Below are positions 1 to 64,000 of a stretch of 64,000 nt of DNA, in pieces. The position numbers were made by a program, and so were the translations under genes. The stretch lies in assembly GCA_016839765.1 (NCBI GenBank), contig JAEOTP010000087.1, positions 1 through 64,000 of the forward strand, in the 5' to 3' direction. This DNA comes from Promethearchaeota archaeon. GTDB lineage: Archaea; Asgardarchaeota; Lokiarchaeia; Sigyniarchaeales; SOKP01. Positions within the stretch are counted from its first letter, which is position 1; each line of letters begins with the position of its first letter. The notes beneath the pieces were generated by a model, which saw only the letters and a list, made by a program, of their open reading frames with translations, had not been told where the DNA came from and did not search any database.

Positions 1-1
1 G

Positions 2-1114
2 GTAGAGGCTTTAAACATTAAAGATATCATAGTTGTACTTAATAAAATAGACCTATTTAAAGGTGATATGAAGCAAGAAATGGAAAAAACAAGAAACTTC
101 TTTCAATCAACATCTTATGGTGCACAAATACCTATATTTGCAGTATCTGCCAAAGAAAAAATAGGATTTGAAAAATTAAAAGGAGGAATTCTAGAAAAAA
201 TTAAAGAGCTTGAAATAAAAAGAGAACTCAAGGGAAGTATCAAAATGCCCATAGATCACCATTTTTCGATAAAAGGGAGAGGGACAATAATAACGGGCAC
301 ATTATTAAGGGGGAAATTAGAACTAAATCAAAAAATATATATATTGCCTTTAGGAATTTCAGGGAGAGTTAAATCGATTCAAATTTTTCGTCAAGATGTA
401 AATATCGCAAAAGCGGGTGATAGAATTGGGATTAATATTAAAGGATTGGATGCAAAGAAGATATATAGGGGGTGTTATGTAACAGATAATAAAAGTGCTT
501 TTGATTACTGTGATTTAATTGAAGTAAAAGTAAATAAAAACAAATTATTTAAAGCAGAAACCCATTTTGGCACTCAACTCCATGTAACAATTGGAATGTT
601 TACTACAGCAGGATTTATATATCCCTATTATGAATTCAACGGAAAAAAAATTCAAATGAGCATAAAAAATGATTTAAATAATTTTAAAGCTTTTTTATGG
701 TTAAATGAGAGAATCTTAATTGGTAAAGAAAAAACTACCATGTTATTAAGTCGATTAGATTTGCCTCCAACAACTTTAAGGATATTAGGATCGGCAGAGT
801 TAACAAAAATACATCAAGAACCGCCATTACTATATAAATATAAAATAAAAAAGGGGATGATTCAAAATCCAACCCATTCTCAAGGTATAATTTGTAGCGG
901 TTTAGCACAAAGTTTAATAGGTGCTAAAAAAATTATAGGACGAAAATTAGAGCCTCCTTTTACAAAAATACTTAGTCCATTTGGAACAAAAGGATCTGTA
1001 ATTGTGGGGATTGAAAGTACTAAAAATATTATAAAAAAAGGGGATAACGTCATTTTGAAAGAATTAAGAAGTTTTAAATTGAAATCTAAAAAAGATTTAA
1101 ATGTTCAAAATTAA
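2..1114 (+). CDS. selB: Selenocysteine-specific elongation factor SelB (5' truncated)
   Basis: This is the C-terminal ~370 residues of a translational GTPase that delivers selenocysteyl-tRNA to the ribosome. The frame is open from base 2, before the first ATG at 68, and begins inside the G domain. The G4 motif NKID lies at about bases 41-52 and the G5 motif VSAKEK soon after. Domain II opens with PIDHHFSIKGRGTIITGT, which matches archaeal/eukaryotic EFSec rather than EF1A or aIF2-gamma. Archaeal SelB is usually about 470 residues, so the missing ~100 residues carrying G1-G3 lie outside the window. The Roadblock gene follows 27 bases later in the same direction. The presence of SelB implies a selenocysteine system in this organism; I found no selenoprotein in the window. 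Confidence 0.85.
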   Translation, partial: VEALNIKDIIVVLNKIDLFKGDMKQEMEKTRNFFQSTSYGAQIPIFAVSAKEKIGFEKLKGGILEKIKELEIKRELKGSIKMPIDHHFSIKGRGTIITGTLLRGKLELNQKIYILPLGISGRVKSIQIFRQDVNIAKAGDRIGINIKGLDAKKIYRGCYVTDNKSAFDYCDLIEVKVNKNKLFKAETHFGTQLHVTIGMFTTAGFIYPYYEFNGKKIQMSIKNDLNNFKAFLWLNERILIGKEKTTMLLSRLDLPPTTLRILGSAELTKIHQEPPLLYKYKIKKGMIQNPTHSQGIICSGLAQSLIGAKKIIGRKLEPPFTKILSPFGTKGSVIVGIESTKNIIKKGDNVILKELRSFKLKSKKDLNVQN

Positions 1115-1129
1115 TTTATATTATTAACT

Positions 1130-1134
1130 GAGGT
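1130..1134 (+). promoter_or_regulatory. Ribosome binding site of Roadblock gene
   Basis: GAGGT ends seven bases before the ATG at 1142 and supports that start. Confidence 0.5.
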
Positions 1135-1141
1135 AGTAATA

Positions 1142-1576
1142 ATGGAAAGAATACATAGTTCTGAAATTGAAATCGATCAAGAAATTCTAGATGAGTTAAT
1201 GCGTAATTTAGAACAATTAGAGAGTTCTACAGACCTTGAAGGAACTGCTTTAGTATCAAAAACAGGATTGAGAATTGCTAGTTCTGAAACTGCTGATATA
1301 GTTGCTGATGTATATAGTGCAAGTCCCGCAACTTTAATTTCCTTAGGAGAAAAGATAAGTAGTGGACTTGGTCAAGGTGAATTAAGAGAAATCGTGATTA
1401 GAGGCGTAAAAGGATACACAATTATTATTGTTGGTGATGCTGAAAACAATTTTATGCTTTTTACTAATTGTAAAAAAGGCTATAAATTAGGCTATTACTT
1501 CCATAAAATTCGCAAATCTTTCAAAGAAATGGAACCAACTCTTAAGAAAATACAAACTTCTGAACGTCAATCTTAA
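1142..1576 (+). CDS. Roadblock/LC7 domain protein
   Basis: A 144-residue protein with one Roadblock/LC7 fold at about residues 15-115. The family signature is visible: helix, then DLEGTALVSKTGLRIAS, a long helix starting at TLISLGEKISSG, then the strands LREIVIRGVKGYTIIIVG. Roadblock proteins are small dimerising platforms. In bacteria (MglB) and eukaryotes (LAMTOR, dynein light chain) they regulate Ras-like or Rag GTPases, and Asgard genomes hold many copies. No GTPase gene of that kind is adjacent; the upstream neighbour is SelB, a translation GTPase. The ATG has a good ribosome binding site. The specific partner is unknown. Confidence 0.85.
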   Translation: MERIHSSEIEIDQEILDELMRNLEQLESSTDLEGTALVSKTGLRIASSETADIVADVYSASPATLISLGEKISSGLGQGELREIVIRGVKGYTIIIVGDAENNFMLFTNCKKGYKLGYYFHKIRKSFKEMEPTLKKIQTSERQS

Positions 1577-1675
1577 GATTTCATTCTTAATTCTATGAAT
1601 TAAGACTAAGCCTTAATTCTATGATTGTTAATTATCTTTTAAATTTAAAAGAAAAAATGAAGAAATTGAAACTAA

Positions 1676-3463
1676 TTAACTCAATACCCATCTTACTACA
1701 TCTCCATTATTAAGATAATAGTGATTTGCTGCACTTACGATATATTCATCATTTACATAAAATAACCAATTTCCATAAGTTCCGTTCACAGCTTCTACAA
1801 GATATCCCATTTCTCCATAATCTTTATAAGTCACAACACAACTATAATTTAAGGCATCAAAAGCTGTTGTCTTAGAATTTATTAAATTTATGTCTTCTAC
1901 TCTTATTATGGTGCCATTTCCATAATCTACGATTAAAGTAATATCATATACCTCTTGCTTTGGTTCATCTAAAGAACTTACCGAAAAATTAGACATAAAA
2001 ATAAATAATGAACTAAAACACGCTACTCCTAATATTGCAATTAATGCAAATTTGTTCAATTTTTTATATCTAGTACTAATTTTAGATGCTATTAATGATG
2101 TTATTGCTACAATACCACTAATAGATATAACTAAAAGGTATGGAAAAATCTCTAATAATAAGTTATTTTGAGGAGTGGTTTGTATAGTGCGATACCAAGG
2201 CTTATAACCTTGAATTCTTATCTCAAGCGAATAGTTTCCTATTGAAGTTTTTGCCCATAATAACAATCCAGTTTGTTTTTCATAAATCAGGTATGTCTTT
2301 TGAGCTCCATTAATTTGATCAAATTTTATTTTTAAGGTTAAATCCGATTCTTGAATTTCAACAGTTCCAGAAGCGAAACCACTAGCTTCTTGAAAGGCTA
2401 ATTGCTTAATCCCAGTGATATTGTCCATCATGGTGATCAGAAATCCTGGTTGAAAATTATTATAGCCAAGTATCATATTATAAGCTATTTCACTATTTGA
2501 TCTGTTATTAAGAGTGAAATTTAAATTCAAAATCCCTGATACATTCTCGAATATATTGATATCTAACCATGGAATGGGATCTTTAAATACGTTCCCCCAG
2601 TCATTTATATCTTTATTGAATAATCCTGTAAAATTAATATTTATCAATCCTGAAGGATTAGTTCTAAAATTACCTTCAAATGAATCTGCTGGCCATGGTG
2701 TGAAATTATACCAACTAGCTGCTCCGCCAAAATCATCTACAATATAATTAAAAATTTGATCTTGGCTCATAGTAAAATTAATTGAATTAATTTCAAGCCT
2801 ATAATTTCCGACTCTAGTTTTAGCCCAAACCAATAGTCCTGTTGATTTATCATATTTAAGATATGTTCTTTGGGTTCCACTTGATTGCTCATAACTGATA
2901 TAAAGAAAATGATAGGATTCTTCAGTAATCACTTCTCCAGAAAAAAAACCAGTTGCTTGTTCTTGTGCCAATTCTTTGATAAGGCTGACATTACTATTTG
3001 GAATCAAAAATCCTGGTTGAAATTGACTAAAACCTAAAATTAGATTATATGCCACTTCACTATTAGATCGATTTGTAATAGTAAAATTAGTTTTTAATAC
3101 TCCTAAGTCATTTTCAAGTACCTTTATATCCAACCATGGAATTGGATTTATAAATACGTTACCCCAGTCATTCGGATCTTTATTATAAAATCCAGAGAAA
3201 TTTATAATTATTTGACCTAATGGATTTGTTTTAAAATTTCCCTCAAAAGAATCTGCGGGATATGGTGTGAAGTTATACCAACTAGAAATTCCGCCAAAAT
3301 CAGAAACATTATAGATATAAACTCCATTTAAATCAATGTCGTGGTAATAATCTTCTGGAATTGAACTTTTAGCTTTAATAGAATAAATGTTGCTTCCATT
3401 TAATAAAGTAAAAAATAATACTAAAGTTAAAGCAAAAATCAAAATCTTCTTATTTTTCATCAC
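1676..3463 (-). CDS. Secreted/membrane protein with tandem repeats and C-terminal DUF4430-like domain
   Basis: A 595-residue surface protein. Residues 5-25 form a signal peptide or anchor. Two ~180-residue repeats follow (about 50-229 and 240-419), each carrying an SWYNFTP...PADSFEGNF motif, then IPWLDI and ILGF/ILGY...FQPGFLI. Two hydrophobic segments (about 436-459 and 470-492) come next, and the last ~90 residues (505-595) resemble DUF4430, the transcobalamin-like C-terminal domain, ending in GNWLFYVNDEY and NNGDVVRWVLS. Many NxS/T sites suggest glycosylation. It is divergent from an ECF S component gene; in bacteria DUF4430 proteins often neighbour ECF systems and are suspected of presenting cobalamin. 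A role in cofactor capture is inference. Confidence 0.65.
   Translation of the reverse strand: MMKNKKILIFALTLVLFFTLLNGSNIYSIKAKSSIPEDYYHDIDLNGVYIYNVSDFGGISSWYNFTPYPADSFEGNFKTNPLGQIIINFSGFYNKDPNDWGNVFINPIPWLDIKVLENDLGVLKTNFTITNRSNSEVAYNLILGFSQFQPGFLIPNSNVSLIKELAQEQATGFFSGEVITEESYHFLYISYEQSSGTQRTYLKYDKSTGLLVWAKTRVGNYRLEINSINFTMSQDQIFNYIVDDFGGAASWYNFTPWPADSFEGNFRTNPSGLININFTGLFNKDINDWGNVFKDPIPWLDINIFENVSGILNLNFTLNNRSNSEIAYNMILGYNNFQPGFLITMMDNITGIKQLAFQEASGFASGTVEIQESDLTLKIKFDQINGAQKTYLIYEKQTGLLLWAKTSIGNYSLEIRIQGYKPWYRTIQTTPQNNLLLEIFPYLLVISISGIVAITSLIASKISTRYKKLNKFALIAILGVACFSSLFIFMSNFSVSSLDEPKQEVYDITLIVDYGNGTIIRVEDINLINSKTTAFDALNYSCVVTYKDYGEMGYLVEAVNGTYGNWLFYVNDEYIVSAANHYYLNNGDVVRWVLS
2207..3316 (-). 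repeat. Tandem internal duplication in the DUF4430-like protein
   Basis: Two protein repeats of about 180 residues, encoded at roughly 2777-3316 and 2207-2746. They are still similar at the DNA level: both contain a stretch reading aaccatggaat followed by aaatacgtt and ccccagtcatt. The linker between them is about ten residues. This looks like an internal duplication. Confidence 0.8.
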
Positions 3464-3556
3464 TAATTCACTACTAAAGGATTTAAGAAGGAAACTTATC
3501 CTACATAATTTTAATAATAATTAGAAATTTTTGATTATATTTAACTTTTTACAATA

Positions 3557-3570
3557 ACTTTATATAATAT
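3557..3570 (+). promoter_or_regulatory. Candidate TATA element of ECF S component gene
   Basis: An AT-only stretch containing ctttatataat lies about 60-70 bases before the ATG at 3629, in the 165-base region between the two divergent genes. No start-site data, so tentative. Confidence 0.3.
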
Positions 3571-3628
3571 ATTATTATTTTTATATTAGGATAGTTTACC
3601 AGAATTTGAATATATTGAAATAAAAGGA

Positions 3629-4252
3629 ATGAGCTTAGAAGATTATAAAACTATGGAATTGGATAAAAAAGAGAAATATAATGGTTCTGTGTGGCTTGAA
3701 AAAAACATTTTTCGGATTGTTTTGATTAGCACTTTCTCAGCATTAGCTGTAGTTTTAGGATATGCATTAGCATACATTCCAAATGTTGAATTATTCACAT
3801 TGATGATTTTTCTGGGGGGCCTCATTTTAGGTAAAAGGGATGGCATAATCATAGGGCTCTTAAGCTCATTTGTATTTGTATTTTTTAATCCTTTGGGAAC
3901 TTCTCCATTGCCTCTTTTTATTTATCAAATTATTCATTATTCTTTAACTGGTTTGATTGGTGGCATTACAAGAGGTTTTCTGCTCAAAAAAAAAGACTTT
4001 AAGCCAAAAGAAGATTTATATTCATTTCGATTAATGGCTTTTCTAGGGTTGATTGGAGCTATGATTACATTTATTTATGATATCATTAGCACCTTAATGG
4101 GAGCATTTATAGTATCTTTTAGTTTAGAATTTTTTATAGTTTCATATATTTATGGAATTCCTTTTACTACAGTACATTTAATTGGAAATACGCTAGAATT
4201 TATCTTTATTTTGCCAGGACTAACTAGTTTAATTTATAAATTATTAGATTAG
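3629..4252 (+). CDS. ECF-type transporter S component (vitamin uptake)
   Basis: A 207-residue integral membrane protein with about six hydrophobic helices. The cytoplasmic N-terminus precedes the first helix (IVLISTFSALAVVLGYALAY). The segments FLGGLILGKRDGIIIGLLSS and LIGGITRGFLL fit the S-component (EcfS) fold that binds a vitamin and docks on the energising EcfT-ATPase module. No EcfA/EcfT genes are in the window, so the module would have to be shared and encoded elsewhere. The ATG is directly preceded by AAAAGGA; an alternative ATG lies at 3653. The substrate cannot be read from sequence, but the divergent DUF4430-like neighbour makes a corrinoid a reasonable guess. Confidence 0.6.
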   Translation: MSLEDYKTMELDKKEKYNGSVWLEKNIFRIVLISTFSALAVVLGYALAYIPNVELFTLMIFLGGLILGKRDGIIIGLLSSFVFVFFNPLGTSPLPLFIYQIIHYSLTGLIGGITRGFLLKKKDFKPKEDLYSFRLMAFLGLIGAMITFIYDIISTLMGAFIVSFSLEFFIVSYIYGIPFTTVHLIGNTLEFIFILPGLTSLIYKLLD

Positions 4253-4294
4253 AGTAAATTAAACTAAATAATTAATAATTATGAAGAAAAAGTA

Positions 4295-4774
4295 TTACTC
4301 TGTTTCAGTTAGGAGTGTTATTTTGCCTCCAGCAGCCTCAATTTTGTCCATGGCTTGTTTTGAGGCTCTATTGACAGAAATATTAATTTTTTTGTTAATT
4401 TCTCCGCGACCTAATATTTTTTGAATATTAATGTCATTTAAATTAATAATATAGGTATTTCCAGTTTTAGATGCAATATTTTCTAGTACTAATTTATCAA
4501 TTTTTTGATCTAAATCTTTGATATTTAGAGTATTGGTTTTATAAATGCGTGTTATATCTTGAGGTCTTTTAAAACCTTTTTTGCCCATATTCCAATCAGG
4601 ATCAGGAAAACCTAGTTCTTTTTGTTTAAGATAATAAGATTTTTTGCTTTTTTTCCACTGAGTAGTTTTTCCGCGACCTGCTCTTTGTCCGGTTTTACGG
4701 TGTTGTCCTACTCGACCATAGCCACATGTTCGAGTTCCTCTCTTTTTTCTTATTTTTTTTGGAAATTTTCTCAT
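4295..4774 (-). CDS. rpl15: Ribosomal protein L15 (uL15)
   Basis: A 159-residue large-subunit protein. The basic N-terminus has the glycine-rich uL15 signature (GTRTCGYGRVGQHRKTGQRA) and the C-terminus ends in the conserved fold VSVNRASKQAMDKIEAAGG. Its archaeal type is clear from the KKIRKKRGTRT start. It is the last gene of the ribosomal operon. In most archaea secY follows L15, but here a convergent ECF gene ends 42 bases away instead. Start is the only good ATG. Confidence 0.95.
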   Translation of the reverse strand: MRKFPKKIRKKRGTRTCGYGRVGQHRKTGQRAGRGKTTQWKKSKKSYYLKQKELGFPDPDWNMGKKGFKRPQDITRIYKTNTLNIKDLDQKIDKLVLENIASKTGNTYIINLNDINIQKILGRGEINKKINISVNRASKQAMDKIEAAGGKITLLTETE

Positions 4775-4794
4775 AATTATTACACCTTTAATCT

Positions 4795-5340
4795 TTAAAT
4801 CATCTTATATATTAATTCATTTATAAAATTTCGAACATATCCTAAAGTACCGCCTTCTCCATAATGCTTTTTGATAGAACCTCGATAGCCTTTTCGGGGG
4901 GGATGCAATCGAAATACAGGTTTAATTTTATTTATATCTTTGGTTTTATATTGTATTTCACCCTTCAATAAAGCTTTAGCAATTTCTTTAATATTTTTAT
5001 ATTTTGTCAAATTCTCAATATACTCATCTGTAAGTGGTTTATTTCCTTCTACTCTCCCTCTTACTCTCAAAAGTCTGATTAGTGTTTTCTCATCAATTTC
5101 CCCATAAGAGATATAATCTTTACATTTATTGAGCATTCCCATATAACTTTTTTCTCCCCAAATAAGAACACCATGATTTACCTTATGCATTCTTAGCATT
5201 TGTAGAGTATTAAGAATAGTTCTTCTCATTCCAGGAGCGCCTCTTATTCTAATAGCGAAAAATAATACTGGAGGACGCGATTCTTTAATTTTCGGTTTCT
5301 TTTTAGTAATTGACTCATTTTTGGCCATCATATTAACCAC
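4795..5340 (-). CDS. rpl30: Ribosomal protein L30 (uL30)
   Basis: A 181-residue archaeal/eukaryotic-size uL30, longer than the ~60-residue bacterial form. It begins with a lysine-rich extension, then the core LFFAIRIRGAPGMRRTILNT with the HKVNHGVLI strand, and ends with HPPRKGYRGSIKKHYGEGG, typical of archaeal L7/L30. Spacing to S5 upstream is 7 bases and to L15 downstream 20 bases. The second methionine cluster (residues 4-5) offers an alternative start a few codons in. Confidence 0.95.
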   Translation of the reverse strand: MVNMMAKNESITKKKPKIKESRPPVLFFAIRIRGAPGMRRTILNTLQMLRMHKVNHGVLIWGEKSYMGMLNKCKDYISYGEIDEKTLIRLLRVRGRVEGNKPLTDEYIENLTKYKNIKEIAKALLKGEIQYKTKDINKIKPVFRLHPPRKGYRGSIKKHYGEGGTLGYVRNFINELIYKMI

Positions 5341-5347
5341 TTATTAT

Positions 5348-5962
5348 TTATAAATTAAAACTAAATTTATGAGCATTTTTTAGGGCATTAAATGTAGCTT
5401 TAACTAAATTTTCACTTGTCCTAGTATCACCAAACGTTTTACTCCATATATCTTCAATACCAGCTAATCGTAATAATTGTTTTACCTTATCTGCACATGC
5501 TAATCCTACTCCTGCTGGAGCAGGAATAAGTTGAATTCTGACTGAACCACATTTGCCATTTATTTTAAATGGAATGCTATGAGTACCTCCACATCCACAT
5601 TCCTTACTACCACACCCTCGAAGAATAGGAATAACAGATAGTTTAGCTTTGCCAATTGCTTTTCTTATCGCAGGACCTACTTCACGACTCTTAGCTGCCC
5701 CTATCCCTATAAATCCTTCGGCACCCACAAGCACCACTGCCTTGAATTTAGATCGTTGACCACTAGCACTCATTTGCTGAACCATAGCTATTTTGACAAC
5801 ATCTTCACGTAATTGTGGGAGAAGAACATCTATTATTTCTTTCTCTTTAACAACAAGATTATTTGCAAATATTTTATCAAGAGTGATCAATCCCTGCTTA
5901 ACAAGCTCACCAAGGCGCGTCCTTGGAACCCATGATTCTTCAATATTTCTTAATCGACTCAT
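5348..5962 (-). CDS. rps5: Ribosomal protein S5 (uS5)
   Basis: A 204-residue small-subunit protein. After an archaeal N-terminus (WVPRTRLGELV) comes the S5 double-stranded-RNA-binding core, with FKAVVLVGAEGFIGIGAAKS and the loop RGCGSKECGCGGTHSIPF, followed by the S5 C-terminal fold APAGVGLACADKVKQLLRLAG. The cysteines around CGSKECGCGG form a small cluster. It lies 14 bases after L18 in the same operon. Confidence 0.95.
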   Translation of the reverse strand: MSRLRNIEESWVPRTRLGELVKQGLITLDKIFANNLVVKEKEIIDVLLPQLREDVVKIAMVQQMSASGQRSKFKAVVLVGAEGFIGIGAAKSREVGPAIRKAIGKAKLSVIPILRGCGSKECGCGGTHSIPFKINGKCGSVRIQLIPAPAGVGLACADKVKQLLRLAGIEDIWSKTFGDTRTSENLVKATFNALKNAHKFSFNL

Positions 5963-5976
5963 ATTAGTTCACCAAT

Positions 5977-6570
5977 TTAAACACTATTTTCAATTGCTTT
6001 CAATGTAGAGGAAAACATTTGACTAATTTTTAATGGATTTATATTTACCTTATTTAAATAACCTGAAAATACTTTCTCATATTTTTCAGGATCTTCATTT
6101 TTTAAAATATTAGCATACTTTTCGATATGTTCACCCTTGATTCTTTCTTCCAAGTTCTCTGGAAAGAATTTTTCATTATATGGAACTTCTAAACCAGTAT
6201 CTATTATCCCTTTAGAAGCCGCAAGTAATCGATTATGATGAAGGAAGATTCCTAAATCAAGTATTGCTTTTGAAATATCTTTTTTCTTTGTTCTTAAACC
6301 TGCAAGATATCCTGTTAAATACGCAGCAGGTATATTTCCTGTACTTGCTTTCCAGCCAAATTTGTCTTTTAATTCTTTAGAAAATGCAGAAGATAAAACT
6401 TTATCGCCTCCAATTTTAGATTGAATAAGTTGAACAATTATATGATTATTTGATGCTCTTACTACTATTCTCAATTTTTTTGATTTAAGTAATTTTAATC
6501 TCCTATGATAATCTGTTTTTCCATCTTCTCTTCTTCTAAAAGCTCTTCTATATTTTGGTCCTTTAGTCAT
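5977..6570 (-). CDS. rpl18: Ribosomal protein L18 (uL18)
   Basis: A 197-residue 5S rRNA-binding protein of the archaeal/eukaryotic L5e-like length. Landmarks are GPKYRRAFRRREDGKTDYHRR at the N-terminus (read as overlapping pieces), LRIVVRASNNHIIVQLI, AAYLTGYLAGLRTKKK and LLAASKGIIDTGLEVPYN. These residues contact 5S rRNA in known structures. The gene starts three bases downstream of the end of L19e. Confidence 0.95.
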   Translation of the reverse strand: MTKGPKYRRAFRRREDGKTDYHRRLKLLKSKKLRIVVRASNNHIIVQLIQSKIGGDKVLSSAFSKELKDKFGWKASTGNIPAAYLTGYLAGLRTKKKDISKAILDLGIFLHHNRLLAASKGIIDTGLEVPYNEKFFPENLEERIKGEHIEKYANILKNEDPEKYEKVFSGYLNKVNINPLKISQMFSSTLKAIENSV

Positions 6571-6572
6571 TA

Positions 6573-7028
6573 TTACCTACCTCTTCTTAACAATTCTTTC
6601 TCTCTAATATACCGATTCATTTGAGTAACGCTGTTAAACATTCCACCTTTAGCATTTTTATATAACTTTCGATAGATAGCAGCTGTAATTAATTTTCGAT
6701 CTCTTAATTTTTTTAATTCTCTTCTTTGAGGGCGAATCCTCTTCATCCAGGCTTTTTTCTTTGGATTTCTGGCATATTTAGTCCCTTTTCTCTTTCCTAA
6801 ACCCCTAGCCCTTCCTTTTTTCTTCTTCTGATGATGTAAATTTTTCCTATATTTTGAAATTCCTTTTTTATATTTTTTTCTTATTATACCTTCTTTAATT
6901 AAACTCCTTACATCTTCTCTAGTTATAGCTAATTGAATCTCATCAATCAAATAAGGATCAAAATAGACCCGATTTTCGCCACATTTTAATATTTCTGCTG
7001 CCATTCTTTTTTGGGCTTTTAGACTCAT
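6573..7028 (-). CDS. rpl19e: Ribosomal protein L19e (eL19)
   Basis: A 151-residue protein found only in archaea and eukaryotes. It is very basic, with the family order LKAQKRMAAEILKCGENRV, then the HHQKKKKGRARGLGKRKGT tract, then the helix KAWMKRIRPQRRELKKLRD and a C-terminal YRKLYKNAKGGMF. The length equals the archaeal norm. Spacings of 21 and 2 bases to L32e and L18 place it inside the operon. Confidence 0.95.
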   Translation of the reverse strand: MSLKAQKRMAAEILKCGENRVYFDPYLIDEIQLAITREDVRSLIKEGIIRKKYKKGISKYRKNLHHQKKKKGRARGLGKRKGTKYARNPKKKAWMKRIRPQRRELKKLRDRKLITAAIYRKLYKNAKGGMFNSVTQMNRYIREKELLRRGR

Positions 7029-7049
7029 AATTTCTCACCAAAATTATAT

Positions 7050-7529
7050 TTATTCCTCATCTAATGATTCTTCTAGATCTTCTAAATCAAGGTACTCCTC
7101 TTCTTCAAGAGATGTTTCTAACATTGATTCTAAACTTTCTAATTCTTTTTGGGATATTCCTAAATTAAGTACTTTAAATCCCCTATTTTGAGCATAATCA
7201 ACTAGTGTAATTCTTTTTTTGGCACCTACTCTTCCTGAAATTTTAATAGCATGTTTTTTATTACTTAATCCTTTAAAATCATTTAATGTAAAAATTCTTA
7301 CTTCTTCAAATCCTGATGGATGTAATCCCCTAATTTTTTTAGGGCTTCTATAACCTATCGTTGGAGATTTAACACCACTTTTTTTCTTTTTCCTTGTTTT
7401 TGAATCAATACCTCTAGCTTTTCTCCATGAATCTTTTACCCTTTTATATCTCCATGACTCTACTCGTCTGAATGAGGGTTTCTTTTTCTTTAATTTTTGT
7501 CTGAGTTGTAATAATTTTTTTGGTTGCAT
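7050..7529 (-). CDS. rpl32e: Ribosomal protein L32e (eL32)
   Basis: A 159-residue archaeal/eukaryotic large-subunit protein. Family landmarks are PSFRRVESWRYKRVKDSWRK, the PTIGYRSPKKIRGLHPSG motif and VGAKKRITLVDYAQNRGFKV. Oddly, the C-terminal ~30 residues form an acidic tail rich in Glu, Asp and Leu, absent from most archaeal eL32. The start codon is the only ATG and sits 15 bases after the L6 stop. Confidence 0.95.
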   Translation of the reverse strand: MQPKKLLQLRQKLKKKKPSFRRVESWRYKRVKDSWRKARGIDSKTRKKKKSGVKSPTIGYRSPKKIRGLHPSGFEEVRIFTLNDFKGLSNKKHAIKISGRVGAKKRITLVDYAQNRGFKVLNLGISQKELESLESMLETSLEEEEYLDLEDLEESLDEE

Positions 7530-7544
7530 TATTATTTCTCCATA

Positions 7545-8123
7545 TTATTTAATTTGCCAGAGAATTTCATCTCCAACTTGTTTTTTAAAAAGGTAGATAC
7601 CATCTTGAAATACTCGAGGATCTTTCTTTTTAATTCTACAGCATTTTTTAAGATTCGCAGCAGTTTGTCCTAATTTTTCTTTGTCAGGTCCAATTAGGAT
7701 AATATCTTCTCCCTCAACCTTTACTTCTACATTATCTAAAAACTTTGATATTCTAGGAGCTCTTTCTCCTAAAAAGTTGATGACATGTACTTCATTTTTA
7801 TTTGACTTCACTTCAGCAGTAAAAGGAAAGTGAGAATAAGCAATTTTGCAATAATACTTATAATTTTTTTGAACACCAATAATTAGGTTTTTAATTATGT
7901 TATATATTGTGTTGGTTAACGCAAGTGTACCGCTTTTAGGGAAATTACATGAAAATATAATAGTATTTCCTTCAATTGAAACTTTAACTCCTCTTATATG
8001 AGAAAAATCTTTTGTTATTTCTCCATTCGGTCCATTTACAGTTATATGGTGACCTCCACCTAAAGTGACCTTTACACCTTTGGGAATCTCCAATTCTTGC
8101 TTAAAAAATGCTGTTTTTACCAT
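7545..8123 (-). CDS. rpl6: Ribosomal protein L6 (uL6)
   Basis: A 192-residue protein with the two similar L6 domains. The first includes LEIPKGVKVTLGGGHHITVN and GPNGEITKDFSH; the second includes VEVKVEGEDIILIGPDKEKL and ends in RIKKKDPRVFQDGIYLFKK. The archaeal end motif DPRVFQDGIY is diagnostic. The gene lies 22 bases after S8 and 15 bases before L32e. Confidence 0.95.
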   Translation of the reverse strand: MVKTAFFKQELEIPKGVKVTLGGGHHITVNGPNGEITKDFSHIRGVKVSIEGNTIIFSCNFPKSGTLALTNTIYNIIKNLIIGVQKNYKYYCKIAYSHFPFTAEVKSNKNEVHVINFLGERAPRISKFLDNVEVKVEGEDIILIGPDKEKLGQTAANLKKCCRIKKKDPRVFQDGIYLFKKQVGDEILWQIK

Positions 8124-8145
8124 TATTAATTACCCTTATACATTT

Positions 8146-8538
8146 TCAATAGACATAACATAATGACATACCAGCTATATTTTTTTCTTCTGCTTCTTTC
8201 ATTGTCATTATGCCTTGATTAGTAGTCATAATTATTAATCCTAAACCTGGTGCTGGTAATAGCCTTCTTTCGATCATTTCGAACTGGGAGACTTTATAAT
8301 TCAGTCTTAATAGTCCCTTTGCCTCATTTATTCTACCTAATAGAGCAACTCTAAACTTTCCTTGGCGTCCATCATCATATCTTTCGAATTCCCCAATATA
8401 AGCATTTTTTTGCAGAATTAATAGAATTTTTTGTATTAATTGAGATGCTGGGCTTAGGATTACTTCTTTCTTTCTTGCTCTTTCTGCATTACGCATCATA
8501 TTCATCGCATCTGCCAGTGTATTTACCAATTTTTCCAC
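8146..8538 (-). CDS. rps8: Ribosomal protein S8 (uS8)
   Basis: A 130-residue 16S rRNA-binding protein of normal archaeal length. The N-terminal helix LADAMNMMRNAERARKKEV and the C-terminal motif APGLGLIIMTTNQGIMTMKE are family signatures. The latter contains the conserved region that binds helix 21 of 16S rRNA. It starts 33 bases after the small S14 gene. Confidence 0.95.
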   Translation of the reverse strand: MEKLVNTLADAMNMMRNAERARKKEVILSPASQLIQKILLILQKNAYIGEFERYDDGRQGKFRVALLGRINEAKGLLRLNYKVSQFEMIERRLLPAPGLGLIIMTTNQGIMTMKEAEEKNIAGMSLCYVY

Positions 8539-8571
8539 CTTTTTTGAATTTTTATAATTTAATCAAATATT

Positions 8572-8727
8572 TTAATCATACCGCCGAAATCCAATATCTT
8601 TACCTATTTCATAGAAACATCGTCTACAAATATATAAACCATACCTTCTTATTAATCCTCTATGAGTTCCACATCTTCTGCATGTTCTTTGACCCTTGCC
8701 AATTTTACCTTGTGGCACCTGAATCAT
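8572..8727 (-). CDS. rps14: Ribosomal protein S14 (uS14), zinc-binding form
   Basis: A 51-residue protein starting MIQVPQGKIGKGQRTCRRCG and ending GFRRYD. The zinc ribbon is intact: C-x2-C, then about 14 residues, then C-x2-C (RTCRRCG ... YICRRCF). The motif YGLYICRRCFYEIGKDIGF is typical of archaeal S14P. Its position between L5 and S8 is the canonical spc order. The length is normal for the archaeal zinc form. Confidence 0.93.
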   Translation of the reverse strand: MIQVPQGKIGKGQRTCRRCGTHRGLIRRYGLYICRRCFYEIGKDIGFRRYD

Positions 8728-8754
8728 CTTTTTTAATTAATTTCTTTTATTAAC

Positions 8755-9360
8755 TCACATAAATTCTAAATCCAATTGTTCTACAATATCCACTCCAAAA
8801 TTTTTTTTGAAAAAATATTGAGCTTCTAATCTAGAAACATAGTGATGTTTTGGAACTTTAGCTCGAGCTTTCCTTCGATATTTAACCCTCATACCAGGTC
8901 TTATAATTCTTCCAACAACGTCTAAACCCCATATACCTATTAAATTATCATATTCAATACCTGGTATAGATATATGCTCAGTTATTCCAAAACCAAAATT
9001 ACCATAATTATCAAAACTCCTACGAAGAATTTTGTTATTATTTACAATTAATAGTCTTTTTAATAATTTCTCTGCCTCAATACCTCTTATAGTAACCATA
9101 GTCCCTATAGGACGTCCTTTTCTTAAATTAAATTCTTTAATATTTCTTTTTGAGAGGGTTTTTATAGGTTTTCTGCCGGAAATTGTTTCTAAGACGGTTA
9201 CAGCTCTTTCTAATTCTTCACCACCAGCACCAACACCAATATTTAACACTATCTTCTCAAGAAAAGGCCTTTTCATAATATTTTTCCATAAATTCTCGAA
9301 TTCTTCTGTTTGTGCTTTAGGGATTTTCTTTTTAGTTTTGACTGACAACTTAAATATCAC
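8755..9360 (-). CDS. rpl5: Ribosomal protein L5 (uL5)
   Basis: A 201-residue 5S rRNA-binding protein. Landmarks are LEKIVLNIGVGAGGEELERA, ISGRKPIKTLSKRNIKEFNL, RKGRPIGTMVTIRG and the FGITEHISIPGIEYD motif. The archaeal/eukaryotic feature is GLDVVGRIIRPGMRVKYRRK. It starts 12 bases after S4e and ends 27 bases before S14. Confidence 0.95.
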   Translation of the reverse strand: MIFKLSVKTKKKIPKAQTEEFENLWKNIMKRPFLEKIVLNIGVGAGGEELERAVTVLETISGRKPIKTLSKRNIKEFNLRKGRPIGTMVTIRGIEAEKLLKRLLIVNNNKILRRSFDNYGNFGFGITEHISIPGIEYDNLIGIWGLDVVGRIIRPGMRVKYRRKARAKVPKHHYVSRLEAQYFFKKNFGVDIVEQLDLEFM

Positions 9361-9372
9361 TTCTTATTTTGA

Positions 9373-10128
9373 TTAACTTTCAAATTGAGGTAAACTAATT
9401 TCAGAATTATCTTCTCCAATAATAAATGTATAATCATATAAAGTTTCAGTATGTTCAGAATTATGCTGAATTGATACTGTACTTGCTTTAGGACCAAATC
9501 GTTTTAAAATATTAATAATTTTTCCAACCTGCCCAATATTTTTCCCAGACATAATAACAGCTAAATTCCCCTCTTTAAATCTTAATACTTTCTCAATCTC
9601 TTGGTCTGGGACTGCGATTTTTAGAACATCCATTCTTTTATACACATCTTCTTTGGGATTTTGGGGATCTTTCACCTGAATAACTATATTTCTTCCATCA
9701 TGTAAGTTCAATTGAATATTACCTCCTTTAATCGTTGTTTTTTGATTAATCCTACACAGTTTGTATTTACTCTCTTTCTCTGAGATTTCATGTAATATTA
9801 AACCATAATGAGAATCTGGAAGAATTCGGTAATGTTTATTCATCTTTTCAATAGTTAGTACATCCATTAACCCTACAGGAAAAGATTTATCCTTTATGAT
9901 TTTTCCATCTACTTTAAAATGCCCTAAACCGATCAATTTTTTTGCTTCTCTATGAAAATCAACAATTTTAAGAATGTCTCTTACAATATGCAGTAATGGT
10001 AAACACAATCGATTTGGGTGAGGACCAGGTGATGATTTTACGAAGAATTTACCATGTTTCCTTTTAATTTGCAAAAATTTTGGAGTATTTAATCTTTTTA
10101 GGACTTTCATACCACCATGGCGAGTCAT
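9373..10128 (-). CDS. rps4e: Ribosomal protein S4e (eS4)
   Basis: A 251-residue small-subunit protein specific to archaea and eukaryotes. The N-terminal MTRHGGMKVLKRLNTPKFLQ leads into an S4-like RNA-binding region (VDGKIIKDKSFPVGLMDVLT) and a KOW motif near KEGNLAVIMSGKNIGQVGKI. The ATG overlaps the L24 stop by four bases, a translational-coupling arrangement. Confidence 0.95.
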   Translation of the reverse strand: MTRHGGMKVLKRLNTPKFLQIKRKHGKFFVKSSPGPHPNRLCLPLLHIVRDILKIVDFHREAKKLIGLGHFKVDGKIIKDKSFPVGLMDVLTIEKMNKHYRILPDSHYGLILHEISEKESKYKLCRINQKTTIKGGNIQLNLHDGRNIVIQVKDPQNPKEDVYKRMDVLKIAVPDQEIEKVLRFKEGNLAVIMSGKNIGQVGKIINILKRFGPKASTVSIQHNSEHTETLYDYTFIIGEDNSEISLPQFES

Positions 10129-10559
10129 TTTATCTCATCCTCCTCTTTAAATTTTTTTGGAGCAGTTAATTCTTCTTCACCAAATACATATAAGGCTTTT
10201 CTTTCAATCATGTTGGCTCTCCAAGGATCTAGTTTCTTTTCTTTACCAAATTTTGTAATCACTAAATTTGAAATATGAATAGATGGATTAAAATCAGTAC
10301 CATCTGCTTTTTCGAATTTACACTCTTTGATTTTTGCTCTTTGATTTTTAATTATTTCAAGAACTTCCCCTTCGAAGTCCTTAAATTCCCCTTTACAAAC
10401 GCGAACTTGATCACCGACTCTTAGTGGAAGTTTTTTAATTCCATACTCCTCTCTAAGAAAATCTGCAATTCTAGTTGATAATAAATTTGATCTTTGATGA
10501 TTTTTATAATTATACAATGCTTTCCTTTGTTTTCCAGGCTTTCTTGATGCAACTCTCAT
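10125..10559 (-). CDS. rpl24: Ribosomal protein L24 (uL24)
   Basis: A 144-residue protein of archaeal/eukaryotic (L26-like) type. After SRKPGKQRKALYNYKNHQRS comes the KOW motif LRVGDQVRVCKGEFKDFEGE and the region DPWRANMIERKALYVFGEEE. The C-terminal stop overlaps the S4e start by four bases. L24 nucleates 50S assembly near the exit tunnel in known ribosomes. Confidence 0.94.
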   Translation of the reverse strand: MRVASRKPGKQRKALYNYKNHQRSNLLSTRIADFLREEYGIKKLPLRVGDQVRVCKGEFKDFEGEVLEIIKNQRAKIKECKFEKADGTDFNPSIHISNLVITKFGKEKKLDPWRANMIERKALYVFGEEELTAPKKFKEEDEIK

Positions 10560-10583
10560 AATTTCAACACTTCTTATTAACTT

Positions 10584-11009
10584 TTATATTATTAAAGAGG
10601 ATATTGATGCTAACCTAGGAAATAATTCAGCAGCTTCTCTCGCAATTGGACCTCTAATTTCTGTTCCTTTAGGATCTCCTTCTTTACTTATTATTACTCC
10701 AGCATTATCCTCAAAACATAAACGTGTTCCATCTAATCTTTTATAGATCATCTTTTGTCTTACTATAACTGCTTTCATTATATTTCCACGCATTTCAGGA
10801 CGACCTTTTTTGATGGTTACCGAACAAACTGAACCAACAGTTGCTTTAGGCAATCGTCTCATCCTCGTTTTTATGTGATCTACATTAATTATTTGGGCAA
10901 TTTTTGCTCCAGAATTATCTGCAATGAATAATCTAGAACCGTTTTGCAAGCCATAGCTCGTCCGAGGTTTAACTAGCGTTTTTCCTCCTAACTTTCTTCT
11001 CGTTCCCAT
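10584..11009 (-). CDS. rpl14: Ribosomal protein L14 (uL14)
   Basis: A 141-residue L14. It shows LFIADNSGAKIAQIINVDH, VGSVCSVTIKKGRPEMRGNI, KAVIVRQKMIYKRLDGTRL and the C-terminal FEDNAGVIISKEGDPKGTEI followed by RGPIAREAAELFP. The GTEIRGP motif is typical of archaeal/eukaryotic uL14. It starts directly after the S17 stop with no gap. Confidence 0.95.
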   Translation of the reverse strand: MGTRRKLGGKTLVKPRTSYGLQNGSRLFIADNSGAKIAQIINVDHIKTRMRRLPKATVGSVCSVTIKKGRPEMRGNIMKAVIVRQKMIYKRLDGTRLCFEDNAGVIISKEGDPKGTEIRGPIAREAAELFPRLASISSLII

Positions 11010-11360
11010 CTAAATTTCCTCACTTGATATTTTTTCTAATACGATAAATGCTTTCGTCTTAGAGAGTTTTCTGCTTTCGCCTACTCTAATTAAATCTCCT
11101 AAATTTATCTCATTTCTTAAGCAATCTGGTAAATGACATGCAAGGCGTGTATTACGTCTTTCATATCTTTGATATTTTTTAATAAATTGAACATAATTTC
11201 GTCTAATTATAACAGTATTCCGGGATTTTTTGCTCACTACTACACCACTCGTGATTTTTCCTCTTATTCTTGTTGTTCCATGAAATGGACAATCCTTATC
11301 ATTACATTCCTTTGCCTTTGGAGGAGACACTCCTGGAATACCAATATTTCGAATACTCAT
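11010..11360 (-). CDS. rps17: Ribosomal protein S17 (uS17)
   Basis: A 116-residue OB-fold small-subunit protein. The archaeal features are the N-terminal GIPGVSPPKAKECNDKDCPF, a two-cysteine knuckle found in archaeal/eukaryotic S11/S17, and RRNYVQFIKKYQRYERRNTR. It is one base from the upstream Rpp29 gene and abuts L14. Confidence 0.95.
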   Translation of the reverse strand: MSIRNIGIPGVSPPKAKECNDKDCPFHGTTRIRGKITSGVVVSKKSRNTVIIRRNYVQFIKKYQRYERRNTRLACHLPDCLRNEINLGDLIRVGESRKLSKTKAFIVLEKISSEEI

Positions 11361-11361
11361 T

Positions 11362-11655
11362 TTATGTTTTCATCCACTTTTTCTTTTTTAACCTTCTTAG
11401 CCTATTTTCAGGAATTCCAATAATTTTTGATCCATCAACTTCTAATAAATCTTCATTTAGTTTTAACCTGAAAATATGATCTTTCTTAATATACTTTTTA
11501 ACTTTTTTTTCTTTTTCGGTTATTAACAAATTATACGTTTCATCTATAACAACACCAATATAAGAGAAACTTTTACTGCCTAATTCTGATTTCAGTTTTG
11601 CATATATATGAAATCCTATTAAATCATGATATATTAAATACTTTGGACTAATCAT
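11362..11655 (-). CDS. rnp1: RNase P protein component 1 (Rpp29/Pop4)
   Basis: A 97-residue Sm-like barrel protein that supports the RNase P ribozyme in tRNA 5' maturation. Landmarks are the N-terminal HDLIGFHIYA, the strand YIGVVIDETYNLLIT and the C-terminal VDGSKIIGIPENRLRRL. Placement between L29 and S17 is the canonical archaeal position. Its ATG overlaps the L29 stop by four bases. Length is near the archaeal norm. Confidence 0.9.
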   Translation of the reverse strand: MISPKYLIYHDLIGFHIYAKLKSELGSKSFSYIGVVIDETYNLLITEKEKKVKKYIKKDHIFRLKLNEDLLEVDGSKIIGIPENRLRRLKKKKWMKT

Positions 11656-11867
11656 TCGTTCTCCTTTAGCTTTACTTCGTTTTTAACTGTTAGAATTCTA
11701 GCAATTTGTTTTCTCAGAAGTTTTGCTTTTGCAGGATTATCAGCAATACCACCACCAGTCTGTTGACTATATAACATCATCAATTCCTCTCTTAACGTAA
11801 TCAATGTTCTTTCTCTTTCTCTCTCATCCATTTGTCGAACTTTTTCTGCAGTTATTATTTCTGGCAT
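11652..11867 (-). CDS. rpl29: Ribosomal protein L29 (uL29)
   Basis: A 71-residue two-helix protein. It has the uL29 pattern of an acidic-basic first helix (EKVRQMDERERERTLITLRE) and a second helix with NPAKAKLLRKQIARILTVKN. It is followed by overlapping Rpp29 and preceded by S3 at 34 bases. In known ribosomes uL29 sits by the exit tunnel and contacts the signal recognition particle. Confidence 0.92.
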   Translation of the reverse strand: MPEIITAEKVRQMDERERERTLITLREELMMLYSQQTGGGIADNPAKAKLLRKQIARILTVKNEVKLKENE

Positions 11868-11901
11868 TACTTATTCACTTATTATTTAAATTTTTAATGT
11901 T

Positions 11902-12678
11902 TTATTCCTTACCAGATTCAATTGATACTTCTGAAATATCTTCTTCGTCTACCTCATCAAGCAAATCTTTATCTTCTTCAGATGGAGCTGCCTCCTCCTC
12001 GATAACTCCATATTCTTCAGCAAATTTCTCTGCTCTGGTTTTTTTTGCTTTTGCTTTTGCTTTTACCTGCACTTTTGCTAACTCATCTTCATTAATTTTT
12101 ATATCATCTCCCATCTTTGTGTCAGCTCTCATTATTTTAACAATAATCCCAAGAACACCGCTCTTCTGAATACATTGGGCAACACCTTTATCTACCCCTT
12201 CTTCTGCTGGTTGACCAGATTTTGTCATTGTGCCCGCTCTAAATATTTGACACCTCGCTCTTTGCGAAGTTACTTTTCCAGATATGCGAATTTCTACTCC
12301 TCGAGCACCCGCATCCATTACTTTCCTTAGTATATAATAACCTGCCCTGCGATAATGTCTACCTCTATCAAGACTATATGCTAATCTCTCAGCCATTATT
12401 TGGGAATCTAAGTCTGGATTTGCAACCTCCTCTACCTCAATCTGAGGCATCTCAAGCCCGTAACGCTCCTGTAAAGTGTCAGTAATCTCCTGAATCCTTT
12501 TTCCTCCTTTACCAATTACTAGACCTGGACGTGAGGTCTTTAACGTTATTCTAACGCCTAAAGGAGTTTTTTGAATTTCAACACCTGCAAATCCGGCACG
12601 TACTAATTCAGATCTGAGATATTCATTTATTTGCATTAATTTAATTCCTTGTTCAATAAAGTGCTTAGCTAGTGGCAT
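11902..12678 (-). CDS. rps3: Ribosomal protein S3 (uS3)
   Basis: A 258-residue S3. The type II KH domain carries the loop GLVIGKGGKRIQEITDTLQE. The C-terminal S3 domain includes ERLAYSLDRGRHYRRAGYYI and GARGVEIRISGKVTSQRARC. After the conserved core ending near KIMRADTKMGDD come ~60 residues: an Ala/Lys-rich stretch and then a strongly acidic tail (SEEDKDLLDEVDEEDISE). The tail is longer than in many archaea. It lies 36 bases after L22. Confidence 0.95.
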   Translation of the reverse strand: MPLAKHFIEQGIKLMQINEYLRSELVRAGFAGVEIQKTPLGVRITLKTSRPGLVIGKGGKRIQEITDTLQERYGLEMPQIEVEEVANPDLDSQIMAERLAYSLDRGRHYRRAGYYILRKVMDAGARGVEIRISGKVTSQRARCQIFRAGTMTKSGQPAEEGVDKGVAQCIQKSGVLGIIVKIMRADTKMGDDIKINEDELAKVQVKAKAKAKKTRAEKFAEEYGVIEEEAAPSEEDKDLLDEVDEEDISEVSIESGKE

Positions 12679-12714
12679 TTTTTATTCTCCTTTATATCAA
12701 CCTTTTTTTTTTAC

Positions 12715-13203
12715 CTAACTTGGAAATTCATAAACTACAATTTCGACATGACTTAAGTGCCTATACTTTGGTGTAGATCTTCCATGTGCTCGATGGATAA
12801 ATCGTTTAATGATTCTTCCTCGATGAGTTGCTGCATGGATTATTCTACATGATTCAGTATCTAATCCTTTATATTCTGCATTCGACTCAGCAGCAGATAA
12901 TAATTCATAAATTCTAGCAGTTGCTTTTTGGGGATATCTACCTGCATACCATTTAAATTGCTTTAAATCTTTTCGATGTGCTTGCTTCTTTTTATGTCTT
13001 CTGAATGGTATTGATTGTTTTAACTGAATAACTTTTTCTAAATATGATTTAGCTTTTTCAAGATTCATACCCTTTATTACAGCACAAATTTCTCTTGCAT
13101 GTTTTGGTTTAATTCTTAAATCTCTTCCAGATGCTTTTGCTAATCTATCTGCATCATATTTCTGTTCAATAAATGAATAACCCCATGTAGGCATTATAAT
13201 CAT
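12715..13203 (-). CDS. rpl22: Ribosomal protein L22 (uL22)
   Basis: A 162-residue protein at the exit tunnel in known ribosomes. Landmarks are KPKHAREICAVIKGMNLEKA, YPQKATARIYELLSAAESNA and the tunnel hairpin RGRIIKRFIHRAHGRSTPKY. The longest frame starts at 13203, but the ATG three codons in, at 13194 (MPTWGYSF), matches archaeal L22 N-termini better and has GAGATG upstream, so it may be the true start. Confidence 0.94.
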   Translation of the reverse strand: MIIMPTWGYSFIEQKYDADRLAKASGRDLRIKPKHAREICAVIKGMNLEKAKSYLEKVIQLKQSIPFRRHKKKQAHRKDLKQFKWYAGRYPQKATARIYELLSAAESNAEYKGLDTESCRIIHAATHRGRIIKRFIHRAHGRSTPKYRHLSHVEIVVYEFPS

Positions 13204-13227
13204 CTCATTTTATATTAATATTTAACA

Positions 13228-13764
13228 TTACTTAAGGGGAACATATTTACTTGAACGTGTTGCTCCGATACCAGGAGAACCATGCTGTACCCTCTTTCTT
13301 GTAAGAGCAAATTCGCCTAAATAATGGCCAATCATCTCAGGTCGTATATCTACAATATCATAATTTCTTCCGTTGTAAATTCCAACCTTAAGCCCAACAA
13401 ATTCTGGAAAAATTATCAAATCTCGTACGTGTGTTCTCACAATTAGATCTTTACCTCTTTTTTTTGCTCTATACGCTCTTCTTAACCTTTCAATAACTTT
13501 TTTTTGTCTCGGAGGTAGTCCTCTTCTTAAACTTCTTCTAGCTCTTGCAGGTAATAATTGTAATAACTGATCCATATTCATCTTTTTTAAGTCATCTAAA
13601 GTATGACCACGATAATGAAAACGTAATCTATCACGCTCTTTTTCGACATCTAATTCATCTTCTTCTTCTACTTCTTCTTCAACTTTTTCTTCTATTTCCT
13701 CAAGAGATTCTTCTTCTTCTAAATCTTCTTGATTTTCTTTGTCAAGTTCCTCATTCGGAGCCAT
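13228..13764 (-). CDS. rps19: Ribosomal protein S19 (uS19) with acidic N-terminal extension
   Basis: A 178-residue S19. The core (about residues 45-178) shows FHYRGHTLDDLKKMNMDQLL, LPARARRSLRRGLPPRQKK and the conserved GHYLGEFALTRKRVQHGSPG. Ahead of it is an unusual ~45-residue extension made largely of Glu, Asp and Leu. A GGTGG four bases before the ATG supports this start and so the extension. It is the first gene of this operon; the usual upstream genes L3, L4, L23 and L2 are not present. Confidence 0.94.
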   Translation of the reverse strand: MAPNEELDKENQEDLEEEESLEEIEEKVEEEVEEEDELDVEKERDRLRFHYRGHTLDDLKKMNMDQLLQLLPARARRSLRRGLPPRQKKVIERLRRAYRAKKRGKDLIVRTHVRDLIIFPEFVGLKVGIYNGRNYDIVDIRPEMIGHYLGEFALTRKRVQHGSPGIGATRSSKYVPLK

Positions 13765-13996
13765 TTTTCCACCAATCTATTTGTTCCGTTTAATGTTTAT
13801 TGTTTATTATTTACTTAATTATTTTGAAATGTAAGGTTATTAGTTATCTATTAAATTTTAATTTTATTAAAACAAGAGAACTGAAAAACATAAAATTTAA
13901 AAGGTGATAATACAAATTTGATGGAAGTCCATAAGATCTTTAATACACTATTTTTATCGAGGGATTTGGTAATTATTTTTCAATTTTAGATAATAA
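13765..13996. other. Upstream region of the ribosomal operon, no gene seen
   Basis: 232 bases between S19 and the cupin gene, both on the minus strand. It is AT-rich and should hold the ribosomal operon promoter. I could not single out a convincing TATA box. A 22-codon plus-strand frame at 13921 is not convincing. Confidence 0.4.
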
Positions 13997-14671
13997 TTAA
14001 TAATACCTGTTAGGATTATATAACCTTTCTATATCCTCCTCGTCAAATTTCCCTTTCCATTTTTCTTTAATTAACACGAAGTTTTCTGGATCAATATTTG
14101 GGTTTATCACTGAGTGATACGTATTAATTGAATTTTCGAAATAAGTGCTATTTTTAACAAAATAAAAAACTTTATTACCATTAATAATAATAGGTTTTCC
14201 TTCTATAATTTCCCAAGTTTCACTCCTAAGGTGATGAACTTGAATAGAAATTCCCATCTCTGGTTTAATATATATTAAGTTATAATCGGGATACGTGAAT
14301 TTTATGCTGTACCACTTTGGCAACACATCAATAAAACCTTCAGGAATATTATACACTTTCTTAAACGTTTCTGGGTCAAAATCTAATTTTTTAGAATGCT
14401 CGTATTTATACGGGTTGTAAATTATATCATGAATTAATATATCATGGTTATAATTAATTTGAATTTTCTTCTTACCATTATTTATTATCATATAGTAGTT
14501 GTGGGGTTCAATAATCAAATCTTTAGCAGATAAATTTTTTGTGATAAAAGAGGTTCCATTTATGAGGAATATATCATCAAGCTCATTATCATTAATGGAA
14601 ATTATTAATTCGTTCGTACCATTTTTCCTTAGAAAAGTCCCTCTTTTGGGAAGCAAATTTTCATTCATCAT
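13997..14671 (-). CDS. Cupin protein, mannose-6-phosphate isomerase-like
   Basis: A 224-residue protein whose C-terminal half is a cupin barrel. The metal-site segment reads QVHHLRSETWEIIEGKPIII, with the H-H...E spacing of the type II mannose-6-phosphate isomerase cupin. A second motif TYHSVINP supplies the late histidine, followed by a conserved-looking end, WKGKFDEEDIERLYNP. The N-terminal half (about 1-110) is unrecognised. It starts 12 bases after the ribokinase gene, so the two probably form a sugar-metabolism operon. The exact substrate is unknown. Confidence 0.65.
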   Translation of the reverse strand: MMNENLLPKRGTFLRKNGTNELIISINDNELDDIFLINGTSFITKNLSAKDLIIEPHNYYMIINNGKKKIQINYNHDILIHDIIYNPYKYEHSKKLDFDPETFKKVYNIPEGFIDVLPKWYSIKFTYPDYNLIYIKPEMGISIQVHHLRSETWEIIEGKPIIINGNKVFYFVKNSTYFENSINTYHSVINPNIDPENFVLIKEKWKGKFDEEDIERLYNPNRYY

Positions 14672-14683
14672 AGAAAAATACCT

Positions 14684-15652
14684 CTAATTAAATAATCTAT
14701 TATATTCTTTATATTTTTCTTCAATTTCATGTAGATAAGGTATTGATGCTTGCGCTCCTCTGCGAGCTACTGCTATAGAAGCTGCCGAAGTTGCATATTT
14801 AACACTTGTTATTAAATCTTCTCCTTGATTTAATTTGCTCGCTAAAACTCCATTAAAACAATCACCTGCTCCAACAGTATCAATAGCATGAACTTTTATT
14901 GCGGGAATTTTAGTAGTTTTATCTATTTCAGATTGATATATTAATGATCCTTTATTTCCTAAAGTAGTAATCACATCTCTGACTCCTAAACGAGCAAGAT
15001 CTTTTGAAATTTGAATCATCTCCTTATATCCTCTAATTTTTAATTCCTTAAATCCCAATAATGAATACAATCGAATTAATTCACCCTTATTTGGGATGAT
15101 AATATCAATATTTTTTAAAATGTCAACTGGAATTGGTTTTAAAGGAGCAGGATTAAGAATTTTGATTACATTTCCTTTGGAAGCAATAGAGAAAATTTCT
15201 TTAATAGTTTCAATTGAAATTTCCATCTGTACTAGTAATGAATTTGCATTTTTAATTAAATCTGCATGCTTTTCAATATCCTTAGGCTTCAATTTAACAT
15301 TTGCTCCAGGAGCGACACTTATAATGTTTTCACCATTTTTATCAATCAATATAAAAGCAATTCCACTTGGTTCATTTGGATCCCTAATTATATAGTCTAT
15401 ATTAATGCCTTCATTTCTTAATTGTGAGATCATTTGATCACCAAAAGCATCTCTCCCAATTTTCGCGATAAAAAATGTGTCTGAGCCGGAACGTACGGAT
15501 GCAACTGATTGATTAGCACCTTTTCCTCCTAAAAACTGCTTAAATATTCCGCCTGTAACAGTTTCACCTGGTTTTGGTAGCCTTTCTGAATAAATATTTA
15601 AGTCCATATTACTCGAACCTATAATAATGACATAATCTTTTACGTTGATCAT
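14684..15652 (-). CDS. rbsK: Ribokinase (PfkB family)
   Basis: A 322-residue PfkB-family sugar kinase, the usual ribokinase length. Near the N-terminus are SSNMDLNIYSERLPKPGETV and GGKGANQSVA, the sugar-binding signature. The C-terminal active site DTVGAGDCFNG supplies the anion hole and catalytic aspartate. It would phosphorylate ribose or a similar sugar. It is followed in the same direction by the cupin isomerase-like gene. Closely related adenosine or deoxyribose kinases cannot be excluded. Confidence 0.85.
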   Translation of the reverse strand: MINVKDYVIIIGSSNMDLNIYSERLPKPGETVTGGIFKQFLGGKGANQSVASVRSGSDTFFIAKIGRDAFGDQMISQLRNEGINIDYIIRDPNEPSGIAFILIDKNGENIISVAPGANVKLKPKDIEKHADLIKNANSLLVQMEISIETIKEIFSIASKGNVIKILNPAPLKPIPVDILKNIDIIIPNKGELIRLYSLLGFKELKIRGYKEMIQISKDLARLGVRDVITTLGNKGSLIYQSEIDKTTKIPAIKVHAIDTVGAGDCFNGVLASKLNQGEDLITSVKYATSAASIAVARRGAQASIPYLHEIEEKYKEYNRLFN

Positions 15653-15826
15653 AATCCTACATCTAATTTTTTAGATCTTATTTACTAATTGTGGATCATC
15701 ACCATTAAAATCATTTGTATCCTATCGAATGGTTTTAATTTAATATTATTTTAAAAAATAATATTAACCATAACTAAGTTGCTTATTATAATAAGAAACT
15801 AATTATAATTTAAAAAGTGAAAAATA

Positions 15827-16150
15827 ATGGCAAAAGATAAAATTATTGGTGCGATAGTGTTAATACTTGGCGCTCTAATTGGCGTTATTTATACAATGGG
15901 CTCCATTGTTGATCTTATCATGGATGAGCTCATTAAAAATCCTAATTGGGATCTTGCTTTTAGATTTTTTGATATCGATTGGCTAGATTGGCGAGCATTC
16001 GTTGTATTACCAATGTGGTTGATTGTAATATTAATTTGTATTATCGCTATTTGGATAGGGTACAGTATGCTCACCACTCCTGCACCTGTTCCACTCGAAG
16101 AGTTGGAAGAAGAACTAGCAGCTGAGGAAGAAGAATCTTCAGAAGGTTAG
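15827..16150 (+). CDS. Small membrane protein with two TM segments and acidic tail
   Basis: A 107-residue protein I do not recognise. One hydrophobic helix is at about residues 6-24 and a second at about 60-82 (VVLPMWLIVILICIIAIWIG). Between them is a Trp/Asp-rich loop (DIDWLDWRAF). The last ~25 residues are acidic (EELEEELAAEEEESSEG), probably cytoplasmic. It stands alone, divergent from ribokinase and convergent with the amidotransferase gene. Confidence 0.6.
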   Translation: MAKDKIIGAIVLILGALIGVIYTMGSIVDLIMDELIKNPNWDLAFRFFDIDWLDWRAFVVLPMWLIVILICIIAIWIGYSMLTTPAPVPLEELEEELAAEEEESSEG

Positions 16151-16166
16151 AGATAACAACTAAAAA

Positions 16167-16181
16167 TTTTTTATTTTTTTT
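16167..16181 (+). terminator. T-rich terminator
   Basis: A run of thymines interrupted by one A follows the stop codon of the small membrane protein by 16 bases. Archaeal RNA polymerase terminates at such U-tracts without a hairpin. The run sits just before the convergent amidotransferase end. Confidence 0.45.
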
Positions 16182-16184
16182 ATA

Positions 16185-16928
16185 TTATATTTGTAATTTT
16201 ACCATATTCATATTTAGATTTTCTAGATTAATTTGAATTAAGGATTTATTTGGTATTTCCTTGGCTCCGCTTAATATTGGAGTTGTTGATACCGTTAATC
16301 TATCGAAGATTTTAGAGATGAATAGCGTATGATGCCTGCCATTGAAGTTTGTATTATGATATGTGATAATATTACATTCTCTTGAATTGAAAAGAAAGGC
16401 ATTTGCTCCAGCTGCAATTTCTATCTTTTGGAACACTTTTTCTAAGGAGGTTTTTAGGTCATGCTCAATTTTTAATTGATCAATTGTATAACATAGGTAT
16501 TTTCGTGTATCCAATCCTGTATTATTCTTAATATCTTCTAATTTAGGATTTATTAATTTAGGAAAGGATTCATTTTTAATGACTCCATTATGGACTATTA
16601 GATAATTTTCATCGATATTAATAGGATGTATATCATTAAAGCCCTTATTCCAGGGATAAGCTTTTCTTGCGTGTACTAATAAAAATCTGGTCTTAATATT
16701 AACCAGATTCTTCCAATCGGAATAATAAATTGGAGTAATATCTCTTTTAATGATTAACTTTCTATTAGTGTTTTCTGGAATATAAGCAAAACCCCAACCT
16801 AATCCATGATGCCCAAATAAATTATATTTCCTTAAATATTGCCAGTGACAGGATTTTACAAACTTTTCTAAAAAATTATTATGAATATTGAATGGTTCTG
16901 TCGAAGATTGGAAAAACATACGACACAT
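16185..16928 (-). CDS. Class II glutamine amidotransferase
   Basis: A 247-residue N-terminal-nucleophile amidotransferase. The nucleophile is Cys2 in MCRMFF, exposed once Met1 is removed. Family marks are HHGLGWGFAYI, the strand FLLVHARKAYPWNKGFNDIH, and the oxyanion-hole region YLIVHNGVIKN. It resembles stand-alone YafJ/GATase_4 proteins rather than a domain of GlmS, PurF or AsnB. The acceptor is unknown. The beta-propeller gene lies 38 bases upstream in the same direction. Confidence 0.75.
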   Translation of the reverse strand: MCRMFFQSSTEPFNIHNNFLEKFVKSCHWQYLRKYNLFGHHGLGWGFAYIPENTNRKLIIKRDITPIYYSDWKNLVNIKTRFLLVHARKAYPWNKGFNDIHPINIDENYLIVHNGVIKNESFPKLINPKLEDIKNNTGLDTRKYLCYTIDQLKIEHDLKTSLEKVFQKIEIAAGANAFLFNSRECNIITYHNTNFNGRHHTLFISKIFDRLTVSTTPILSGAKEIPNKSLIQINLENLNMNMVKLQI

Positions 16929-16966
16929 TATAATTAATTAATAATGAGTCAAAAAGATAATTACTT

Positions 16967-18079
16967 TTATTGAAGAATAAAAGCATAAATATGTCCATCA
17001 TCATGGCAAGTTATTAAAATCTTTGAATCAGTATCAAAGTCAAAACCATTTAAACAAGAAGGATTATTAATTTGAGATAAGAATTTACCATTGACTTCAT
17101 CTAATAGCATTAAATAACCACGCGTGGTTCCAATCACGATGTAATTGTTTTCAAACATTTTAATATAGTTAATAATTTCAGTATTTACGTTTTTATACTC
17201 CCATTTTACACCAAAATTCTCATTGAAGCATATTACTTTTGCAGTGAATTTTATATCTTTAATTGGGATGGATTTGTCTAAAAATTTAAAAGAATAGGTA
17301 CTTACTAATAAACTATTATGTCGTTGTGGAGGTAATGATAGACATTTCCAAACAATATCATCTGTCTCGATAGTTTTAATTTCTTTTTTTTTTTCTTTAT
17401 CAATAATATGTATTTTTTTATCATCTCCTCCACATACGATGTAATCATATTGATATGAATGAATATTTGATAAACACCTAACTTTATCAGAAAATCGTTT
17501 AAACCAGAGTAATTCTCCAGATTTATTATCAAAGATTCTTATTGTCCCATCATTACCACACGCAATGACTTCAATCTCATTGGAATCTACAGAGCTTCTC
17601 CATATTAGCGCATCACCAATGCCTTCTTCAAAAATTTGTCCCCATATTAAGGAACCATCTAATGGATTTAGGATTCTTAGGCTCTTATCAAGAGAATAGG
17701 AGATAATTTCATTAATGCCGTTATTATTAATATCATCTACTAAAATTCCCCCAATAGAGGATCCAAATCTATGTGTCCAATAAGGTTCTAACTCAAATTC
17801 ATTTTTATATTTAAATGCTCTTAAAAGTCCATCCATTCCACCTAGAAGTAGTTCTTCTTTACCATCATTATCTATATCATATAATAGTGCTTTCCAAATT
17901 GGCGTATTTTGTGTTATCTCATCCTTAAACAACAATTTCCCATTTAATGAGAATATTAGGATTTTTCCAGATTTAGTATATGTAATTATTTGTTTATTGC
18001 TACTTTCGGTTAGAGTTCCTAGTTCTACTCCTAGTAATTGTTCATTCGTGTTAAAATCCCAAACTTTTTCAATTTTCAA
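16967..18079 (-). CDS. Beta-propeller protein (PQQ/WD40/FG-GAP-like repeats)
   Basis: A 370-residue protein made of about seven repeating four-strand blades and no signal peptide, so probably cytosolic. Repeats alternate between FG-GAP-like elements (YDIDNDGKEELLLGG, VDDINNNGINEIISY) and PQQ/WD-like endings (LRILNPLDGSLIWG, IRIFDNKSGELLWF, IHIIDKEKKKEI). The Asp/Asn-rich loops may bind calcium. Cytosolic propellers of this mixed type occur in eukaryotic trafficking complexes such as BBSome parts, but a specific match cannot be claimed. It lies just upstream of the amidotransferase gene. Confidence 0.7.
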   Translation of the reverse strand: MKIEKVWDFNTNEQLLGVELGTLTESSNKQIITYTKSGKILIFSLNGKLLFKDEITQNTPIWKALLYDIDNDGKEELLLGGMDGLLRAFKYKNEFELEPYWTHRFGSSIGGILVDDINNNGINEIISYSLDKSLRILNPLDGSLIWGQIFEEGIGDALIWRSSVDSNEIEVIACGNDGTIRIFDNKSGELLWFKRFSDKVRCLSNIHSYQYDYIVCGGDDKKIHIIDKEKKKEIKTIETDDIVWKCLSLPPQRHNSLLVSTYSFKFLDKSIPIKDIKFTAKVICFNENFGVKWEYKNVNTEIINYIKMFENNYIVIGTTRGYLMLLDEVNGKFLSQINNPSCLNGFDFDTDSKILITCHDDGHIYAFILQ

Positions 18080-18224
18080 AATGCTTCAATTAATCTCAAT
18101 GATATTTTACATAAAATTTCAATTTTTTACAATAAATTCTATAAGCAGTAATATTATAAAATAATAGCATTTAACTACTTCTAAAACCTAATTATATTCT
18201 AAAAATAAAATTTACGATATAAAA

Positions 18225-18659
18225 ATGTCAGAAGATAGAAATATTGATATTTTCTCAGTATTAATACTAATACTTAGTATCATTGCCATTGTATTGGTAG
18301 CAATTGGTCCTTTCGCTGGATTCTATTATGGAGGATATGGAGATAGATATTCCTGTTTAGGGTGTGAATATTGGACGGCAGGTGATTTAATCGCACAGAT
18401 TTTCATTCTGATCCTATTTATAATTCAGGTGGTGATTGCATTGAATAATTTACTTCCAAAGAAATTTATATCAATCGATTTAACTAAATATAGTTTATAT
18501 ATAGCAATAACAACATTTGCTTTGGCAATTATTGGCCTTATATCTTTTGGAACTACACACATAGGAGATGAATGGTGGCCCGAATTAGGTTTTTATGGAA
18601 GCGTGGTTGGTGGCTTTCTCAATACAATTTTGTTCTTCTTAAAACAAAAAAATAAATAA
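18225..18659 (+). CDS. Four-helix membrane protein of unknown function
   Basis: A 144-residue protein with about four hydrophobic helices (near residues 9-32, 52-73, 86-107 and 118-138). The first extracellular loop is rich in Gly/Tyr and has two cysteines (YSCLGCEY). I do not recognise the family. It is a single gene between the propeller (divergent) and ferredoxin. Confidence 0.6.
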   Translation: MSEDRNIDIFSVLILILSIIAIVLVAIGPFAGFYYGGYGDRYSCLGCEYWTAGDLIAQIFILILFIIQVVIALNNLLPKKFISIDLTKYSLYIAITTFALAIIGLISFGTTHIGDEWWPELGFYGSVVGGFLNTILFFLKQKNK

Positions 18660-18743
18660 TTTCTTTTTTTTAATCCTGCAAATTAAGTTTCAAACTAAAT
18701 CTTCAAAAGAATATTTCTTAAAATAAAAACGAAATTTAAATTT

Positions 18744-18751
18744 TTTATATT
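18744..18751 (+). promoter_or_regulatory. Candidate TATA box of ferredoxin gene
   Basis: TTTATATT lies about 36 bases before the first ATG and 75 bases before the preferred ATG. It would start transcription near 18770. Confidence 0.4.
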
Positions 18752-18818
18752 ATTCTCATAATTACTGATATACACTTTTATGGAACAAAAAAAATTCAAT
18801 AACAAAAAGGTTTTAAAT

Positions 18819-19016
18819 ATGAGTTTCGGGATTGAAATTGATAAAGACGCTTGTACCGGATGTGGAACATGCTATGAAGTTTGTCCAAGTGAATGTTTTG
18901 GAGAACCTGAAGGCGGTAAAGTTAACGTGATTGAGGAAAATAGAGATGATTGTGTAGGATGTAGAGCTTGTGAAACACAATGCCCTGAAGAAGCTATTAC
19001 AATTACTGAAGAATAA
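18819..19016 (+). CDS. 2[4Fe-4S] ferredoxin
   Basis: A 65-residue ferredoxin carrying two C-x2-C-x2-C-x3-C clusters, DACTGCGTCYEVCPSECFG and DDCVGCRACETQCPEEA. Each should bind a [4Fe-4S] cluster and shuttle low-potential electrons. I place the start at the ATG at 18819 (MSFGIEIDKD), because ferredoxins begin here and AAAGG lies eight bases upstream. A longer frame begins at 18780. It is monocistronic, with a T-run afterwards. Confidence 0.9.
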   Translation: MSFGIEIDKDACTGCGTCYEVCPSECFGEPEGGKVNVIEENRDDCVGCRACETQCPEEAITITEE

Positions 19017-19071
19017 ATTAAGTTGAAATGAAAAACTAGAAATAAGCACTAACTAAGGATTTTAATATTAC

Positions 19072-19093
19072 TTTTTTTTATTTTTTATCTTTT
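19072..19093 (+). terminator. T-rich terminator after ferredoxin
   Basis: A nearly pure thymine tract about 55 bases after the ferredoxin stop, ending at the convergent SH3 gene. It fits an archaeal U-tract terminator. Confidence 0.45.
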
Positions 19094-19095
19094 AA

Positions 19096-19446
19096 TTATT
19101 CGTTCAAAATTTTGACATTTTTTAATGGTATCCATCCAGTTTTATTATTTTCATCAATTACCCAAATCCAACCATATGATTCTTTTTCAATAGTTAGGAT
19201 TTGCCCGGCATATACTGTTAATTCTATTGAATTATAATCTTGGATAAATTTAGCTCGAGTTTCTTGAAGTTCTATATGATCCATTGGAACCCATCTTCCT
19301 TCGTCATCATTCTTAACGCACCAAATCCAGCCAGACCATTCACATTTTTTATTTTCAATTCTTAATATTTCACCCTTATTCACTATAAAAGGATCTGGAT
19401 AAGCGGATTTATAATCTTCTACAACTTTACAGGCTTTTTTTTTCAT
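19096..19446 (-). CDS. Tandem SH3-like domain protein
   Basis: A 116-residue protein that is essentially two SH3-like barrels (about residues 5-60 and 64-116). The second reads like a textbook SH3: AKFIQDY in place of ALYDY, ELTVYAGQILTI, a Trp pair GWIWV, then TGWIPLKNV for the GxxPxNYV end. The first has VVEDYKSAYPDPF, KGEILRI, SGWIWCV and GRWVPMDHI. No signal peptide or membrane segment is present, so it should be cytosolic, unlike bacterial cell-wall SH3b proteins. Ligand unknown. It stands alone on the minus strand. Confidence 0.7.
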   Translation of the reverse strand: MKKKACKVVEDYKSAYPDPFIVNKGEILRIENKKCEWSGWIWCVKNDDEGRWVPMDHIELQETRAKFIQDYNSIELTVYAGQILTIEKESYGWIWVIDENNKTGWIPLKNVKILNE

Positions 19447-19606
19447 GATCTATCTAATATTTAGTATAAAAAAAAAGGTAGTAAAAAGACTATTTTAAAA
19501 ATAAGTTCGTGAAACCCCCCTTTCATGTAAATTTATATATATCCATAAAATATCCAAGAGAATATGAGGATATTATTCTAAATTAGCTAAGGATATAAAA
19601 AAAATC

Positions 19607-20890
19607 CTATAAATCACCACATAGAAAAACAAGTATTTCTTTTAGTAAAGTTTTTATGTCTCTAATTCTAGTAAATTCATTTTCTGCATGAGCTTTAGAT
19701 GTTGGAGATTCGATACCTGTTAAAATAACATCTTCTTTATTAAGTATTTCAGCTACGAATCCCATATCGGTAGAAGCTGAAGTTCCAATAATTTGAATCT
19801 TATCTTCAAAAATATTATTCACTATTGCCATGGTTTTTTTCCATCGTTTAATAATCGGCAAATTATGATTTACTTTTAAAGGAGGATTATCATATCTAAA
19901 AGACAATTTAACATCTAACGCCTTACTTTTCTCCTTTCCTTTATTAATTGATTTTAAGATTTCTTGTTTAACATCTTCAAATTTCTCATCTGGTATAATT
20001 CTTCTATTAATTATTAATTTACAGTATCCCGGGATTATATTCTCTTTTTTACCTGATTCTATAATTACTAGACTAAACATCGGTCTTAATTTTTCACCAA
20101 TTTTATCTCGAGGATCTCCAGGAATGTCGGCACTTCTTCGTTTTTCAACTTTTTTCTTGAGAGCCATTAATTCATTTAAAATAGGAAGTGCTTCTTCTAT
20201 AGCATTTATTCCTAAAAAGTTGTAGCCTGAATGACAACTCTTTCCAATGATCTCAATTAGTACATTTAAATCACCACCAGTTCCTACGGGAATTAAAGGA
20301 GTAATCACTCCATCCATACAAAACATGGTTCCCTTTATATATCCTTGTTCTGCAAGATAACGAATTCCTGGATAAACCCCCACTTCCTCATCTGTACAAT
20401 TTAAAACTTGAATATTAAATTTTGGCTTAAGATTTAATTTATCTATAATCTGAAGAGCCAATATTAGACATACCATATCACCTTTCATGTCTGCTGTGCC
20501 TCTACCATAAATCTTTCCACTTTTTACTAATGTTGCTTCAAATGGCGGAAAACGCCATTTACTTTGCCCCTCTGTTAATGCTGGCACCACATCCATATGA
20601 CCATAAAAAGTAAGCCATTTTTCTAGATTATAATCTTTTGTTGCAATGAGATTGATACGAGGTCCTTCTAGAGGGTATGGAATTTGTTGAATTAACTTTT
20701 CTGGAATAATAATTTCCTCCAATGTGAAACCCAATTCGATAAAATATGGTGAAATGGTATCGACATACTTACGATAAGTATTACCAGGAGGAACTGAAGT
20801 ATCTATTTTAATAAGTTTCTTCATAATTTCCATAATTCTTTCTTCCTGTAAATTATCTACATCCTTGAAAATTTTCTTTAAATTTATCAA
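19607..20890 (-). CDS. M20 family metallopeptidase (ArgE/DapE type)
   Basis: A 427-residue zinc-dependent amidohydrolase. Zinc-site motifs are in order: TFYGHMDVVPA (first His/Asp), GRGTADMKGDMV (bridging Asp), NCTDEEVG (catalytic Glu pair) and the late HAENEFTR. A lid/dimerisation domain lies between about residues 190 and 320. Members deacylate N-acyl amino acids or succinyl-diaminopimelate; which one is not decidable here. It is a single transcription unit upstream of the SH3 gene on the same strand. Confidence 0.85.
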   Translation of the reverse strand: MINLKKIFKDVDNLQEERIMEIMKKLIKIDTSVPPGNTYRKYVDTISPYFIELGFTLEEIIIPEKLIQQIPYPLEGPRINLIATKDYNLEKWLTFYGHMDVVPALTEGQSKWRFPPFEATLVKSGKIYGRGTADMKGDMVCLILALQIIDKLNLKPKFNIQVLNCTDEEVGVYPGIRYLAEQGYIKGTMFCMDGVITPLIPVGTGGDLNVLIEIIGKSCHSGYNFLGINAIEEALPILNELMALKKKVEKRRSADIPGDPRDKIGEKLRPMFSLVIIESGKKENIIPGYCKLIINRRIIPDEKFEDVKQEILKSINKGKEKSKALDVKLSFRYDNPPLKVNHNLPIIKRWKKTMAIVNNIFEDKIQIIGTSASTDMGFVAEILNKEDVILTGIESPTSKAHAENEFTRIRDIKTLLKEILVFLCGDL

Positions 20891-21007
20891 AAATCAATCT
20901 CGTCTTATAAATTAATACTGATGAAAAGAAAAATGTGCAATTTCTTAAATTCTTTTTTCTAAAGAAATACTATTAATAGTTTAATTCTTTTAAAGAAAAA
21001 GAAAAGA

Positions 21008-22114
21008 TTACCACAATAAAATTTTATTACAATTTTTGCATGTACCTTCATTTATCTGCATATTTAAACACGTTTCATGATATGGTGTTTTACAGGCATT
21101 ACACATATAAATTTTGCCAGTATATTCCCCAAAGTCATATCCACAATAACCGCATGTACTAGCAAATGAAAATTCATAGCTATTTACATTTACTTCTACA
21201 ATTTGTGCAGTTCCTGTTAATCCGCTTACCGCGTCCGAAGGATTTAAAAAATTGTTTTGCTGACTTGGTGTTACATATTGCTGTTGAGGTTGTTGAGCTT
21301 GTTCCCAATTAGATACATATCCAGGGGTAGTGGGCTTTGAAATACCTGTTTTTTGAGAAACTTTTTCGTCTAAAATATTAGTAAGTATTAGTGCTGAAGC
21401 ATACTTTCCTTTAGCGCCTCCCTTTTGTAAATGAGTATGGGAGATCATATGAATTACTCTGCCACCAGCTTTACCATAATCAAAATATACAAAAACAGGA
21501 GATTCTCCCCACTTTCTTAGGATTTCTTGCGATGATATTAAAACATGAACTGCCGGATTCAATATACTAATGGGAAAACTCTTAGTCTCCAACCACCATC
21601 GAAATTCTGTTTTTTTAGTATTTTTTGAGGCTCCTTTTTGCCATTTACTCTGTTGAATTTCAGTTAAGACACCATCCAAAAATGGATGGTTTGGTTCCAT
21701 AATTTGGCAGGCAACGACGGCATCAGCAGTTTTTTTTCCATTCCAGCGAATATATCCTGGAAAAATAACTTCAACCATAGTTTTTATTGCCCAATCTGTG
21801 GTAATTAACCAGCCTCCATGTGATGATACATATTCTTTAATTTTTGGATAAGCTGAATGCGGTACTCCATCAGCTGGGCATCCAATCAACACAACATCAT
21901 AATCTTTAAGGTTATATTTCATGATTTGTTTTGGTTTTATTGTCTCATGAGCTGCGGCATACATATGTTCAATAATTTTTTTTGGTTTTTCATAACGTCC
22001 TTCAACAGCCAAAATTTTACCATGTTCTTCAACTGCTTTTACAACATCCTTTTTATTGAGAGCTTCCATTTTACGTTGCTTAACTTCAGAATACAAATCT
22101 TTCCAGCTACTCAT
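21008..22114 (-). CDS. Amidotransferase-like fold protein with C-terminal PHD/RING-like zinc finger
   Basis: A 368-residue, three-part protein. Residues ~25-245 look like a Rossmann-type class I amidotransferase or ThuA-like fold: YDVVLIGCPADGVPH, GGWLITTDWAIKTMVE, and VIHMISHTHLQKGG. A Gln/Pro-rich linker follows (~260-290). The last 48 residues hold eight metal ligands: C321, C324, C338, C341, H346, C349, C359 and C362, spaced C-x2-C-x13-C-x2-C-x4-H-x2-C-x9-C-x2-C. That C4HC3 order fits PHD or RING-CH fingers. No catalytic Cys-His-Glu triad is obvious in the first domain. It is divergent from pepD. Function unknown. Confidence 0.6.
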   Translation of the reverse strand: MSSWKDLYSEVKQRKMEALNKKDVVKAVEEHGKILAVEGRYEKPKKIIEHMYAAAHETIKPKQIMKYNLKDYDVVLIGCPADGVPHSAYPKIKEYVSSHGGWLITTDWAIKTMVEVIFPGYIRWNGKKTADAVVACQIMEPNHPFLDGVLTEIQQSKWQKGASKNTKKTEFRWWLETKSFPISILNPAVHVLISSQEILRKWGESPVFVYFDYGKAGGRVIHMISHTHLQKGGAKGKYASALILTNILDEKVSQKTGISKPTTPGYVSNWEQAQQPQQQYVTPSQQNNFLNPSDAVSGLTGTAQIVEVNVNSYEFSFASTCGYCGYDFGEYTGKIYMCNACKTPYHETCLNMQINEGTCKNCNKILLW

Positions 22115-22185
22115 TTAAAAATCTCTCACGTTAAGATTATAAGAAAATTAATATTATTTTAATAAGTAATAAAAAATAATGCATA

Positions 22186-22195
22186 TTTATATTTT
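22186..22195 (+). promoter_or_regulatory. TATA box of pepD, leaderless arrangement
   Basis: TTTATATTTT begins 24 bases before the first ATG (22210). The predicted start of transcription coincides with the start codon, so this gene is probably read from a leaderless mRNA. Confidence 0.5.
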
Positions 22196-22209
22196 CATTG
22201 AAAGCGATT

Positions 22210-23709
22210 ATGATGGAAGATTTAAAAGAATTGGGTAAACCTTTAGAATTTTGGGAATATTTTTTCGAAATATCAAAAATTCCTCGATGCTCTGGTAATG
22301 AGGATCAAATGAGAATTTTTATTCAAAAAGAAGCAGATAAAATGGGTTTCCAAACTAGTATAGATCGCGTTAACAACATAGTAATTAAAATTCCTTCAAA
22401 AGTAAAAAGTAAAGAGTTAGGAGTTATTTTACAAAGCCACATGGATATGGTTTGCGAAAAGAATGATGATGTTAAGCACGACTTTTCGAAAGATCCGCTA
22501 GATCTGAATTTAATTGAAATTAATAATGAAAAGTGGATAACCGCAAATGGAACTACTTTAGGAGCGGATAATGCTGTTGGAATGGCTTACCAACTAGCGA
22601 TTATGAAAAAAATCAATAAAGGAGAGTTAGATTTAGGCCCTATTTCATTAGATCTTTTGTTTACTGTAGATGAAGAGAGAGGTCTAACTGGTGCAAGTCA
22701 AATTGATAAAAATATGATAAGTGGCTCCTATATGATAAATCTTGATTCAGAAGAAGAAAATAGATTTACTATTGGTGCTGCAGGAGGAAGAGTTTTTGAA
22801 GTTATTGTAAAAGACGGAAGACAATCTGTAGATAATGAAAAAAAAGTAATCCCAATGAAACTTTCAGTTATAGGACTGGTGGGTGGACATTCTGGGGGGG
22901 ATATTAATAAAGGTAGAGCAAATGCACTAAAAATAATTTCTCAAATTTTATGGAAATTAAAAAAGAAATATGATATTTATATTAATTCCTTAAATGGGGG
23001 TAATTTGGATAATGCTATTCCAAGAGAAGCGGAAGCTATATTTTTTATTGAAGAGAATGAGCTTTCTGAGATAATTAATTTTATTAATAACAATTCTCCG
23101 CATATTAAGATGTTATATAATGGAATTGAATCGAATATGGAAATTACAATTCAAAAGTTAGAAAATTTTAATGAATCTTCAATCATTTCCAAAGAATTAC
23201 AGAATAAATTAATAGACTTATTATTTTCAATGCCAAACGGTCCCATTTCGATACATCCTATAACTAAAGAATTAGTACATACTTCTACTAACTTTGCTTC
23301 AATAAGGACTGAAAAAAATTCTATAAATTTTGTAATAAGCCAAAGGAGTCTAACTCAATACGATTTAGACGAAATATATGATAAGTTTTTAACTTTGTTT
23401 GAAATATCTGGTTTGGATTTAAATGTAAATATCAAATATGAATACCCAAGTTGGCCTCCAAATTTCAATTCAAAAATTTCAAAGCTATCTAAAAAAATAT
23501 ATAAAGAATTATTCAATAATGAAGTTATAATTCAAGCGATTCATGCAGGTTTAGAATGTGCCTATTTTAATTATCATTATTCAAATATGGAGATAATTTC
23601 TATTGGACCAGATATAATTGATGTTCATTCACCAGATGAACGTTTAAAAATAAATAGTGTAGAAAAAATTTGGAATTTCTTGATAGCATTATTAAAGAAA
23701 TTAGTATAG
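22210..23709 (+). CDS. pepD: Aminoacyl-histidine dipeptidase PepD (M20C)
   Basis: A ~499-residue cytosolic M20C dipeptidase that cleaves Xaa-His and other dipeptides with two metal ions. Motifs include FFEISKIPRCSGNEDQM, the metal residues in ILQSHMDMVCEK, GTTLGADNAVG, the catalytic pair in FTVDEERGLTGA, GLVGGHSGGDINKGRANA (diagnostic for PepD), and the late HAGLECAYF. An upstream TTG at 22198 extends the frame by four codons, but the ATG at 22210 (or 22213) fits the TATA spacing better. Confidence 0.9.
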   Translation: MMEDLKELGKPLEFWEYFFEISKIPRCSGNEDQMRIFIQKEADKMGFQTSIDRVNNIVIKIPSKVKSKELGVILQSHMDMVCEKNDDVKHDFSKDPLDLNLIEINNEKWITANGTTLGADNAVGMAYQLAIMKKINKGELDLGPISLDLLFTVDEERGLTGASQIDKNMISGSYMINLDSEEENRFTIGAAGGRVFEVIVKDGRQSVDNEKKVIPMKLSVIGLVGGHSGGDINKGRANALKIISQILWKLKKKYDIYINSLNGGNLDNAIPREAEAIFFIEENELSEIINFINNNSPHIKMLYNGIESNMEITIQKLENFNESSIISKELQNKLIDLLFSMPNGPISIHPITKELVHTSTNFASIRTEKNSINFVISQRSLTQYDLDEIYDKFLTLFEISGLDLNVNIKYEYPSWPPNFNSKISKLSKKIYKELFNNEVIIQAIHAGLECAYFNYHYSNMEIISIGPDIIDVHSPDERLKINSVEKIWNFLIALLKKLV

Positions 23710-23793
23710 ATATTCTGAAAAGAAGATGAATAATTAAAAAGATTTTAATTTAAAGAAGATTAATTAATTTTAGAAAAAACACAAATAAGAACC

Positions 23794-24306
23794 ATGCAAA
23801 AACGAAAAACTGTTAAAGAAGAAATCAGTGGTTCAGAAACAGTTTTTGAAAAAATAAAGAGTAAGACTCCTTGGATCTTTGGAAATTCATTAAGGAAACC
23901 TAAAATAGCCTATCCGCAGATAAAACTTCCTAAAATGGATATGCCTTTACCAGGTAAGTCTTTAGTGGTTATAGGAATTTATATTATTCTATTCCTACTT
24001 CAGATGGGGATAGTATATATTATTTATAGAGAACCTGTAGCAATAGGAGCAGATCAACAAGGTAATGCTGTTCTTTTATATCCTGATCTTAACGAAGCTT
24101 TTATAATTGAGAGTATAGTAGCTTCAATTTTCATTTTTCTTTGTTCTATAGGATTTTTATTAGTCTATCAAGCATCCAAATATGTATATAATAAGAAAAC
24201 GGCAGTAAAAATTCTTGTAATAGGAATAATTTTAGTTATTACTGCTTTTGTTGCATTACAAGCAATAATAACAATAAAACTTGGCGAAAGGTTATTTAAT
24301 GTTTAA
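23794..24306 (+). CDS. OST3/OST6-like membrane protein (candidate oligosaccharyltransferase subunit)
   Basis: A 170-residue protein with a 55-residue cytosolic N-terminus and three TM helices (about 56-78, 107-126 and 138-162). The pattern around and after the first helix, IYREPVAIG...G..., then LNEAFIIES and two helices, lines up by eye with the C-terminal membrane part of eukaryotic OST3/OST6 (TUSC3/MAGT1), where IRGPPYA, a Gly-containing loop and QFVAET precede the last two helices. The thioredoxin domain of the eukaryotic proteins is missing. Such Asgard homologues are known from the literature. The gene is 84 bases after pepD. The call rests on a memory-based alignment. Confidence 0.55.
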   Translation: MQKRKTVKEEISGSETVFEKIKSKTPWIFGNSLRKPKIAYPQIKLPKMDMPLPGKSLVVIGIYIILFLLQMGIVYIIYREPVAIGADQQGNAVLLYPDLNEAFIIESIVASIFIFLCSIGFLLVYQASKYVYNKKTAVKILVIGIILVITAFVALQAIITIKLGERLFNV

Positions 24307-24451
24307 CTCTTTAGAAGAAAAAACTCATTAATTTATTTTAAACACAGAAGATCTTAATTTCTGGTAATTTGAGTTAAATCTTAAGCTATTTAAATAAAAT
24401 CAAAAAAAAAAGAATAAATTAGGGGTATTTAATCTAAAATTTAATAATGAT

Positions 24452-24853
24452 TTATTTTAGTGTGTCAATGAAAGCTTTATAAGCGGCTTCATCTAATAAA
24501 TTTCCTTTCTCTGCATCCCAATTTGAAGGCTTAACCTTAAATAACCACGCAGAGAGAGCATCTTCATTGATGTTTTCAGGTTCATCCATTAAATCAGCAT
24601 TAACTTCAGTAACTGTACCTGAAACTGGACTATAAATATCTCCAACAGCTTTACTTGATTCAACAGTACAATCCAATGGATCGCTACTTGGCTCATCACC
24701 ATCCATCTTAACTTGATCTATGGTAGCTCCTTCAAGAGCCTCAACATCTACAAAAGAAATTTCACCTAATTGTTCAGCAGCAAAGGGAGTAATTCCAACC
24801 TCTCCAGTTTCATCATTAAACCATTGATGGGTTTTAGTAAACCAAATTGTCAT
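24452..24853 (-). CDS. gcvH: Glycine cleavage system H protein
   Basis: A 133-residue lipoyl carrier protein. The lipoylation site lies in VESSKAVGDIYSPVSG, where Lys is flanked by the typical hairpin residues. The N-terminus HQWFNDETGEVGITPFAAEQ and the middle LGEISFVDV match the GcvH family. H protein shuttles the aminomethyl group among P, T and L proteins. None of those partners is nearby, so it may serve a dispersed glycine system or another lipoyl-dependent process. Confidence 0.9.
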   Translation of the reverse strand: MTIWFTKTHQWFNDETGEVGITPFAAEQLGEISFVDVEALEGATIDQVKMDGDEPSSDPLDCTVESSKAVGDIYSPVSGTVTEVNADLMDEPENINEDALSAWLFKVKPSNWDAEKGNLLDEAAYKAFIDTLK

Positions 24854-24984
24854 ACTATATCAAACTCCTTGTTAATAATTTTATGAATTATAATTATATT
24901 GAATTTAATTGTATGATAAAATTAATTATATCAAAAATATAAAATTTTTTTATTAGTTATACTCTTAAAATTGAATTCATTAAA

Positions 24985-25827
24985 ATGATAGCTTCCTTAA
25001 AAGATAGGATTAACTTTTATGAAGAATTCAAACAATTTTATTCTAAAATAGTAAAAGATTTCAAGTTCGATCGCCATAGTGACAATGAAGCAAGAAATTT
25101 CTTACACGAAATTATATTAAAAAAATCTAAAGAATGGAATCTTGAAAAAGTTCTTGGTTCTCTTAATAGTCTTATTAAAAGCAAAGATATAATTTTAGTA
25201 TACGGTTGTGGTCCTTCTTTAGAAGAAACAATAGATTATATTCTTGATACTAAAGGAAAGGAAGTTTTTAATAATTTTCTTAATTTCACTGCAGATGGAG
25301 CATCCAGATTATTACGAGAAAATGAAATACGCGTTGATGCTGTTTTTACGGATTTAGACGGAATAACGGATATGGAATTTTACTATTCAAAATTTGTAGT
25401 CCTTCATGCTCATGGAGATAATCTAGATAAATTGCAAGATTTTGAAAAACATATTATTAGATTTGAAAATTTAATATGTACTACTCAAGTAGAACCTCTT
25501 GAAAATATTATTAATCATGGTGGTTTTACTGATGGAGATCGAATTTTATTTTTTTTAAAATCTCTAGTATCATCGGAACACAAAATATTTTTAATTGGGA
25601 TGGATTTTAACAAATTTATTGGAAAATATAGCAAAATTGGTAAACTTGAGAATTTTAAAGGTTCAAAAATTAAAATTATGAAATTAAGATACGCAAGGAC
25701 CTTAATAGAATGGATTCAAAATAAGATTAAATGTCCAATTTATTATGTAAATTCCACAACGAAATCTAAGAGCTTTCTAAACATTTCATTAAATAGTTTT
25801 AAGAAAGCAGTTTTAGATAAATATTAA
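24985..25827 (+). CDS. mptE: 6-hydroxymethyl-7,8-dihydropterin pyrophosphokinase MptE-like (DUF115)
   Basis: A 280-residue protein of the archaeal DUF115 family. The family's central fold is visible: IILVYGCGPSLEETIDYIL, FTADGASRLLRENEIRVDAV, FTDLDGITDMEF, VVLHAHGDNLDKL, TTQVEPLENIINHGGFTDGD and KIFLIGMDF. MptE makes the pterin diphosphate intermediate on the way to tetrahydromethanopterin or related folates. Its stop is immediately followed by the end of the convergent RecA-like gene. Confidence 0.8.
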   Translation: MIASLKDRINFYEEFKQFYSKIVKDFKFDRHSDNEARNFLHEIILKKSKEWNLEKVLGSLNSLIKSKDIILVYGCGPSLEETIDYILDTKGKEVFNNFLNFTADGASRLLRENEIRVDAVFTDLDGITDMEFYYSKFVVLHAHGDNLDKLQDFEKHIIRFENLICTTQVEPLENIINHGGFTDGDRILFFLKSLVSSEHKIFLIGMDFNKFIGKYSKIGKLENFKGSKIKIMKLRYARTLIEWIQNKIKCPIYYVNSTTKSKSFLNISLNSFKKAVLDKY

Positions 25828-26622
25828 TTAGAGTTTATAATCTTTAATTCCTTCAGAAGTTATTTTATATAATGCTTTTTTTTCTGGAAGGGAAAAAGAA
25901 TTAACTAAATGGGCATATCCAATTGATTCTTCCTTAAAGCTTAAATATAAGAACTCTGAAAAGAAGTGGCTAAGAAATTGAATTCCTACGGGAATGTGAT
26001 TAATAATAGAGTTATTAACAAAATTAGGAGTAATTTGAGCTGTTATTATTGTTATTAAGTTATATTTGTCAGTAATATGATTAAAATATTCCAAGATTTT
26101 CATAAAAGTTGTTTTAGCTTTTAAATAGCTAATATTTGAATCAGCTTGCTCAAGGCGATAGTGATTATTAATTGAATCTATCAAAATCACTTTGAAATTT
26201 TTACTTTTTATCAAGTTTTTAATATTTTTCAAATTTAAGAGGAACATCGAATTACTCATGATCTTTGAAACTAAAATACTTTTTAATACCTCAGCTGAAT
26301 TAAGTCTTTGAATTTCTGCTAGTTCATTAATTCTCTCTGGTCGAAAGGTATTTTCAGTATCTATATAAATAGAATTAGAAAATTTTTTATATGCTTCAAT
26401 GCATAACTGATGACATAATTGAGTTTTCCCAGTACTATTTTCTCCAAATATTAAATATTTTTTTCCTGAATGGAATCCCCCATTCATTATTTTATTCAAA
26501 TCTTTTGACCCTGAACATGATAAATTGGATTGTTTTAAATTTTTACCTTGTTCATTAATTATAACATTAGCATCAACGTATTGATTTGTTTTATTAAGAA
26601 ATTTGGAAATGTCAATATTCAT
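25828..26622 (-). CDS. RecA/RadA-family ATPase (RadB-like paralogue)
   Basis: A 264-residue RecA-fold ATPase. Walker A is GENSTGKT (residues 60-67), Walker B is VILIDS (145-150), and the surrounding segments SGSKDLNKIMNGGFHSGKKY and IYIDTENTFRPERINEL match RadA/RadB. It lacks the N-terminal helix-hairpin-helix domain of RadA. The L1/L2 DNA-binding loops are not obvious. It ends directly against mptE and is divergent from the TFE-beta-like gene. A recombination mediator role is inferred. A second, shorter paralogue lies at 30.5 kb. Confidence 0.75.
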   Translation of the reverse strand: MNIDISKFLNKTNQYVDANVIINEQGKNLKQSNLSCSGSKDLNKIMNGGFHSGKKYLIFGENSTGKTQLCHQLCIEAYKKFSNSIYIDTENTFRPERINELAEIQRLNSAEVLKSILVSKIMSNSMFLLNLKNIKNLIKSKNFKVILIDSINNHYRLEQADSNISYLKAKTTFMKILEYFNHITDKYNLITIITAQITPNFVNNSIINHIPVGIQFLSHFFSEFLYLSFKEESIGYAHLVNSFSLPEKKALYKITSEGIKDYKL

Positions 26623-26773
26623 CTTTTATCTATAAATTTTATTTAAAATCTTTAATTACTATGAAGAATTTAATCAATAAAACATTAATAAGTAATACTA
26701 AAAAAATAAAACAAAAAATTAATTTTGAAATAATCATAAAGTATATTGCTAAACTAAATAATCAATATTAAAC

Positions 26774-27385
26774 ATGGCAAAGAAAAAAAAAGAAGTTTGT
26801 CCTTATTGTGGCAATAGTTTTGCATATTTATCGCGCCATAAATGTAAAGTAAAAGAAAGATTGGAGAGTCCTGAAGATTCTGATAAATCTGAGGTTGATA
26901 GAAGAATAGAAAGAATAGAAGAAAGGAAAAAACATTTCTCTAGGAATCTTAAAAAAGAAGAAAAGATTGTTCTTGACATTATAAATAAAAGAGGAAATTT
27001 ATATTTTGAAGATCTACTAGAAATTACGAATAAAAATCGCAATGAATTGGATGATATTTTAGACATTTTATCTTTACAATCAAAAATTAAACTAAGAAGA
27101 GAATTAGTTGATGCATCTTGGACAAAATTCATATCTGCTATTGAGGAAATTGAATTAAAAGTAAAAGATGTAAAAATTGATGAAAAAAAAAAGGATTTTA
27201 TCTTAGATATTTTTTCATATCAACCATGCTTAATTTGTCCATTCATCAATAGGTGTAGTGAAACTAGTAATGATCAATTTAATCCTAAGGTTTGTCCCTG
27301 GCTCACAGATTGGATTTACTCCTTATTAGAAGGTAGAATGTATAAAGTGAATTTTGAGGAGATTCAATCAGAGACTTTAGAGTAA
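26774..27385 (+). CDS. Zinc finger protein with RPC39/TFE-beta-like C-terminal FeS motif
   Basis: A 203-residue protein in three parts. The N-terminus has a C2HC-type zinc finger: C9-x2-C12-x9-H22-x-C24 (VCPYCGNSFAYLSRHKC). A charged helix and a winged-helix-like segment follow (about 60-125). The C-terminus has C152-x2-C155-x5-C161-x12-C174, reading PCLICPFINRC...KVCPWL. This spacing matches the [4Fe-4S] site of human RPC39/RPC6 and archaeal TFE-beta, which act at transcription initiation. The added finger is unusual. Alternatively it could be an unrelated FeS winged-helix regulator. It is divergent from the RecA-like gene. Confidence 0.6.
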   Translation: MAKKKKEVCPYCGNSFAYLSRHKCKVKERLESPEDSDKSEVDRRIERIEERKKHFSRNLKKEEKIVLDIINKRGNLYFEDLLEITNKNRNELDDILDILSLQSKIKLRRELVDASWTKFISAIEEIELKVKDVKIDEKKKDFILDIFSYQPCLICPFINRCSETSNDQFNPKVCPWLTDWIYSLLEGRMYKVNFEEIQSETLE

Positions 27386-28021
27386 TTACTTCTTTTTTAA
27401 TGCAATAAGATAAATTTCATTGCTTTTTTTATATGAAGATTTTGGTTTAAAACTTTTAATATTAATGAATTTTTTTTTTAAAACCTTATAAAATTCTTCA
27501 TAATCGTTTCCTTGAAAGAGCTTAATAACAAAGTTTCCTTTATATTTCAAAAATTTTGTTATTTTTAATATTTCATAGCATAGTTTTATTTGTCTTGCTT
27601 GATCACTAAATTTGTTTCCAGATTTATTTATACTTGCATCAGAAATTATTAAATCTAACTTTTCTCTATTAAAATATTCGTTTATTTTATTAGTTAATTC
27701 TTTATTCGTGAGATCCATTCTAACAATTTCTACATCCTCAATTGGAGTTAGCTTCTTAAGATCAACGCCCATAATTTTATAATAGGTTCTAGAGTAGTGA
27801 TTATCATTATATTTTTCTAAATTTTCAATGGCAAATTGTTTTGTAACCTGTAGCCAAGAGCCAGGGGCACTTCCCAAGTCAAGAATATAAAATGCTCTTT
27901 TGAAGATATTAAACCTTTTTTGTATTTCAATAAGTTTAAACGCGGAACGCGCTCTATATCCCTTTTGTTTAGCTTTTCTATAATGAGATTCTTTCCTATG
28001 ATTTACTGGATATTTAGACAC
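27386..28021 (-). CDS. rlmE: rRNA/tRNA 2'-O-ribose methyltransferase RlmE/FtsJ family
   Basis: A 211-residue SAM-dependent methyltransferase. The start HYRKAKQKGYRARSAFKLIE is the FtsJ signature. The SAM-binding loop is LDLGSAPGSWLQV, followed by IISDASIN and GNFVIKLFQGNDY, giving the K-D-K catalytic set. It modifies rRNA or tRNA ribose. It runs 12 bases after Trm1 on the same strand, so RNA-modification genes are paired. It ends exactly against the TFE-beta-like gene. Confidence 0.9.
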   Translation of the reverse strand: MSKYPVNHRKESHYRKAKQKGYRARSAFKLIEIQKRFNIFKRAFYILDLGSAPGSWLQVTKQFAIENLEKYNDNHYSRTYYKIMGVDLKKLTPIEDVEIVRMDLTNKELTNKINEYFNREKLDLIISDASINKSGNKFSDQARQIKLCYEILKITKFLKYKGNFVIKLFQGNDYEEFYKVLKKKFINIKSFKPKSSYKKSNEIYLIALKKK

Positions 28022-28033
28022 ATTCGACGACTC

Positions 28034-29284
28034 TTATTTCTCTATTTCAATTAATATTTTTTGTAACTCATTTATTCCAATATCTGTTTTTATTGATAAA
28101 AAATCAAAATGAGTTCTTGAAGCTTGACCACCAATTCTTTTTATTTGTTCAATTATTAAATCAATTTTAGGTATTTGGGATAATTTCAGCCTTTCACATA
28201 AGAGATGTATATTATAGTAAGTAATAGGCATATCAATTTCACTTGATATCAAGCTTAGAATTTTATTAACTTTTTTCTTAGTAAAATGATTTGAGTTTGA
28301 ATTATGAAAAAGAACTCGTTTAATAAATTCTTTATCATGGATTTTTTCAATCCAAAGAGGTCCAGCATATTCAGTTATCTCACTTTCCTTACAAGATGGG
28401 CATTGATGAGGAACTTTTACAATGTTACTACTATATACGGAACGGTGCCCACAATTATTACAGTGTATGATATATCCATAATTAGAAAAGTTAGAATAAA
28501 TCTTATCTTTATTTTGATAAGTATGGGCAATAATTTTTATGAAATGACTTGAATAAAATGTCAATAATGGACTTATGCCGAGATTATTTATATTAGCTAT
28601 TTTTGATATAAAATGAAGTAAAATTCTTGCACCAGTTTCTTTACAATATTCATTATGAAGAGGTTTAGACATATATTTTTTAAAGCATGCTTTCTTTCTG
28701 ACACCAAATAGAACTGCTGTATCAGTTGCAGTTATACATAATAACCCATTTTCTTTTTGAATTAGTTTCAACGCTGAATCAACAAAATGAGAAGGTGTAC
28801 CAAATGGATCGATTATTATTACATTCGGACGCTTAGTTTTTTTTTTTCTTTTTAAATTTAATTTAATTTGTTGGGTTAATTTTAAACATAATAAGTTGGA
28901 ATCTTCATTAGTTACTTCTACATGAGAAGGATTGATCTTATTTAATTCTAGATTTTTTTTTATAAGGTTTATTGCTAAAGGATTTAAATCATTTATATAT
29001 AGTTTTTTGATATTTTTGCATTCTTGTAGCAATCTTATGGACCCTATTCCTGATGCCGCCATAGAATCCAATATTATTAAAGATTCTGGATTAAATAATT
29101 CATTATATGTAATAATAGAAGAAATAGTTATATCACGGTTTATTTCCATCTTTTTATTATAAAAAACCTCCATAGATTTTGATGGAATTTTATCTTTATC
29201 TGAATTATGTATATAAAAATCAACAGAACTTTCTTTCCGTAATAAATATTTTTTCTTCTCTTGACTCTTCTTATTTCTTCTCAT
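28034..29284 (-). CDS. trm1: tRNA (guanine26-N2)-dimethyltransferase Trm1
   Basis: A 416-residue methyltransferase that modifies G26 in tRNA. Motifs are VFYNKKMEINRDITISSI, LDSMAASGIGSIRLLQE (SAM binding), IIDPFGTPSHFVDSALKLI (catalytic DPFG), CITATDTAVLFG and NEYCKETGARILLHFI. A zinc-binding segment (CNNCGHRS...CPSCKE) is in the C-terminal half. Length is normal for archaeal Trm1. RlmE follows in the same operon. Confidence 0.92.
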   Translation of the reverse strand: MRRNKKSQEKKKYLLRKESSVDFYIHNSDKDKIPSKSMEVFYNKKMEINRDITISSIITYNELFNPESLIILDSMAASGIGSIRLLQECKNIKKLYINDLNPLAINLIKKNLELNKINPSHVEVTNEDSNLLCLKLTQQIKLNLKRKKKTKRPNVIIIDPFGTPSHFVDSALKLIQKENGLLCITATDTAVLFGVRKKACFKKYMSKPLHNEYCKETGARILLHFISKIANINNLGISPLLTFYSSHFIKIIAHTYQNKDKIYSNFSNYGYIIHCNNCGHRSVYSSNIVKVPHQCPSCKESEITEYAGPLWIEKIHDKEFIKRVLFHNSNSNHFTKKKVNKILSLISSEIDMPITYYNIHLLCERLKLSQIPKIDLIIEQIKRIGGQASRTHFDFLSIKTDIGINELQKILIEIEK

Positions 29285-29343
29285 AATTAAAATTTTTATT
29301 TAATTTATAGAACAAAATAAATTTATTTAATTATAAATAAATT

Positions 29344-30336
29344 TTAAAGAGTAAGATAGAGATCTACTGCTTTTTTACTCCCTAAAATTCCACCATATGT
29401 AAGAGAATGAATTTTTTTAACATTATCTCTCTTTAAAGGTTCAAAGTCTTCTATATATTTTATTTTTTCTTTTTTATTTAAATACTCTAAAGCTATAAAT
29501 TCTCCTTCAAGAGATTTTGTAATAAAAGCCAATGGCAACCATTCATAATAAACTCTTATTTTTGGATTTGGAGAGGGAAAATAGGCATATATGCCACCAT
29601 AATTAACGATCGCATGAAAATCTCCTACAAAACTACCACTATAACGATCTTTAAAGCGTCTATTCATTAACAATTTCTCATAATTTTTGTATTTATCAAT
29701 CCACTGGGTAATATCTCCTCCAACACACCTAATACTTTTCTCTTCTTTATTAGGCATTATTTTTAATTCTTGAAATACATAATGATAGAAAGTCATACTG
29801 TAAGGTGAAGTATCTAAAATGAATTCAGCAACTTTACCATTAATAGCTAAAACAAGATTGGTAAAGATTCCATAGAGGACATAAAACCCACATACTATTT
29901 TCCCCATTTCATTATAAATTCCTACTATAGTTCCAACTGTTCTATTAACAGCAACATTAGAAGAGCCATCAACAGGATCAATGGTAATTCCAAACGTTCC
30001 ATCACCTAACACAGGTTCTGACTCCTCAGATGCGATAAAAGAAAAGCTTACATTTCCTTCATTTAAAGCTTTTAGGATTATGCTATGAGTTAAAATGTCT
30101 TCATGAATTTGTGTTTCTTCAAAAATATTTTTAGAATCATAAGTTGGTCTTTTAATATTCATTCTATGTTCTATCTCGCGAGAGGTTATTCCTCTTTCTA
30201 ATAAGCCTCGAACGGGAATCGTGGCTTCAGCAATGGTTTCAATAATTTCAATTATTTCTCCTTTATTTGGGAAGGAGTGAGGAATATATCTCTCTAACCA
30301 TCTAGATAGCTTTATTTTCTCACTTTTAGCATTCAT
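29344..30336 (-). CDS. fbp: Fructose-1,6-bisphosphatase, class I type
   Basis: A 330-residue phosphatase of the FBPase/inositol monophosphatase fold. Metal-site residues are in SEESEPVLG and IDPVDGSSNVA; the substrate pocket segment RYSGSFVGDFHAIVNYGG and the following IYAYFPSP are characteristic of class I FBPase. Most archaea use the bifunctional aldolase/phosphatase or class IV enzymes instead, so a class I-like enzyme is noteworthy. It serves gluconeogenesis. It is a single minus-strand gene. Confidence 0.85.
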   Translation of the reverse strand: MNAKSEKIKLSRWLERYIPHSFPNKGEIIEIIETIAEATIPVRGLLERGITSREIEHRMNIKRPTYDSKNIFEETQIHEDILTHSIILKALNEGNVSFSFIASEESEPVLGDGTFGITIDPVDGSSNVAVNRTVGTIVGIYNEMGKIVCGFYVLYGIFTNLVLAINGKVAEFILDTSPYSMTFYHYVFQELKIMPNKEEKSIRCVGGDITQWIDKYKNYEKLLMNRRFKDRYSGSFVGDFHAIVNYGGIYAYFPSPNPKIRVYYEWLPLAFITKSLEGEFIALEYLNKKEKIKYIEDFEPLKRDNVKKIHSLTYGGILGSKKAVDLYLTL

Positions 30337-30509
30337 ATGTAAAAAATAAATTTCTTAATTATATTTTAATTTCTTCAATTGCATTAATGAAAAGTTATAG
30401 ATAATTCTTTATACATGCTCAACATTATAATGAGAATTATCCAACAAAAATAGAAACCAACTAAAAATTTTTTTAAAAACTCATATTCTATTGGAAATTA
30501 TTTTTTAGT

Positions 30510-31202
30510 TCAAATAAATCCATCTTGTGTGAGAGTTGATAAAGATTCAATTACTTTTTTATTAATCCTTTTTTTAAAAACAAATTTCCGACAGTTTAAT
30601 TTGTTTGTTCGTAAAATTTTGAGCGAATTGTCAATCCAATAATCCATGACCTTACCACCACTTTGAACTTCAATTAATTGTCCGTTTTGATTAATATTAG
30701 TTTGAGTATTTACAACTAGAATATTAATGCTGTATTTCTTATTTAAAAAAAATAAATTTGCTAAAATCTGATTTAATTTATAATTCAATAAAAAATTTTT
30801 TTCTTTACTTTCTCTATTGAGCTCCAATCGGTATAAATCAGTTATAGAATCGATAATTATTAAATCTATAATGGTATTAGGTTTTTTATAACTTTCTAGT
30901 ACTATAAATTCTAAATTGAAAACTAAGGAATATAGATCTTCAAAATTTAAAGATTTAATAAAAATCATGTTATCTAAGGTATTTCTTACTGATTTTTGGA
31001 CAATATTATTTATTTTCTCAAAAGGAAAATTAGGTTTTGTATAGATATAAATTATTTTTTTTTTACCTGATGCATAATTTATAGCTTTTTGTAGTGAAAA
31101 GGTGGTTTTTCCAACTCCAAAATCACCCCATACAGAAAGAATTCCCTTAACCGGAAAAATATAATTAAATAACTCGTTGAAGGGTTTTATTAAATAATCC
31201 AT
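30510..31202 (-). CDS. Short RecA/RadB-like ATPase
   Basis: A 230-residue RecA-fold ATPase, near RadB length. Walker A is GDFGVGKT (residues 26-33) and Walker B is LIIIDS (114-119). The later segment INILVVNTQTNI resembles the strand before L2 in RadA/RadB. It has no N-terminal domain. The gene is divergent from the putative RuvC-like gene with only about 20-40 bases between the starts, so the two likely share a control region. A recombination or repair role is inferred. Confidence 0.7.
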   Translation of the reverse strand: MDYLIKPFNELFNYIFPVKGILSVWGDFGVGKTTFSLQKAINYASGKKKIIYIYTKPNFPFEKINNIVQKSVRNTLDNMIFIKSLNFEDLYSLVFNLEFIVLESYKKPNTIIDLIIIDSITDLYRLELNRESKEKNFLLNYKLNQILANLFFLNKKYSINILVVNTQTNINQNGQLIEVQSGGKVMDYWIDNSLKILRTNKLNCRKFVFKKRINKKVIESLSTLTQDGFI

Positions 31203-31223
31203 TATTATAAATTTTTAAATCAA

Positions 31224-32108
31224 TTGTTAATTTATATAATTAATTTGAGAAAATTACCTTTATATATATTCACAGAAAATTTGAATTTTTTTTTTAGATT
31301 AAATAAGGAATTAAGAGAGAAAAAAATCCAATTTAAAATTTTGAATATCGGAAATAAGTTACCAAACACTCCATCATTAATCCTTACTACAAGTAAAGAG
31401 CTTAATAGAGTAGAAAGAGTAAACAATAAAGCTATAATTTTAGCTTATTCAGATACTCAAAAGTTTGAAAATTATTTTTTAGAAGTATTATCTTCTTATA
31501 GAGTTGGATATAAAGAGATTTATTCCTCTCTTACATTTTCAATTGATCCTGGTAAAAAAATAGGTTTAATGATTTTTCTAGATGAATATTTTTTAGATTC
31601 TTATTGTTGTTTCAAAGAATTAGCCTTTATACATATTTTAGAAGAATATATTGCATATTTTGGGAGTAAAAATGAAAATTTATGGTTAAATTTCAAATTT
31701 GGGATAGGAGTTATTTCAGTAACTCATAAATTAGTGGAACTTATATTTAATAATTATAAAGACAGAAAATTTATAAGAATTTTTTTAATTGACGAATATA
31801 AGTCATCAAAAATAAGAATATATAATAAAAGAAAGACAAAATTCTCTAAAGATGAGATAGCCGCATTGATTATAGCTTTGCGAGAAGGGATAGAGGTAAA
31901 TCTCGTTAATTATGAAACTTTCTTTAATCAAATTAAGACAAAAAGATTAAAGATTGAGAGATGGAAGGATTTTAAATTTGAAAAGAATAATGGATATGAT
32001 CTTTCATTAGAAGCTATAGCAAAAAGGGTACTAAATGGAGAATTATCCTTAACGGAATCAACAAAGATTATTAAAGAAAATTCTTATCTTTCGAAAAACA
32101 AAAATTAA
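31224..32108 (+). CDS. Putative RuvC/RNase H-fold nuclease
   Basis: A 294-residue protein. A central segment reads TFSIDPGKKIGLMIF (D108), the strand-1 signature of RuvC-like RNase H-fold nucleases. IFLIDE (E190) and KDEIAALIIALREG (D209) could supply the remaining acidic residues. The N-terminal ~95 residues are unrecognised; the C-terminus ends in helices. ATG is absent; the listed TTG at 31224 could be replaced by the TTG at 31245 (RKLPLYIFTEN). Head-to-head location with a RadB-like ATPase supports a DNA recombination role. Activity is unproven. Confidence 0.5.
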   Translation: MLIYIINLRKLPLYIFTENLNFFFRLNKELREKKIQFKILNIGNKLPNTPSLILTTSKELNRVERVNNKAIILAYSDTQKFENYFLEVLSSYRVGYKEIYSSLTFSIDPGKKIGLMIFLDEYFLDSYCCFKELAFIHILEEYIAYFGSKNENLWLNFKFGIGVISVTHKLVELIFNNYKDRKFIRIFLIDEYKSSKIRIYNKRKTKFSKDEIAALIIALREGIEVNLVNYETFFNQIKTKRLKIERWKDFKFEKNNGYDLSLEAIAKRVLNGELSLTESTKIIKENSYLSKNKN

Positions 32109-32199
32109 TTAATAAGTTTTTATTTGTTTTTTTAAACTTAGGAATAAGATTTAGTTACCATTTATTTGTTAGATTTTATACTAATTAATCAGTTTTAGA

Positions 32200-33267
32200 A
32201 TGAATAGATTTAAAACGATTGATACACTTCGGGGAATAAGCATAGTTTGGATGATAATCGGTCATTTGACTGAGTGGTGGATATTAAGTGAGGATTTTTG
32301 GTTTTTCAATACACTGCGTTCAATAGGAGACCCATTAGGTTCAGGAGCATTTTTATTTATTGCTGGAGTAAGTACTGCGTTGTCCTATAAAAAAAATATT
32401 CAGGATAGAGAAATAAATAGCATAAAAATGTATAGGAGGGCGTATTTACTTCGTACATCCATTATATTTATAATTGCTTTGATATATAATGCTCTTATTT
32501 CTATAAAAATGAATAATCCTGCAGATATTTGGACTTGGTTTATTTTATTAACACTTTCTGTGTCATTATTTTTAGGTTGGCCCTTATTAAAAACCAGTAA
32601 ACGTTTCAGAATATATTTAGGTTTAATTTTATGGGTCATTAATCTATTTTTAATGAATTATCTATTGAATTTTAGTGGACAAATGAATTTTCTTGGCATC
32701 CTTAATCATCTCCTATATAATAGATTGGGATTAGATCCTATTTTATCATTCTTCACATTTTTTATAATTGGAACAGTTATCGGAGAGATAATTTTTGAAA
32801 TTTATTTAATCGAGGATCGAAAGGAGAGAAAATTTATCTTAAAGAAGAAATTATTGATTCCAGGATTAATATTTGGTATAATTTTGATTATTTTTGGGAT
32901 ATTCTTTCGATTTCCTAATTTCTTGCATCATCGAACATTTTCTTGGTTAGTTTATTCAATAGGTATTCAACTAATATTAATATCTTCTCTGATTTTTATT
33001 GAGGAAATTGAGGTATTTCGTTTTAAGAAAAACTATAAATTTCTTTATTATTTTTCATACTATTCTCTTTCTATTTATCTAATTCATAATGTATTATTTT
33101 TTATTTTTCAAAACAGCTTACAGTATGTATATCTCTTGATGTATATTTCAATCACTCTCTTTTCACTTGGTATTTTACTGAGAATTATTCATACTAAGAT
33201 CGGCCCACATTTTTCAATTAAGATACAGATTGGAAGATTAAGTAGAGCCCTAGCAAAGAGAATATAA
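32200..33267 (+). CDS. DUF1624/HGSNAT-like membrane acyltransferase
   Basis: A 355-residue protein with about nine or ten TM helices. The N-terminus NRFKTIDTLRGISIVWMIIG and HLTEWW match the start of the DUF1624/HGSNAT family, with the conserved Asp-x-x-Arg-Gly and a following His in the first helix. Related proteins transfer acetyl groups to sugars across the membrane. The substrate is unknown. It stands between the RuvC-like gene and tlyA on the same strand. Confidence 0.65.
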   Translation: MNRFKTIDTLRGISIVWMIIGHLTEWWILSEDFWFFNTLRSIGDPLGSGAFLFIAGVSTALSYKKNIQDREINSIKMYRRAYLLRTSIIFIIALIYNALISIKMNNPADIWTWFILLTLSVSLFLGWPLLKTSKRFRIYLGLILWVINLFLMNYLLNFSGQMNFLGILNHLLYNRLGLDPILSFFTFFIIGTVIGEIIFEIYLIEDRKERKFILKKKLLIPGLIFGIILIIFGIFFRFPNFLHHRTFSWLVYSIGIQLILISSLIFIEEIEVFRFKKNYKFLYYFSYYSLSIYLIHNVLFFIFQNSLQYVYLLMYISITLFSLGILLRIIHTKIGPHFSIKIQIGRLSRALAKRI

Positions 33268-33343
33268 AATAAATTAAATAAAAACCTTAAAAAAGAAGGT
33301 ATAATCTTAAAATTTAAGATTTCAATGTCAATAGAGTTATTTT

Positions 33344-34144
33344 ATGAAAGAGCGTATTGATATAATTTTAGTTGAAAGACGATTAGTAGAGAGTAGAGTA
33401 AAAGCCCAGTGGTTAATAAAAAGCGGTTTTGTATTAGTAAATGGAGTGGTACTAAAAAAACCAGGAAAAAAGGTAAATAAAAAGGCTAATATTACATTGG
33501 AAAATGAATTTCCCTATGTAGGGCGTGGTGGGTTAAAATTAGAAGCAGCACTAAATAAATTTGCAATAATAGTGAAAAATAAAGTATGCGCTGATATTGG
33601 AGCTTCTATTGGGGGATTTACCGATTGTCTCATAAAACATAAAGCATTAAAAGTGTATGCTATAGATACAGCAAAAAATGTTCTACATCCATCATTAACG
33701 AGTAAATCATCCATTATTATCAAGTTGTTAGGAGTTGATGCACGATCATTGATTGAATTGGATGAAAAGATTGATATCGTAACCATAGATATTACGTTTG
33801 CTTCATTAAAAACAATCCTACCAAATGTTAAGAATTATTTAAAAAGAAATGGAGATATTATTGTTTTAGTTAAACCACTTTTTGAAACAAATTTTTATGA
33901 TAAAAAATTTTTTAAAATAATAACAAATTTTCAGAGGCTTAAAAAAATCTTACACGATTTTTTATACTGGAGTTCTGAAAATGATTTTTTTCCTTATGGG
34001 ATAACCCAATCTCCAATTTTAGGTAAGGGGGGTTCAATAGAATTTTTAGTTTATTTTAAAATAGACAAAGAAAGGAAACAATTCAAGATCTTTAAAGAAA
34101 TTGAAGATGTTATCGATAATATAAATATCAGAGAGTTTAAATAG
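33344..34144 (+). CDS. tlyA: TlyA family rRNA methyltransferase (S4 plus FtsJ-like domains)
   Basis: A 266-residue protein with an N-terminal S4 RNA-binding domain (RIDIILVERRLVESRVKAQW through KKANITLENE) and a SAM methyltransferase domain beginning at YVGRGGLKLEAAL and ADIGASIGGFTDCLIK, then IVTIDITFASLKTILPN and IIVLVKPLFE. TlyA enzymes methylate cytidine ribose in 16S and/or 23S rRNA. Its stop overlaps the convergent DUF362 end by eight bases. Confidence 0.88.
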   Translation: MKERIDIILVERRLVESRVKAQWLIKSGFVLVNGVVLKKPGKKVNKKANITLENEFPYVGRGGLKLEAALNKFAIIVKNKVCADIGASIGGFTDCLIKHKALKVYAIDTAKNVLHPSLTSKSSIIIKLLGVDARSLIELDEKIDIVTIDITFASLKTILPNVKNYLKRNGDIIVLVKPLFETNFYDKKFFKIITNFQRLKKILHDFLYWSSENDFFPYGITQSPILGKGGSIEFLVYFKIDKERKQFKIFKEIEDVIDNINIREFK

Positions 34145-35309
34145 ATTGATAACTCCTAAATAAATTTCCCCATTCTGTTTGCATAAATTTTTTAATCCTA
34201 CGTTTTCCTATAGTTGGATACCAGAACATATCATGAAATATCATAGATGCCATAATTGGTCCCATAAAAAAAAGATCACTCTTAAACAATGGATACATGA
34301 ATTGTAATGGGCCTTTTCTAACCATCTGGTCACCCCAAATCACTAAGCTTCTCTTTACATTGAACTTCCAATTGATATTTGAAACATCTTCACCTACTAA
34401 TTCAATTTGATCGAAATCACCACACCCTAATCCCATATCATGAGCTAATTTTATAGCAGGTAATTTTAATGGATCAAAACCCATCATTTTAGAAACAACT
34501 GTATCTACAGCTACTTGATCATATCCAGCGATTAAAATGTTCTTAATTTTTGGTATCATAGTCCTTGGTCCGGCTCCATCTCCGCAAACAGTACCATCAA
34601 CTATAGACATAATATTTGGGTGTATTTGTTTTTGGATTATTAGTAAATCAACAAGCACTTCACTCATATATTGGTGGGAAAAATGCCTTCTTTTTGTTAA
34701 TAATCCACCAAATGCATTCTTCATAGCACAGGTAATTCCCCCATGTTTCATTTCACTTTTGGTATGCTCTAATGATCCTCCTACAGCACCAGTATGTCCA
34801 TGAGTTTTCATCGTTGGAAGATGAATAATAGATTTCCCGATATAAAATTTTGGTATTTTAAATCCTTCAGGAAATATTTTAGAATCTAAGGCAAGTAATT
34901 TCTGGGTTTTTAAATTCAAGAATCTTGATCTCAGCGATTCATAGGGGACAAAAGGGATACGTGTTAAGGGTATAAACCATGCATTATACTTCCTTATGAT
35001 TGGCCACCAACAATTACCTTTTAAACCCTTTTCAATATTTGTAACCACAGTTCTATTTTCTGCCGTAAATAATTTTTTAGGATCATAACCATCCTCAATC
35101 ATAGTGTTCAAAACACCCTCTACTTGCCAAGGAGGACTTGAACATGCGGGAAAAAATTTCGACCAACTTAAATTAAGCTTGATGATGATTTTTTTTTGTT
35201 TAGAATAATAATTGTGATATTCCGTAAGATGCATTAGTCTTTTATAATCTTCAAAAATTGTCTTTGGAGAAGTCTTAATTACAAAAATTTGAGATTTATT
35301 TCTTTTCAT
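34137..35309 (-). CDS. DUF362 protein
   Basis: A 390-residue DUF362 protein. Family marks are KIIIKLNLSWSKFFPACSSP, the HLPTMKTHGHTGAVGGSLEH segment, THGHT...CAMKNAFGGLLT and the C-terminal VDTVVSKMMGFDP and AHDMGLGCGD. No ferredoxin domain is fused, unlike many bacterial members. Its activity is unknown. The 3' end overlaps tlyA by eight bases, so the two convergent transcripts are antisense at their ends. Confidence 0.75.
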   Translation of the reverse strand: MKRNKSQIFVIKTSPKTIFEDYKRLMHLTEYHNYYSKQKKIIIKLNLSWSKFFPACSSPPWQVEGVLNTMIEDGYDPKKLFTAENRTVVTNIEKGLKGNCWWPIIRKYNAWFIPLTRIPFVPYESLRSRFLNLKTQKLLALDSKIFPEGFKIPKFYIGKSIIHLPTMKTHGHTGAVGGSLEHTKSEMKHGGITCAMKNAFGGLLTKRRHFSHQYMSEVLVDLLIIQKQIHPNIMSIVDGTVCGDGAGPRTMIPKIKNILIAGYDQVAVDTVVSKMMGFDPLKLPAIKLAHDMGLGCGDFDQIELVGEDVSNINWKFNVKRSLVIWGDQMVRKGPLQFMYPLFKSDLFFMGPIMASMIFHDMFWYPTIGKRRIKKFMQTEWGNLFRSYQSI

Positions 35310-35435
35310 TTTGATTTCTAATGTTTGATTGTTTAACTTTTTTATTAAAAACGTAATTGAACTATTTTAAAAACCAATTGTTGATAAAAAGGCTAAACAA
35401 TAATAAAAAAAAATTAGTAAAAAAATTAAAAAATT

Positions 35436-36575
35436 TTAGTCAGAAATATATTCCATTCCTTCATAAGATTTTTCTTCTTTAGCAAACGGTCTGCACATGA
35501 TATAATGATCTTCACTTATCTTAAGCTCAACAGGATCCTCCTTTCCGCACCCTATATGCTTACCTTTTTCATAACATCTAGGATTAAAAGCACATCCCTC
35601 GGGAGGGTTAATAGGACTGGGTACATCACCTTCTAAGATTATCCTAGTTATTCTTGAAGTAGGATCAAAAGTTGGGCGTGCTGATAATAAAGCTTTTGTG
35701 TATGGATGGACAGGATGATAGAAAACTTTTTCTATAGGACCTCTCTCAACAAATTTACCTAAATACATAACAGCAATTCTATCAGCTATATGATGCACTA
35801 CACTTAAATCATGGGTTATAAACATATAAGATAAATTGAATTGAGATTGAAGGTCTCTTAAAAGGTTTAATATTTGTGCTTGAACTGATACATCTAAGGC
35901 AGAAGTTGGTTCATCCAGAATCATTATATCAGGATTACATGCTAGAGCTCTAGCAATGACTATTCTTTGTTTTTGACCTCCTGAAAATTCATGAGGAAAT
36001 CGATCTAGATGTTCTGCTTTCATTGAAACAGTTTCTAATAATTCAAGAACTCTTGCGCGGATTCTGCTTCTTTTTTTCATTCCTTCTAATATTCTAAGTG
36101 GTTCACCAATAATATTTACAATTTTCCACCGAGGATTCAAAGATGAGTCTGGATCTTGGAATACCATTTGAATTTTTTTCCGAATTTCTGTGGTATAATA
36201 AATTGCTTTAGCGTCATGTTTTTGTAATTTAGTTAGCTTTACTTCAGGTTTTTCTTTTTCTTTCATTTGTTTTTTATGTAATTTTTTATTAATAACTAGT
36301 TTTTTATTCCTATAAATGATTTCTCCGGCTGTAGGCTTTACTAAGTTTAAAATAGTATTTCCTATTGTAGTTTTACCGCATCCACTTTCTCCAACTATAC
36401 CTAGAGTCTCTCCCTCGTACATATTAAATGTAACTCCATCAACTGCTTTAACATCTGCAATTCTTCTCCTAAAAAGCCCACCGTATATTGGATAATAGGT
36501 TTTAAGATTTCTTACCGATAAAATGACATTTCTGCTACTTGTGGAAGTTTCTATTTTCTCCTCAACTACAGTCAT
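35436..36575 (-). CDS. dppF: Oligopeptide ABC transporter ATP-binding protein (DppF/OppF)
   Basis: A 379-residue ABC ATPase. Walker A GESGCGKT (62-69), Q-loop VFQDPDSSLNP, signature EFSGGQKQR, Walker B IMILDEPTSALD and the switch His in FITHDLSVV are all intact. The C-terminal oligopeptide motif ENPRC-like is CAFNPRCYEKGKHIGCGK. About 35 extra Lys-rich residues (roughly 92-128) are inserted before the Q-loop. It is the last gene of the operon. Confidence 0.92.
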   Translation of the reverse strand: MTVVEEKIETSTSSRNVILSVRNLKTYYPIYGGLFRRRIADVKAVDGVTFNMYEGETLGIVGESGCGKTTIGNTILNLVKPTAGEIIYRNKKLVINKKLHKKQMKEKEKPEVKLTKLQKHDAKAIYYTTEIRKKIQMVFQDPDSSLNPRWKIVNIIGEPLRILEGMKKRSRIRARVLELLETVSMKAEHLDRFPHEFSGGQKQRIVIARALACNPDIMILDEPTSALDVSVQAQILNLLRDLQSQFNLSYMFITHDLSVVHHIADRIAVMYLGKFVERGPIEKVFYHPVHPYTKALLSARPTFDPTSRITRIILEGDVPSPINPPEGCAFNPRCYEKGKHIGCGKEDPVELKISEDHYIMCRPFAKEEKSYEGMEYISD

Positions 36576-36631
36576 ATTAATTTTTCCTACCCTATAATTA
36601 ATTTAAATTTTAAAATTATTTTTTATGGAAT

Positions 36632-37870
36632 TTAAATATTGTCTTCACTCCAATCATATTTGGGTGAATCCCGATATTTTGGATCAAAAAGATGACATGC
36701 TACAAAATATCTTTCACCAATTTCATTCAGTTTCGGTTTTACTTTATCACATATTTCCATTCTTTCATCACATCTAGGATGAAATCTACAACCTGATGGA
36801 GGATATATTAAATTAGGAACCATACCACGAATAACCCTTAACTTTTGGTCTTTTTTTTCAATACTAGGAATTGCTCCAATTAATCCTTGTGTATAGGGGT
36901 GTCGAGGATTTTTAAATAAGCGTTCTGCAGTAGCATACTCAACTATATTCCCGCTATACATCACTGCGACTCTATCGCACAAATCGGCAATGATTCCTAA
37001 ATCATGAGTAATCATCAGTATTGACGTTCTAAATTTATCTTTTAATTCTTTCATCAAATCTAAAATTTGAGCCTGGATGGTAACATCTAAAGCAGTCGTT
37101 GGTTCATCAGCAATTAATAACAGCGGTTCGCAAGAGAGCGCCATAGCAATCATTATACGTTGTCTCATTCCACCACTAAGTTCATGAGGATATCTCGATA
37201 AAATGCCTTCTGCATCCGCAATACCTACTTCTTTTATGATTTTTTCTGAATGTTCGTTTAAAATCCCTTTTAGATGTGGTATTTTGGGTATTTTTTCTTT
37301 GGCTTCTGTAATTTTGATTTTGAGATCTTCTTTTTCATCTTCTGTTAATTCACTATCCTTTAATTTTTCCTTTAATTCCTTAAGTTCTTCAATTAGTTGT
37401 TTCCTTTCGAGAACTTTTTCATCTACAACTCGTCTAAGTTCATCTTCTTGATGTAATAAAAAGATTTCTCCAACTTGAAATCCAGCTGACATAACTGGAT
37501 TTAGTGAATTTAAAGGATCCTGGAAGATCATAGTTATATCTTTACCTCGATGAGTTCTCATGATTTTTTCTTCTAAAGCCAGTAGATCTTCACCTTTCAG
37601 TTTTATAGACCCGTCTATTACCTTTCCTGGTTCCCTTACAAGACCTATAATAGAGAGTGCTGTAACCGATTTGCCACAACCAGTTTCACCAACAAGCCCA
37701 AGGACTTCATCCTCATACATGTCAAAAGAAACACCATCTACAGCTTTTACTACACCTTCTTCAGTATAAAAGTAGGTTTTTAAATTTTTAACCTCAAGTA
37801 GTTTCTTAGCCTCTTTTTTTACTGATGATACCTCTTCTTTAAATCCTTGTCTTTCTTCTACTTTTTCCAT
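36632..37870 (-). CDS. dppD: Oligopeptide ABC transporter ATP-binding protein (DppD/OppD) with coiled-coil insertion
   Basis: A 412-residue ABC ATPase. Walker A GETGCGKS (61-68), Q-loop [12 protein letters not shown] (Q117), signature LSGGMRQR (231-238), Walker [13 protein letters not shown] and ITHDLG are intact. Between Q-loop and signature is an extra ~65-residue charged helix (about 142-208, rich in Glu/Lys), predicted as coiled coil and absent in usual DppD. The C-terminal [16 protein letters not shown] is the Cys motif of oligopeptide ATPases. It pairs with DppF. Confidence 0.9.
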
Positions 37871-37918
37871 TTTTCTTAATCATCTATCTTAATCAAATTA
37901 TAAATAATAAAAAAAAAT

Positions 37919-38941
37919 TTATAAATTCTTCAATCGCGGATCGAGAGCATCTCTTAAGCCATCACCTACCAACATGAATCCTAATACTGTAATGACAATC
38001 ATCACCCCTGGCCAAAGAGACGCCCATGGTGCGATTAAAATATAACCACGAGCATCACTGATATCTCTACCCCATTCAATTAAAGTTGGATCACTATATC
38101 CCAGAAATGCAAGACCTGCAAAGCTTAGAATAACTCCTCCGATATCTAATGTAACTGATATTATAATTGGTTGGATAGTGTTTGGTAAGATGTGTCTAAA
38201 CATTATTCTCCAATTTTTAGCACCAGATACCCTTGCTGCTTGTACATACGGCAATTCTCTTGCTTGTAATACATTTCCTCTAATTAGTCGTGAATAATAG
38301 GGAATCCCTAAAATACCATATGCCATAATAATAACCATCAATATTGGTAGGCCACTTTCTTGGAAGATTGAAACCATAACTATAGCGAAGATTAACGCAG
38401 GAAATGCAAGCAAAACATCAAAAATCCTCATAATTAAAGTATCGAGCCAGCCACCTACGTAACCAGCTATTACTCCAAAAAGAATACCAAATGCAAGGCT
38501 CATTCCTATTGCTGGCAAAGCCATAGTTAATGAAGCTCTGGCACCATATATCATTCTTGCATAAACATCACGCCCCATATTGCCAGTTCCTAAAGGATGC
38601 GCAGGAGATGGGTCAGACCAGTGTACGCCATACACAGCGCGAGCTTCCGAAAATGTATATGGAGAAATCCAAGGCCCGAATATGGCTAAGGTTATGACGT
38701 AAAGAACTAGAATGATTCCTAAAATAGTTAAGGTTGACTTTAATCTTTTAAGAAAACTTCTTTTACTCACAGTCTTTTCATATTCACGTTCTCGAATTGT
38801 AAGTTCCTTTAATCTTGAAGCAGGAATAAGAAGAAACTTAATATTTCTGAAGAACCATTTAAAAACAGCCCTACTAGCACTCTCCTCTTCTTCAGCTTCT
38901 AATTCTTCCTCTAATTCTTGAATCCTTACTTCTTGTTTCAT
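37919..38941 (-). CDS. dppC: Oligopeptide ABC transporter permease DppC
   Basis: A 340-residue permease. A ~70-residue N-terminal cytosolic extension begins with an acidic stretch (ELEEELEAEEEESASR), longer than usual. The first TM (TLTILGIILVLYVITLAIFG) is followed by the family motif HPLGTGNMGRDVYARMIYGA and then the five-helix core. The EAA loop is YVQAARVSGAKNWRIMFRHI with following LPNTIQP. It ends in DALDPRLKNL. It forms a heterodimer with DppB. Confidence 0.93.
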   Translation of the reverse strand: MKQEVRIQELEEELEAEEEESASRAVFKWFFRNIKFLLIPASRLKELTIREREYEKTVSKRSFLKRLKSTLTILGIILVLYVITLAIFGPWISPYTFSEARAVYGVHWSDPSPAHPLGTGNMGRDVYARMIYGARASLTMALPAIGMSLAFGILFGVIAGYVGGWLDTLIMRIFDVLLAFPALIFAIVMVSIFQESGLPILMVIIMAYGILGIPYYSRLIRGNVLQARELPYVQAARVSGAKNWRIMFRHILPNTIQPIIISVTLDIGGVILSFAGLAFLGYSDPTLIEWGRDISDARGYILIAPWASLWPGVMIVITVLGFMLVGDGLRDALDPRLKNL

Positions 38942-38972
38942 TTAGTTTTCCACCTTTTTTAATATATACTAT

Positions 38973-39989
38973 TTAATATTTTATTCGAGGATCTAAATAA
39001 GCATAAATTAGATCTACAAATAAATTCACTATTATAAAAATCAGCGTTGTCATGACGACAATCGCATTCAGGACACTATAATCACGACCCGTAATAGCCT
39101 CCAACAAAAGATTACCTACTCCAAATAAATTAAAAGTTGTTTCAGTTAAAAACGCTCCGCCTAATAACCCTCCAACGTTTAATCCAATAATTGTCACGGT
39201 GGGGATTAATGCGTTCTTACGGGCATGCTTTTTAATTACATCTTTTTCTTTACACCCTTTTGCGCGAGCAGTTCTTATATAATCTTGTTGAAGAACTTCA
39301 AGCATACTTGAACGAGTTTGCCGTGTAATCGATGCGAGCATAATAAAAGACAAACAGAAAACTGGTAGCGCCAAATGGACTAAATAATCCCCTATTAAAT
39401 ACCACTGCCCCGATATCAACGAGTCAATTATTCTAAAACCCGTAACTATGGGAGGATCAATATATGCCGGATCTTTGAAGTGCATGATGGGCAACCAACC
39501 CAATTGATAAGAGATAAAATACTGCAGTAATAGTCCTAACCAAAAAACAGGTATTGATACACCTACAAGAGCTGTTCCCCTAAAAACAGTATCCTTCCAT
39601 TTATTTCGATGCCTTGCAGAAACTACACCAGTTTTAATTCCGATAAATGAAGCAATAATCATAGAAAAGAGGGTAATATCTAGTGTTCTAGGAAACCGCT
39701 CCCAGATTAAATTCCAAACCGGTTGACCTACAGCGACAACTAAAGAATTGCCCCAATTTCCTGTAAAGAGATTTCCAAGGTATATAAAGAATTGTTGCCA
39801 GAGGGGAAGATTAAATCCGTGAGCATAATATGCCCTCATATACTCTTCAGGACTAGCTCTAGGAGGGAGGTATACTGAAACAGGATCCCCCGGCATCGCT
39901 CTAGCAAGAATGAATGTTAGTAATAAAGCACCAAACAACACAGGTATCATAGTTAGAATCCTTTTGAAGATATATTTAATCATACTCAT
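38973..39989 (-). CDS. dppB: Oligopeptide ABC transporter permease DppB
   Basis: A 338-residue permease. The N-terminus MSMIKYIFKRILTMIPVLFG and RAMPGDPVSVYL are classic for DppB/OppB. The EAA loop is YIRTARAKGCKEKDVIKKHA and RKNALIPTVTIIG, and the protein ends VDLIYAYLDPRI. The gene is 31 bases ahead of dppC and 58 bases after the small membrane gene. Normal family length. Confidence 0.93.
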   Translation of the reverse strand: MSMIKYIFKRILTMIPVLFGALLLTFILARAMPGDPVSVYLPPRASPEEYMRAYYAHGFNLPLWQQFFIYLGNLFTGNWGNSLVVAVGQPVWNLIWERFPRTLDITLFSMIIASFIGIKTGVVSARHRNKWKDTVFRGTALVGVSIPVFWLGLLLQYFISYQLGWLPIMHFKDPAYIDPPIVTGFRIIDSLISGQWYLIGDYLVHLALPVFCLSFIMLASITRQTRSSMLEVLQQDYIRTARAKGCKEKDVIKKHARKNALIPTVTIIGLNVGGLLGGAFLTETTFNLFGVGNLLLEAITGRDYSVLNAIVVMTTLIFIIVNLFVDLIYAYLDPRIKY

Positions 39990-40047
39990 ATACTATTAGA
40001 TCACCCATTTTTCTTATTAATAACCCTTTTTTTTATTTTTTTTTAGA

Positions 40048-40503
40048 TTATGAAATTGTTTTAAGTTTTTCAAGATAATTTATATATATTTGCTTTAAAC
40101 TGGCACCAAGAAAAGCCGAAAGCAAATTTATACCTAATAACGAAAGGATTGTTATTAGGGTTTCTAGTTTTGTAAAATAAATAAAAATTATGAGAATATC
40201 AAATCCATTAATAAACCAATACCATATCCACGATTCGAAAATGATAAATAGAATCAACCAAATACTATTTCTAATTCCATATTCAAAAAATCTTTCTCTA
40301 TATACTGTAATGAAAACGATAGCGAATAAAATAAGTGCCGATAAAAATGAAGAAGGATTAAACATTGCTCTATGTAAAAAGAGAATATTCTCTCCAATCG
40401 ATTTTTCATATACATTGCATATATATCCAAAGAATAGAAAATGAATTAATAAGCATGCTAAAATAAATTTAGTTTGTCTTCCCATTTCAATTTTTTTTTT
40501 CAT
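40048..40503 (-). CDS. Four-helix membrane protein, unknown
   Basis: A 151-residue hydrophobic protein with about four TM segments (near residues 13-31, 52-68, 78-100 and 108-135). I do not recognise it. Its start overlaps the stop of the upstream gene by four bases, and dppB follows, so it is transcribed inside the oligopeptide operon. It is rich in Phe, Ile and Trp. Confidence 0.55.
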   Translation of the reverse strand: MKKKIEMGRQTKFILACLLIHFLFFGYICNVYEKSIGENILFLHRAMFNPSSFLSALILFAIVFITVYRERFFEYGIRNSIWLILFIIFESWIWYWFINGFDILIIFIYFTKLETLITILSLLGINLLSAFLGASLKQIYINYLEKLKTIS

Positions 40504-41252
40504 AATATCAATCCCAAGTCTAATTTTTCTAGATCAATATTTTTAAGAAGTTTTTTAGAATCAACTACGTTAGTTTTCGATCCGTTATTAATTATATTAT
40601 TTTCTTTCCATAATTGTAAATTAAATAGTGAATAGTTGTTTTCAAGTAATAATTCTTTATTATAGGAAAAAGAATCAAACAGATCATCATATATCAAATA
40701 TGGAATGAAATTCATTTCTTTCATTTTTTTTGTATTAGAATTATAAACTTTAATAGTCATTACATTAGGAAAATATTTATTTTCTCTTTCCTCGTATAAT
40801 TTTTCTGGTTTAATTACATTGACATTTTCAATTTTTAATATATTATCTTCTATTTTTTCCTTTAAAAAATTAATTATTTTGTTACAATAGTGGATAAGGT
40901 TAGGATGATATTCTTCTAAATCCTTATCAAAGTCAATTTTAGAATACAATTTTAAAAATTCAGAAATTAGAAATGTAAAATCGTTTGTGAGGTAAGAAAT
41001 ATCTGCGTGTATTATTTTTGAATTATTAAACCAATTTCTAATTTTATTATCATCCAATGGACGAAGCGTTATTTCTTTATATTTTTTTTTAGTAAAATTT
41101 ATTAGATTTTTAATCCCTAAAGTGAAAAACAATTGGAGATCTAAAAATAAATCTAATTTTTCGCATAATTTATTTAATTTAATGACGTCTGGAAATATAA
41201 ATAAAGTAGGGTCTCCATTTGATATTTTGTCAATTCTCATTGGAATTGGCAT
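40500..41252 (-). CDS. Unrecognised protein, probably 5'-truncated or frameshifted
   Basis: The ATG-started frame gives 250 residues of unknown family, rich in Asn, Lys and Leu, with no signal peptide. The reading frame stays open for another 51 codons upstream, to a TGA at 41406-41408. It looks coding there (SLFRDPPSKLKSF, then PTGFYFDLFTTDLFKIPVMP), yet has no ATG, GTG or TTG. This suggests the true start was lost, or that a -1 frameshift near 41369-41405 joins it to the short upstream frame. It is in the oligopeptide operon and overlaps the next gene by four bases. Confidence 0.5.
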   Translation of the reverse strand: MPIPMRIDKISNGDPTLFIFPDVIKLNKLCEKLDLFLDLQLFFTLGIKNLINFTKKKYKEITLRPLDDNKIRNWFNNSKIIHADISYLTNDFTFLISEFLKLYSKIDFDKDLEEYHPNLIHYCNKIINFLKEKIEDNILKIENVNVIKPEKLYEERENKYFPNVMTIKVYNSNTKKMKEMNFIPYLIYDDLFDSFSYNKELLLENNYSLFNLQLWKENNIINNGSKTNVVDSKKLLKNIDLEKLDLGLIL

Positions 41253-41368
41253 TACAGGAATTTTAAAAAGATCAGTGGTAAATAAATCAAAATAAAATCC
41301 AGTTGGAGCAATATCATTTTTAAATGATTTTAATTTGGAAGGAGGATCTCGAAATAGGCTTTTTGGAT

Positions 41369-41671
41369 TTATAAGAATGCACCTCCGCCATCTATTACCA
41401 AATCTTCAATGTTATAAAGGTCAGCATAAGTATCTGACCCCTTATAAGCCGCCTTAGCCTTAGCAGCAGATATATTATTATCAATATGGATTTTTCCCGA
41501 TAGTCTTGAGAGTTTTACATTTTCGTTATCTAAATTAATATCATCGACATATTCCGAACTATTATTGCTGCCTCCAGCATTAAGAGGGGGATTATTGCCA
41601 AATATAAGTGATAAAGCAAAATCGATTCCTAAAATCATTAAAACTACATTTATTTTAGATTTCTTTTTCAT
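41369..41671 (-). pseudogene. N-terminal fragment of an extracytoplasmic protein, likely frameshifted
   Basis: A 100-codon frame starting with a signal peptide or anchor (MKKKSKINVVLMILGIDFAL) and Asn/Ser-rich segment. The part KIHIDNNISAAKAKAAYKGS and EDLVIDGGG resembles, from memory, the beginnings of secreted right-handed beta-helix proteins common in Lokiarchaeal genomes. The frame stops abruptly after GGGAFL, while the -1 frame reads on as CILINPKS into the downstream gene. It may be a broken 5' end of that gene or a fossil junction of two genes. Confidence 0.45.
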
Positions 41672-41900
41672 ATTTTCTCTAAATAATTCTTTTATTTCCT
41701 ACTTTTTAAAAATTATGTTTAACGCATTCTGTTCCAAAATCTGAACACCAATTCTAAATAGTTTACTTGGTTCTTATTGGCTCATTCTTTTGTAATCTTT
41801 GGGCATAATTTTTAGATAAGATTACAATTTATAAAAATAATTAATAATAAAAAAAAAAAGTTATAATTTGATTAATTACGCCTATAAGGCTTTGCCTGGA

Positions 41901-43706
41901 TTACCACTCCGAGGCTCCGTATCCGTATTCGCCTTCGTATAGTAATCCTTCCCAGTAAGTCCCATAGAAATCATTATATGAGATTGGGTTACCAGTCCAT
42001 CCCCTAAGGTTTTTATGGATGCAATCATAGTTCTTATTGTGGTAGCCAAAAACCCAGGATTTGAGATCCTCAACGATATATCTTTGCATCTCATTATAAA
42101 GAGGTTTTCTCAAATCTTCATCAGTTTCCGCGATTCCAGCTGCCATTAACACTTCTAGATAAGGATCGTTTACTTGACAAGCGTTACTGCTGGAAATATT
42201 ACTAAACATTGGATTTATAAAGTTCTCGGGGTCGTTATAGTCAGGTATCCATCCAAGCCACCATAGTTCTAATGAATCCCAGCCGTGACTTACTTGCCTT
42301 CTATTGTAAAATCGATCTTTGTATTGCTCCCATGTCACACCCGCATCCTCAACGAGTACTCCAATTTTTGCGAAATTGTCAATAGTTATATCTCTTATAC
42401 CTTCTCTGTTTGGATTACCAGTGTTATAGGTGTAGTTCAAAGTTAGGAACGGAGCTGATGCTGTTTGGTCTATCCAATCTTGGTCTGTAAAGCCAACTCC
42501 AAACCTCATATCATTCATATATTGTCTGGCCATTGCAAGGTTATAGGTTGCGTAATCAAGAGTGTCATTATGATACTTAATACCTGGGGGTACGGGAGAT
42601 ACCATTCTAACTGCATAGCCCAGCTTCATACCATCAATCATAGCGGAATAGTTAAATGCGTATGAAAACGCGTTTCTCCAGGTTACATTATATTTTAAGC
42701 TATTGATACCCATGTATGAGGTAATAGACTCTACTGTACCTGTATTTAAAAGAGTCACATCTGGATCAGCATCCATTGTATCATAGTAGGATTCGAAGGG
42801 ATCTGTTATAATATCAACATCATTAGCAATCACTGACAACATTCTAGTATCAGAATCTGTAATTTTGACATGTACTAAGACATCAAAACCTATTCGGGCG
42901 CGATGATAATCTTCAAAAGCAGAAAATCTTATTTCGTAGGTATCTATATTTTCTAATACCATAGGACCAGTTCCAGCAACGGGGTTAGGGATTGTTCCTG
43001 TAGGATCTACTCCCGCTAAAGTTGGATCAATGTAATCAAATTGTGGTGTAGATACAGGTGACATTATACATGCTGCTGGGAATGTTAATAAAGCGCGGAA
43101 TACACCATGAGGTTTATTTAACACAAACTTTACAACATATGTACTGACAACTTCAGTGCGGTTAATGATTGGAGTACCATCACCCCACCTATATAACGAA
43201 TCGACAACAGTTGGGATTCCATAAAAGGAGCTGCTATTCAGTCTCCTATTTGGATACATATTCCACCATTCCCCACCGGTAACATTCTGTAAGAAGGCTA
43301 ATCTATCAAAACTCCATTTAACAGCAGCAGCATTAAATGGGGCGCCATCGTGGAATGTAACCCCCTGTTTAAGGTCTACCGTTAATTCTGTTCCAGTTAC
43401 ATCGTAAACACCTAGATTAGTTGAAAGCAAGGGATATACGTTCATTTCTGCTCCTTCGGCAGCGGCAGTTAAATTATTCTTCCATAATTCCTCATATATC
43501 ATCATAGTCGCATCAAAAGAAGCAGAGTCCCAAGCATATTGAGGGTCAATATCTTCTGCTATATACATATTACCGAATAAAACAGTCCTTACTCCCACAG
43601 GAGCTGCTATTTCTGGTTCCAGGACAAGTATAATGTTGCCAACACCGGAGGCTATTAAAGCTATGGCAAGGATAATGATTGCTACATTTTTCTTTTCCAT
43701 TTCCAT
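41901..43706 (-). CDS. Oligopeptide ABC transporter substrate-binding protein (family 5)
   Basis: A 601-residue SBP_bac_5 protein. The N-terminus is a signal anchor (NVAIIILAIALIASGVGNII) without a lipobox, so it is membrane-tethered. Family motifs are LWKNNLTAAAEG...NVYPLLSTN, LTVDLKQGVTFHDGAPFNAA and AVKWSFDRL near the first lobe, and WLGWIPDYNDPENFINPMFS near the end. It binds peptides or similar ligands for DppBCDF. It is the first gene of the operon, separated from dppB by two unrelated genes and a fragment. Confidence 0.9.
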   Translation of the reverse strand: MEMEKKNVAIIILAIALIASGVGNIILVLEPEIAAPVGVRTVLFGNMYIAEDIDPQYAWDSASFDATMMIYEELWKNNLTAAAEGAEMNVYPLLSTNLGVYDVTGTELTVDLKQGVTFHDGAPFNAAAVKWSFDRLAFLQNVTGGEWWNMYPNRRLNSSSFYGIPTVVDSLYRWGDGTPIINRTEVVSTYVVKFVLNKPHGVFRALLTFPAACIMSPVSTPQFDYIDPTLAGVDPTGTIPNPVAGTGPMVLENIDTYEIRFSAFEDYHRARIGFDVLVHVKITDSDTRMLSVIANDVDIITDPFESYYDTMDADPDVTLLNTGTVESITSYMGINSLKYNVTWRNAFSYAFNYSAMIDGMKLGYAVRMVSPVPPGIKYHNDTLDYATYNLAMARQYMNDMRFGVGFTDQDWIDQTASAPFLTLNYTYNTGNPNREGIRDITIDNFAKIGVLVEDAGVTWEQYKDRFYNRRQVSHGWDSLELWWLGWIPDYNDPENFINPMFSNISSSNACQVNDPYLEVLMAAGIAETDEDLRKPLYNEMQRYIVEDLKSWVFGYHNKNYDCIHKNLRGWTGNPISYNDFYGTYWEGLLYEGEYGYGASEW

Positions 43707-44014
43707 ATTTATATCACTTAAAATTTTTTGATTTTTTATTTTATTTAGATTAGTAGTTAATTAGTTTTGTTAATTTGTAAACTTATAAGTTTTACCTTTT
43801 TTTTGTTGTTATGTAAAAATAATCAGAATTTACGTATTGTGAATATTTTGAACTAGTTTTATTATTGTAAAATTTAAATATTTCAAAATTAAGCTTTCTG
43901 AGATGCTTTTTAAAAAACGTGAGTCTTTATAAGTATAATTAAAAATTGCTATTTACTCAACTTCTGACATAATTAACATTATAAAGGATCAATAAAATTA
44001 TAAATTGAGATAAA
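43707..44014. other. Divergent promoter region between SBP and M28 peptidase genes
   Basis: 308 bases with no gene. A candidate TATA for the minus-strand SBP gene, ACTTATAAGT (palindromic), is at 43781-43790. Candidates for the plus-strand peptidase gene are at 43926-43937 and 43978-43987. No other structure stands out. Confidence 0.4.
43978..43987 (+). promoter_or_regulatory. Candidate TATA box of the M28 peptidase gene
   Basis: ATTATAAAGG begins 37 bases before the ATG at 44015. It would give a ten-base leader, too short for an effective Shine-Dalgarno sequence. Confidence 0.4.
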
Positions 44015-45223
44015 ATGGTCGTGGTATTAGAACAAAAAATAATTGATGAATTAGAGACTATTAAACATGTTAATAATTTAGCATTTGATCGTGCGGCAGC
44101 AACAGTAGGAGAAACAAAAGCTGTCAATTATGTGCAAGAAGAACTTATCGATAATAGTATTAATTTCAAATTAGAATATTTTGCATGGAGTAGTCCGATA
44201 AGATTTTTAATGAAAACTATTTATTTAATGGTATTGGCATATTTACTTGCTTTTAAGCTATTCTTAGTAATTGTACTCTTTTTCTTTATTAAATATATGT
44301 TTCAAAAAACTAGGAAGATTTCGTTTACACAAAAAGAACAATCTAAAAACTTAATTGCCACCATAAAAGCTAGAAGAAGGGTAAAAAATAGGCCAGTTAT
44401 TATTTTTTCTGCTCATTATGATTCTGTTTCTTCAAGGATCTCGTATAAAGTTCAAAATGCATTATTATACATAATAAGAATTATAATCTTGCCATATATT
44501 GGTCTAACAATATTCGTTACGATTTGGATTGCACTAGAGGAACTAAATTTGTTTTCAATCACCGCGTATAATTCTATTTTTATATATTTAGTGAGTATAA
44601 TTTCAATAATTTCTTTAAGTGTAGTAATTCCGCTTTTTTTATTCTTCTTTATTGCAAATAAATCAACTGGTTCTATAGACAATGCAAGTGGGGTTTCAAT
44701 TTTAATTGAATTAGCTAAATTAATAAAAAACAAACCGCTTGAAAATTATGATGTTTTATTCGTTTGGTGTGGAGCAGAGGAATGGGGGTTGAAGGGTTCA
44801 AAAAATTATATCAAAAAAAATAAATTTAATCTCAAAAATAAATATGATCTCAATAAATCTATGAATATCAATATAGATATGGTAGGTACATATGTAGGAC
44901 TCTTTAATAGAAAGGGACTAATTAGAAAAAAAGCACTTAATAAGAATTTAAATATAATAATTCAACAATCCGCACAGAAACTAAATATACCTTTAGAAGT
45001 ATATGATAAAGTGCGTAAACCAGCAGGTGATCATATTTCATTTCGACGTTTTAGCAAGAAAACTAAAAGTTCTTTTCAGGTTGCATGTTTCCATTCAGAT
45101 AAGGATTCAAAATATATTCATTCTATAAGAGATACTCCAGATAAATGTTCAAATAAGATTTTGAATGGATGTTTAGGAATTTGTTTTGAAACCATATCAT
45201 ATCTGGATTCAAAAATTGAATAA
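44015..45223 (+). CDS. Membrane M28 family metallopeptidase with TM insertion in the catalytic domain
   Basis: A 402-residue aminopeptidase-like protein. Zinc ligands are recognisable: FSAHYDS (H134, D136), IDNASG (D222), GAEEWGLKGS (E255/E256), NIDMVG (D288) and YIHSIRDTPDKC (H369). A hydrophobic stretch at about 64-93 precedes the domain. Two further TM helices (about 150-175 and 186-214) are inserted between the first metal motif and DNASG, so the catalytic domain is split by a hairpin. It is monocistronic; T-rich DNA follows. Substrate unknown. Confidence 0.75.
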   Translation: MVVVLEQKIIDELETIKHVNNLAFDRAAATVGETKAVNYVQEELIDNSINFKLEYFAWSSPIRFLMKTIYLMVLAYLLAFKLFLVIVLFFFIKYMFQKTRKISFTQKEQSKNLIATIKARRRVKNRPVIIFSAHYDSVSSRISYKVQNALLYIIRIIILPYIGLTIFVTIWIALEELNLFSITAYNSIFIYLVSIISIISLSVVIPLFLFFFIANKSTGSIDNASGVSILIELAKLIKNKPLENYDVLFVWCGAEEWGLKGSKNYIKKNKFNLKNKYDLNKSMNINIDMVGTYVGLFNRKGLIRKKALNKNLNIIIQQSAQKLNIPLEVYDKVRKPAGDHISFRRFSKKTKSSFQVACFHSDKDSKYIHSIRDTPDKCSNKILNGCLGICFETISYLDSKIE

Positions 45224-45231
45224 ATTAAAAA

Positions 45232-46185
45232 TTAGGGTAAAGAAATTTTAAACAAATCATATAAAATTTGCTTTATATCAATATAATAGAAAGTAAAGAA
45301 GAATATCGCACCTAAAAATAATCCCGCGATAAGGATTCCCTTATCGAAAATTACTTTTTCAGTACTCCGAGCAATTTCGGGTTTCGCTGTGGTTAAATAC
45401 AAATATCTCATAATAATATAAAACATAGTTGGTATAGATAAGATTATTAAGTATTGATAAAAAAATCTCAATTCCTCTTCGAATAGATAGAATTGAAACA
45501 TCAAATACATAACATAAGTAATTAAGATAGTAGTAGCAGTAATAGTATGAAATTGTTCTAATAATTTCATGTTATATTGTTCATAGATTTTTTTATGTAC
45601 TTTAGCTTTTTCTTCTCCTAATAAGATTAAATCTCCTTTTCTTTTTGCAATAACCAAAAATAATGCAACTTCATATACCGCAAAAATTAGCCACGGAGAT
45701 ACAATAACATCTATTAAAACGCACCCTGCTAATGCACGCCATAGGTAAATTAATGCTAAGACTAAAACATCAATAAATGCAAATTTTTTAAAGAAATAAT
45801 TATAAAATTGTCCCGTTCCAAATACTAATACCAGCATGATGATGAAATTTAAATTTGGGATTAAAAATATTAATAAAATGACTATAATTGTAGAAAGGAA
45901 TGCTATTAATGCCAAGGCAAACTTTACAGAAAGTCTTCCAGAAGCTAGGGCTTTTTTTTCTAATTTTTCTGGGTGTAGCTTATCTTTTTCGATATCGATT
46001 ATATCATTTATAATATAATTGATTGAAGATACGCAACATAAAATAATAAAGCCTAAAATAAGAAGTGGTAACAGTGAAATGTCCAACAATTTTCCACCAA
46101 AGAAAGAACCTACGAAAATTAATACATTTTTATAATACTGTCTTATTCGCAAAAGATTTAAGATATTTCTAATAGTGCTTTTCAT
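45232..46185 (-). CDS. UbiA-family prenyltransferase (DPPR synthase-like)
   Basis: A 317-residue membrane protein with about nine helices. The aspartate-rich motif is NDIIDIEKDKLHPEKLEKKA, with NDxxDxxxD that binds prenyl diphosphate through magnesium. The N-terminus LRIRQYYKNVLIFVGSFFGG resembles 5-phosphoribose:polyprenyl-phosphate transferases (UbiA/Rv3806c type). A second motif near YEVALFLVIAKRKGDL follows. It may attach ribose phosphate to a polyprenyl phosphate; quinone or lipid alternatives remain. It lies downstream of trm112 and the tRNA. Confidence 0.7.
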   Translation of the reverse strand: MKSTIRNILNLLRIRQYYKNVLIFVGSFFGGKLLDISLLPLLILGFIILCCVSSINYIINDIIDIEKDKLHPEKLEKKALASGRLSVKFALALIAFLSTIIVILLIFLIPNLNFIIMLVLVFGTGQFYNYFFKKFAFIDVLVLALIYLWRALAGCVLIDVIVSPWLIFAVYEVALFLVIAKRKGDLILLGEEKAKVHKKIYEQYNMKLLEQFHTITATTILITYVMYLMFQFYLFEEELRFFYQYLIILSIPTMFYIIMRYLYLTTAKPEIARSTEKVIFDKGILIAGLFLGAIFFFTFYYIDIKQILYDLFKISLP

Positions 46186-46270
46186 ATTAATTTTTTAAAA
46201 AGGACATCTAAATTAAACTTTATTGAGGTAAAAAAGTTATTTCGATTTATGCTAAAAAAAGTTGTAATTA

Positions 46271-46343
46271 TAGCCCGGCACGGATTCGAACCGTGGTCAC
46301 GGGGTTCAAGGCCCCATATGCTTGGCCGCTACACCACCGGGCT
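46271..46343 (-). tRNA. tRNA-Gln (UUG) with C33
   Basis: A 73-base tRNA without an intron and with no encoded CCA. Acceptor stem AGCCCGG pairs with CCGGGCT, with discriminator A. The T arm is CACGG-TTCGAAT-CCGTG. The anticodon stem TGGGG/CCCCG (one T-G pair) closes the loop CCTTGAA, giving anticodon TTG at 46307-46309. Position 33 is C instead of the nearly universal T. The D stem GTGT/ATAT is weak but typical of archaeal Gln/Glu tRNAs. It is 32 bases downstream of trm112 and may be co-transcribed or independent. Confidence 0.85.
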
Positions 46344-46375
46344 TTTATTTATGTAATAAATAAATTCATTAGAAT

Positions 46376-46999
46376 TTAAATATTAAATGGTTTTAAATCG
46401 TGTTTAAAAAATTTTTCTCCCAATAATTTACTATTAAGTTTTAAAAAGTCAATTTCTTCGTTTTCATTTCTGTATTCATCTGGAAGCATTTGTGGGATAC
46501 TATCTCTTATGGGAAACCAGCGTTTACATTTTGGACAGAATAATAGCCCTGATTCAATTTCAGTTTCGAGTTTAATTTTATTTACAAAAAATAATTCTGG
46601 TAATAATGTTTCAATCTTGTCAAGCTGTATATTTTTAGAATAAGTTTTAATTTTTTTTTTAATTTCATTTTTAATTATATTGAAGCATATTTTGCTAGCT
46701 TTATTTGATGAATTATCATATATAAAATCAAATTCATTAATACTTGAAATTATTAACTCAAGATATTTTTGAATGGGACTTATTTCGATGATAATATTAT
46801 CTTTGATAAATAAATCATCATTTTCTCGATTCATTTCAATAATATCTTCTTTTTTAACGATTTCTATATCTCTGTTCTTATAATTATTTACAAATGATTG
46901 AAATTCATCTTCTTTTGTTCCAAATGAAAAAATATATAATTCTAAAGGGAAGTGTTTATCTATAGGGCATGCTAAAATGTCAAATAGCCATGGTTTCAT
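46376..46999 (-). CDS. Trm112-like methyltransferase activator with large insertion
   Basis: A 207-residue Trm112-family protein. The ends are clear: the N-terminus WLFDILACPIDKHFPLELYI supplies one zinc cysteine (C11), and the C-terminal half has LLFCPKCKRWFPIRDSIPQM with C155-x2-C158 and LPDEYR. Typical Trm112 is about 60-130 residues; here ~115 residues lie between the halves. Trm112 activates Trm9, Trm11 and similar methyltransferases. It follows the ribophorin I-like gene by 32 bases and precedes the tRNA gene. Confidence 0.75.
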   Translation of the reverse strand: MKPWLFDILACPIDKHFPLELYIFSFGTKEDEFQSFVNNYKNRDIEIVKKEDIIEMNRENDDLFIKDNIIIEISPIQKYLELIISSINEFDFIYDNSSNKASKICFNIIKNEIKKKIKTYSKNIQLDKIETLLPELFFVNKIKLETEIESGLLFCPKCKRWFPIRDSIPQMLPDEYRNENEEIDFLKLNSKLLGEKFFKHDLKPFNI

Positions 47000-47031
47000 A
47001 AAAAAACTCCTTTTAAAAAAAATAATAATTG

Positions 47032-48906
47032 TTATAGTAAATAGCTTCTTAACTGTTGTATATTTTTATCTATTGTTCTATCAATCCTTCTCCTCCGTTT
47101 CATGAAATCTTCAAGAAGTTTTTGATAAGCAGCTTTAGAGGGTAACTTACCTCTTTTATATCGATTATCTAATAAAGTTAGACTATCATTCACGCTTTCT
47201 CTTTCAGCATCTAAAACATCTAACTTTTTGATAATATTTTTAAAAGTTTCATTAATCTCCATTAAAACTTTTTTAAATGGAAGTAATTCTTGTTTGATTT
47301 GCTCTATTTTGGTGGTGTTTTTGCTTAAGAGATTACTGTATATTTTCTTAGCTATTTTTTTACGTTTAGAATCTTCTTCCGCTCTTCTAATCTCTAAAAC
47401 TAACGCATTTTTTTCCTCATATAATGAACAAAATTCTCGAAGCTCATCTATTGGTATTTCAACTTTTTCAGTAACAAATTTTTCTTCTCTTTCTTTTTTG
47501 ATTTTAATTAATATAACATAAATTGATGCCAAAAGTCCAATTGTTAATGTAATTATAATTGGTCTAAGCAATAATTCAAAGAGATCAATTGAAAAAGTGA
47601 ATTGAATCATTTTAGATTCAATTGATGTTACAAATTCAAAATTATATACTAAAGTTTTTGAACCTCCAGTATCAATTATTGCATCAGGTGGAAGCGACAC
47701 ATATTCCAAATTATTACATCCTTGAATCACAACATTAATGGTTTGTTCCTTACCCAGACATTCAAAGGTTGTTGTAAATAAATTGATTTGGATTGATTCT
47801 TGAAACCAATTTATTGAAGTATACTCATATATGTCTAAAACATATTCTACAGTAAAACTAATTTTAGATAATGGTTTTAATGGGACTCTGTTTTGAGCTA
47901 AATTAATAGTAAATGATTTTTTATCTGAAAATGTCTCACTATCATCTAAAAAAACATCTCCACCAATGTTACCAATATCATCATACACATGCACATTTAT
48001 GGTGCTATATGGAACGTGTAAAGGGAAAGTACTTATATCGATAGGTCCCAGATTTTGGAGTATATAATTTTCTTTAACTTTAATTAATCCCCATGGTGAG
48101 ATATTTATTTCTCGATTGATCTTTTCGAATTCCATCTTGGAAAATCTATTGTCTTGAAAGGAAATTGAGATCTCTTGTTGGGATTTATTGAAATTTGCTA
48201 GAAATGGGTCTATACGATCAAAATAAAGACTTTGACTCAAATCATATATTATTTGAGTTTCGATGATAGGGAACCCCATATCCTCTACTTTGTCATACCA
48301 CACCGTATTTGAGGTACTAGGCATTATGAATTTTGTCTGGATCAGCCCTCCTTCTACTTTATAAGGTAAAATTGGAAAAATAGATTCTGTGATATTGATG
48401 ATTTGCTCAATTTGATATTCCTCAGTTAATTGTGTATAGTAAACTAGACTGTTTGTTTGTGAATGGTAGAAAGATATAGTTGTTTGTTGATGGGGTAATA
48501 GTGGTGAATCAAAATAGATAGCTATTAATTCATAATCGTTTAAAACAAGATGGGCTCTTTCAGTTAATAGAATATTCTTGCTCTCACCCGTTGCTTTACA
48601 AAATATTATATCATTTGATTTGTTTAAATGTATTGGAATAAATATTGAAGTTATTGGGTTATTATTTTGATTTAAAATCGTTAATTTGTCTTTAAAATTT
48701 ACTAGATCATATCCGCTAATATTTACGGTTCGTATCATATCTGTAATTAATATATTCTCTGCTCCATCTAAACTTACAGATAATTTTGGAGCTATATATT
48801 CCTCGCTATTCTCATATTTTTCAGAATTAAATTGAATATTTGATATTAAAATAATGAGAAAAATCAATCCTATAGTCAATAAACAAATTTTTTTGCTTCT
48901 AAACAT
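47032..48906 (-). CDS. Ribophorin I-like protein (OST1, candidate oligosaccharyltransferase subunit)
   Basis: A 624-residue type I membrane protein: signal peptide (about 6-24), an extracytoplasmic beta-rich region (about 35-447), one TM helix (448-469) and a 155-residue charged cytosolic tail predicted as coiled coil. The segment REINISPWGLIKVKENYIL and VHVYDDIGNIGG match eukaryotic ribophorin I, where SHWGNIAVEENVDL and RDEIGNVS occur in the same order. The tail motif LDNRYKRGKLPSKAAYQKLL parallels its cytosolic coil. Ribophorin I is an accessory subunit of N-glycosylation. The gene heads a minus-strand unit with trm112 and is divergent from Sec61-beta. Identified by motif order only. Confidence 0.7.
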   Translation of the reverse strand: MFRSKKICLLTIGLIFLIILISNIQFNSEKYENSEEYIAPKLSVSLDGAENILITDMIRTVNISGYDLVNFKDKLTILNQNNNPITSIFIPIHLNKSNDIIFCKATGESKNILLTERAHLVLNDYELIAIYFDSPLLPHQQTTISFYHSQTNSLVYYTQLTEEYQIEQIINITESIFPILPYKVEGGLIQTKFIMPSTSNTVWYDKVEDMGFPIIETQIIYDLSQSLYFDRIDPFLANFNKSQQEISISFQDNRFSKMEFEKINREINISPWGLIKVKENYILQNLGPIDISTFPLHVPYSTINVHVYDDIGNIGGDVFLDDSETFSDKKSFTINLAQNRVPLKPLSKISFTVEYVLDIYEYTSINWFQESIQINLFTTTFECLGKEQTINVVIQGCNNLEYVSLPPDAIIDTGGSKTLVYNFEFVTSIESKMIQFTFSIDLFELLLRPIIITLTIGLLASIYVILIKIKKEREEKFVTEKVEIPIDELREFCSLYEEKNALVLEIRRAEEDSKRKKIAKKIYSNLLSKNTTKIEQIKQELLPFKKVLMEINETFKNIIKKLDVLDAERESVNDSLTLLDNRYKRGKLPSKAAYQKLLEDFMKRRRRIDRTIDKNIQQLRSYLL

Positions 48907-49016
48907 ATTTTTATATTTTACTCCTTAAATTAACTACAAATAATTAAAATAAATAATAAAAATTTATTTAATTTTATTTTTATGATTCGGGATAAAACTT
49001 AATATTAATAGAATTC

Positions 49017-49028
49017 TATATTTAAATA
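49017..49028 (+). promoter_or_regulatory. Candidate TATA box of Sec61-beta gene
   Basis: CTATATTTAAAT lies about 40-49 bases before the preferred ATG at 49066. Transcription would start near 49045. Confidence 0.35.
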
Positions 49029-49065
49029 ATTCTTGATTAAAAACTTTTTGATAAATGAGAAAATC

Positions 49066-49275
49066 ATGTCTACTAGCAGAAGATCCCAATCAAGACGCCG
49101 AAAAAGACGAAGTGGAACTGCTCCAATGCCTATGGGAGGAGCAGGATTAATGAGATTTTTCGAGGATAGTTCTATTGGTATAAAGGTGGGACCTATTGGT
49201 ACAGTTATTATGACACTCGCATTAATATTAGTTGTAATTTTTGCTCATCTTGGTATTTTTGAATGGTTTTTTTAA
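49066..49275 (+). CDS. secG: Preprotein translocase subunit Sec61-beta/SecG
   Basis: A 69-residue single-pass subunit of the Sec translocon. After a basic N-terminus (RRSQSRRRKRRSGTAPMPMG) comes the conserved GGAGLMRFFEDSSIGIKVGP, then one TM helix (about residues 46-66). This is a typical archaeal/eukaryotic Sec61-beta. I prefer the ATG at 49066 over a TTG extension at 49033, because the protein then starts where the family does. It is divergent from the ribophorin I-like gene and is followed by the MazG-like gene 48 bases later. SecY and SecE are not in the window. Confidence 0.85.
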   Translation: MSTSRRSQSRRRKRRSGTAPMPMGGAGLMRFFEDSSIGIKVGPIGTVIMTLALILVVIFAHLGIFEWFF

Positions 49276-49323
49276 TCTTAAATTTAAATAACTTATTCTT
49301 ATTATACTTTTCAAGATTTTATT

Positions 49324-49623
49324 ATGAAGATTTCTGAGTTTCAAGATTTGATGAAAGAGTTATATTTTAAGAAAGATTGTAAGAGAGGAGTTAAAAATAC
49401 ATTCATTTGGTTAGTTGAGGAAATCGGTGAATTAGCGACACTTTTAAAAAAAGATAATATTGATACTAATAAAATTTCAGAAGAATTAGCTGATATTATT
49501 GCCTGGACAAATTCATTAGCAAATTTATTAAATATTGATTTAGAGCATGCTCTCTTTAATAAATACCCAAATCAGTGTAAGAAATGCGGTAATAAGCCCT
49601 GTAGATGTAAGAATGAGTTATAA
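49324..49623 (+). CDS. MazG-like nucleotide pyrophosphohydrolase
   Basis: A 99-residue all-helical protein. The catalytic helices are visible: FIWLVEEIGELATLLKK (ExxE pattern) and ISEELADIIAWTNSLANLL (EExxD pattern), which bind magnesium in MazG/dUTPase-like enzymes that hydrolyse NTPs to NMP. The C-terminus has a short Cys knot (CKKCGNKPCRCK), an extra zinc site not usual for the family. It follows Sec61-beta on the same strand. Confidence 0.8.
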   Translation: MKISEFQDLMKELYFKKDCKRGVKNTFIWLVEEIGELATLLKKDNIDTNKISEELADIIAWTNSLANLLNIDLEHALFNKYPNQCKKCGNKPCRCKNEL

Positions 49624-49643
49624 GAAATATTTTTGGATGTATA

Positions 49644-50708
49644 TTAATCCTTTCCTTCAATTAAATGTTCAGAGCAATCTATATGCCTTATCCAATAGAG
49701 ATCTTTTGGTAAAATATTGAATTTTTGACCTTCAGGTATCGATTCTTTAAATGCAAGTTTTACCAAAATATAAGGCATATTTGCTAGAGGAATGTTAAAT
49801 TTTTTAGCCGCGTAGGAGAAAAAATAGCTCGTTGTAAAAAATCTACCAGCGTTAATTTCTGTAGGGCAAATTTCTCCAGATTTATCCTCTTTTAAATCAA
49901 CACAAAATACCCCTGTAGCGTCTGGATCAATTGCTATTACTGTTTGGGTTGCCATTTTATTTATATTTTCATCATGTATAGTCTTAGCTACTATAGGGGT
50001 TCCTGTTACCCCTGAAGGAGCGAGATAGGGATAAATATATTCAATTCTTTCTCTAGCTTGTGAAGTAATTAATTCTCCATTTTTAAAAATACTTTGAAAA
50101 GCGATATTTCTGCCTGGTAAATATTCCTGGGTAATAAATTCCCATTTTTTCCCGCGGGAACGCCAATATTTTATCCAATTAACTCCAGTCTCTACATTTT
50201 CAACTGGAGTGCTTCCGGTGCCACCAGCACCTTTTTTGGCACGTATCCATAACTTTTCTCCAAGCAAATTAAAAGCATTTTCCAGATCACTTTCTAAATG
50301 GGTATCTCTTATTTCAATGGCTCTAACAGAAGGAAAATTTTTTTTTCTCCAAATAGCAGCACTAGAAAATTTATCTTGACAAATTCGAATTGTATCTTTT
50401 TTTGGTAAATATGTAATTGCGTTAAGTTTTTCACGATTTTCAGAAACATTGAAGACCTCAATATCAGGTTGAGGATGGATAAAATCTATTTTATATTGAT
50501 TTATTATTTCATTTAGGCTTGGTATATACTGATCCGAAACTGCCCGAGGAACTAAAAACATTTTTTCTGTCCAGGGTTTTCCAAATTCTAAATGATAAGG
50601 ATTAATATCTGTACCATATAATTTGATTTTTTCTTTGACTAAGTTTAATGATTTTAGAAAGTTTACTCCTGCTGGACCTCCAGAACCAGTAACTAATATT
50701 TTTTTCAT
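49644..50708 (-). CDS. ATP-grasp ligase family protein
   Basis: A 354-residue protein. The N-terminus KKILVTGSGGPAGVNFLKSL is a Rossmann-type pre-ATP-grasp domain of carbamoyl-phosphate-synthase-like proteins. The ATP-grasp part includes KLWIRAKKGAGGTGS, EFITQEYLPGRNIAFQSIF and a late acidic pair with Asn (CPTEINAGRF). It presumably forms an acyl-phosphate from a carboxylate and ligates an amine; substrates unknown. It follows the GPT-like gene on the same strand, so a role in envelope sugar biosynthesis is possible. Confidence 0.7.
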   Translation of the reverse strand: MKKILVTGSGGPAGVNFLKSLNLVKEKIKLYGTDINPYHLEFGKPWTEKMFLVPRAVSDQYIPSLNEIINQYKIDFIHPQPDIEVFNVSENREKLNAITYLPKKDTIRICQDKFSSAAIWRKKNFPSVRAIEIRDTHLESDLENAFNLLGEKLWIRAKKGAGGTGSTPVENVETGVNWIKYWRSRGKKWEFITQEYLPGRNIAFQSIFKNGELITSQARERIEYIYPYLAPSGVTGTPIVAKTIHDENINKMATQTVIAIDPDATGVFCVDLKEDKSGEICPTEINAGRFFTTSYFFSYAAKKFNIPLANMPYILVKLAFKESIPEGQKFNILPKDLYWIRHIDCSEHLIEGKD

Positions 50709-50810
50709 GATTGCCTTAAAGTAATTTAATAAAAATTATGATTGTAAAAATTTTGTGAAAAATATTAATATTGGGTTTTAATTAAAGGGAATCATAGTAT
50801 ACATCAAAGT

Positions 50811-52175
50811 CTATGTTCCCAACTCTTTCATTTTGTCAATTTCTCTCCAAAAAAATTTGATTGTTAACAAATACCATAAAATCAATCCTGGAGTAACTAA
50901 AAGTATCGAAAAAAGGATATTACTGGGAATAATAATTATTCCTAAGTTAACATCCTCTTGAAAAATCGACATAATAACAGAATCGATAAAAATCAATGAT
51001 ATGCTAATTATACCTAAAAGAACTATCATTAGAATTACCGTTCCTCTTATTCTGGGGAAAAAGTATGAAATTAAAATTATTAAAACTAAAAAAATCATGA
51101 AAAAAAGAAGAAATGTAAGATCATCTAAATTTCCCAATGTCCACTGTATTGATATGAATGCTGTTATGGAAAAAATCCCACAAATAATTGAAATAATATA
51201 AAATTGTTTTATTAATTCTGATTCTTTTAATGGTCCTTTTGCTAAGATTAATCTAGGTAAGGTTAATGCTGCATCCTTTTGATCCGAAGCCTTTATTCTA
51301 TCATCCTCTAAAAGAATTATATCGTTTTTCTGAGTTTGAATCTCACTGCTTTCTAAAAAACCTTTTACAGAACTAATCACATAAAAACTATTAATAACTT
51401 GAATGAGAAGCGCGCAAAATACTGCAACCTCTAAAGACCCTAATAATGCAATACACGCAAAAAGAGAACCCATGCCTAAAGTACCCACATCTCCAGGAAA
51501 TATTTTAGCAGGGAATTTATTATATAGGAAAAAAGGAATCAAAACACTAATTCCAGAAATAATGAATATCAAAGCTTCAGCAGAATTCCAGATTATTGCA
51601 CAAATTAGAAGAAAAAATAATGCAATTAAGGATGTCCCTGAGCCTTCACCATTATATCCTTCTAGCATATTTGATGTATTCGCAAAAAAAGCTACGATTA
51701 AAGGAGCCACAAATGGATAAATTCTTGTTAGTCTTGTAAACCCAAGGAAAGGTATTGTAGGAGAATGGATGGTTATAAAACCAAAAAAATTTGCTACAAA
51801 AATAATTACTCCTGTAAAAATTGTTAATAAAATCTTAGATAGTGATCTTAATTTTATCCGATCATCAATAAAACCAATTGCTCCGGATAATAAAATCGTT
51901 AAGAGGAAAACTAACAATTCATTACGCAAAACAGGAAAAAAAATAATAGAGAATAACGAAGTTACAGTCAATCCAAGGATAATACTTAAGCCTCCTGATT
52001 CCGGAATTTCAGGTTTTGCATTTTTGTGAATATCATATCCAAGATACCCTTTTTTCCTCATGAATTTCATGAGATAAGGTATAAATGCATAAGTTACAAG
52101 AAAGCCACTAAGAAAAATAATGATTAAATAGAATATTTCAAGTATTTCCCAGTTTAATTGTGATATTAGAATCAT
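50811..52175 (-). CDS. GPT/MraY-family glycosyl-1-phosphate transferase
   Basis: A 454-residue membrane enzyme with about ten TM helices. Family motifs in order are the PESGG loop, SGAIGFIDDRIKLRS (magnesium Asp pair), ANTSNMLEGYNGEGSG and IFPGDVGTLGMGSL. The arrangement matches the eukaryotic DPAGT1/ALG7 and archaeal AglH type, which attach GlcNAc-1-P to dolichyl phosphate and so begin lipid-linked oligosaccharide synthesis. A MraY or WecA role cannot be excluded. It is divergent from the epimerase gene and near other glycosylation genes. Confidence 0.75.
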   Translation of the reverse strand: MILISQLNWEILEIFYLIIIFLSGFLVTYAFIPYLMKFMRKKGYLGYDIHKNAKPEIPESGGLSIILGLTVTSLFSIIFFPVLRNELLVFLLTILLSGAIGFIDDRIKLRSLSKILLTIFTGVIIFVANFFGFITIHSPTIPFLGFTRLTRIYPFVAPLIVAFFANTSNMLEGYNGEGSGTSLIALFFLLICAIIWNSAEALIFIISGISVLIPFFLYNKFPAKIFPGDVGTLGMGSLFACIALLGSLEVAVFCALLIQVINSFYVISSVKGFLESSEIQTQKNDIILLEDDRIKASDQKDAALTLPRLILAKGPLKESELIKQFYIISIICGIFSITAFISIQWTLGNLDDLTFLLFFMIFLVLIILISYFFPRIRGTVILMIVLLGIISISLIFIDSVIMSIFQEDVNLGIIIIPSNILFSILLVTPGLILWYLLTIKFFWREIDKMKELGT

Positions 52176-52407
52176 AGAATCGATTTGTTAATTATTTTTT
52201 TTAAAATAAAATATGACTTTAAGAAATTATCCATAATTTAAATTAATTTTTCTACAACTCTTTAGATGTGAAGTTTTGTTGAAACATATAATGAAAGATA
52301 TAATAAAGGGACAGTATTTAAAAATATAATAATAATTAAATTTTCATTTTAAACCAAGTAATAGATTAATTTAAAGGTTTCTGATAATAATTAGAGGAGT
52401 AGAATCC

Positions 52408-52416
52408 TATATAAAT
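52408..52416 (+). promoter_or_regulatory. TATA box of epimerase gene, leaderless arrangement
   Basis: TATATAAAT starts 27 bases before the ATG at 52435. Predicted transcription starts at the start codon itself, giving a leaderless mRNA. Confidence 0.55.
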
Positions 52417-52434
52417 AATTAAAAAAGAATCATA

Positions 52435-53439
52435 ATGGAAATCAAGGATAAAAATGTTTTAATAACAGGCGGAGCAGGATTTATCGGATCTCATTTAGCA
52501 GATCGTATTATAAAAGAGAAAGCGAAGAATATAATAATATATGATAACTTTTCAACAGGAAATAAAGAGTTCATCCAAAACAAACAATTTAAGATTATTG
52601 AGGGTGATATATTAGATTTTAATAAATTAAATTCATGCATGAAAAATATAGACATTGTTTCACACCATGCTGCTGAATTAGAAGTTTTTACGGGAATAGA
52701 AAATATCTTACATGACTTAAAGACGAATATTATAGGTACTCTAAATGTTTTAAATGCTTCTTTAAAAAATAATATTAAAAAATTAGTATATGCGTCATCG
52801 GGAGGCGTTTATGGTCAAGCACAATTTATACCAGAAACAGAAAACCATCCACTTTTACCTCATTGGCCTTATGGCGTAAGTAAATTAGCGGGAGAGAAGT
52901 ATTGTAGCCAGTATTTTTTATTAAATAACCTCCCAACTATCTCTCTGAGATATGGAATAGTATATGGTCCTCGAGAATGGTATGGAAGAGTATTAACAAT
53001 ATTTATAAAACGTCTATTAGAGGGGAAATCACCCGTTATTTTCGGTGATGGTAAACAAAGAAGGGATTTCGTATATATATCAGATGTTGTTGAAGCAAAT
53101 ATAATGGCAATAAAAAGTGAAAAGGCCAATGGGATGGTGTTCAATGTTGGTGGAGGAACCTCATACTCAATTATTGATTTAGCACATATTTTAATAAAAC
53201 AATTTGGAAATTATATATTAAATCCAATTTTTGACAATCCTGCACCAGGTAAAGCCAGTAGCTATCAACCAGATCGAAGAAGATTGCCAGGAGAATTACA
53301 AGATTTTATACTCGATAATTCTCTAATTCATGAGACATTAGGATATCAACCAAAAACGAGTTTTGTTGAAGGGTTAAAGAAAGAAATTGAATGGATTACT
53401 AAAAACCCAGAATTTTGGAACTACAAACCACGTGTTTAA
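52435..53439 (+). CDS. NAD-dependent epimerase/dehydratase (extended SDR, GalE-like)
   Basis: A 334-residue extended short-chain dehydrogenase. The NAD-binding motif is TGGAGFIGSHLADRI; the catalytic set is the Ser in VYASSGGVYG and WPYGVSK (Tyr-x3-Lys). RDFVYISDVVEAN is the sugar-nucleotide pocket motif. It would epimerise or dehydrate a nucleotide sugar such as UDP-glucose or UDP-GlcNAc. The next gene starts 22 bases later, so it supplies precursors for the glycosyltransferases here. Confidence 0.88.
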   Translation: MEIKDKNVLITGGAGFIGSHLADRIIKEKAKNIIIYDNFSTGNKEFIQNKQFKIIEGDILDFNKLNSCMKNIDIVSHHAAELEVFTGIENILHDLKTNIIGTLNVLNASLKNNIKKLVYASSGGVYGQAQFIPETENHPLLPHWPYGVSKLAGEKYCSQYFLLNNLPTISLRYGIVYGPREWYGRVLTIFIKRLLEGKSPVIFGDGKQRRDFVYISDVVEANIMAIKSEKANGMVFNVGGGTSYSIIDLAHILIKQFGNYILNPIFDNPAPGKASSYQPDRRRLPGELQDFILDNSLIHETLGYQPKTSFVEGLKKEIEWITKNPEFWNYKPRV

Positions 53440-53461
53440 ATAAATATTTAGAAGGGATTCC

Positions 53462-54532
53462 ATGAAAATATGGTTAGATTTTTGTGAACCAAAGAGTGTG
53501 ACTATGTTAAGACCTCTTTATGAGAGCTTAATAGAAGATCATAATGTTTTTATAACAGCTAGGGATTTTGATTCAACTCATTTCTTATTAGATCAATGGA
53601 ATGGTGACTACATTCCTGTAGGAAGCTATGGTGGTGGAACACTAGAAGGAAAACTATTAGCTTATTCGAACAGATTATCTAGATTAATAAAAATTATAAT
53701 CAAAAGAAAACCTAATTTTTTATTTTGTATAACATCTCCAGAAGCGATGAGAATTTCGTTTGGTCTTCAAATTCCTAATATTATGTTTAATGATGAACCA
53801 CGATCTTATGGTCCATGCTCCACAACTTTTCCATATGTTAATCAAATTATAGTTCCTCAATGTATCCCTATCGAATGGTATTTAGATTATGGGTTAAAGG
53901 AGGAGAGAATAATAAGATTTAATGGGATTGATGAGGTTGGATGGCTCTCAGATTTTAAACCAAATAGAGAAATTATTAAATCCCATGGGCTTAATCCTGA
54001 AAGCTATATTATATGTCGAACAGAACCATCAAAAGCAGGGTATTTAACAGATAAAATGGCTCCTCATGAAACAAAATTAAGTGAAATCATACCAAAATTA
54101 CTAGAAAATGAATTTGATTTTAAATTTTTAATATTGACACGGAATATTGAACAGTTTAAATATTTAAATAAATTTTTTAAGGAATATATCAAACAAAATG
54201 TAATAAGGGTTTACACTGGATTAAACAATCTAGCACATTTTATGTTTTATGCTAAAATGGTTATAACTGGAGGAGGTACGATGGTTAGAGAATCTGCGTT
54301 ATTAGGTGTTCCTTCAATAGAATTTTTTCCATTAGCTACATATCCTCAAGAGCAATTTCTTATAGATCATGGTTTTCCATTAAAACATGTAAAGAATGCC
54401 GATTTAATAATTAATACTGCTTTAAGATTTTTAGAAAAGAATTATAAGATAAACACAAAGGAGAAAGTAAGACAATTAGAAAATCCAATAGACATAGCTT
54501 TAAATGAATTTAGTAAAAAAATGAAAAATTAG
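53462..54532 (+). CDS. DUF354 family glycosyltransferase-like protein
   Basis: A 356-residue DUF354 protein with two Rossmann-like halves, like GT-B glycosyltransferases of the MurG/WecB class. The first half has MKIWLDFCEPKSVTMLRPLY and VFITARDFDSTHFLLDQWN; the second shows FMFYAKMVITGGGTMVRESA and LLGVPSIEFFP, close to the UDP-binding GGG-T motif. It is co-directional with the epimerase, with a 22-base gap. Substrate unknown. Confidence 0.75.
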   Translation: MKIWLDFCEPKSVTMLRPLYESLIEDHNVFITARDFDSTHFLLDQWNGDYIPVGSYGGGTLEGKLLAYSNRLSRLIKIIIKRKPNFLFCITSPEAMRISFGLQIPNIMFNDEPRSYGPCSTTFPYVNQIIVPQCIPIEWYLDYGLKEERIIRFNGIDEVGWLSDFKPNREIIKSHGLNPESYIICRTEPSKAGYLTDKMAPHETKLSEIIPKLLENEFDFKFLILTRNIEQFKYLNKFFKEYIKQNVIRVYTGLNNLAHFMFYAKMVITGGGTMVRESALLGVPSIEFFPLATYPQEQFLIDHGFPLKHVKNADLIINTALRFLEKNYKINTKEKVRQLENPIDIALNEFSKKMKN

Positions 54533-54541
54533 GAGTTCATC

Positions 54542-55651
54542 TTATATTGATAAGAATTTTTCATAAACATTCTCTAATTTTTCTCCGACAGAATTCCACG
54601 AATATCTGGATATAAAGTTTTGAGCATGCTTAAGTAATTCTTTGCGCTTTTCATCATCATTAATCAAATTTATTAGTTCCCTTGCTAAAAATTTCGGATT
54701 TTTGGGTGGAACAAAAATGGCATTGTCTTGCAAAACTTCCTTATATGTTCCTATAGAAGAACAAATGGCGGGTGTTCCACACGCAATTGCTTCAATTGGA
54801 GTTAACCCAAATCCTTCTGAAGAATATGAATAAGTAATAAAAACATCACCCATACTATAATAAATCGGAAGTTCTACTTCTGGAATGAAACCAATAAAAT
54901 GAACATCTTCATATTTTTGTTTCCACTTTTTATAAATTTCCTTCATATAAAAATCTGGAGTTCCACCAATTACTAATTCAAGATTAGTTATTTCTTTTTT
55001 TGCATATTTATATGCTTTAATAACATTTTCAATATCCTTATACAAAGCTATACGTCCAATATATAACGCTACAGGGCCGATTAACCCTAAATTTTCTTTA
55101 AGTTGCTCTGCTTTTTTAGGATAAGGTTTAAATTTGCTTTCAATAGCCGAATATAAATTATGAACTTTTTTTAGTTCAATTTTAGGGAAGAATTTTTTAA
55201 TTTGCTGTTTAGTAAATTCTGAACATGTTGTTATGAGATTAGCCTTCTTAATAACCTCATTAATTAATATCTTCTCAATTGGAATGAATGAAAAACTAGA
55301 TTCAATAGGTCCTAAATCATGAATAGTTGAGATGAAATTTTTTTTGTTGTATAATAGTAAGGGTAAAGTACCTTTTGGTCCATTTCCATGTATAATATCA
55401 AAATCAGTATTTCTTAGAAAATTAATGACTTTTAATACGAATTGAGGTATCCATAAATAACTCTTTCGAATTATTTTAATTTGTGAAACATTCGGATCAT
55501 CTAAATTGAGGTTCCATTTACCAGTTATAACCTTAACATCATGACCTCTATTTTTCAGATAATTATATATACCTGAAAAAAATTTTGCACTTCCATCTTG
55601 ACTATCTGGAGAAATTGTTAAAGAAACAAGAGCAATTTTCAACTTCTTCAT
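54542..55651 (-). CDS. GT4 family glycosyltransferase
   Basis: A 369-residue GT-B retaining glycosyltransferase. The N-terminal donor side starts KIALVSLTISPDSQDGSAKF; HDLGPIESSF and ALYIGRIALYKDIENVIKAY are mid-protein signatures. The C-terminal motif SEGFGLTPIEAIACGTPAIC holds the EX7E nucleotide-sugar site. It probably extends a lipid-linked or surface glycan. It is convergent with the DUF354 gene and sits near metAP2. Confidence 0.88.
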   Translation of the reverse strand: MKKLKIALVSLTISPDSQDGSAKFFSGIYNYLKNRGHDVKVITGKWNLNLDDPNVSQIKIIRKSYLWIPQFVLKVINFLRNTDFDIIHGNGPKGTLPLLLYNKKNFISTIHDLGPIESSFSFIPIEKILINEVIKKANLITTCSEFTKQQIKKFFPKIELKKVHNLYSAIESKFKPYPKKAEQLKENLGLIGPVALYIGRIALYKDIENVIKAYKYAKKEITNLELVIGGTPDFYMKEIYKKWKQKYEDVHFIGFIPEVELPIYYSMGDVFITYSYSSEGFGLTPIEAIACGTPAICSSIGTYKEVLQDNAIFVPPKNPKFLARELINLINDDEKRKELLKHAQNFISRYSWNSVGEKLENVYEKFLSI

Positions 55652-55694
55652 GTACAGAATTTTTTTTCTTTTTTCAATTGATAAATAATATGAT

Positions 55695-56675
55695 TTAAGT
55701 TAGTTGTTCATAACCGTCTTCGGTTATTAATATAGTTTCTTCAGTTTGAGCTACATAAGTACCTTTTTGTTCGGCCAAAACATTATGAACTTTCAATTTA
55801 TCTTGTTGCACTAGTTCTTGAAGTCCAAAAAGAACACCCATTCTAAATTCTTTACCTAACCATCTTTCAGCAAATGGTAAAGTTTTATAATTTTTATTAA
55901 TAAATCCTAGGATTTGTTTTGAAAATTTCCTTCTTAAAGGAACTCTCCCTGTATATGGATTAAGTTCGTAAATATATGAGGCATTTGTGTAATGAACGGA
56001 ACCATTTCCTGTTGAGGCAAATATTTCAACAGCAAACACATCTCCTTCTTCCATTATATCACCACTTTGAGATCCTAATTCTGGAAGTTGTTTTTTGCCA
56101 TGAACTGTCCATCTTTCAACTTGATGTCCACCAAGTTCTTTAATTGGAATATATTTAAATCCTCTAACAATATCTTCAATTTTCTTTCCTATATTTTTTG
56201 TATTAATTTTTGGTTTAGCTATCATTTTTGCCGCTTCTACAGCCACTTCTGTTGCTTGAATAATATTTTCTAATACTTTTTCATCATTAAAACTTATAGT
56301 GAAAGCCGTATCAACAATATATCCTTCAATATGTACTCCTAAATCAATTTTTACAATATCTCCATTCTTTATCACAAGATTATCGTCTTTTAATGGAGAT
56401 GTGTAATGAGCTGCGACATTATTTATTCCTATATTTACAGGAAAAGCACAACCGCCTCCTAATTCCACTATTTTAGATTCTGTTGATTCAATTAAATCTA
56501 AAACTTTAGTATCTACTTTTATCCTTGGTTTAATAAAGCTTTTAACTTCTTGAGCTATTTTTCCAGCTTTTCTGAGTGATTCAATTTCATGTTGTTTTTC
56601 TTCTGCTTCTTTTTCTAGTTCCTCTTTGCTTTTCTTTTCATCAGATTTAGTTTTTAATTTTTGATCCTTACTCAT
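55695..56675 (-). CDS. map: Methionine aminopeptidase type II (MetAP2)
   Basis: A 326-residue MetAP2 removing N-terminal methionine during translation. Metal ligands are visible: KIDLGVHIEGYIVDTAFTIS (both Asp), GGHQVERW (His), AVEIFAST (Glu) and AQTEETILI (Glu). The type II helical insertion is present between FAVEIFAST and the final motif. The first ~30 residues form a Lys/Glu-rich extension, reminiscent of the eukaryotic polybasic/acidic N-terminus. Monocistronic, minus strand. Confidence 0.9.
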   Translation of the reverse strand: MSKDQKLKTKSDEKKSKEELEKEAEEKQHEIESLRKAGKIAQEVKSFIKPRIKVDTKVLDLIESTESKIVELGGGCAFPVNIGINNVAAHYTSPLKDDNLVIKNGDIVKIDLGVHIEGYIVDTAFTISFNDEKVLENIIQATEVAVEAAKMIAKPKINTKNIGKKIEDIVRGFKYIPIKELGGHQVERWTVHGKKQLPELGSQSGDIMEEGDVFAVEIFASTGNGSVHYTNASYIYELNPYTGRVPLRRKFSKQILGFINKNYKTLPFAERWLGKEFRMGVLFGLQELVQQDKLKVHNVLAEQKGTYVAQTEETILITEDGYEQLT

Positions 56676-56889
56676 TAAAATTAGTAAATGTAAATATTGA
56701 TAAAAATATTTTTTAAAAGGCTTATTATTTCAGACTAAAAAGAAAAATAAAAATAAATAAAGTAAATATTAATAATTAAATATAGTTAATTTTAATAGAT
56801 CATATAATTGAATAATTTATTACCCATTTAATTTGAATTTTTGTTGAGGAAAACGTCAAGGAGATCAATTCTACAACATAATACATTAT

Positions 56890-56894
56890 GGAGG
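56890..56894 (+). promoter_or_regulatory. Ribosome binding site of the second Roadblock gene
   Basis: GGAGG lies nine bases before a TTG start at 56904. It decides in favour of the TTG, as no ATG is near. Confidence 0.6.
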
Positions 56895-56903
56895 AAATAA
56901 ATC

Positions 56904-57275
56904 TTGTCTGAAAATATCAGTGAACTTACAGATCTGCTAAGAAAATTATCTGCTGTAAATTCGGATATAGAAGGGTCGGCTATTGTTAGTGTACAAGGAC
57001 TTCCGATTTGTTCTGTTTTAAGCCGTGATGTAAATGATGGTATTGTATCTGCTATGTCAGCAGCAATTCAGAGTGTATCAGAAAGAGCGGTTGAGGAATT
57101 AGATCGGGGAGGTTTAAAAAGGATTCTTATTGAGGGGGTAAGTGGAATTATAATTTTATCAAAAGCCGGTGAAAATGCTATATTGTGTACATTATGCCAT
57201 GCAAACGCAAGTTTAGGAATGGTTTTTCTCAATATTCAAAGTGTCGCAAATAGAATAGCAGCTTTATTGGATTAA
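56904..57275 (+). CDS. Roadblock/LC7 domain protein
   Basis: A 123-residue single-domain Roadblock protein. It reads LTDLLRKLSAVNSDIEGSAI, VSVQGLPICSVLSRDVNDG, then a long helix (AMSAAIQSVSERAVEELDRG) and strands GLKRILIEGVSGIIILS. This is closer to the MglB-like class than the first Roadblock gene. It starts with TTG and has a strong ribosome binding site. A 433-residue unknown gene follows 69 bases later, so they may act together. Its GTPase partner is not in the window. Confidence 0.88.
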   Translation: MSENISELTDLLRKLSAVNSDIEGSAIVSVQGLPICSVLSRDVNDGIVSAMSAAIQSVSERAVEELDRGGLKRILIEGVSGIIILSKAGENAILCTLCHANASLGMVFLNIQSVANRIAALLD

Positions 57276-57344
57276 TTTTAATGATATAAAAATTATATAA
57301 TTGATTTTAGAATTACTTATTCTTTAAGGATATCAAGAGAAAAT

Positions 57345-58646
57345 TTGGATGAATTCAATTTGAGTATGCAAAATGAATCAGAAAGGAGAAAGTTAGAAAA
57401 TAAATATCATGGATATTTATCTTACTTTTTAAAAAATAAAAAATTTGAAAAAATTAGAAAATTAATTGAGAAATCGATAGATTTAGATATTTTTATCAAT
57501 CCCCGTAAAATTCCCAATCGAATTGAAATAATTTCCAATTTATTAGTAGAATGTATTAGAAATCTTAATATAGGTGAAATTTTTAATATTTTGAGGTTTG
57601 TTAATAAATACAATTTAGTTGATAGAGATTTAACTGATTCAGAATTAAAAATTGTTGAGGAAATTAAAATTAATTCTTTATTCATTACTAATTTAATAGA
57701 TTTATTCGGAAATGTTTCTAATTCTTTTATATTTTACGTTAGAAAAGTAATGCCTTCCAATTTATATAGCTATTATAACAATTATTTTAGCGAATATTCT
57801 TTTTATTCTAATGATGGTTATGATATAAATTTAATCTTGAATTACTTAAACGAATATAGTGTTTATGGATTAACTATTAAGCTATTGGGCAATTTGGAGG
57901 ATTTTATTAGCTCATTTAATAATAACTATGTGAATAAAAATGAGAAATTTATCGAGTTTAAATTTGCAAACAAAAAACATTTAGTTTCACCGAAAAACAT
58001 CTTAAAAAACATGAAAAAAATTACTTCTCGCGAACAATATAAATTCTATAGCTTATCAATGGTTATTTTATATGGAATTGGTCCTCAAGGATTTGGATTC
58101 ACCTTTTCAACACCCAAAGGGGAGGTGATTGAAATCTGTTCTGATGTTAAAGAAAATGAAGCAATAATTATCAAATATAAAGAATTCTTAACAGAACGGT
58201 TTTTATTAAAACTAGAGCAAGAATTTATTGATCTTAATGTTGAGGGTTCAACTATAGATAAATTAAATATTTATCTCTTAGAATTAATTAAACCTAAGAA
58301 CTTAATTAACTATTATAAGAAGGACGAGATTTTAGGTAAAATTAAATATTTTTTTGATTCTAATATTTCGAATTCAATTAATAAAAAACAACATTTTCAA
58401 AAGTTAATAAATAAAATTTCAAAAAGAATTTCTAAAATTTTAAGGCCAATTGAAATGATTGACCAATTTAAAGTTAGAATGGATTTGTTAGCAGATGATA
58501 AGTTAAGATCTGAAGATATAGCAAAACTCACGAGTTTAAAAGAAAAATCCCATTATGATGTTCTTAGAGAGCGTGTTTTTCTTCAATATATTGTGGATTG
58601 GTTTTATAAAATATATTTGGAAAACGAAGCTGATATGAAAGATTAA
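57345..58646 (+). CDS. Unrecognised protein downstream of a Roadblock gene
   Basis: A 433-residue protein of no family I know. It is mostly helical by composition, rich in Asn, Ile, Lys and Leu, and without signal peptide or TM segments. Motifs to search with: EIFNILRFVNKYN, YGIGPQGFGFTFSTPKGEV and MDLLADDKLRSEDIAKLTSL. The listed frame starts with TTG; an ATG at 57366 is also possible. It is in a likely operon with the Roadblock gene. Confidence 0.6.
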   Translation: MDEFNLSMQNESERRKLENKYHGYLSYFLKNKKFEKIRKLIEKSIDLDIFINPRKIPNRIEIISNLLVECIRNLNIGEIFNILRFVNKYNLVDRDLTDSELKIVEEIKINSLFITNLIDLFGNVSNSFIFYVRKVMPSNLYSYYNNYFSEYSFYSNDGYDINLILNYLNEYSVYGLTIKLLGNLEDFISSFNNNYVNKNEKFIEFKFANKKHLVSPKNILKNMKKITSREQYKFYSLSMVILYGIGPQGFGFTFSTPKGEVIEICSDVKENEAIIIKYKEFLTERFLLKLEQEFIDLNVEGSTIDKLNIYLLELIKPKNLINYYKKDEILGKIKYFFDSNISNSINKKQHFQKLINKISKRISKILRPIEMIDQFKVRMDLLADDKLRSEDIAKLTSLKEKSHYDVLRERVFLQYIVDWFYKIYLENEADMKD

Positions 58647-58684
58647 TTAATAAGCATTAGGTGCCTTTATTAGTTTAAAGTAAA

Positions 58685-58780
58685 TTAAAAATTACCAATA
58701 CCTCCCCCGAGTGCCCCAAAAATTGCTCCGAATAAAATAATTAGTATTAACAGTAGCCATCCAAATCCAGCACCTATCAT
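58685..58780 (-). CDS. Possible small membrane peptide
   Basis: A 31-residue frame starting MIGAGFGWLLLILIILFGAI, then glycine-rich. The composition is that of one TM helix with a Gly-rich end. The frame has no ATG upstream and no clear ribosome binding site, but a TATA-like stretch lies near the predicted leaderless distance. It could be chance. Confidence 0.35.
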   Translation of the reverse strand: MIGAGFGWLLLILIILFGAIFGALGGGIGNF

Positions 58781-58915
58781 TAATGAACCAAATTGGTCTA
58801 AAAGTATAAATATTGCATACCCGTATATTATTATATATTTTAAATAAAAATAATTCTATAGTATGTAAAGTATTAAAAATTAATTTTTTAAATTATAAAA
58901 AGGTGAATCATAAAA

Positions 58916-59617
58916 TTGTTCGCTACCATCGAAGGATGGCTTAACGGGATTTCTGCTTTGGGTGTACTTTCTATAAATCTAATAATAGGCTTTTATGGGT
59001 TATATAAAGCAAGTAAATTGAAAGCTAAACTTCTTACTGTTACTGCACTGACTATTATTTTTGTTGGATTTTTATGGCTAGGTCCAACAACAGATTTTAT
59101 CAAAATTCTTATAACAGATTCTAATATTGACCCATATTGGGTATATCCATTACTAAGTTATATGTGGGCTGCTCCGGGTATAACTTTGGGTATGTATATT
59201 GGCGGAGAATTATTGATACCAAAAAAGAAATGGATTCTAGTGGGGATTTTCCTTATTATAAGTATTGTTTATGAATATTTTCTTTTTTCGAATCCTTTAG
59301 GTTCTTTTCATTTTGATTTACCAACACCCGGTTCAGATTTGATTGATACATCTAGTAATTATTCGTATTACACTTCCTACTTTTTAATTGTTTTTATACT
59401 ATCTATTTTAATCTTTAACGGTATTGGGTTCTTAATGAAAGCTAAGCAAGCAACAGGGATTTTAAGAAGAAAATTTCTATACCTATCCCTTGGCTTTATT
59501 GTCTTTGCAATCATTGTAATTTTTGATTCAGTAGTTCCTCCTGTGACTGCCTTATTTATTGTTAGATTTGGAATTATAGTAAGTAGCATTTTATTATATC
59601 TCGGAATTAAAACCTAA
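58916..59617 (+). CDS. Seven-helix membrane protein, unknown
   Basis: A 233-residue protein with about seven TM helices and short loops. It starts with a TTG (FATIEGWLNG) preceded by AAAAAGGTG, which supports that start. The order of helices and PTTDF and LGMYIGGELL loops does not match a family I can name; 7TM sensor or histidine-kinase input domains are candidates. No kinase domain is attached. T-runs follow the stop. Confidence 0.55.
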   Translation: MFATIEGWLNGISALGVLSINLIIGFYGLYKASKLKAKLLTVTALTIIFVGFLWLGPTTDFIKILITDSNIDPYWVYPLLSYMWAAPGITLGMYIGGELLIPKKKWILVGIFLIISIVYEYFLFSNPLGSFHFDLPTPGSDLIDTSSNYSYYTSYFLIVFILSILIFNGIGFLMKAKQATGILRRKFLYLSLGFIVFAIIVIFDSVVPPVTALFIVRFGIIVSSILLYLGIKT

Positions 59618-59620
59618 AAT

Positions 59621-59640
59621 TTATTTATTTTTTTTATTTT
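59621..59640 (+). terminator. T-rich terminator
   Basis: A thymine-rich tract immediately after the stop of the seven-helix protein, fitting an archaeal U-tract terminator. Confidence 0.4.
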
Positions 59641-59773
59641 ATTATTTTAATTTCTTTAAACAAGCGGAATATAAGTGGAACGAAGAAATAATTAAAAGTC
59701 TAAATACTTAGTTATTTTCCAGTTAATTTGATTTAAAAAAATCTCTCTTTAAAAATATAATTTTCAAAGAAGC

Positions 59774-61264
59774 TTACTTTCTAATTTCTTGAATATAATC
59801 AAAAATAGTATCAATTCTCCCCTTAATGGTTCCAAACAGTCCTTCTTCTTCCGAAACAACTGAATTAATAGCAGTTTTCAAGCCATAATGACTTTCAGAT
59901 ACTAAAACGCGTATAGGTAATGTAAGAATTTCATTGAAGAGCATTAGAATTTCTTGGATAACTCCAATTATCTTTGGAAATTTTTCTTCTGATTTTTCTA
60001 TCATCGATTGTTCAGAGGGAATTAGCTCATCTTCTTTTTCTCTCCTTAGTTCTTCCCAAACATTTTCTTTTAATTCTGAAAAATTGATGCCTAAATTCTC
60101 TAAAGCCAACTGAGCGCCTTCAAAAAGAAAAGTTACATCGTCCTTCCCTGAAAATTTCTTTACGTTCTCAACCATTTCTACTGGAGCAAGTCCATCAAGA
60201 AAAGTTATCAAAAGATGATGATAATCATTTATTACATCTATTGGAATGAATAATAAAGCAAAATCTCTTAATTGTTTAAAAAGATAGCCTGCAACTTTAG
60301 CAAACGTTTCATTTGCTAATATCTTTTCTACTAATCCTCCATATTCATTAAAAACGTGAATTGTTAAAAACCCAATTATCCTAATCATATCATCTTCATA
60401 ATTCTTAAAGTAATCAAAAAAATGTTCTGGTTCCATATTTAGTTTATCCTCAATAATCTCCGCTACCTTTCTCTTAATGCCCTCTAATGGTTCATCTAGT
60501 AATTCTTCAATTTTATCTAATGTAAGAGCCTCTTGTAATTTATCAATAATATCTAATTTCGTATCTTGAATAAGCTCTTCTTCCATTCTTTCTTCAAAAA
60601 ATACACCAGATTTTAGTTGATCTTGTATTCGAATTGCAGTAAATTCTTTCCATTCAGTAGTGTCATATATTTTACATATAAATTGAAGACACTGCCCTCC
60701 TTTTGTCTTACAATTTTGCTCTACAATGTTAATTCGATAGTCATTTTTCTTTATTCTAAGAATAAAATTAGCTACACTTTCTAACATTCCACATAAACCA
60801 CAAGCTAAACCTTCAGTTTCTTTATTTTTTAAATTTTGAAAATTAAATGTATCTTTTTCATCTAGTCCATAACTAGCGCAAATTGGACAGTTCTTAATCT
60901 TAACAATATAATCATTATATTTAGTACCCTCTTTAGGTATTTCTTCATAATTTAAGCCTCCTTCTTCTATCTCCTTCCCAAATACCACAATCCATAATAG
61001 CTCAAAATATTCAACTACTTTTTTAGGGCTACCTGGCATCCATTTAAATACACCCGAATGGCGCTCGCATGATTCTAAAGCTGCATTTTTCCCAATTTCT
61101 CTTAAAATAATTAGACTATCTTCCTCATTCTCAGTTATTTCATTAATCTCTTTAAGAATTTCACGATTAAGAAGTGTATAGAAAAGAGAATTAGTACTTC
61201 GACCGAAAGCTTTAGAAATCTTTTTTAATAGCCATTGTACAATACCCATGTTATTTTCCTCCAT
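59774..61264 (-). CDS. TRAPP/Bet3-like domain protein with long C-terminal helical region
   Basis: A 496-residue protein. The first ~200 residues read as a Bet3/V4R-type domain: SLFYTLLNREILKEINEI, LREIGKNAALESCERHSG, cysteine pairs at 126/129 and 155/158 (CPICASYGL; CGLCGMLESVANFILRI) and C185-x6-C192 in CKTKGGQC. These fit the TRAPP family that tethers vesicles in eukaryotes, known in Asgard. A helical, acidic region (200-496) of unknown fold follows. It overlaps the upstream gene by 14 bases. A bacterial V4R small-molecule sensor is the main alternative. Confidence 0.6.
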   Translation of the reverse strand: MEENNMGIVQWLLKKISKAFGRSTNSLFYTLLNREILKEINEITENEEDSLIILREIGKNAALESCERHSGVFKWMPGSPKKVVEYFELLWIVVFGKEIEEGGLNYEEIPKEGTKYNDYIVKIKNCPICASYGLDEKDTFNFQNLKNKETEGLACGLCGMLESVANFILRIKKNDYRINIVEQNCKTKGGQCLQFICKIYDTTEWKEFTAIRIQDQLKSGVFFEERMEEELIQDTKLDIIDKLQEALTLDKIEELLDEPLEGIKRKVAEIIEDKLNMEPEHFFDYFKNYEDDMIRIIGFLTIHVFNEYGGLVEKILANETFAKVAGYLFKQLRDFALLFIPIDVINDYHHLLITFLDGLAPVEMVENVKKFSGKDDVTFLFEGAQLALENLGINFSELKENVWEELRREKEDELIPSEQSMIEKSEEKFPKIIGVIQEILMLFNEILTLPIRVLVSESHYGLKTAINSVVSEEEGLFGTIKGRIDTIFDYIQEIRK

Positions 61265-61784
61265 CAGTATATTTAAATAATTGAATACATGATTTATTAC
61301 CGAAAGTACGTGATTCTTTAATTTCTATAGGATAAATCGAGAAGGAATGATCTTCCTCTGCCTGATTATTAATCAATGACACGAGTTCAGCAACCATAGC
61401 TGCTATGATTTCACATCCAGCAACGTGAATATCTTCAAAATGATATTTACATAGAGCACAATCATTATCTTTCACTGAAATAAGTTTCTCATAATCATTG
61501 ATTTCAATCGAAACTGAACTATTTAAAATGTTCTTATAAATAGTAGCAAGAACATTCTTTATATTAGTTATATCTACCTTATCAATCGGTTTCCAATATC
61601 TAATATACGTGTTTGCAATATTCTGACCTATTCTTTGAAATCTCTGCTTAATTTCAGAAATATTATTATTTTTTATAAAACGTTCAAGATGGTAAATCGC
61701 ATTTCGCATTTGATTCATGGTAGCCTCTGATTCGACTAAATCTTTTCTTGAATAACTCATCATAAATCTACTCTGAAAATTCAA
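61251..61784 (-). CDS. Second TRAPP/Bet3-like small protein
   Basis: A 177-residue protein, the usual length of single-domain Bet3/TRAPPC subunits. It shows an N-terminal helix (MRNAIYHLERFIKNNNISEI), IGQNIANTYIRYWKPI, a mid helix (VLATIYKNILNSSV), C109-x2-C112 (CALCKYHF), a Cys-containing helix (GCEIIAAMVAELVSLI) and a late NKSCIQLFKY strand. It parallels the domain of its neighbour in order. The 14-base overlap with the larger TRAPP-like gene shows co-expression. Alternative ATGs lie at codons 8-9. Confidence 0.6.
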   Translation of the reverse strand: MNFQSRFMMSYSRKDLVESEATMNQMRNAIYHLERFIKNNNISEIKQRFQRIGQNIANTYIRYWKPIDKVDITNIKNVLATIYKNILNSSVSIEINDYEKLISVKDNDCALCKYHFEDIHVAGCEIIAAMVAELVSLINNQAEEDHSFSIYPIEIKESRTFGNKSCIQLFKYTDGGK

Positions 61785-62055
61785 AATTTAAATAATAGTT
61801 GAAAAAGGATAATCTAATTTAATATTTATGATACAAATTCGAATTTTATAGGGATGAGATTTTAATTTTACAAAAGAGATTTGTTATGAGAAGAAATTCA
61901 TAACTTTTCTTGTTAGCTCCTTGATTTTTTATAAATGAAATTAATATAAACTCAAATTAATTATTCCTATCAATATTAACCAAAATAATTTATTATTTTG
62001 TACATTATTAAAACTAACTTTAGGAAAATTTGTAAATATTAAAGGTTGAGATTTT

Positions 62056-62412
62056 ATGACTAATATCGAAGAATTAAAAAATTATGGGCTCGATATTACT
62101 GAGGATATGAAGCAAGGAGTCTTAATATGTGATATATATACGGTTTGGTGTGGGCCTTGCAAGTTTTTAAGCCCAATCTTAGAAAAGCTCAAGGAAGAGG
62201 GGCTTATAAAATTACTAGCCGTAGATTTAGACCAAAATAGACCTTTAGGTGAAAAATTTGGTGTGACAGCTATCCCAACGCTTCTGTTTTTTAAAGATGG
62301 CGAAATGGTTGATGGTACTATTGAGATTCAAGGTCAACCCTTAGTAAGAGATGGAATAATGATAGGAGCTGCTGGAGAGAATGTTTTAAAAAGTATTATA
62401 GCGAAGATTTAA
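62056..62412 (+). CDS. Thioredoxin
   Basis: A 118-residue thioredoxin-fold protein. The redox site is VWCGPCKFLSPIL (C32, C35) and the cis-proline is in TAIPTLLFF. It has no signal peptide, so it is cytosolic. It reduces protein disulphides, with NADPH- or ferredoxin-dependent reductases encoded elsewhere. It is a single gene with T-runs after it. Confidence 0.9.
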   Translation: MTNIEELKNYGLDITEDMKQGVLICDIYTVWCGPCKFLSPILEKLKEEGLIKLLAVDLDQNRPLGEKFGVTAIPTLLFFKDGEMVDGTIEIQGQPLVRDGIMIGAAGENVLKSIIAKI

Positions 62413-62448
62413 TTTTTCATAAAAATATATTTAAAAAATTGATTTACT

Positions 62449-62457
62449 CTTTTTTTT
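62449..62457 (+). terminator. T-run after thioredoxin gene
   Basis: A run of thymines about 40 bases after the thioredoxin stop, likely a U-tract terminator. Confidence 0.35.
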
Positions 62458-62605
62458 AAACTAGCTTTTATAAACCTATTGATTTCATTTAAAATGTTTG
62501 AAATATCTTTTTTAAAATGATTTTAATTGAAAAATAAAAGAATTAATTTTAAAATAGAATGAGAGTTATTAATATATAAGTTTAAGTAAATCTCATATAA
62601 TTAAA

Positions 62606-63109
62606 ATGGCAACTATAGATTTTGATTTTAGAAACCAGATCATCCAATCCGATATTGGGAGTACACTTGCTTATTGCTATCAGTGTGCTACTTGCAGTGG
62701 GGCATGCCCAGTAGCACAAGTCACTAATGGACGCTATAATCCAAGAAGATTGATTTTAGATGCTCTCCTTGGGTTAAAAGAAAAGATTTTTGGTAAGGAA
62801 AACGCATTTAATATCTGGGGATGCACTGTTTGTGATACCTGTGATGAAGTTTGCCCTCAAAAGGTTGAACTTACTGAAATTTTTACTATTCTAAAAAATA
62901 TGAGCGTTGCTCGGGGAGAAGCTCCTGATTATTATACTACTCAAGCATCAACAATTTTAGAAAATGGAAAAGCAATCCCGATGCAACCAGCGATAGAAAG
63001 AAGGAGGGATCAACTTGGATTACCAAAAGTTTTAACTCCTGATGTTAATGAAGTACAAAAACTTTTAGAAACAACAAAATTAACTGAAAAACTTAAGAAA
63101 GAAGAATAA
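62606..63109 (+). CDS. hdrC: CoB-CoM heterodisulfide reductase subunit C-like (HdrC)
   Basis: A 167-residue iron-sulphur protein. Two C-x2-C-x2-C-x3-C motifs are present, YQCATCSGACPVAQV (C24, C27, C30, C34) and CTVCDTCDEVCPQ (C73, C76, C79, C83), each for a [4Fe-4S] cluster. HdrC passes electrons between HdrA and HdrB. No hdrA or hdrB is near, so it may work with a dispersed complex. It is followed 132 bases later by tpiA on the same strand. Confidence 0.85.
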   Translation: MATIDFDFRNQIIQSDIGSTLAYCYQCATCSGACPVAQVTNGRYNPRRLILDALLGLKEKIFGKENAFNIWGCTVCDTCDEVCPQKVELTEIFTILKNMSVARGEAPDYYTTQASTILENGKAIPMQPAIERRRDQLGLPKVLTPDVNEVQKLLETTKLTEKLKKEE

Positions 63110-63241
63110 TTTTTCTTTTGATACTCTTTTTAAAAATAATTTTATTTTTTAGAATCTTTAACAATATAATCGTTCTTAGAATTGAAATTAGATTGAAAAT
63201 AGATTTATTTAAAATTAATAATCATTAAAGAAGTGAATTTG

Positions 63242-64000
63242 ATGAGAAAGCCAGTTATTGGTGCAAATTGGAAAATGAATCGAGGAACGCCTAAGGAAGC
63301 ATTAGAAATGATTCAAGATTTTAAATCTAATATAAAAAAGACAACCTCAGTTGATATTATTATCTTTCCGCCATACACAGTTTTAAATACAATTTTTAAT
63401 ACTGTTAAAAAGACTCAAATAAAGGTTGGAGCTCAAAATATGTATTTTGAAGAAAAAGGAGCTTTTACAGGAGAAATTTCTCCCATATTCCTTAAAAATA
63501 TTGGTTGCGAATATGTAATATTGGGACACAGTGAAAGAAGAGATATTTTTCAAGAGACTGATGAAATAATAAATAAAAAGTTGAAAAAAGCTTTATTTAT
63601 AAGTTTAAATCCTATAGTATGTATAGGAGAACACCTTGAAAAAAGAGAAGCTGGTAAAACGAAAGAAATTATTCTTAATCAATTCATGAATACTTTCAAG
63701 GACCTTACTAAAGAAGAAATTAGAAAAACTATAATTGCTTATGAACCAATTTGGGCAATAGGAACAGGTAAAACTGCTACACCAGAGCAAGCTGAAGAGA
63801 TACATCACTATATTCGTGAATTATTAGAAAACAATTATGATAGAGATACAGCTCAAAGCGTAAGAATTCAATATGGCGGTTCAATAAAACCAAATAATGC
63901 TGAAGATTTATTTAGGAAAGAGAATATTGATGGAGGTTTAGTAGGAGGCGCATCTCTACAAGCAGAATCCCTATTTGAAATAGTAAAAGCTGCGCAAGCA
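63242..64000 (+). CDS. tpiA: Triosephosphate isomerase (3' truncated), bacterial/eukaryotic type
   Basis: Interconverts dihydroxyacetone phosphate and glyceraldehyde 3-phosphate. 253 codons are visible to the window end with no stop. The N-terminus has GANWKMN (catalytic Asn and Lys), then ILGHSERRD (catalytic His), AYEPIWAIGTGKTATPEQAE (catalytic Glu and loop 6) and IQYGGSIKP with GLVGGASLQ. The length and the WAIGTGK loop are those of bacterial/eukaryotic TpiA (~250 residues), not the short ~220-residue archaeal form. Only a few C-terminal residues can be missing. The start has AAGAAGTG upstream. Confidence 0.93.
   Translation, partial: MRKPVIGANWKMNRGTPKEALEMIQDFKSNIKKTTSVDIIIFPPYTVLNTIFNTVKKTQIKVGAQNMYFEEKGAFTGEISPIFLKNIGCEYVILGHSERRDIFQETDEIINKKLKKALFISLNPIVCIGEHLEKREAGKTKEIILNQFMNTFKDLTKEEIRKTIIAYEPIWAIGTGKTATPEQAEEIHHYIRELLENNYDRDTAQSVRIQYGGSIKPNNAEDLFRKENIDGGLVGGASLQAESLFEIVKAAQA

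Follow-up and report, generated by a model that had tools for sequence, protein, structure and literature searches.

TRAPPC3 (Bet3) is a core part of the eukaryotic vesicle-sorting machinery, and its palmitoylated cysteine sits in the N-terminal half of the protein. In eukaryotic TRAPPC3/C6 and TRAPPC3/C5 two unlike Bet3-fold subunits are combined. PMC10933270 was the only report found in the open-access literature that joins Lokiarchaeota and V4R, and in its available text Asgard TRAPPC3 proteins are treated as homodimers. The Thorarchaeal TRAPPC3 described there (7YH2, 7YH3) was solved as a homodimer that dimerises by its N-terminal helices. The same text gives two proteins of the Lokiarchaeon MK-D1, the TRAPPC3-like WP_147663132.1 and the PoxR-like WP_147661794.1, predicted TRAPPC3 and V4R folds. 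Both were modelled as homodimers, and the available text reports neither a gene pair nor a helical extension for them. According to it, the small-GTPase genes of MK-D1 do not generally share operons with genes for roadblock, longin or TRAPPC3 proteins. Hydrophobic cavities are present in TRAPPC3 (palmitate), PoxR (phenol) and Thor TRAPPC3 (PMC10933270 and PMC2253512).

The locus examined here lies on the minus strand of the window, by which is meant the whole stretch of 64,000 nucleotides of Lokiarchaeal DNA that was analysed; a 98%-identical locus (L062) is found in 'Candidatus Lokiarchaeota archaeon'. The first-pass annotation described two adjacent genes overlapping by 14 bases and encoding two Bet3-like proteins. 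Both open reading frames were found at their expected places, the short gene being 5' of the long gene. The short gene (61251..61763, minus strand) encodes ~170 aa and its start, corrected from the homologues, is probably ATG 61763 or 61760 and not TTG 61784. The long gene (59774..61249, minus strand) encodes 491 aa from its conserved start, or 496 aa from ATG 61264. Nearly all homologues of the long gene begin at a conserved 'MG' corresponding to residue 6 (61249), so an overlap of 14 bases would require an unlikely start. From 61249 the stop-to-start gap is 1 base, and a GGAGG ribosome-binding-like motif (61258..61262, minus strand) is embedded in the short gene's 3' end, 8 bases ahead of the conserved ATG; GGAGG-like motifs also precede the long gene in several homologues. 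The spacing in homologues of the same family is mostly −1 to +7 bases, with 0–2 in many and up to 24 at most, while in a related family (L119) the two genes overlap as ATGA.

The short protein is TRAPPC3-type. Searches of the Pfam, NCBIfam and PDB collections with single sequences of the short and long proteins gave chance-level matches only; a short N-terminal Bet3 fragment served solely as positive control for the PDB search. A SecA_SW match of the short protein (E 4e-4) was below cut-off and most likely reflects helical composition. The Pfam TRAPP model PF04051 (27-bit cut-off) did not match the window proteins and gave zero matches above the cut-off across the Lokiarchaeal-class genomes; Thor proteins lie above this cut-off. 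When a profile built from 26 short homologues was compared with all of the PDB at E up to 10, the only matches were the Thorarchaeal TRAPPC3 entries 7YH2 (1.3e-6) and 7YH3 (3.8e-6). Against 31 Thor TRAPPC3b sequences the short profile reached 97.2% in profile-profile comparison (P 3.8e-11), the best of 40 column shuffles reaching 0.9%. A template-free AF2 model of moderate confidence from a 3-row alignment (pLDDT 63, pTM 0.59) has the order H-H-H-E-E-H-E-E, which is the V4R/TRAPP fold order of helices 1–3, two strands, helix 4 and two strands. In Foldseek the model retrieved TRAPP subunits at ranks 1–6 and Thor TRAPPC3 at rank 8, the matches comprising Naegleria TRAPPC3, the Drosophila TRAPP core, Thor TRAPPC3, mouse Bet3, human TPC6 and yeast TRAPP, with H-NOX and BcsD as related folds in the list. 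The first-pass annotation had envisaged that both genes might find V4R sensors and no TRAPP protein, and for the short gene this is not what was seen.

Four cysteines of the short protein are 95–100% conserved in 40 sequences: the C102/C105 CxxC (61449..61460, minus strand; 97–100%), C117 (61413..61415, minus strand; 95%) and C159 (61287..61289, minus strand; 100%). Their arrangement corresponds to that of the zinc ligands in the Thor proteins, the CxxC spacing being that of C100/C103 of Thor TRAPPC3, and they are predicted to form a zinc site as in that protein. The short subunit thus resembles Thor TRAPPC3 in sequence family, CxxC...C...C spacing and fold order. It contains no cysteine beyond the predicted zinc four and hence lacks the palmitoylation site of Bet3. 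Eukaryotic TRAPP differs from the Loki pair in that mouse TRAPPC3 has no zinc site, the palmitoylated cysteine is present and the subunit works within a longin-based Rab GEF.

The N-domain of the long protein (60650..61249, minus strand) carries a CxxC...C...ExxC signature and, judged from profiles, is a V4R-type member of the V4R/TRAPP superfamily. With hhalign it matched V4R at 96.1% (P 3.3e-9) and Thor TRAPPC3a at 93.9% (P 1.5e-7), shuffles reaching no more than 2.9%. Taking both proteins against the superfamily, profile-profile scores were 34–72 compared with at most ~22 for 40 column-shuffled controls each. Thor TRAPPC3 was also ranked top when the N-domain profile was compared with the PDB, but the match was weak and non-significant (0.011). 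AF2 modelling of the long protein, again from a 3-row alignment, reached a pLDDT of no more than 42. The N-domain thus has the signature and a profile match in common with the V4R domain proper (PF02830; PoxR, BchJ-type). However, the long homologues fall below the Pfam cut-off of 31 bits (only 2/25 match at all, best E 0.046), and the protein is partnered by a TRAPPC3-type protein and bears a helical C-domain. Its predicted zinc ligands are less conserved than those of the short protein and are gone in L117–L119. Cysteine pairs are present in each protein, as had been claimed. Direct profile similarity between short and long is modest (48%), and the link between them runs via paralogous pairs.

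Of the 65 genomes in the window's family, 57 carry the long gene; the short gene is present in exactly these genomes and adjoins the long one in 57/57. The same arrangement occurs in 17 further genomes from the rest of the Lokiarchaeal class. Hence in 74/74 genomes of the class having either gene the two lie side by side in the same order. Paralogous pairs in outgroups keep this order (L126, L127, L146–L149, L153–L155), some of their genes being below the profile threshold. Scans of viral contigs gave zero matches. A tree was built from 117 domains comprising the short and long proteins, the paralogous pairs, Thor TRAPPC3, Thor V4R, the pair from the Asgard family f26 and generic V4R; the family labelled Thor (f28) is so called because its proteins belong with 7YH2/7YH3. 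Short and paralogous short proteins formed a clade with support 100, and long and paralogous long proteins one with support 99. Since each groups with its own paralogues, the short and long types already existed when the pair was duplicated. A split with UFBoot 99 separates the short proteins, Thor TRAPPC3 and the f26 pair from the long proteins, Thor V4R and generic V4R; the f26 partner thus groups with the TRAPP proteins, and Thor V4R with generic V4R. The original description of two Bet3-like proteins is thus borne out for superfamily membership of both, with Bet3-type being correct for the short protein and V4R-type for the long one.

In Thor a V4R gene directly follows TRAPPC3b in 28/29 loci; it has no helical C-domain, unlike the Loki long gene. 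The Loki and Thor couples may be one inherited unit or two separate assemblies. The MK-D1 proteins WP_147663132.1 and WP_147661794.1 are possibly orthologues of the pair.

The stretch 56904–58646 of the window contains a family-less 433-aa ORF and a roadblock gene (PF03259, E 3.5e-15), the latter being found no more than 5 kb from the pair in 15/20 family loci. Thioredoxin, 4Fe-4S (HdrC-like) and triosephosphate isomerase genes at 62056–64000 are syntenic with the pair across the family. In Thor a gene termed F11, whose product has an N-domain resembling roadblock (70%, P 4e-5) and ends in a winged helix (wHTH), precedes TRAPPC3b in 26/29 loci and TRAPPC3a in 10/10. In f26 two overlapping TRAPP-side genes are followed in one operon by a longin-like/wHTH gene, F21, whose longin identity rests on weak Pfam matches (0.025–0.05) and which was seen in an operon with such genes in f26 only. 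The f26 operons (L135:5820-7545, L136:52-1775, L141:5219-6975 and L222:7935-9664) are the nearest thing to a TRAPP-core operon seen. F21-like genes occur in most Asgard genomes and lie ~10 kb or less from the pair in G147, G148, G150 and G151, with none near the pair in the window's family. The neighbours of TRAPP/V4R genes in Thor, f26 and some Loki outgroups share a common C-terminal wHTH (profile-profile 97%; HTH_47 16/16). This domain was considered as a link to the window and rejected, no such gene being near the pair there. Elsewhere in the same genome, an operon of a Ras-like GTPase, a thioredoxin-like protein and a 159-aa V4R protein (L151:4858-6265, G000:C67; also L223–L252) is kept in 30/30 family loci, and this conservation suggests that V4R-GTPase coupling may exist in Lokiarchaea away from the pair. 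Another V4R gene (6112–6705) lies between Arf-like and Ras-like GTPase genes at L150:4982-7395 (G000:C72).

The reading favoured, with moderate confidence, is that the pair represents two unlike subunits, TRAPPC3-type short and V4R-type long, of one V4R/TRAPP-superfamily complex. It is probably an obligate, probably heterodimeric, two-subunit TRAPP/V4R module that most likely binds a hydrophobic ligand. That the genes are kept together across the whole class suggests that they make one two-part protein, and strict 1:1 adjacency in constant order is the pattern of obligate partners. The hetero-oligomer put forward as a possibility in the first-pass annotation is therefore supported as probable by the 74-genome adjacency and the joint duplication. 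A ligand-binding complex of two subunits is suggested by the hydrophobic cavities of TRAPPC3, PoxR and Thor TRAPPC3 and by the N-terminal-helix dimerisation of Thor TRAPPC3. By analogy with TRAPPC3/C6 and the Thor TRAPPC3 homodimer, short and long would pair via their N-terminal helices; zinc would brace the beta-sheet against the last helix; each subunit would keep a pocket for a lipid, acyl or similar hydrophobic ligand; and the helical C-domain of the long subunit may be a scaffold coupling ligand or assembly state to another protein.

A point against a heterodimer is the crystallisation of Thor TRAPPC3 as a homodimer (PMC10933270, available text). If PoxR, also a homodimer according to that text, and the opposite positions of the subunits across the 99-support split are taken together with this, the co-transcribed relatives might each self-associate and bind different ligands. 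Since the genes keep strict 1:1 adjacency and a constant order, in the duplicated copies as in the 74 genomes, two separate homodimers seem rather unlikely. The first-pass annotation had suggested that the pair could form a proto-TRAPP; on this reading it would belong to a tether or GEF that activates a Rab-like GTPase, and the helical extension would be an effector-binding arm. The short subunit is truly TRAPP-homologous, the f26 operon does join two TRAPP-side genes to a longin-like/wHTH gene and each Thor TRAPPC3 gene does follow a gene with a roadblock-like N-domain. However, small GTPase genes were found within 5 kb of the pair in 0/34 loci, there is no longin gene in the window and the short protein has no palmitoylated Bet3-type cysteine. 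Furthermore, the available text of PMC10933270 centres the Rab contacts of eukaryotic TRAPP on a longin heterodimer and reports no membrane targeting of its Asgard proteins in HeLa cells. The GEF or tether role is thus unsupported and looks improbable, and a role in GTPase exchange is unneeded for any observation made here. V4R proteins elsewhere are sensor domains (PMC2253512), and the wHTH-ending neighbours described above for Thor, f26 and some Loki outgroups could indicate a ligand-sensing transcription regulator in which the pair acts via winged-helix proteins that are its gene neighbours in other Asgards. In the window's family, though, the pair has no adjoining wHTH gene, and the closest wHTH homologue of this genome is on another contig (G000:C25), making a regulator improbable.

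In the long protein an acidic variable linker (60560..60649, minus strand), delimited by alignment, leads into a C-domain of ~260 aa (59777..60559, minus strand) with zero Pfam or NCBIfam family matches. It is predicted to be all-helical from a low-confidence AF2 model and occurs only in the Lokiarchaeal class. Thus the absence of a known family for this extension was confirmed, with its length corrected from ~300 to about 260–290 residues. Eukaryotic C5 likewise has an extra C-terminal helix (PMC10152722), to which the long subunit may be likened. In the PDB the C-domain profile had BART/ARL2BP repeatedly at or near the top of its matches (E 0.016 where it ranked first). Such an identity is not supported, since the matches were never significant and the Pfam BART model (PF11527) picked other loci and not those of the C-domain. 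A gene of 123–128 aa following the pair in G147 and G148 was ruled out as a split C-domain (1%).

The C-domain invariably forms one protein with the V4R domain in the window's order. Three genomes of sister orders (G145, G146, G147) have it joined to a HAD hydrolase instead, and in G146 a gene for such a fusion directly precedes a short-long pair. The C-domain is therefore taken to be a mobile helical module and not a part of TRAPP, and a TRAPP-specific partner-binding arm, as first suggested, is unlikely. The HAD-C-domain gene clusters of the sister orders (L218:465-9128, L219:2187-9484, L220:1770-10493) contain an 870-aa PF01553 acyltransferase, an HGD-D/DUF2229 protein, a BadF ATPase and, in some only, a lactate-racemase-like protein; the acyltransferase is bacterial-type, which is unexpected in an archaeon. 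Partial copies of the long-gene C-terminus were seen at G039:C50:2387-2581 and 7381-7575, G023:C85:95958-96290 and G026:C35:286326-286469, those in G023 and G026 being a few kb downstream of an intact long gene. They are probably duplication remnants.

Within the open-access literature covered, the pairing of the two genes, their joint duplication and the helical domain shared with HAD hydrolases appear to be new. The short-long pair bears on the origins of TRAPP, as the Asgard relatives have so far been described as single proteins forming homodimers. A broader proposal, doubtful at present, is that Asgard archaea had an asymmetric operon-encoded TRAPP-like core (TRAPPC3-type, a second TRAPP/V4R-type and longin/roadblock) and that eukaryotic TRAPP inherited its plan of two unlike subunits from it, this plan not being an invention made after eukaryogenesis. 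If the class-wide pair is truly heteromeric then, together with the Thor TRAPPC3-V4R couple, it would mean that differentiation of TRAPP-fold subunits predates eukaryotes, and named gene pairs are now at hand for a direct test of this.
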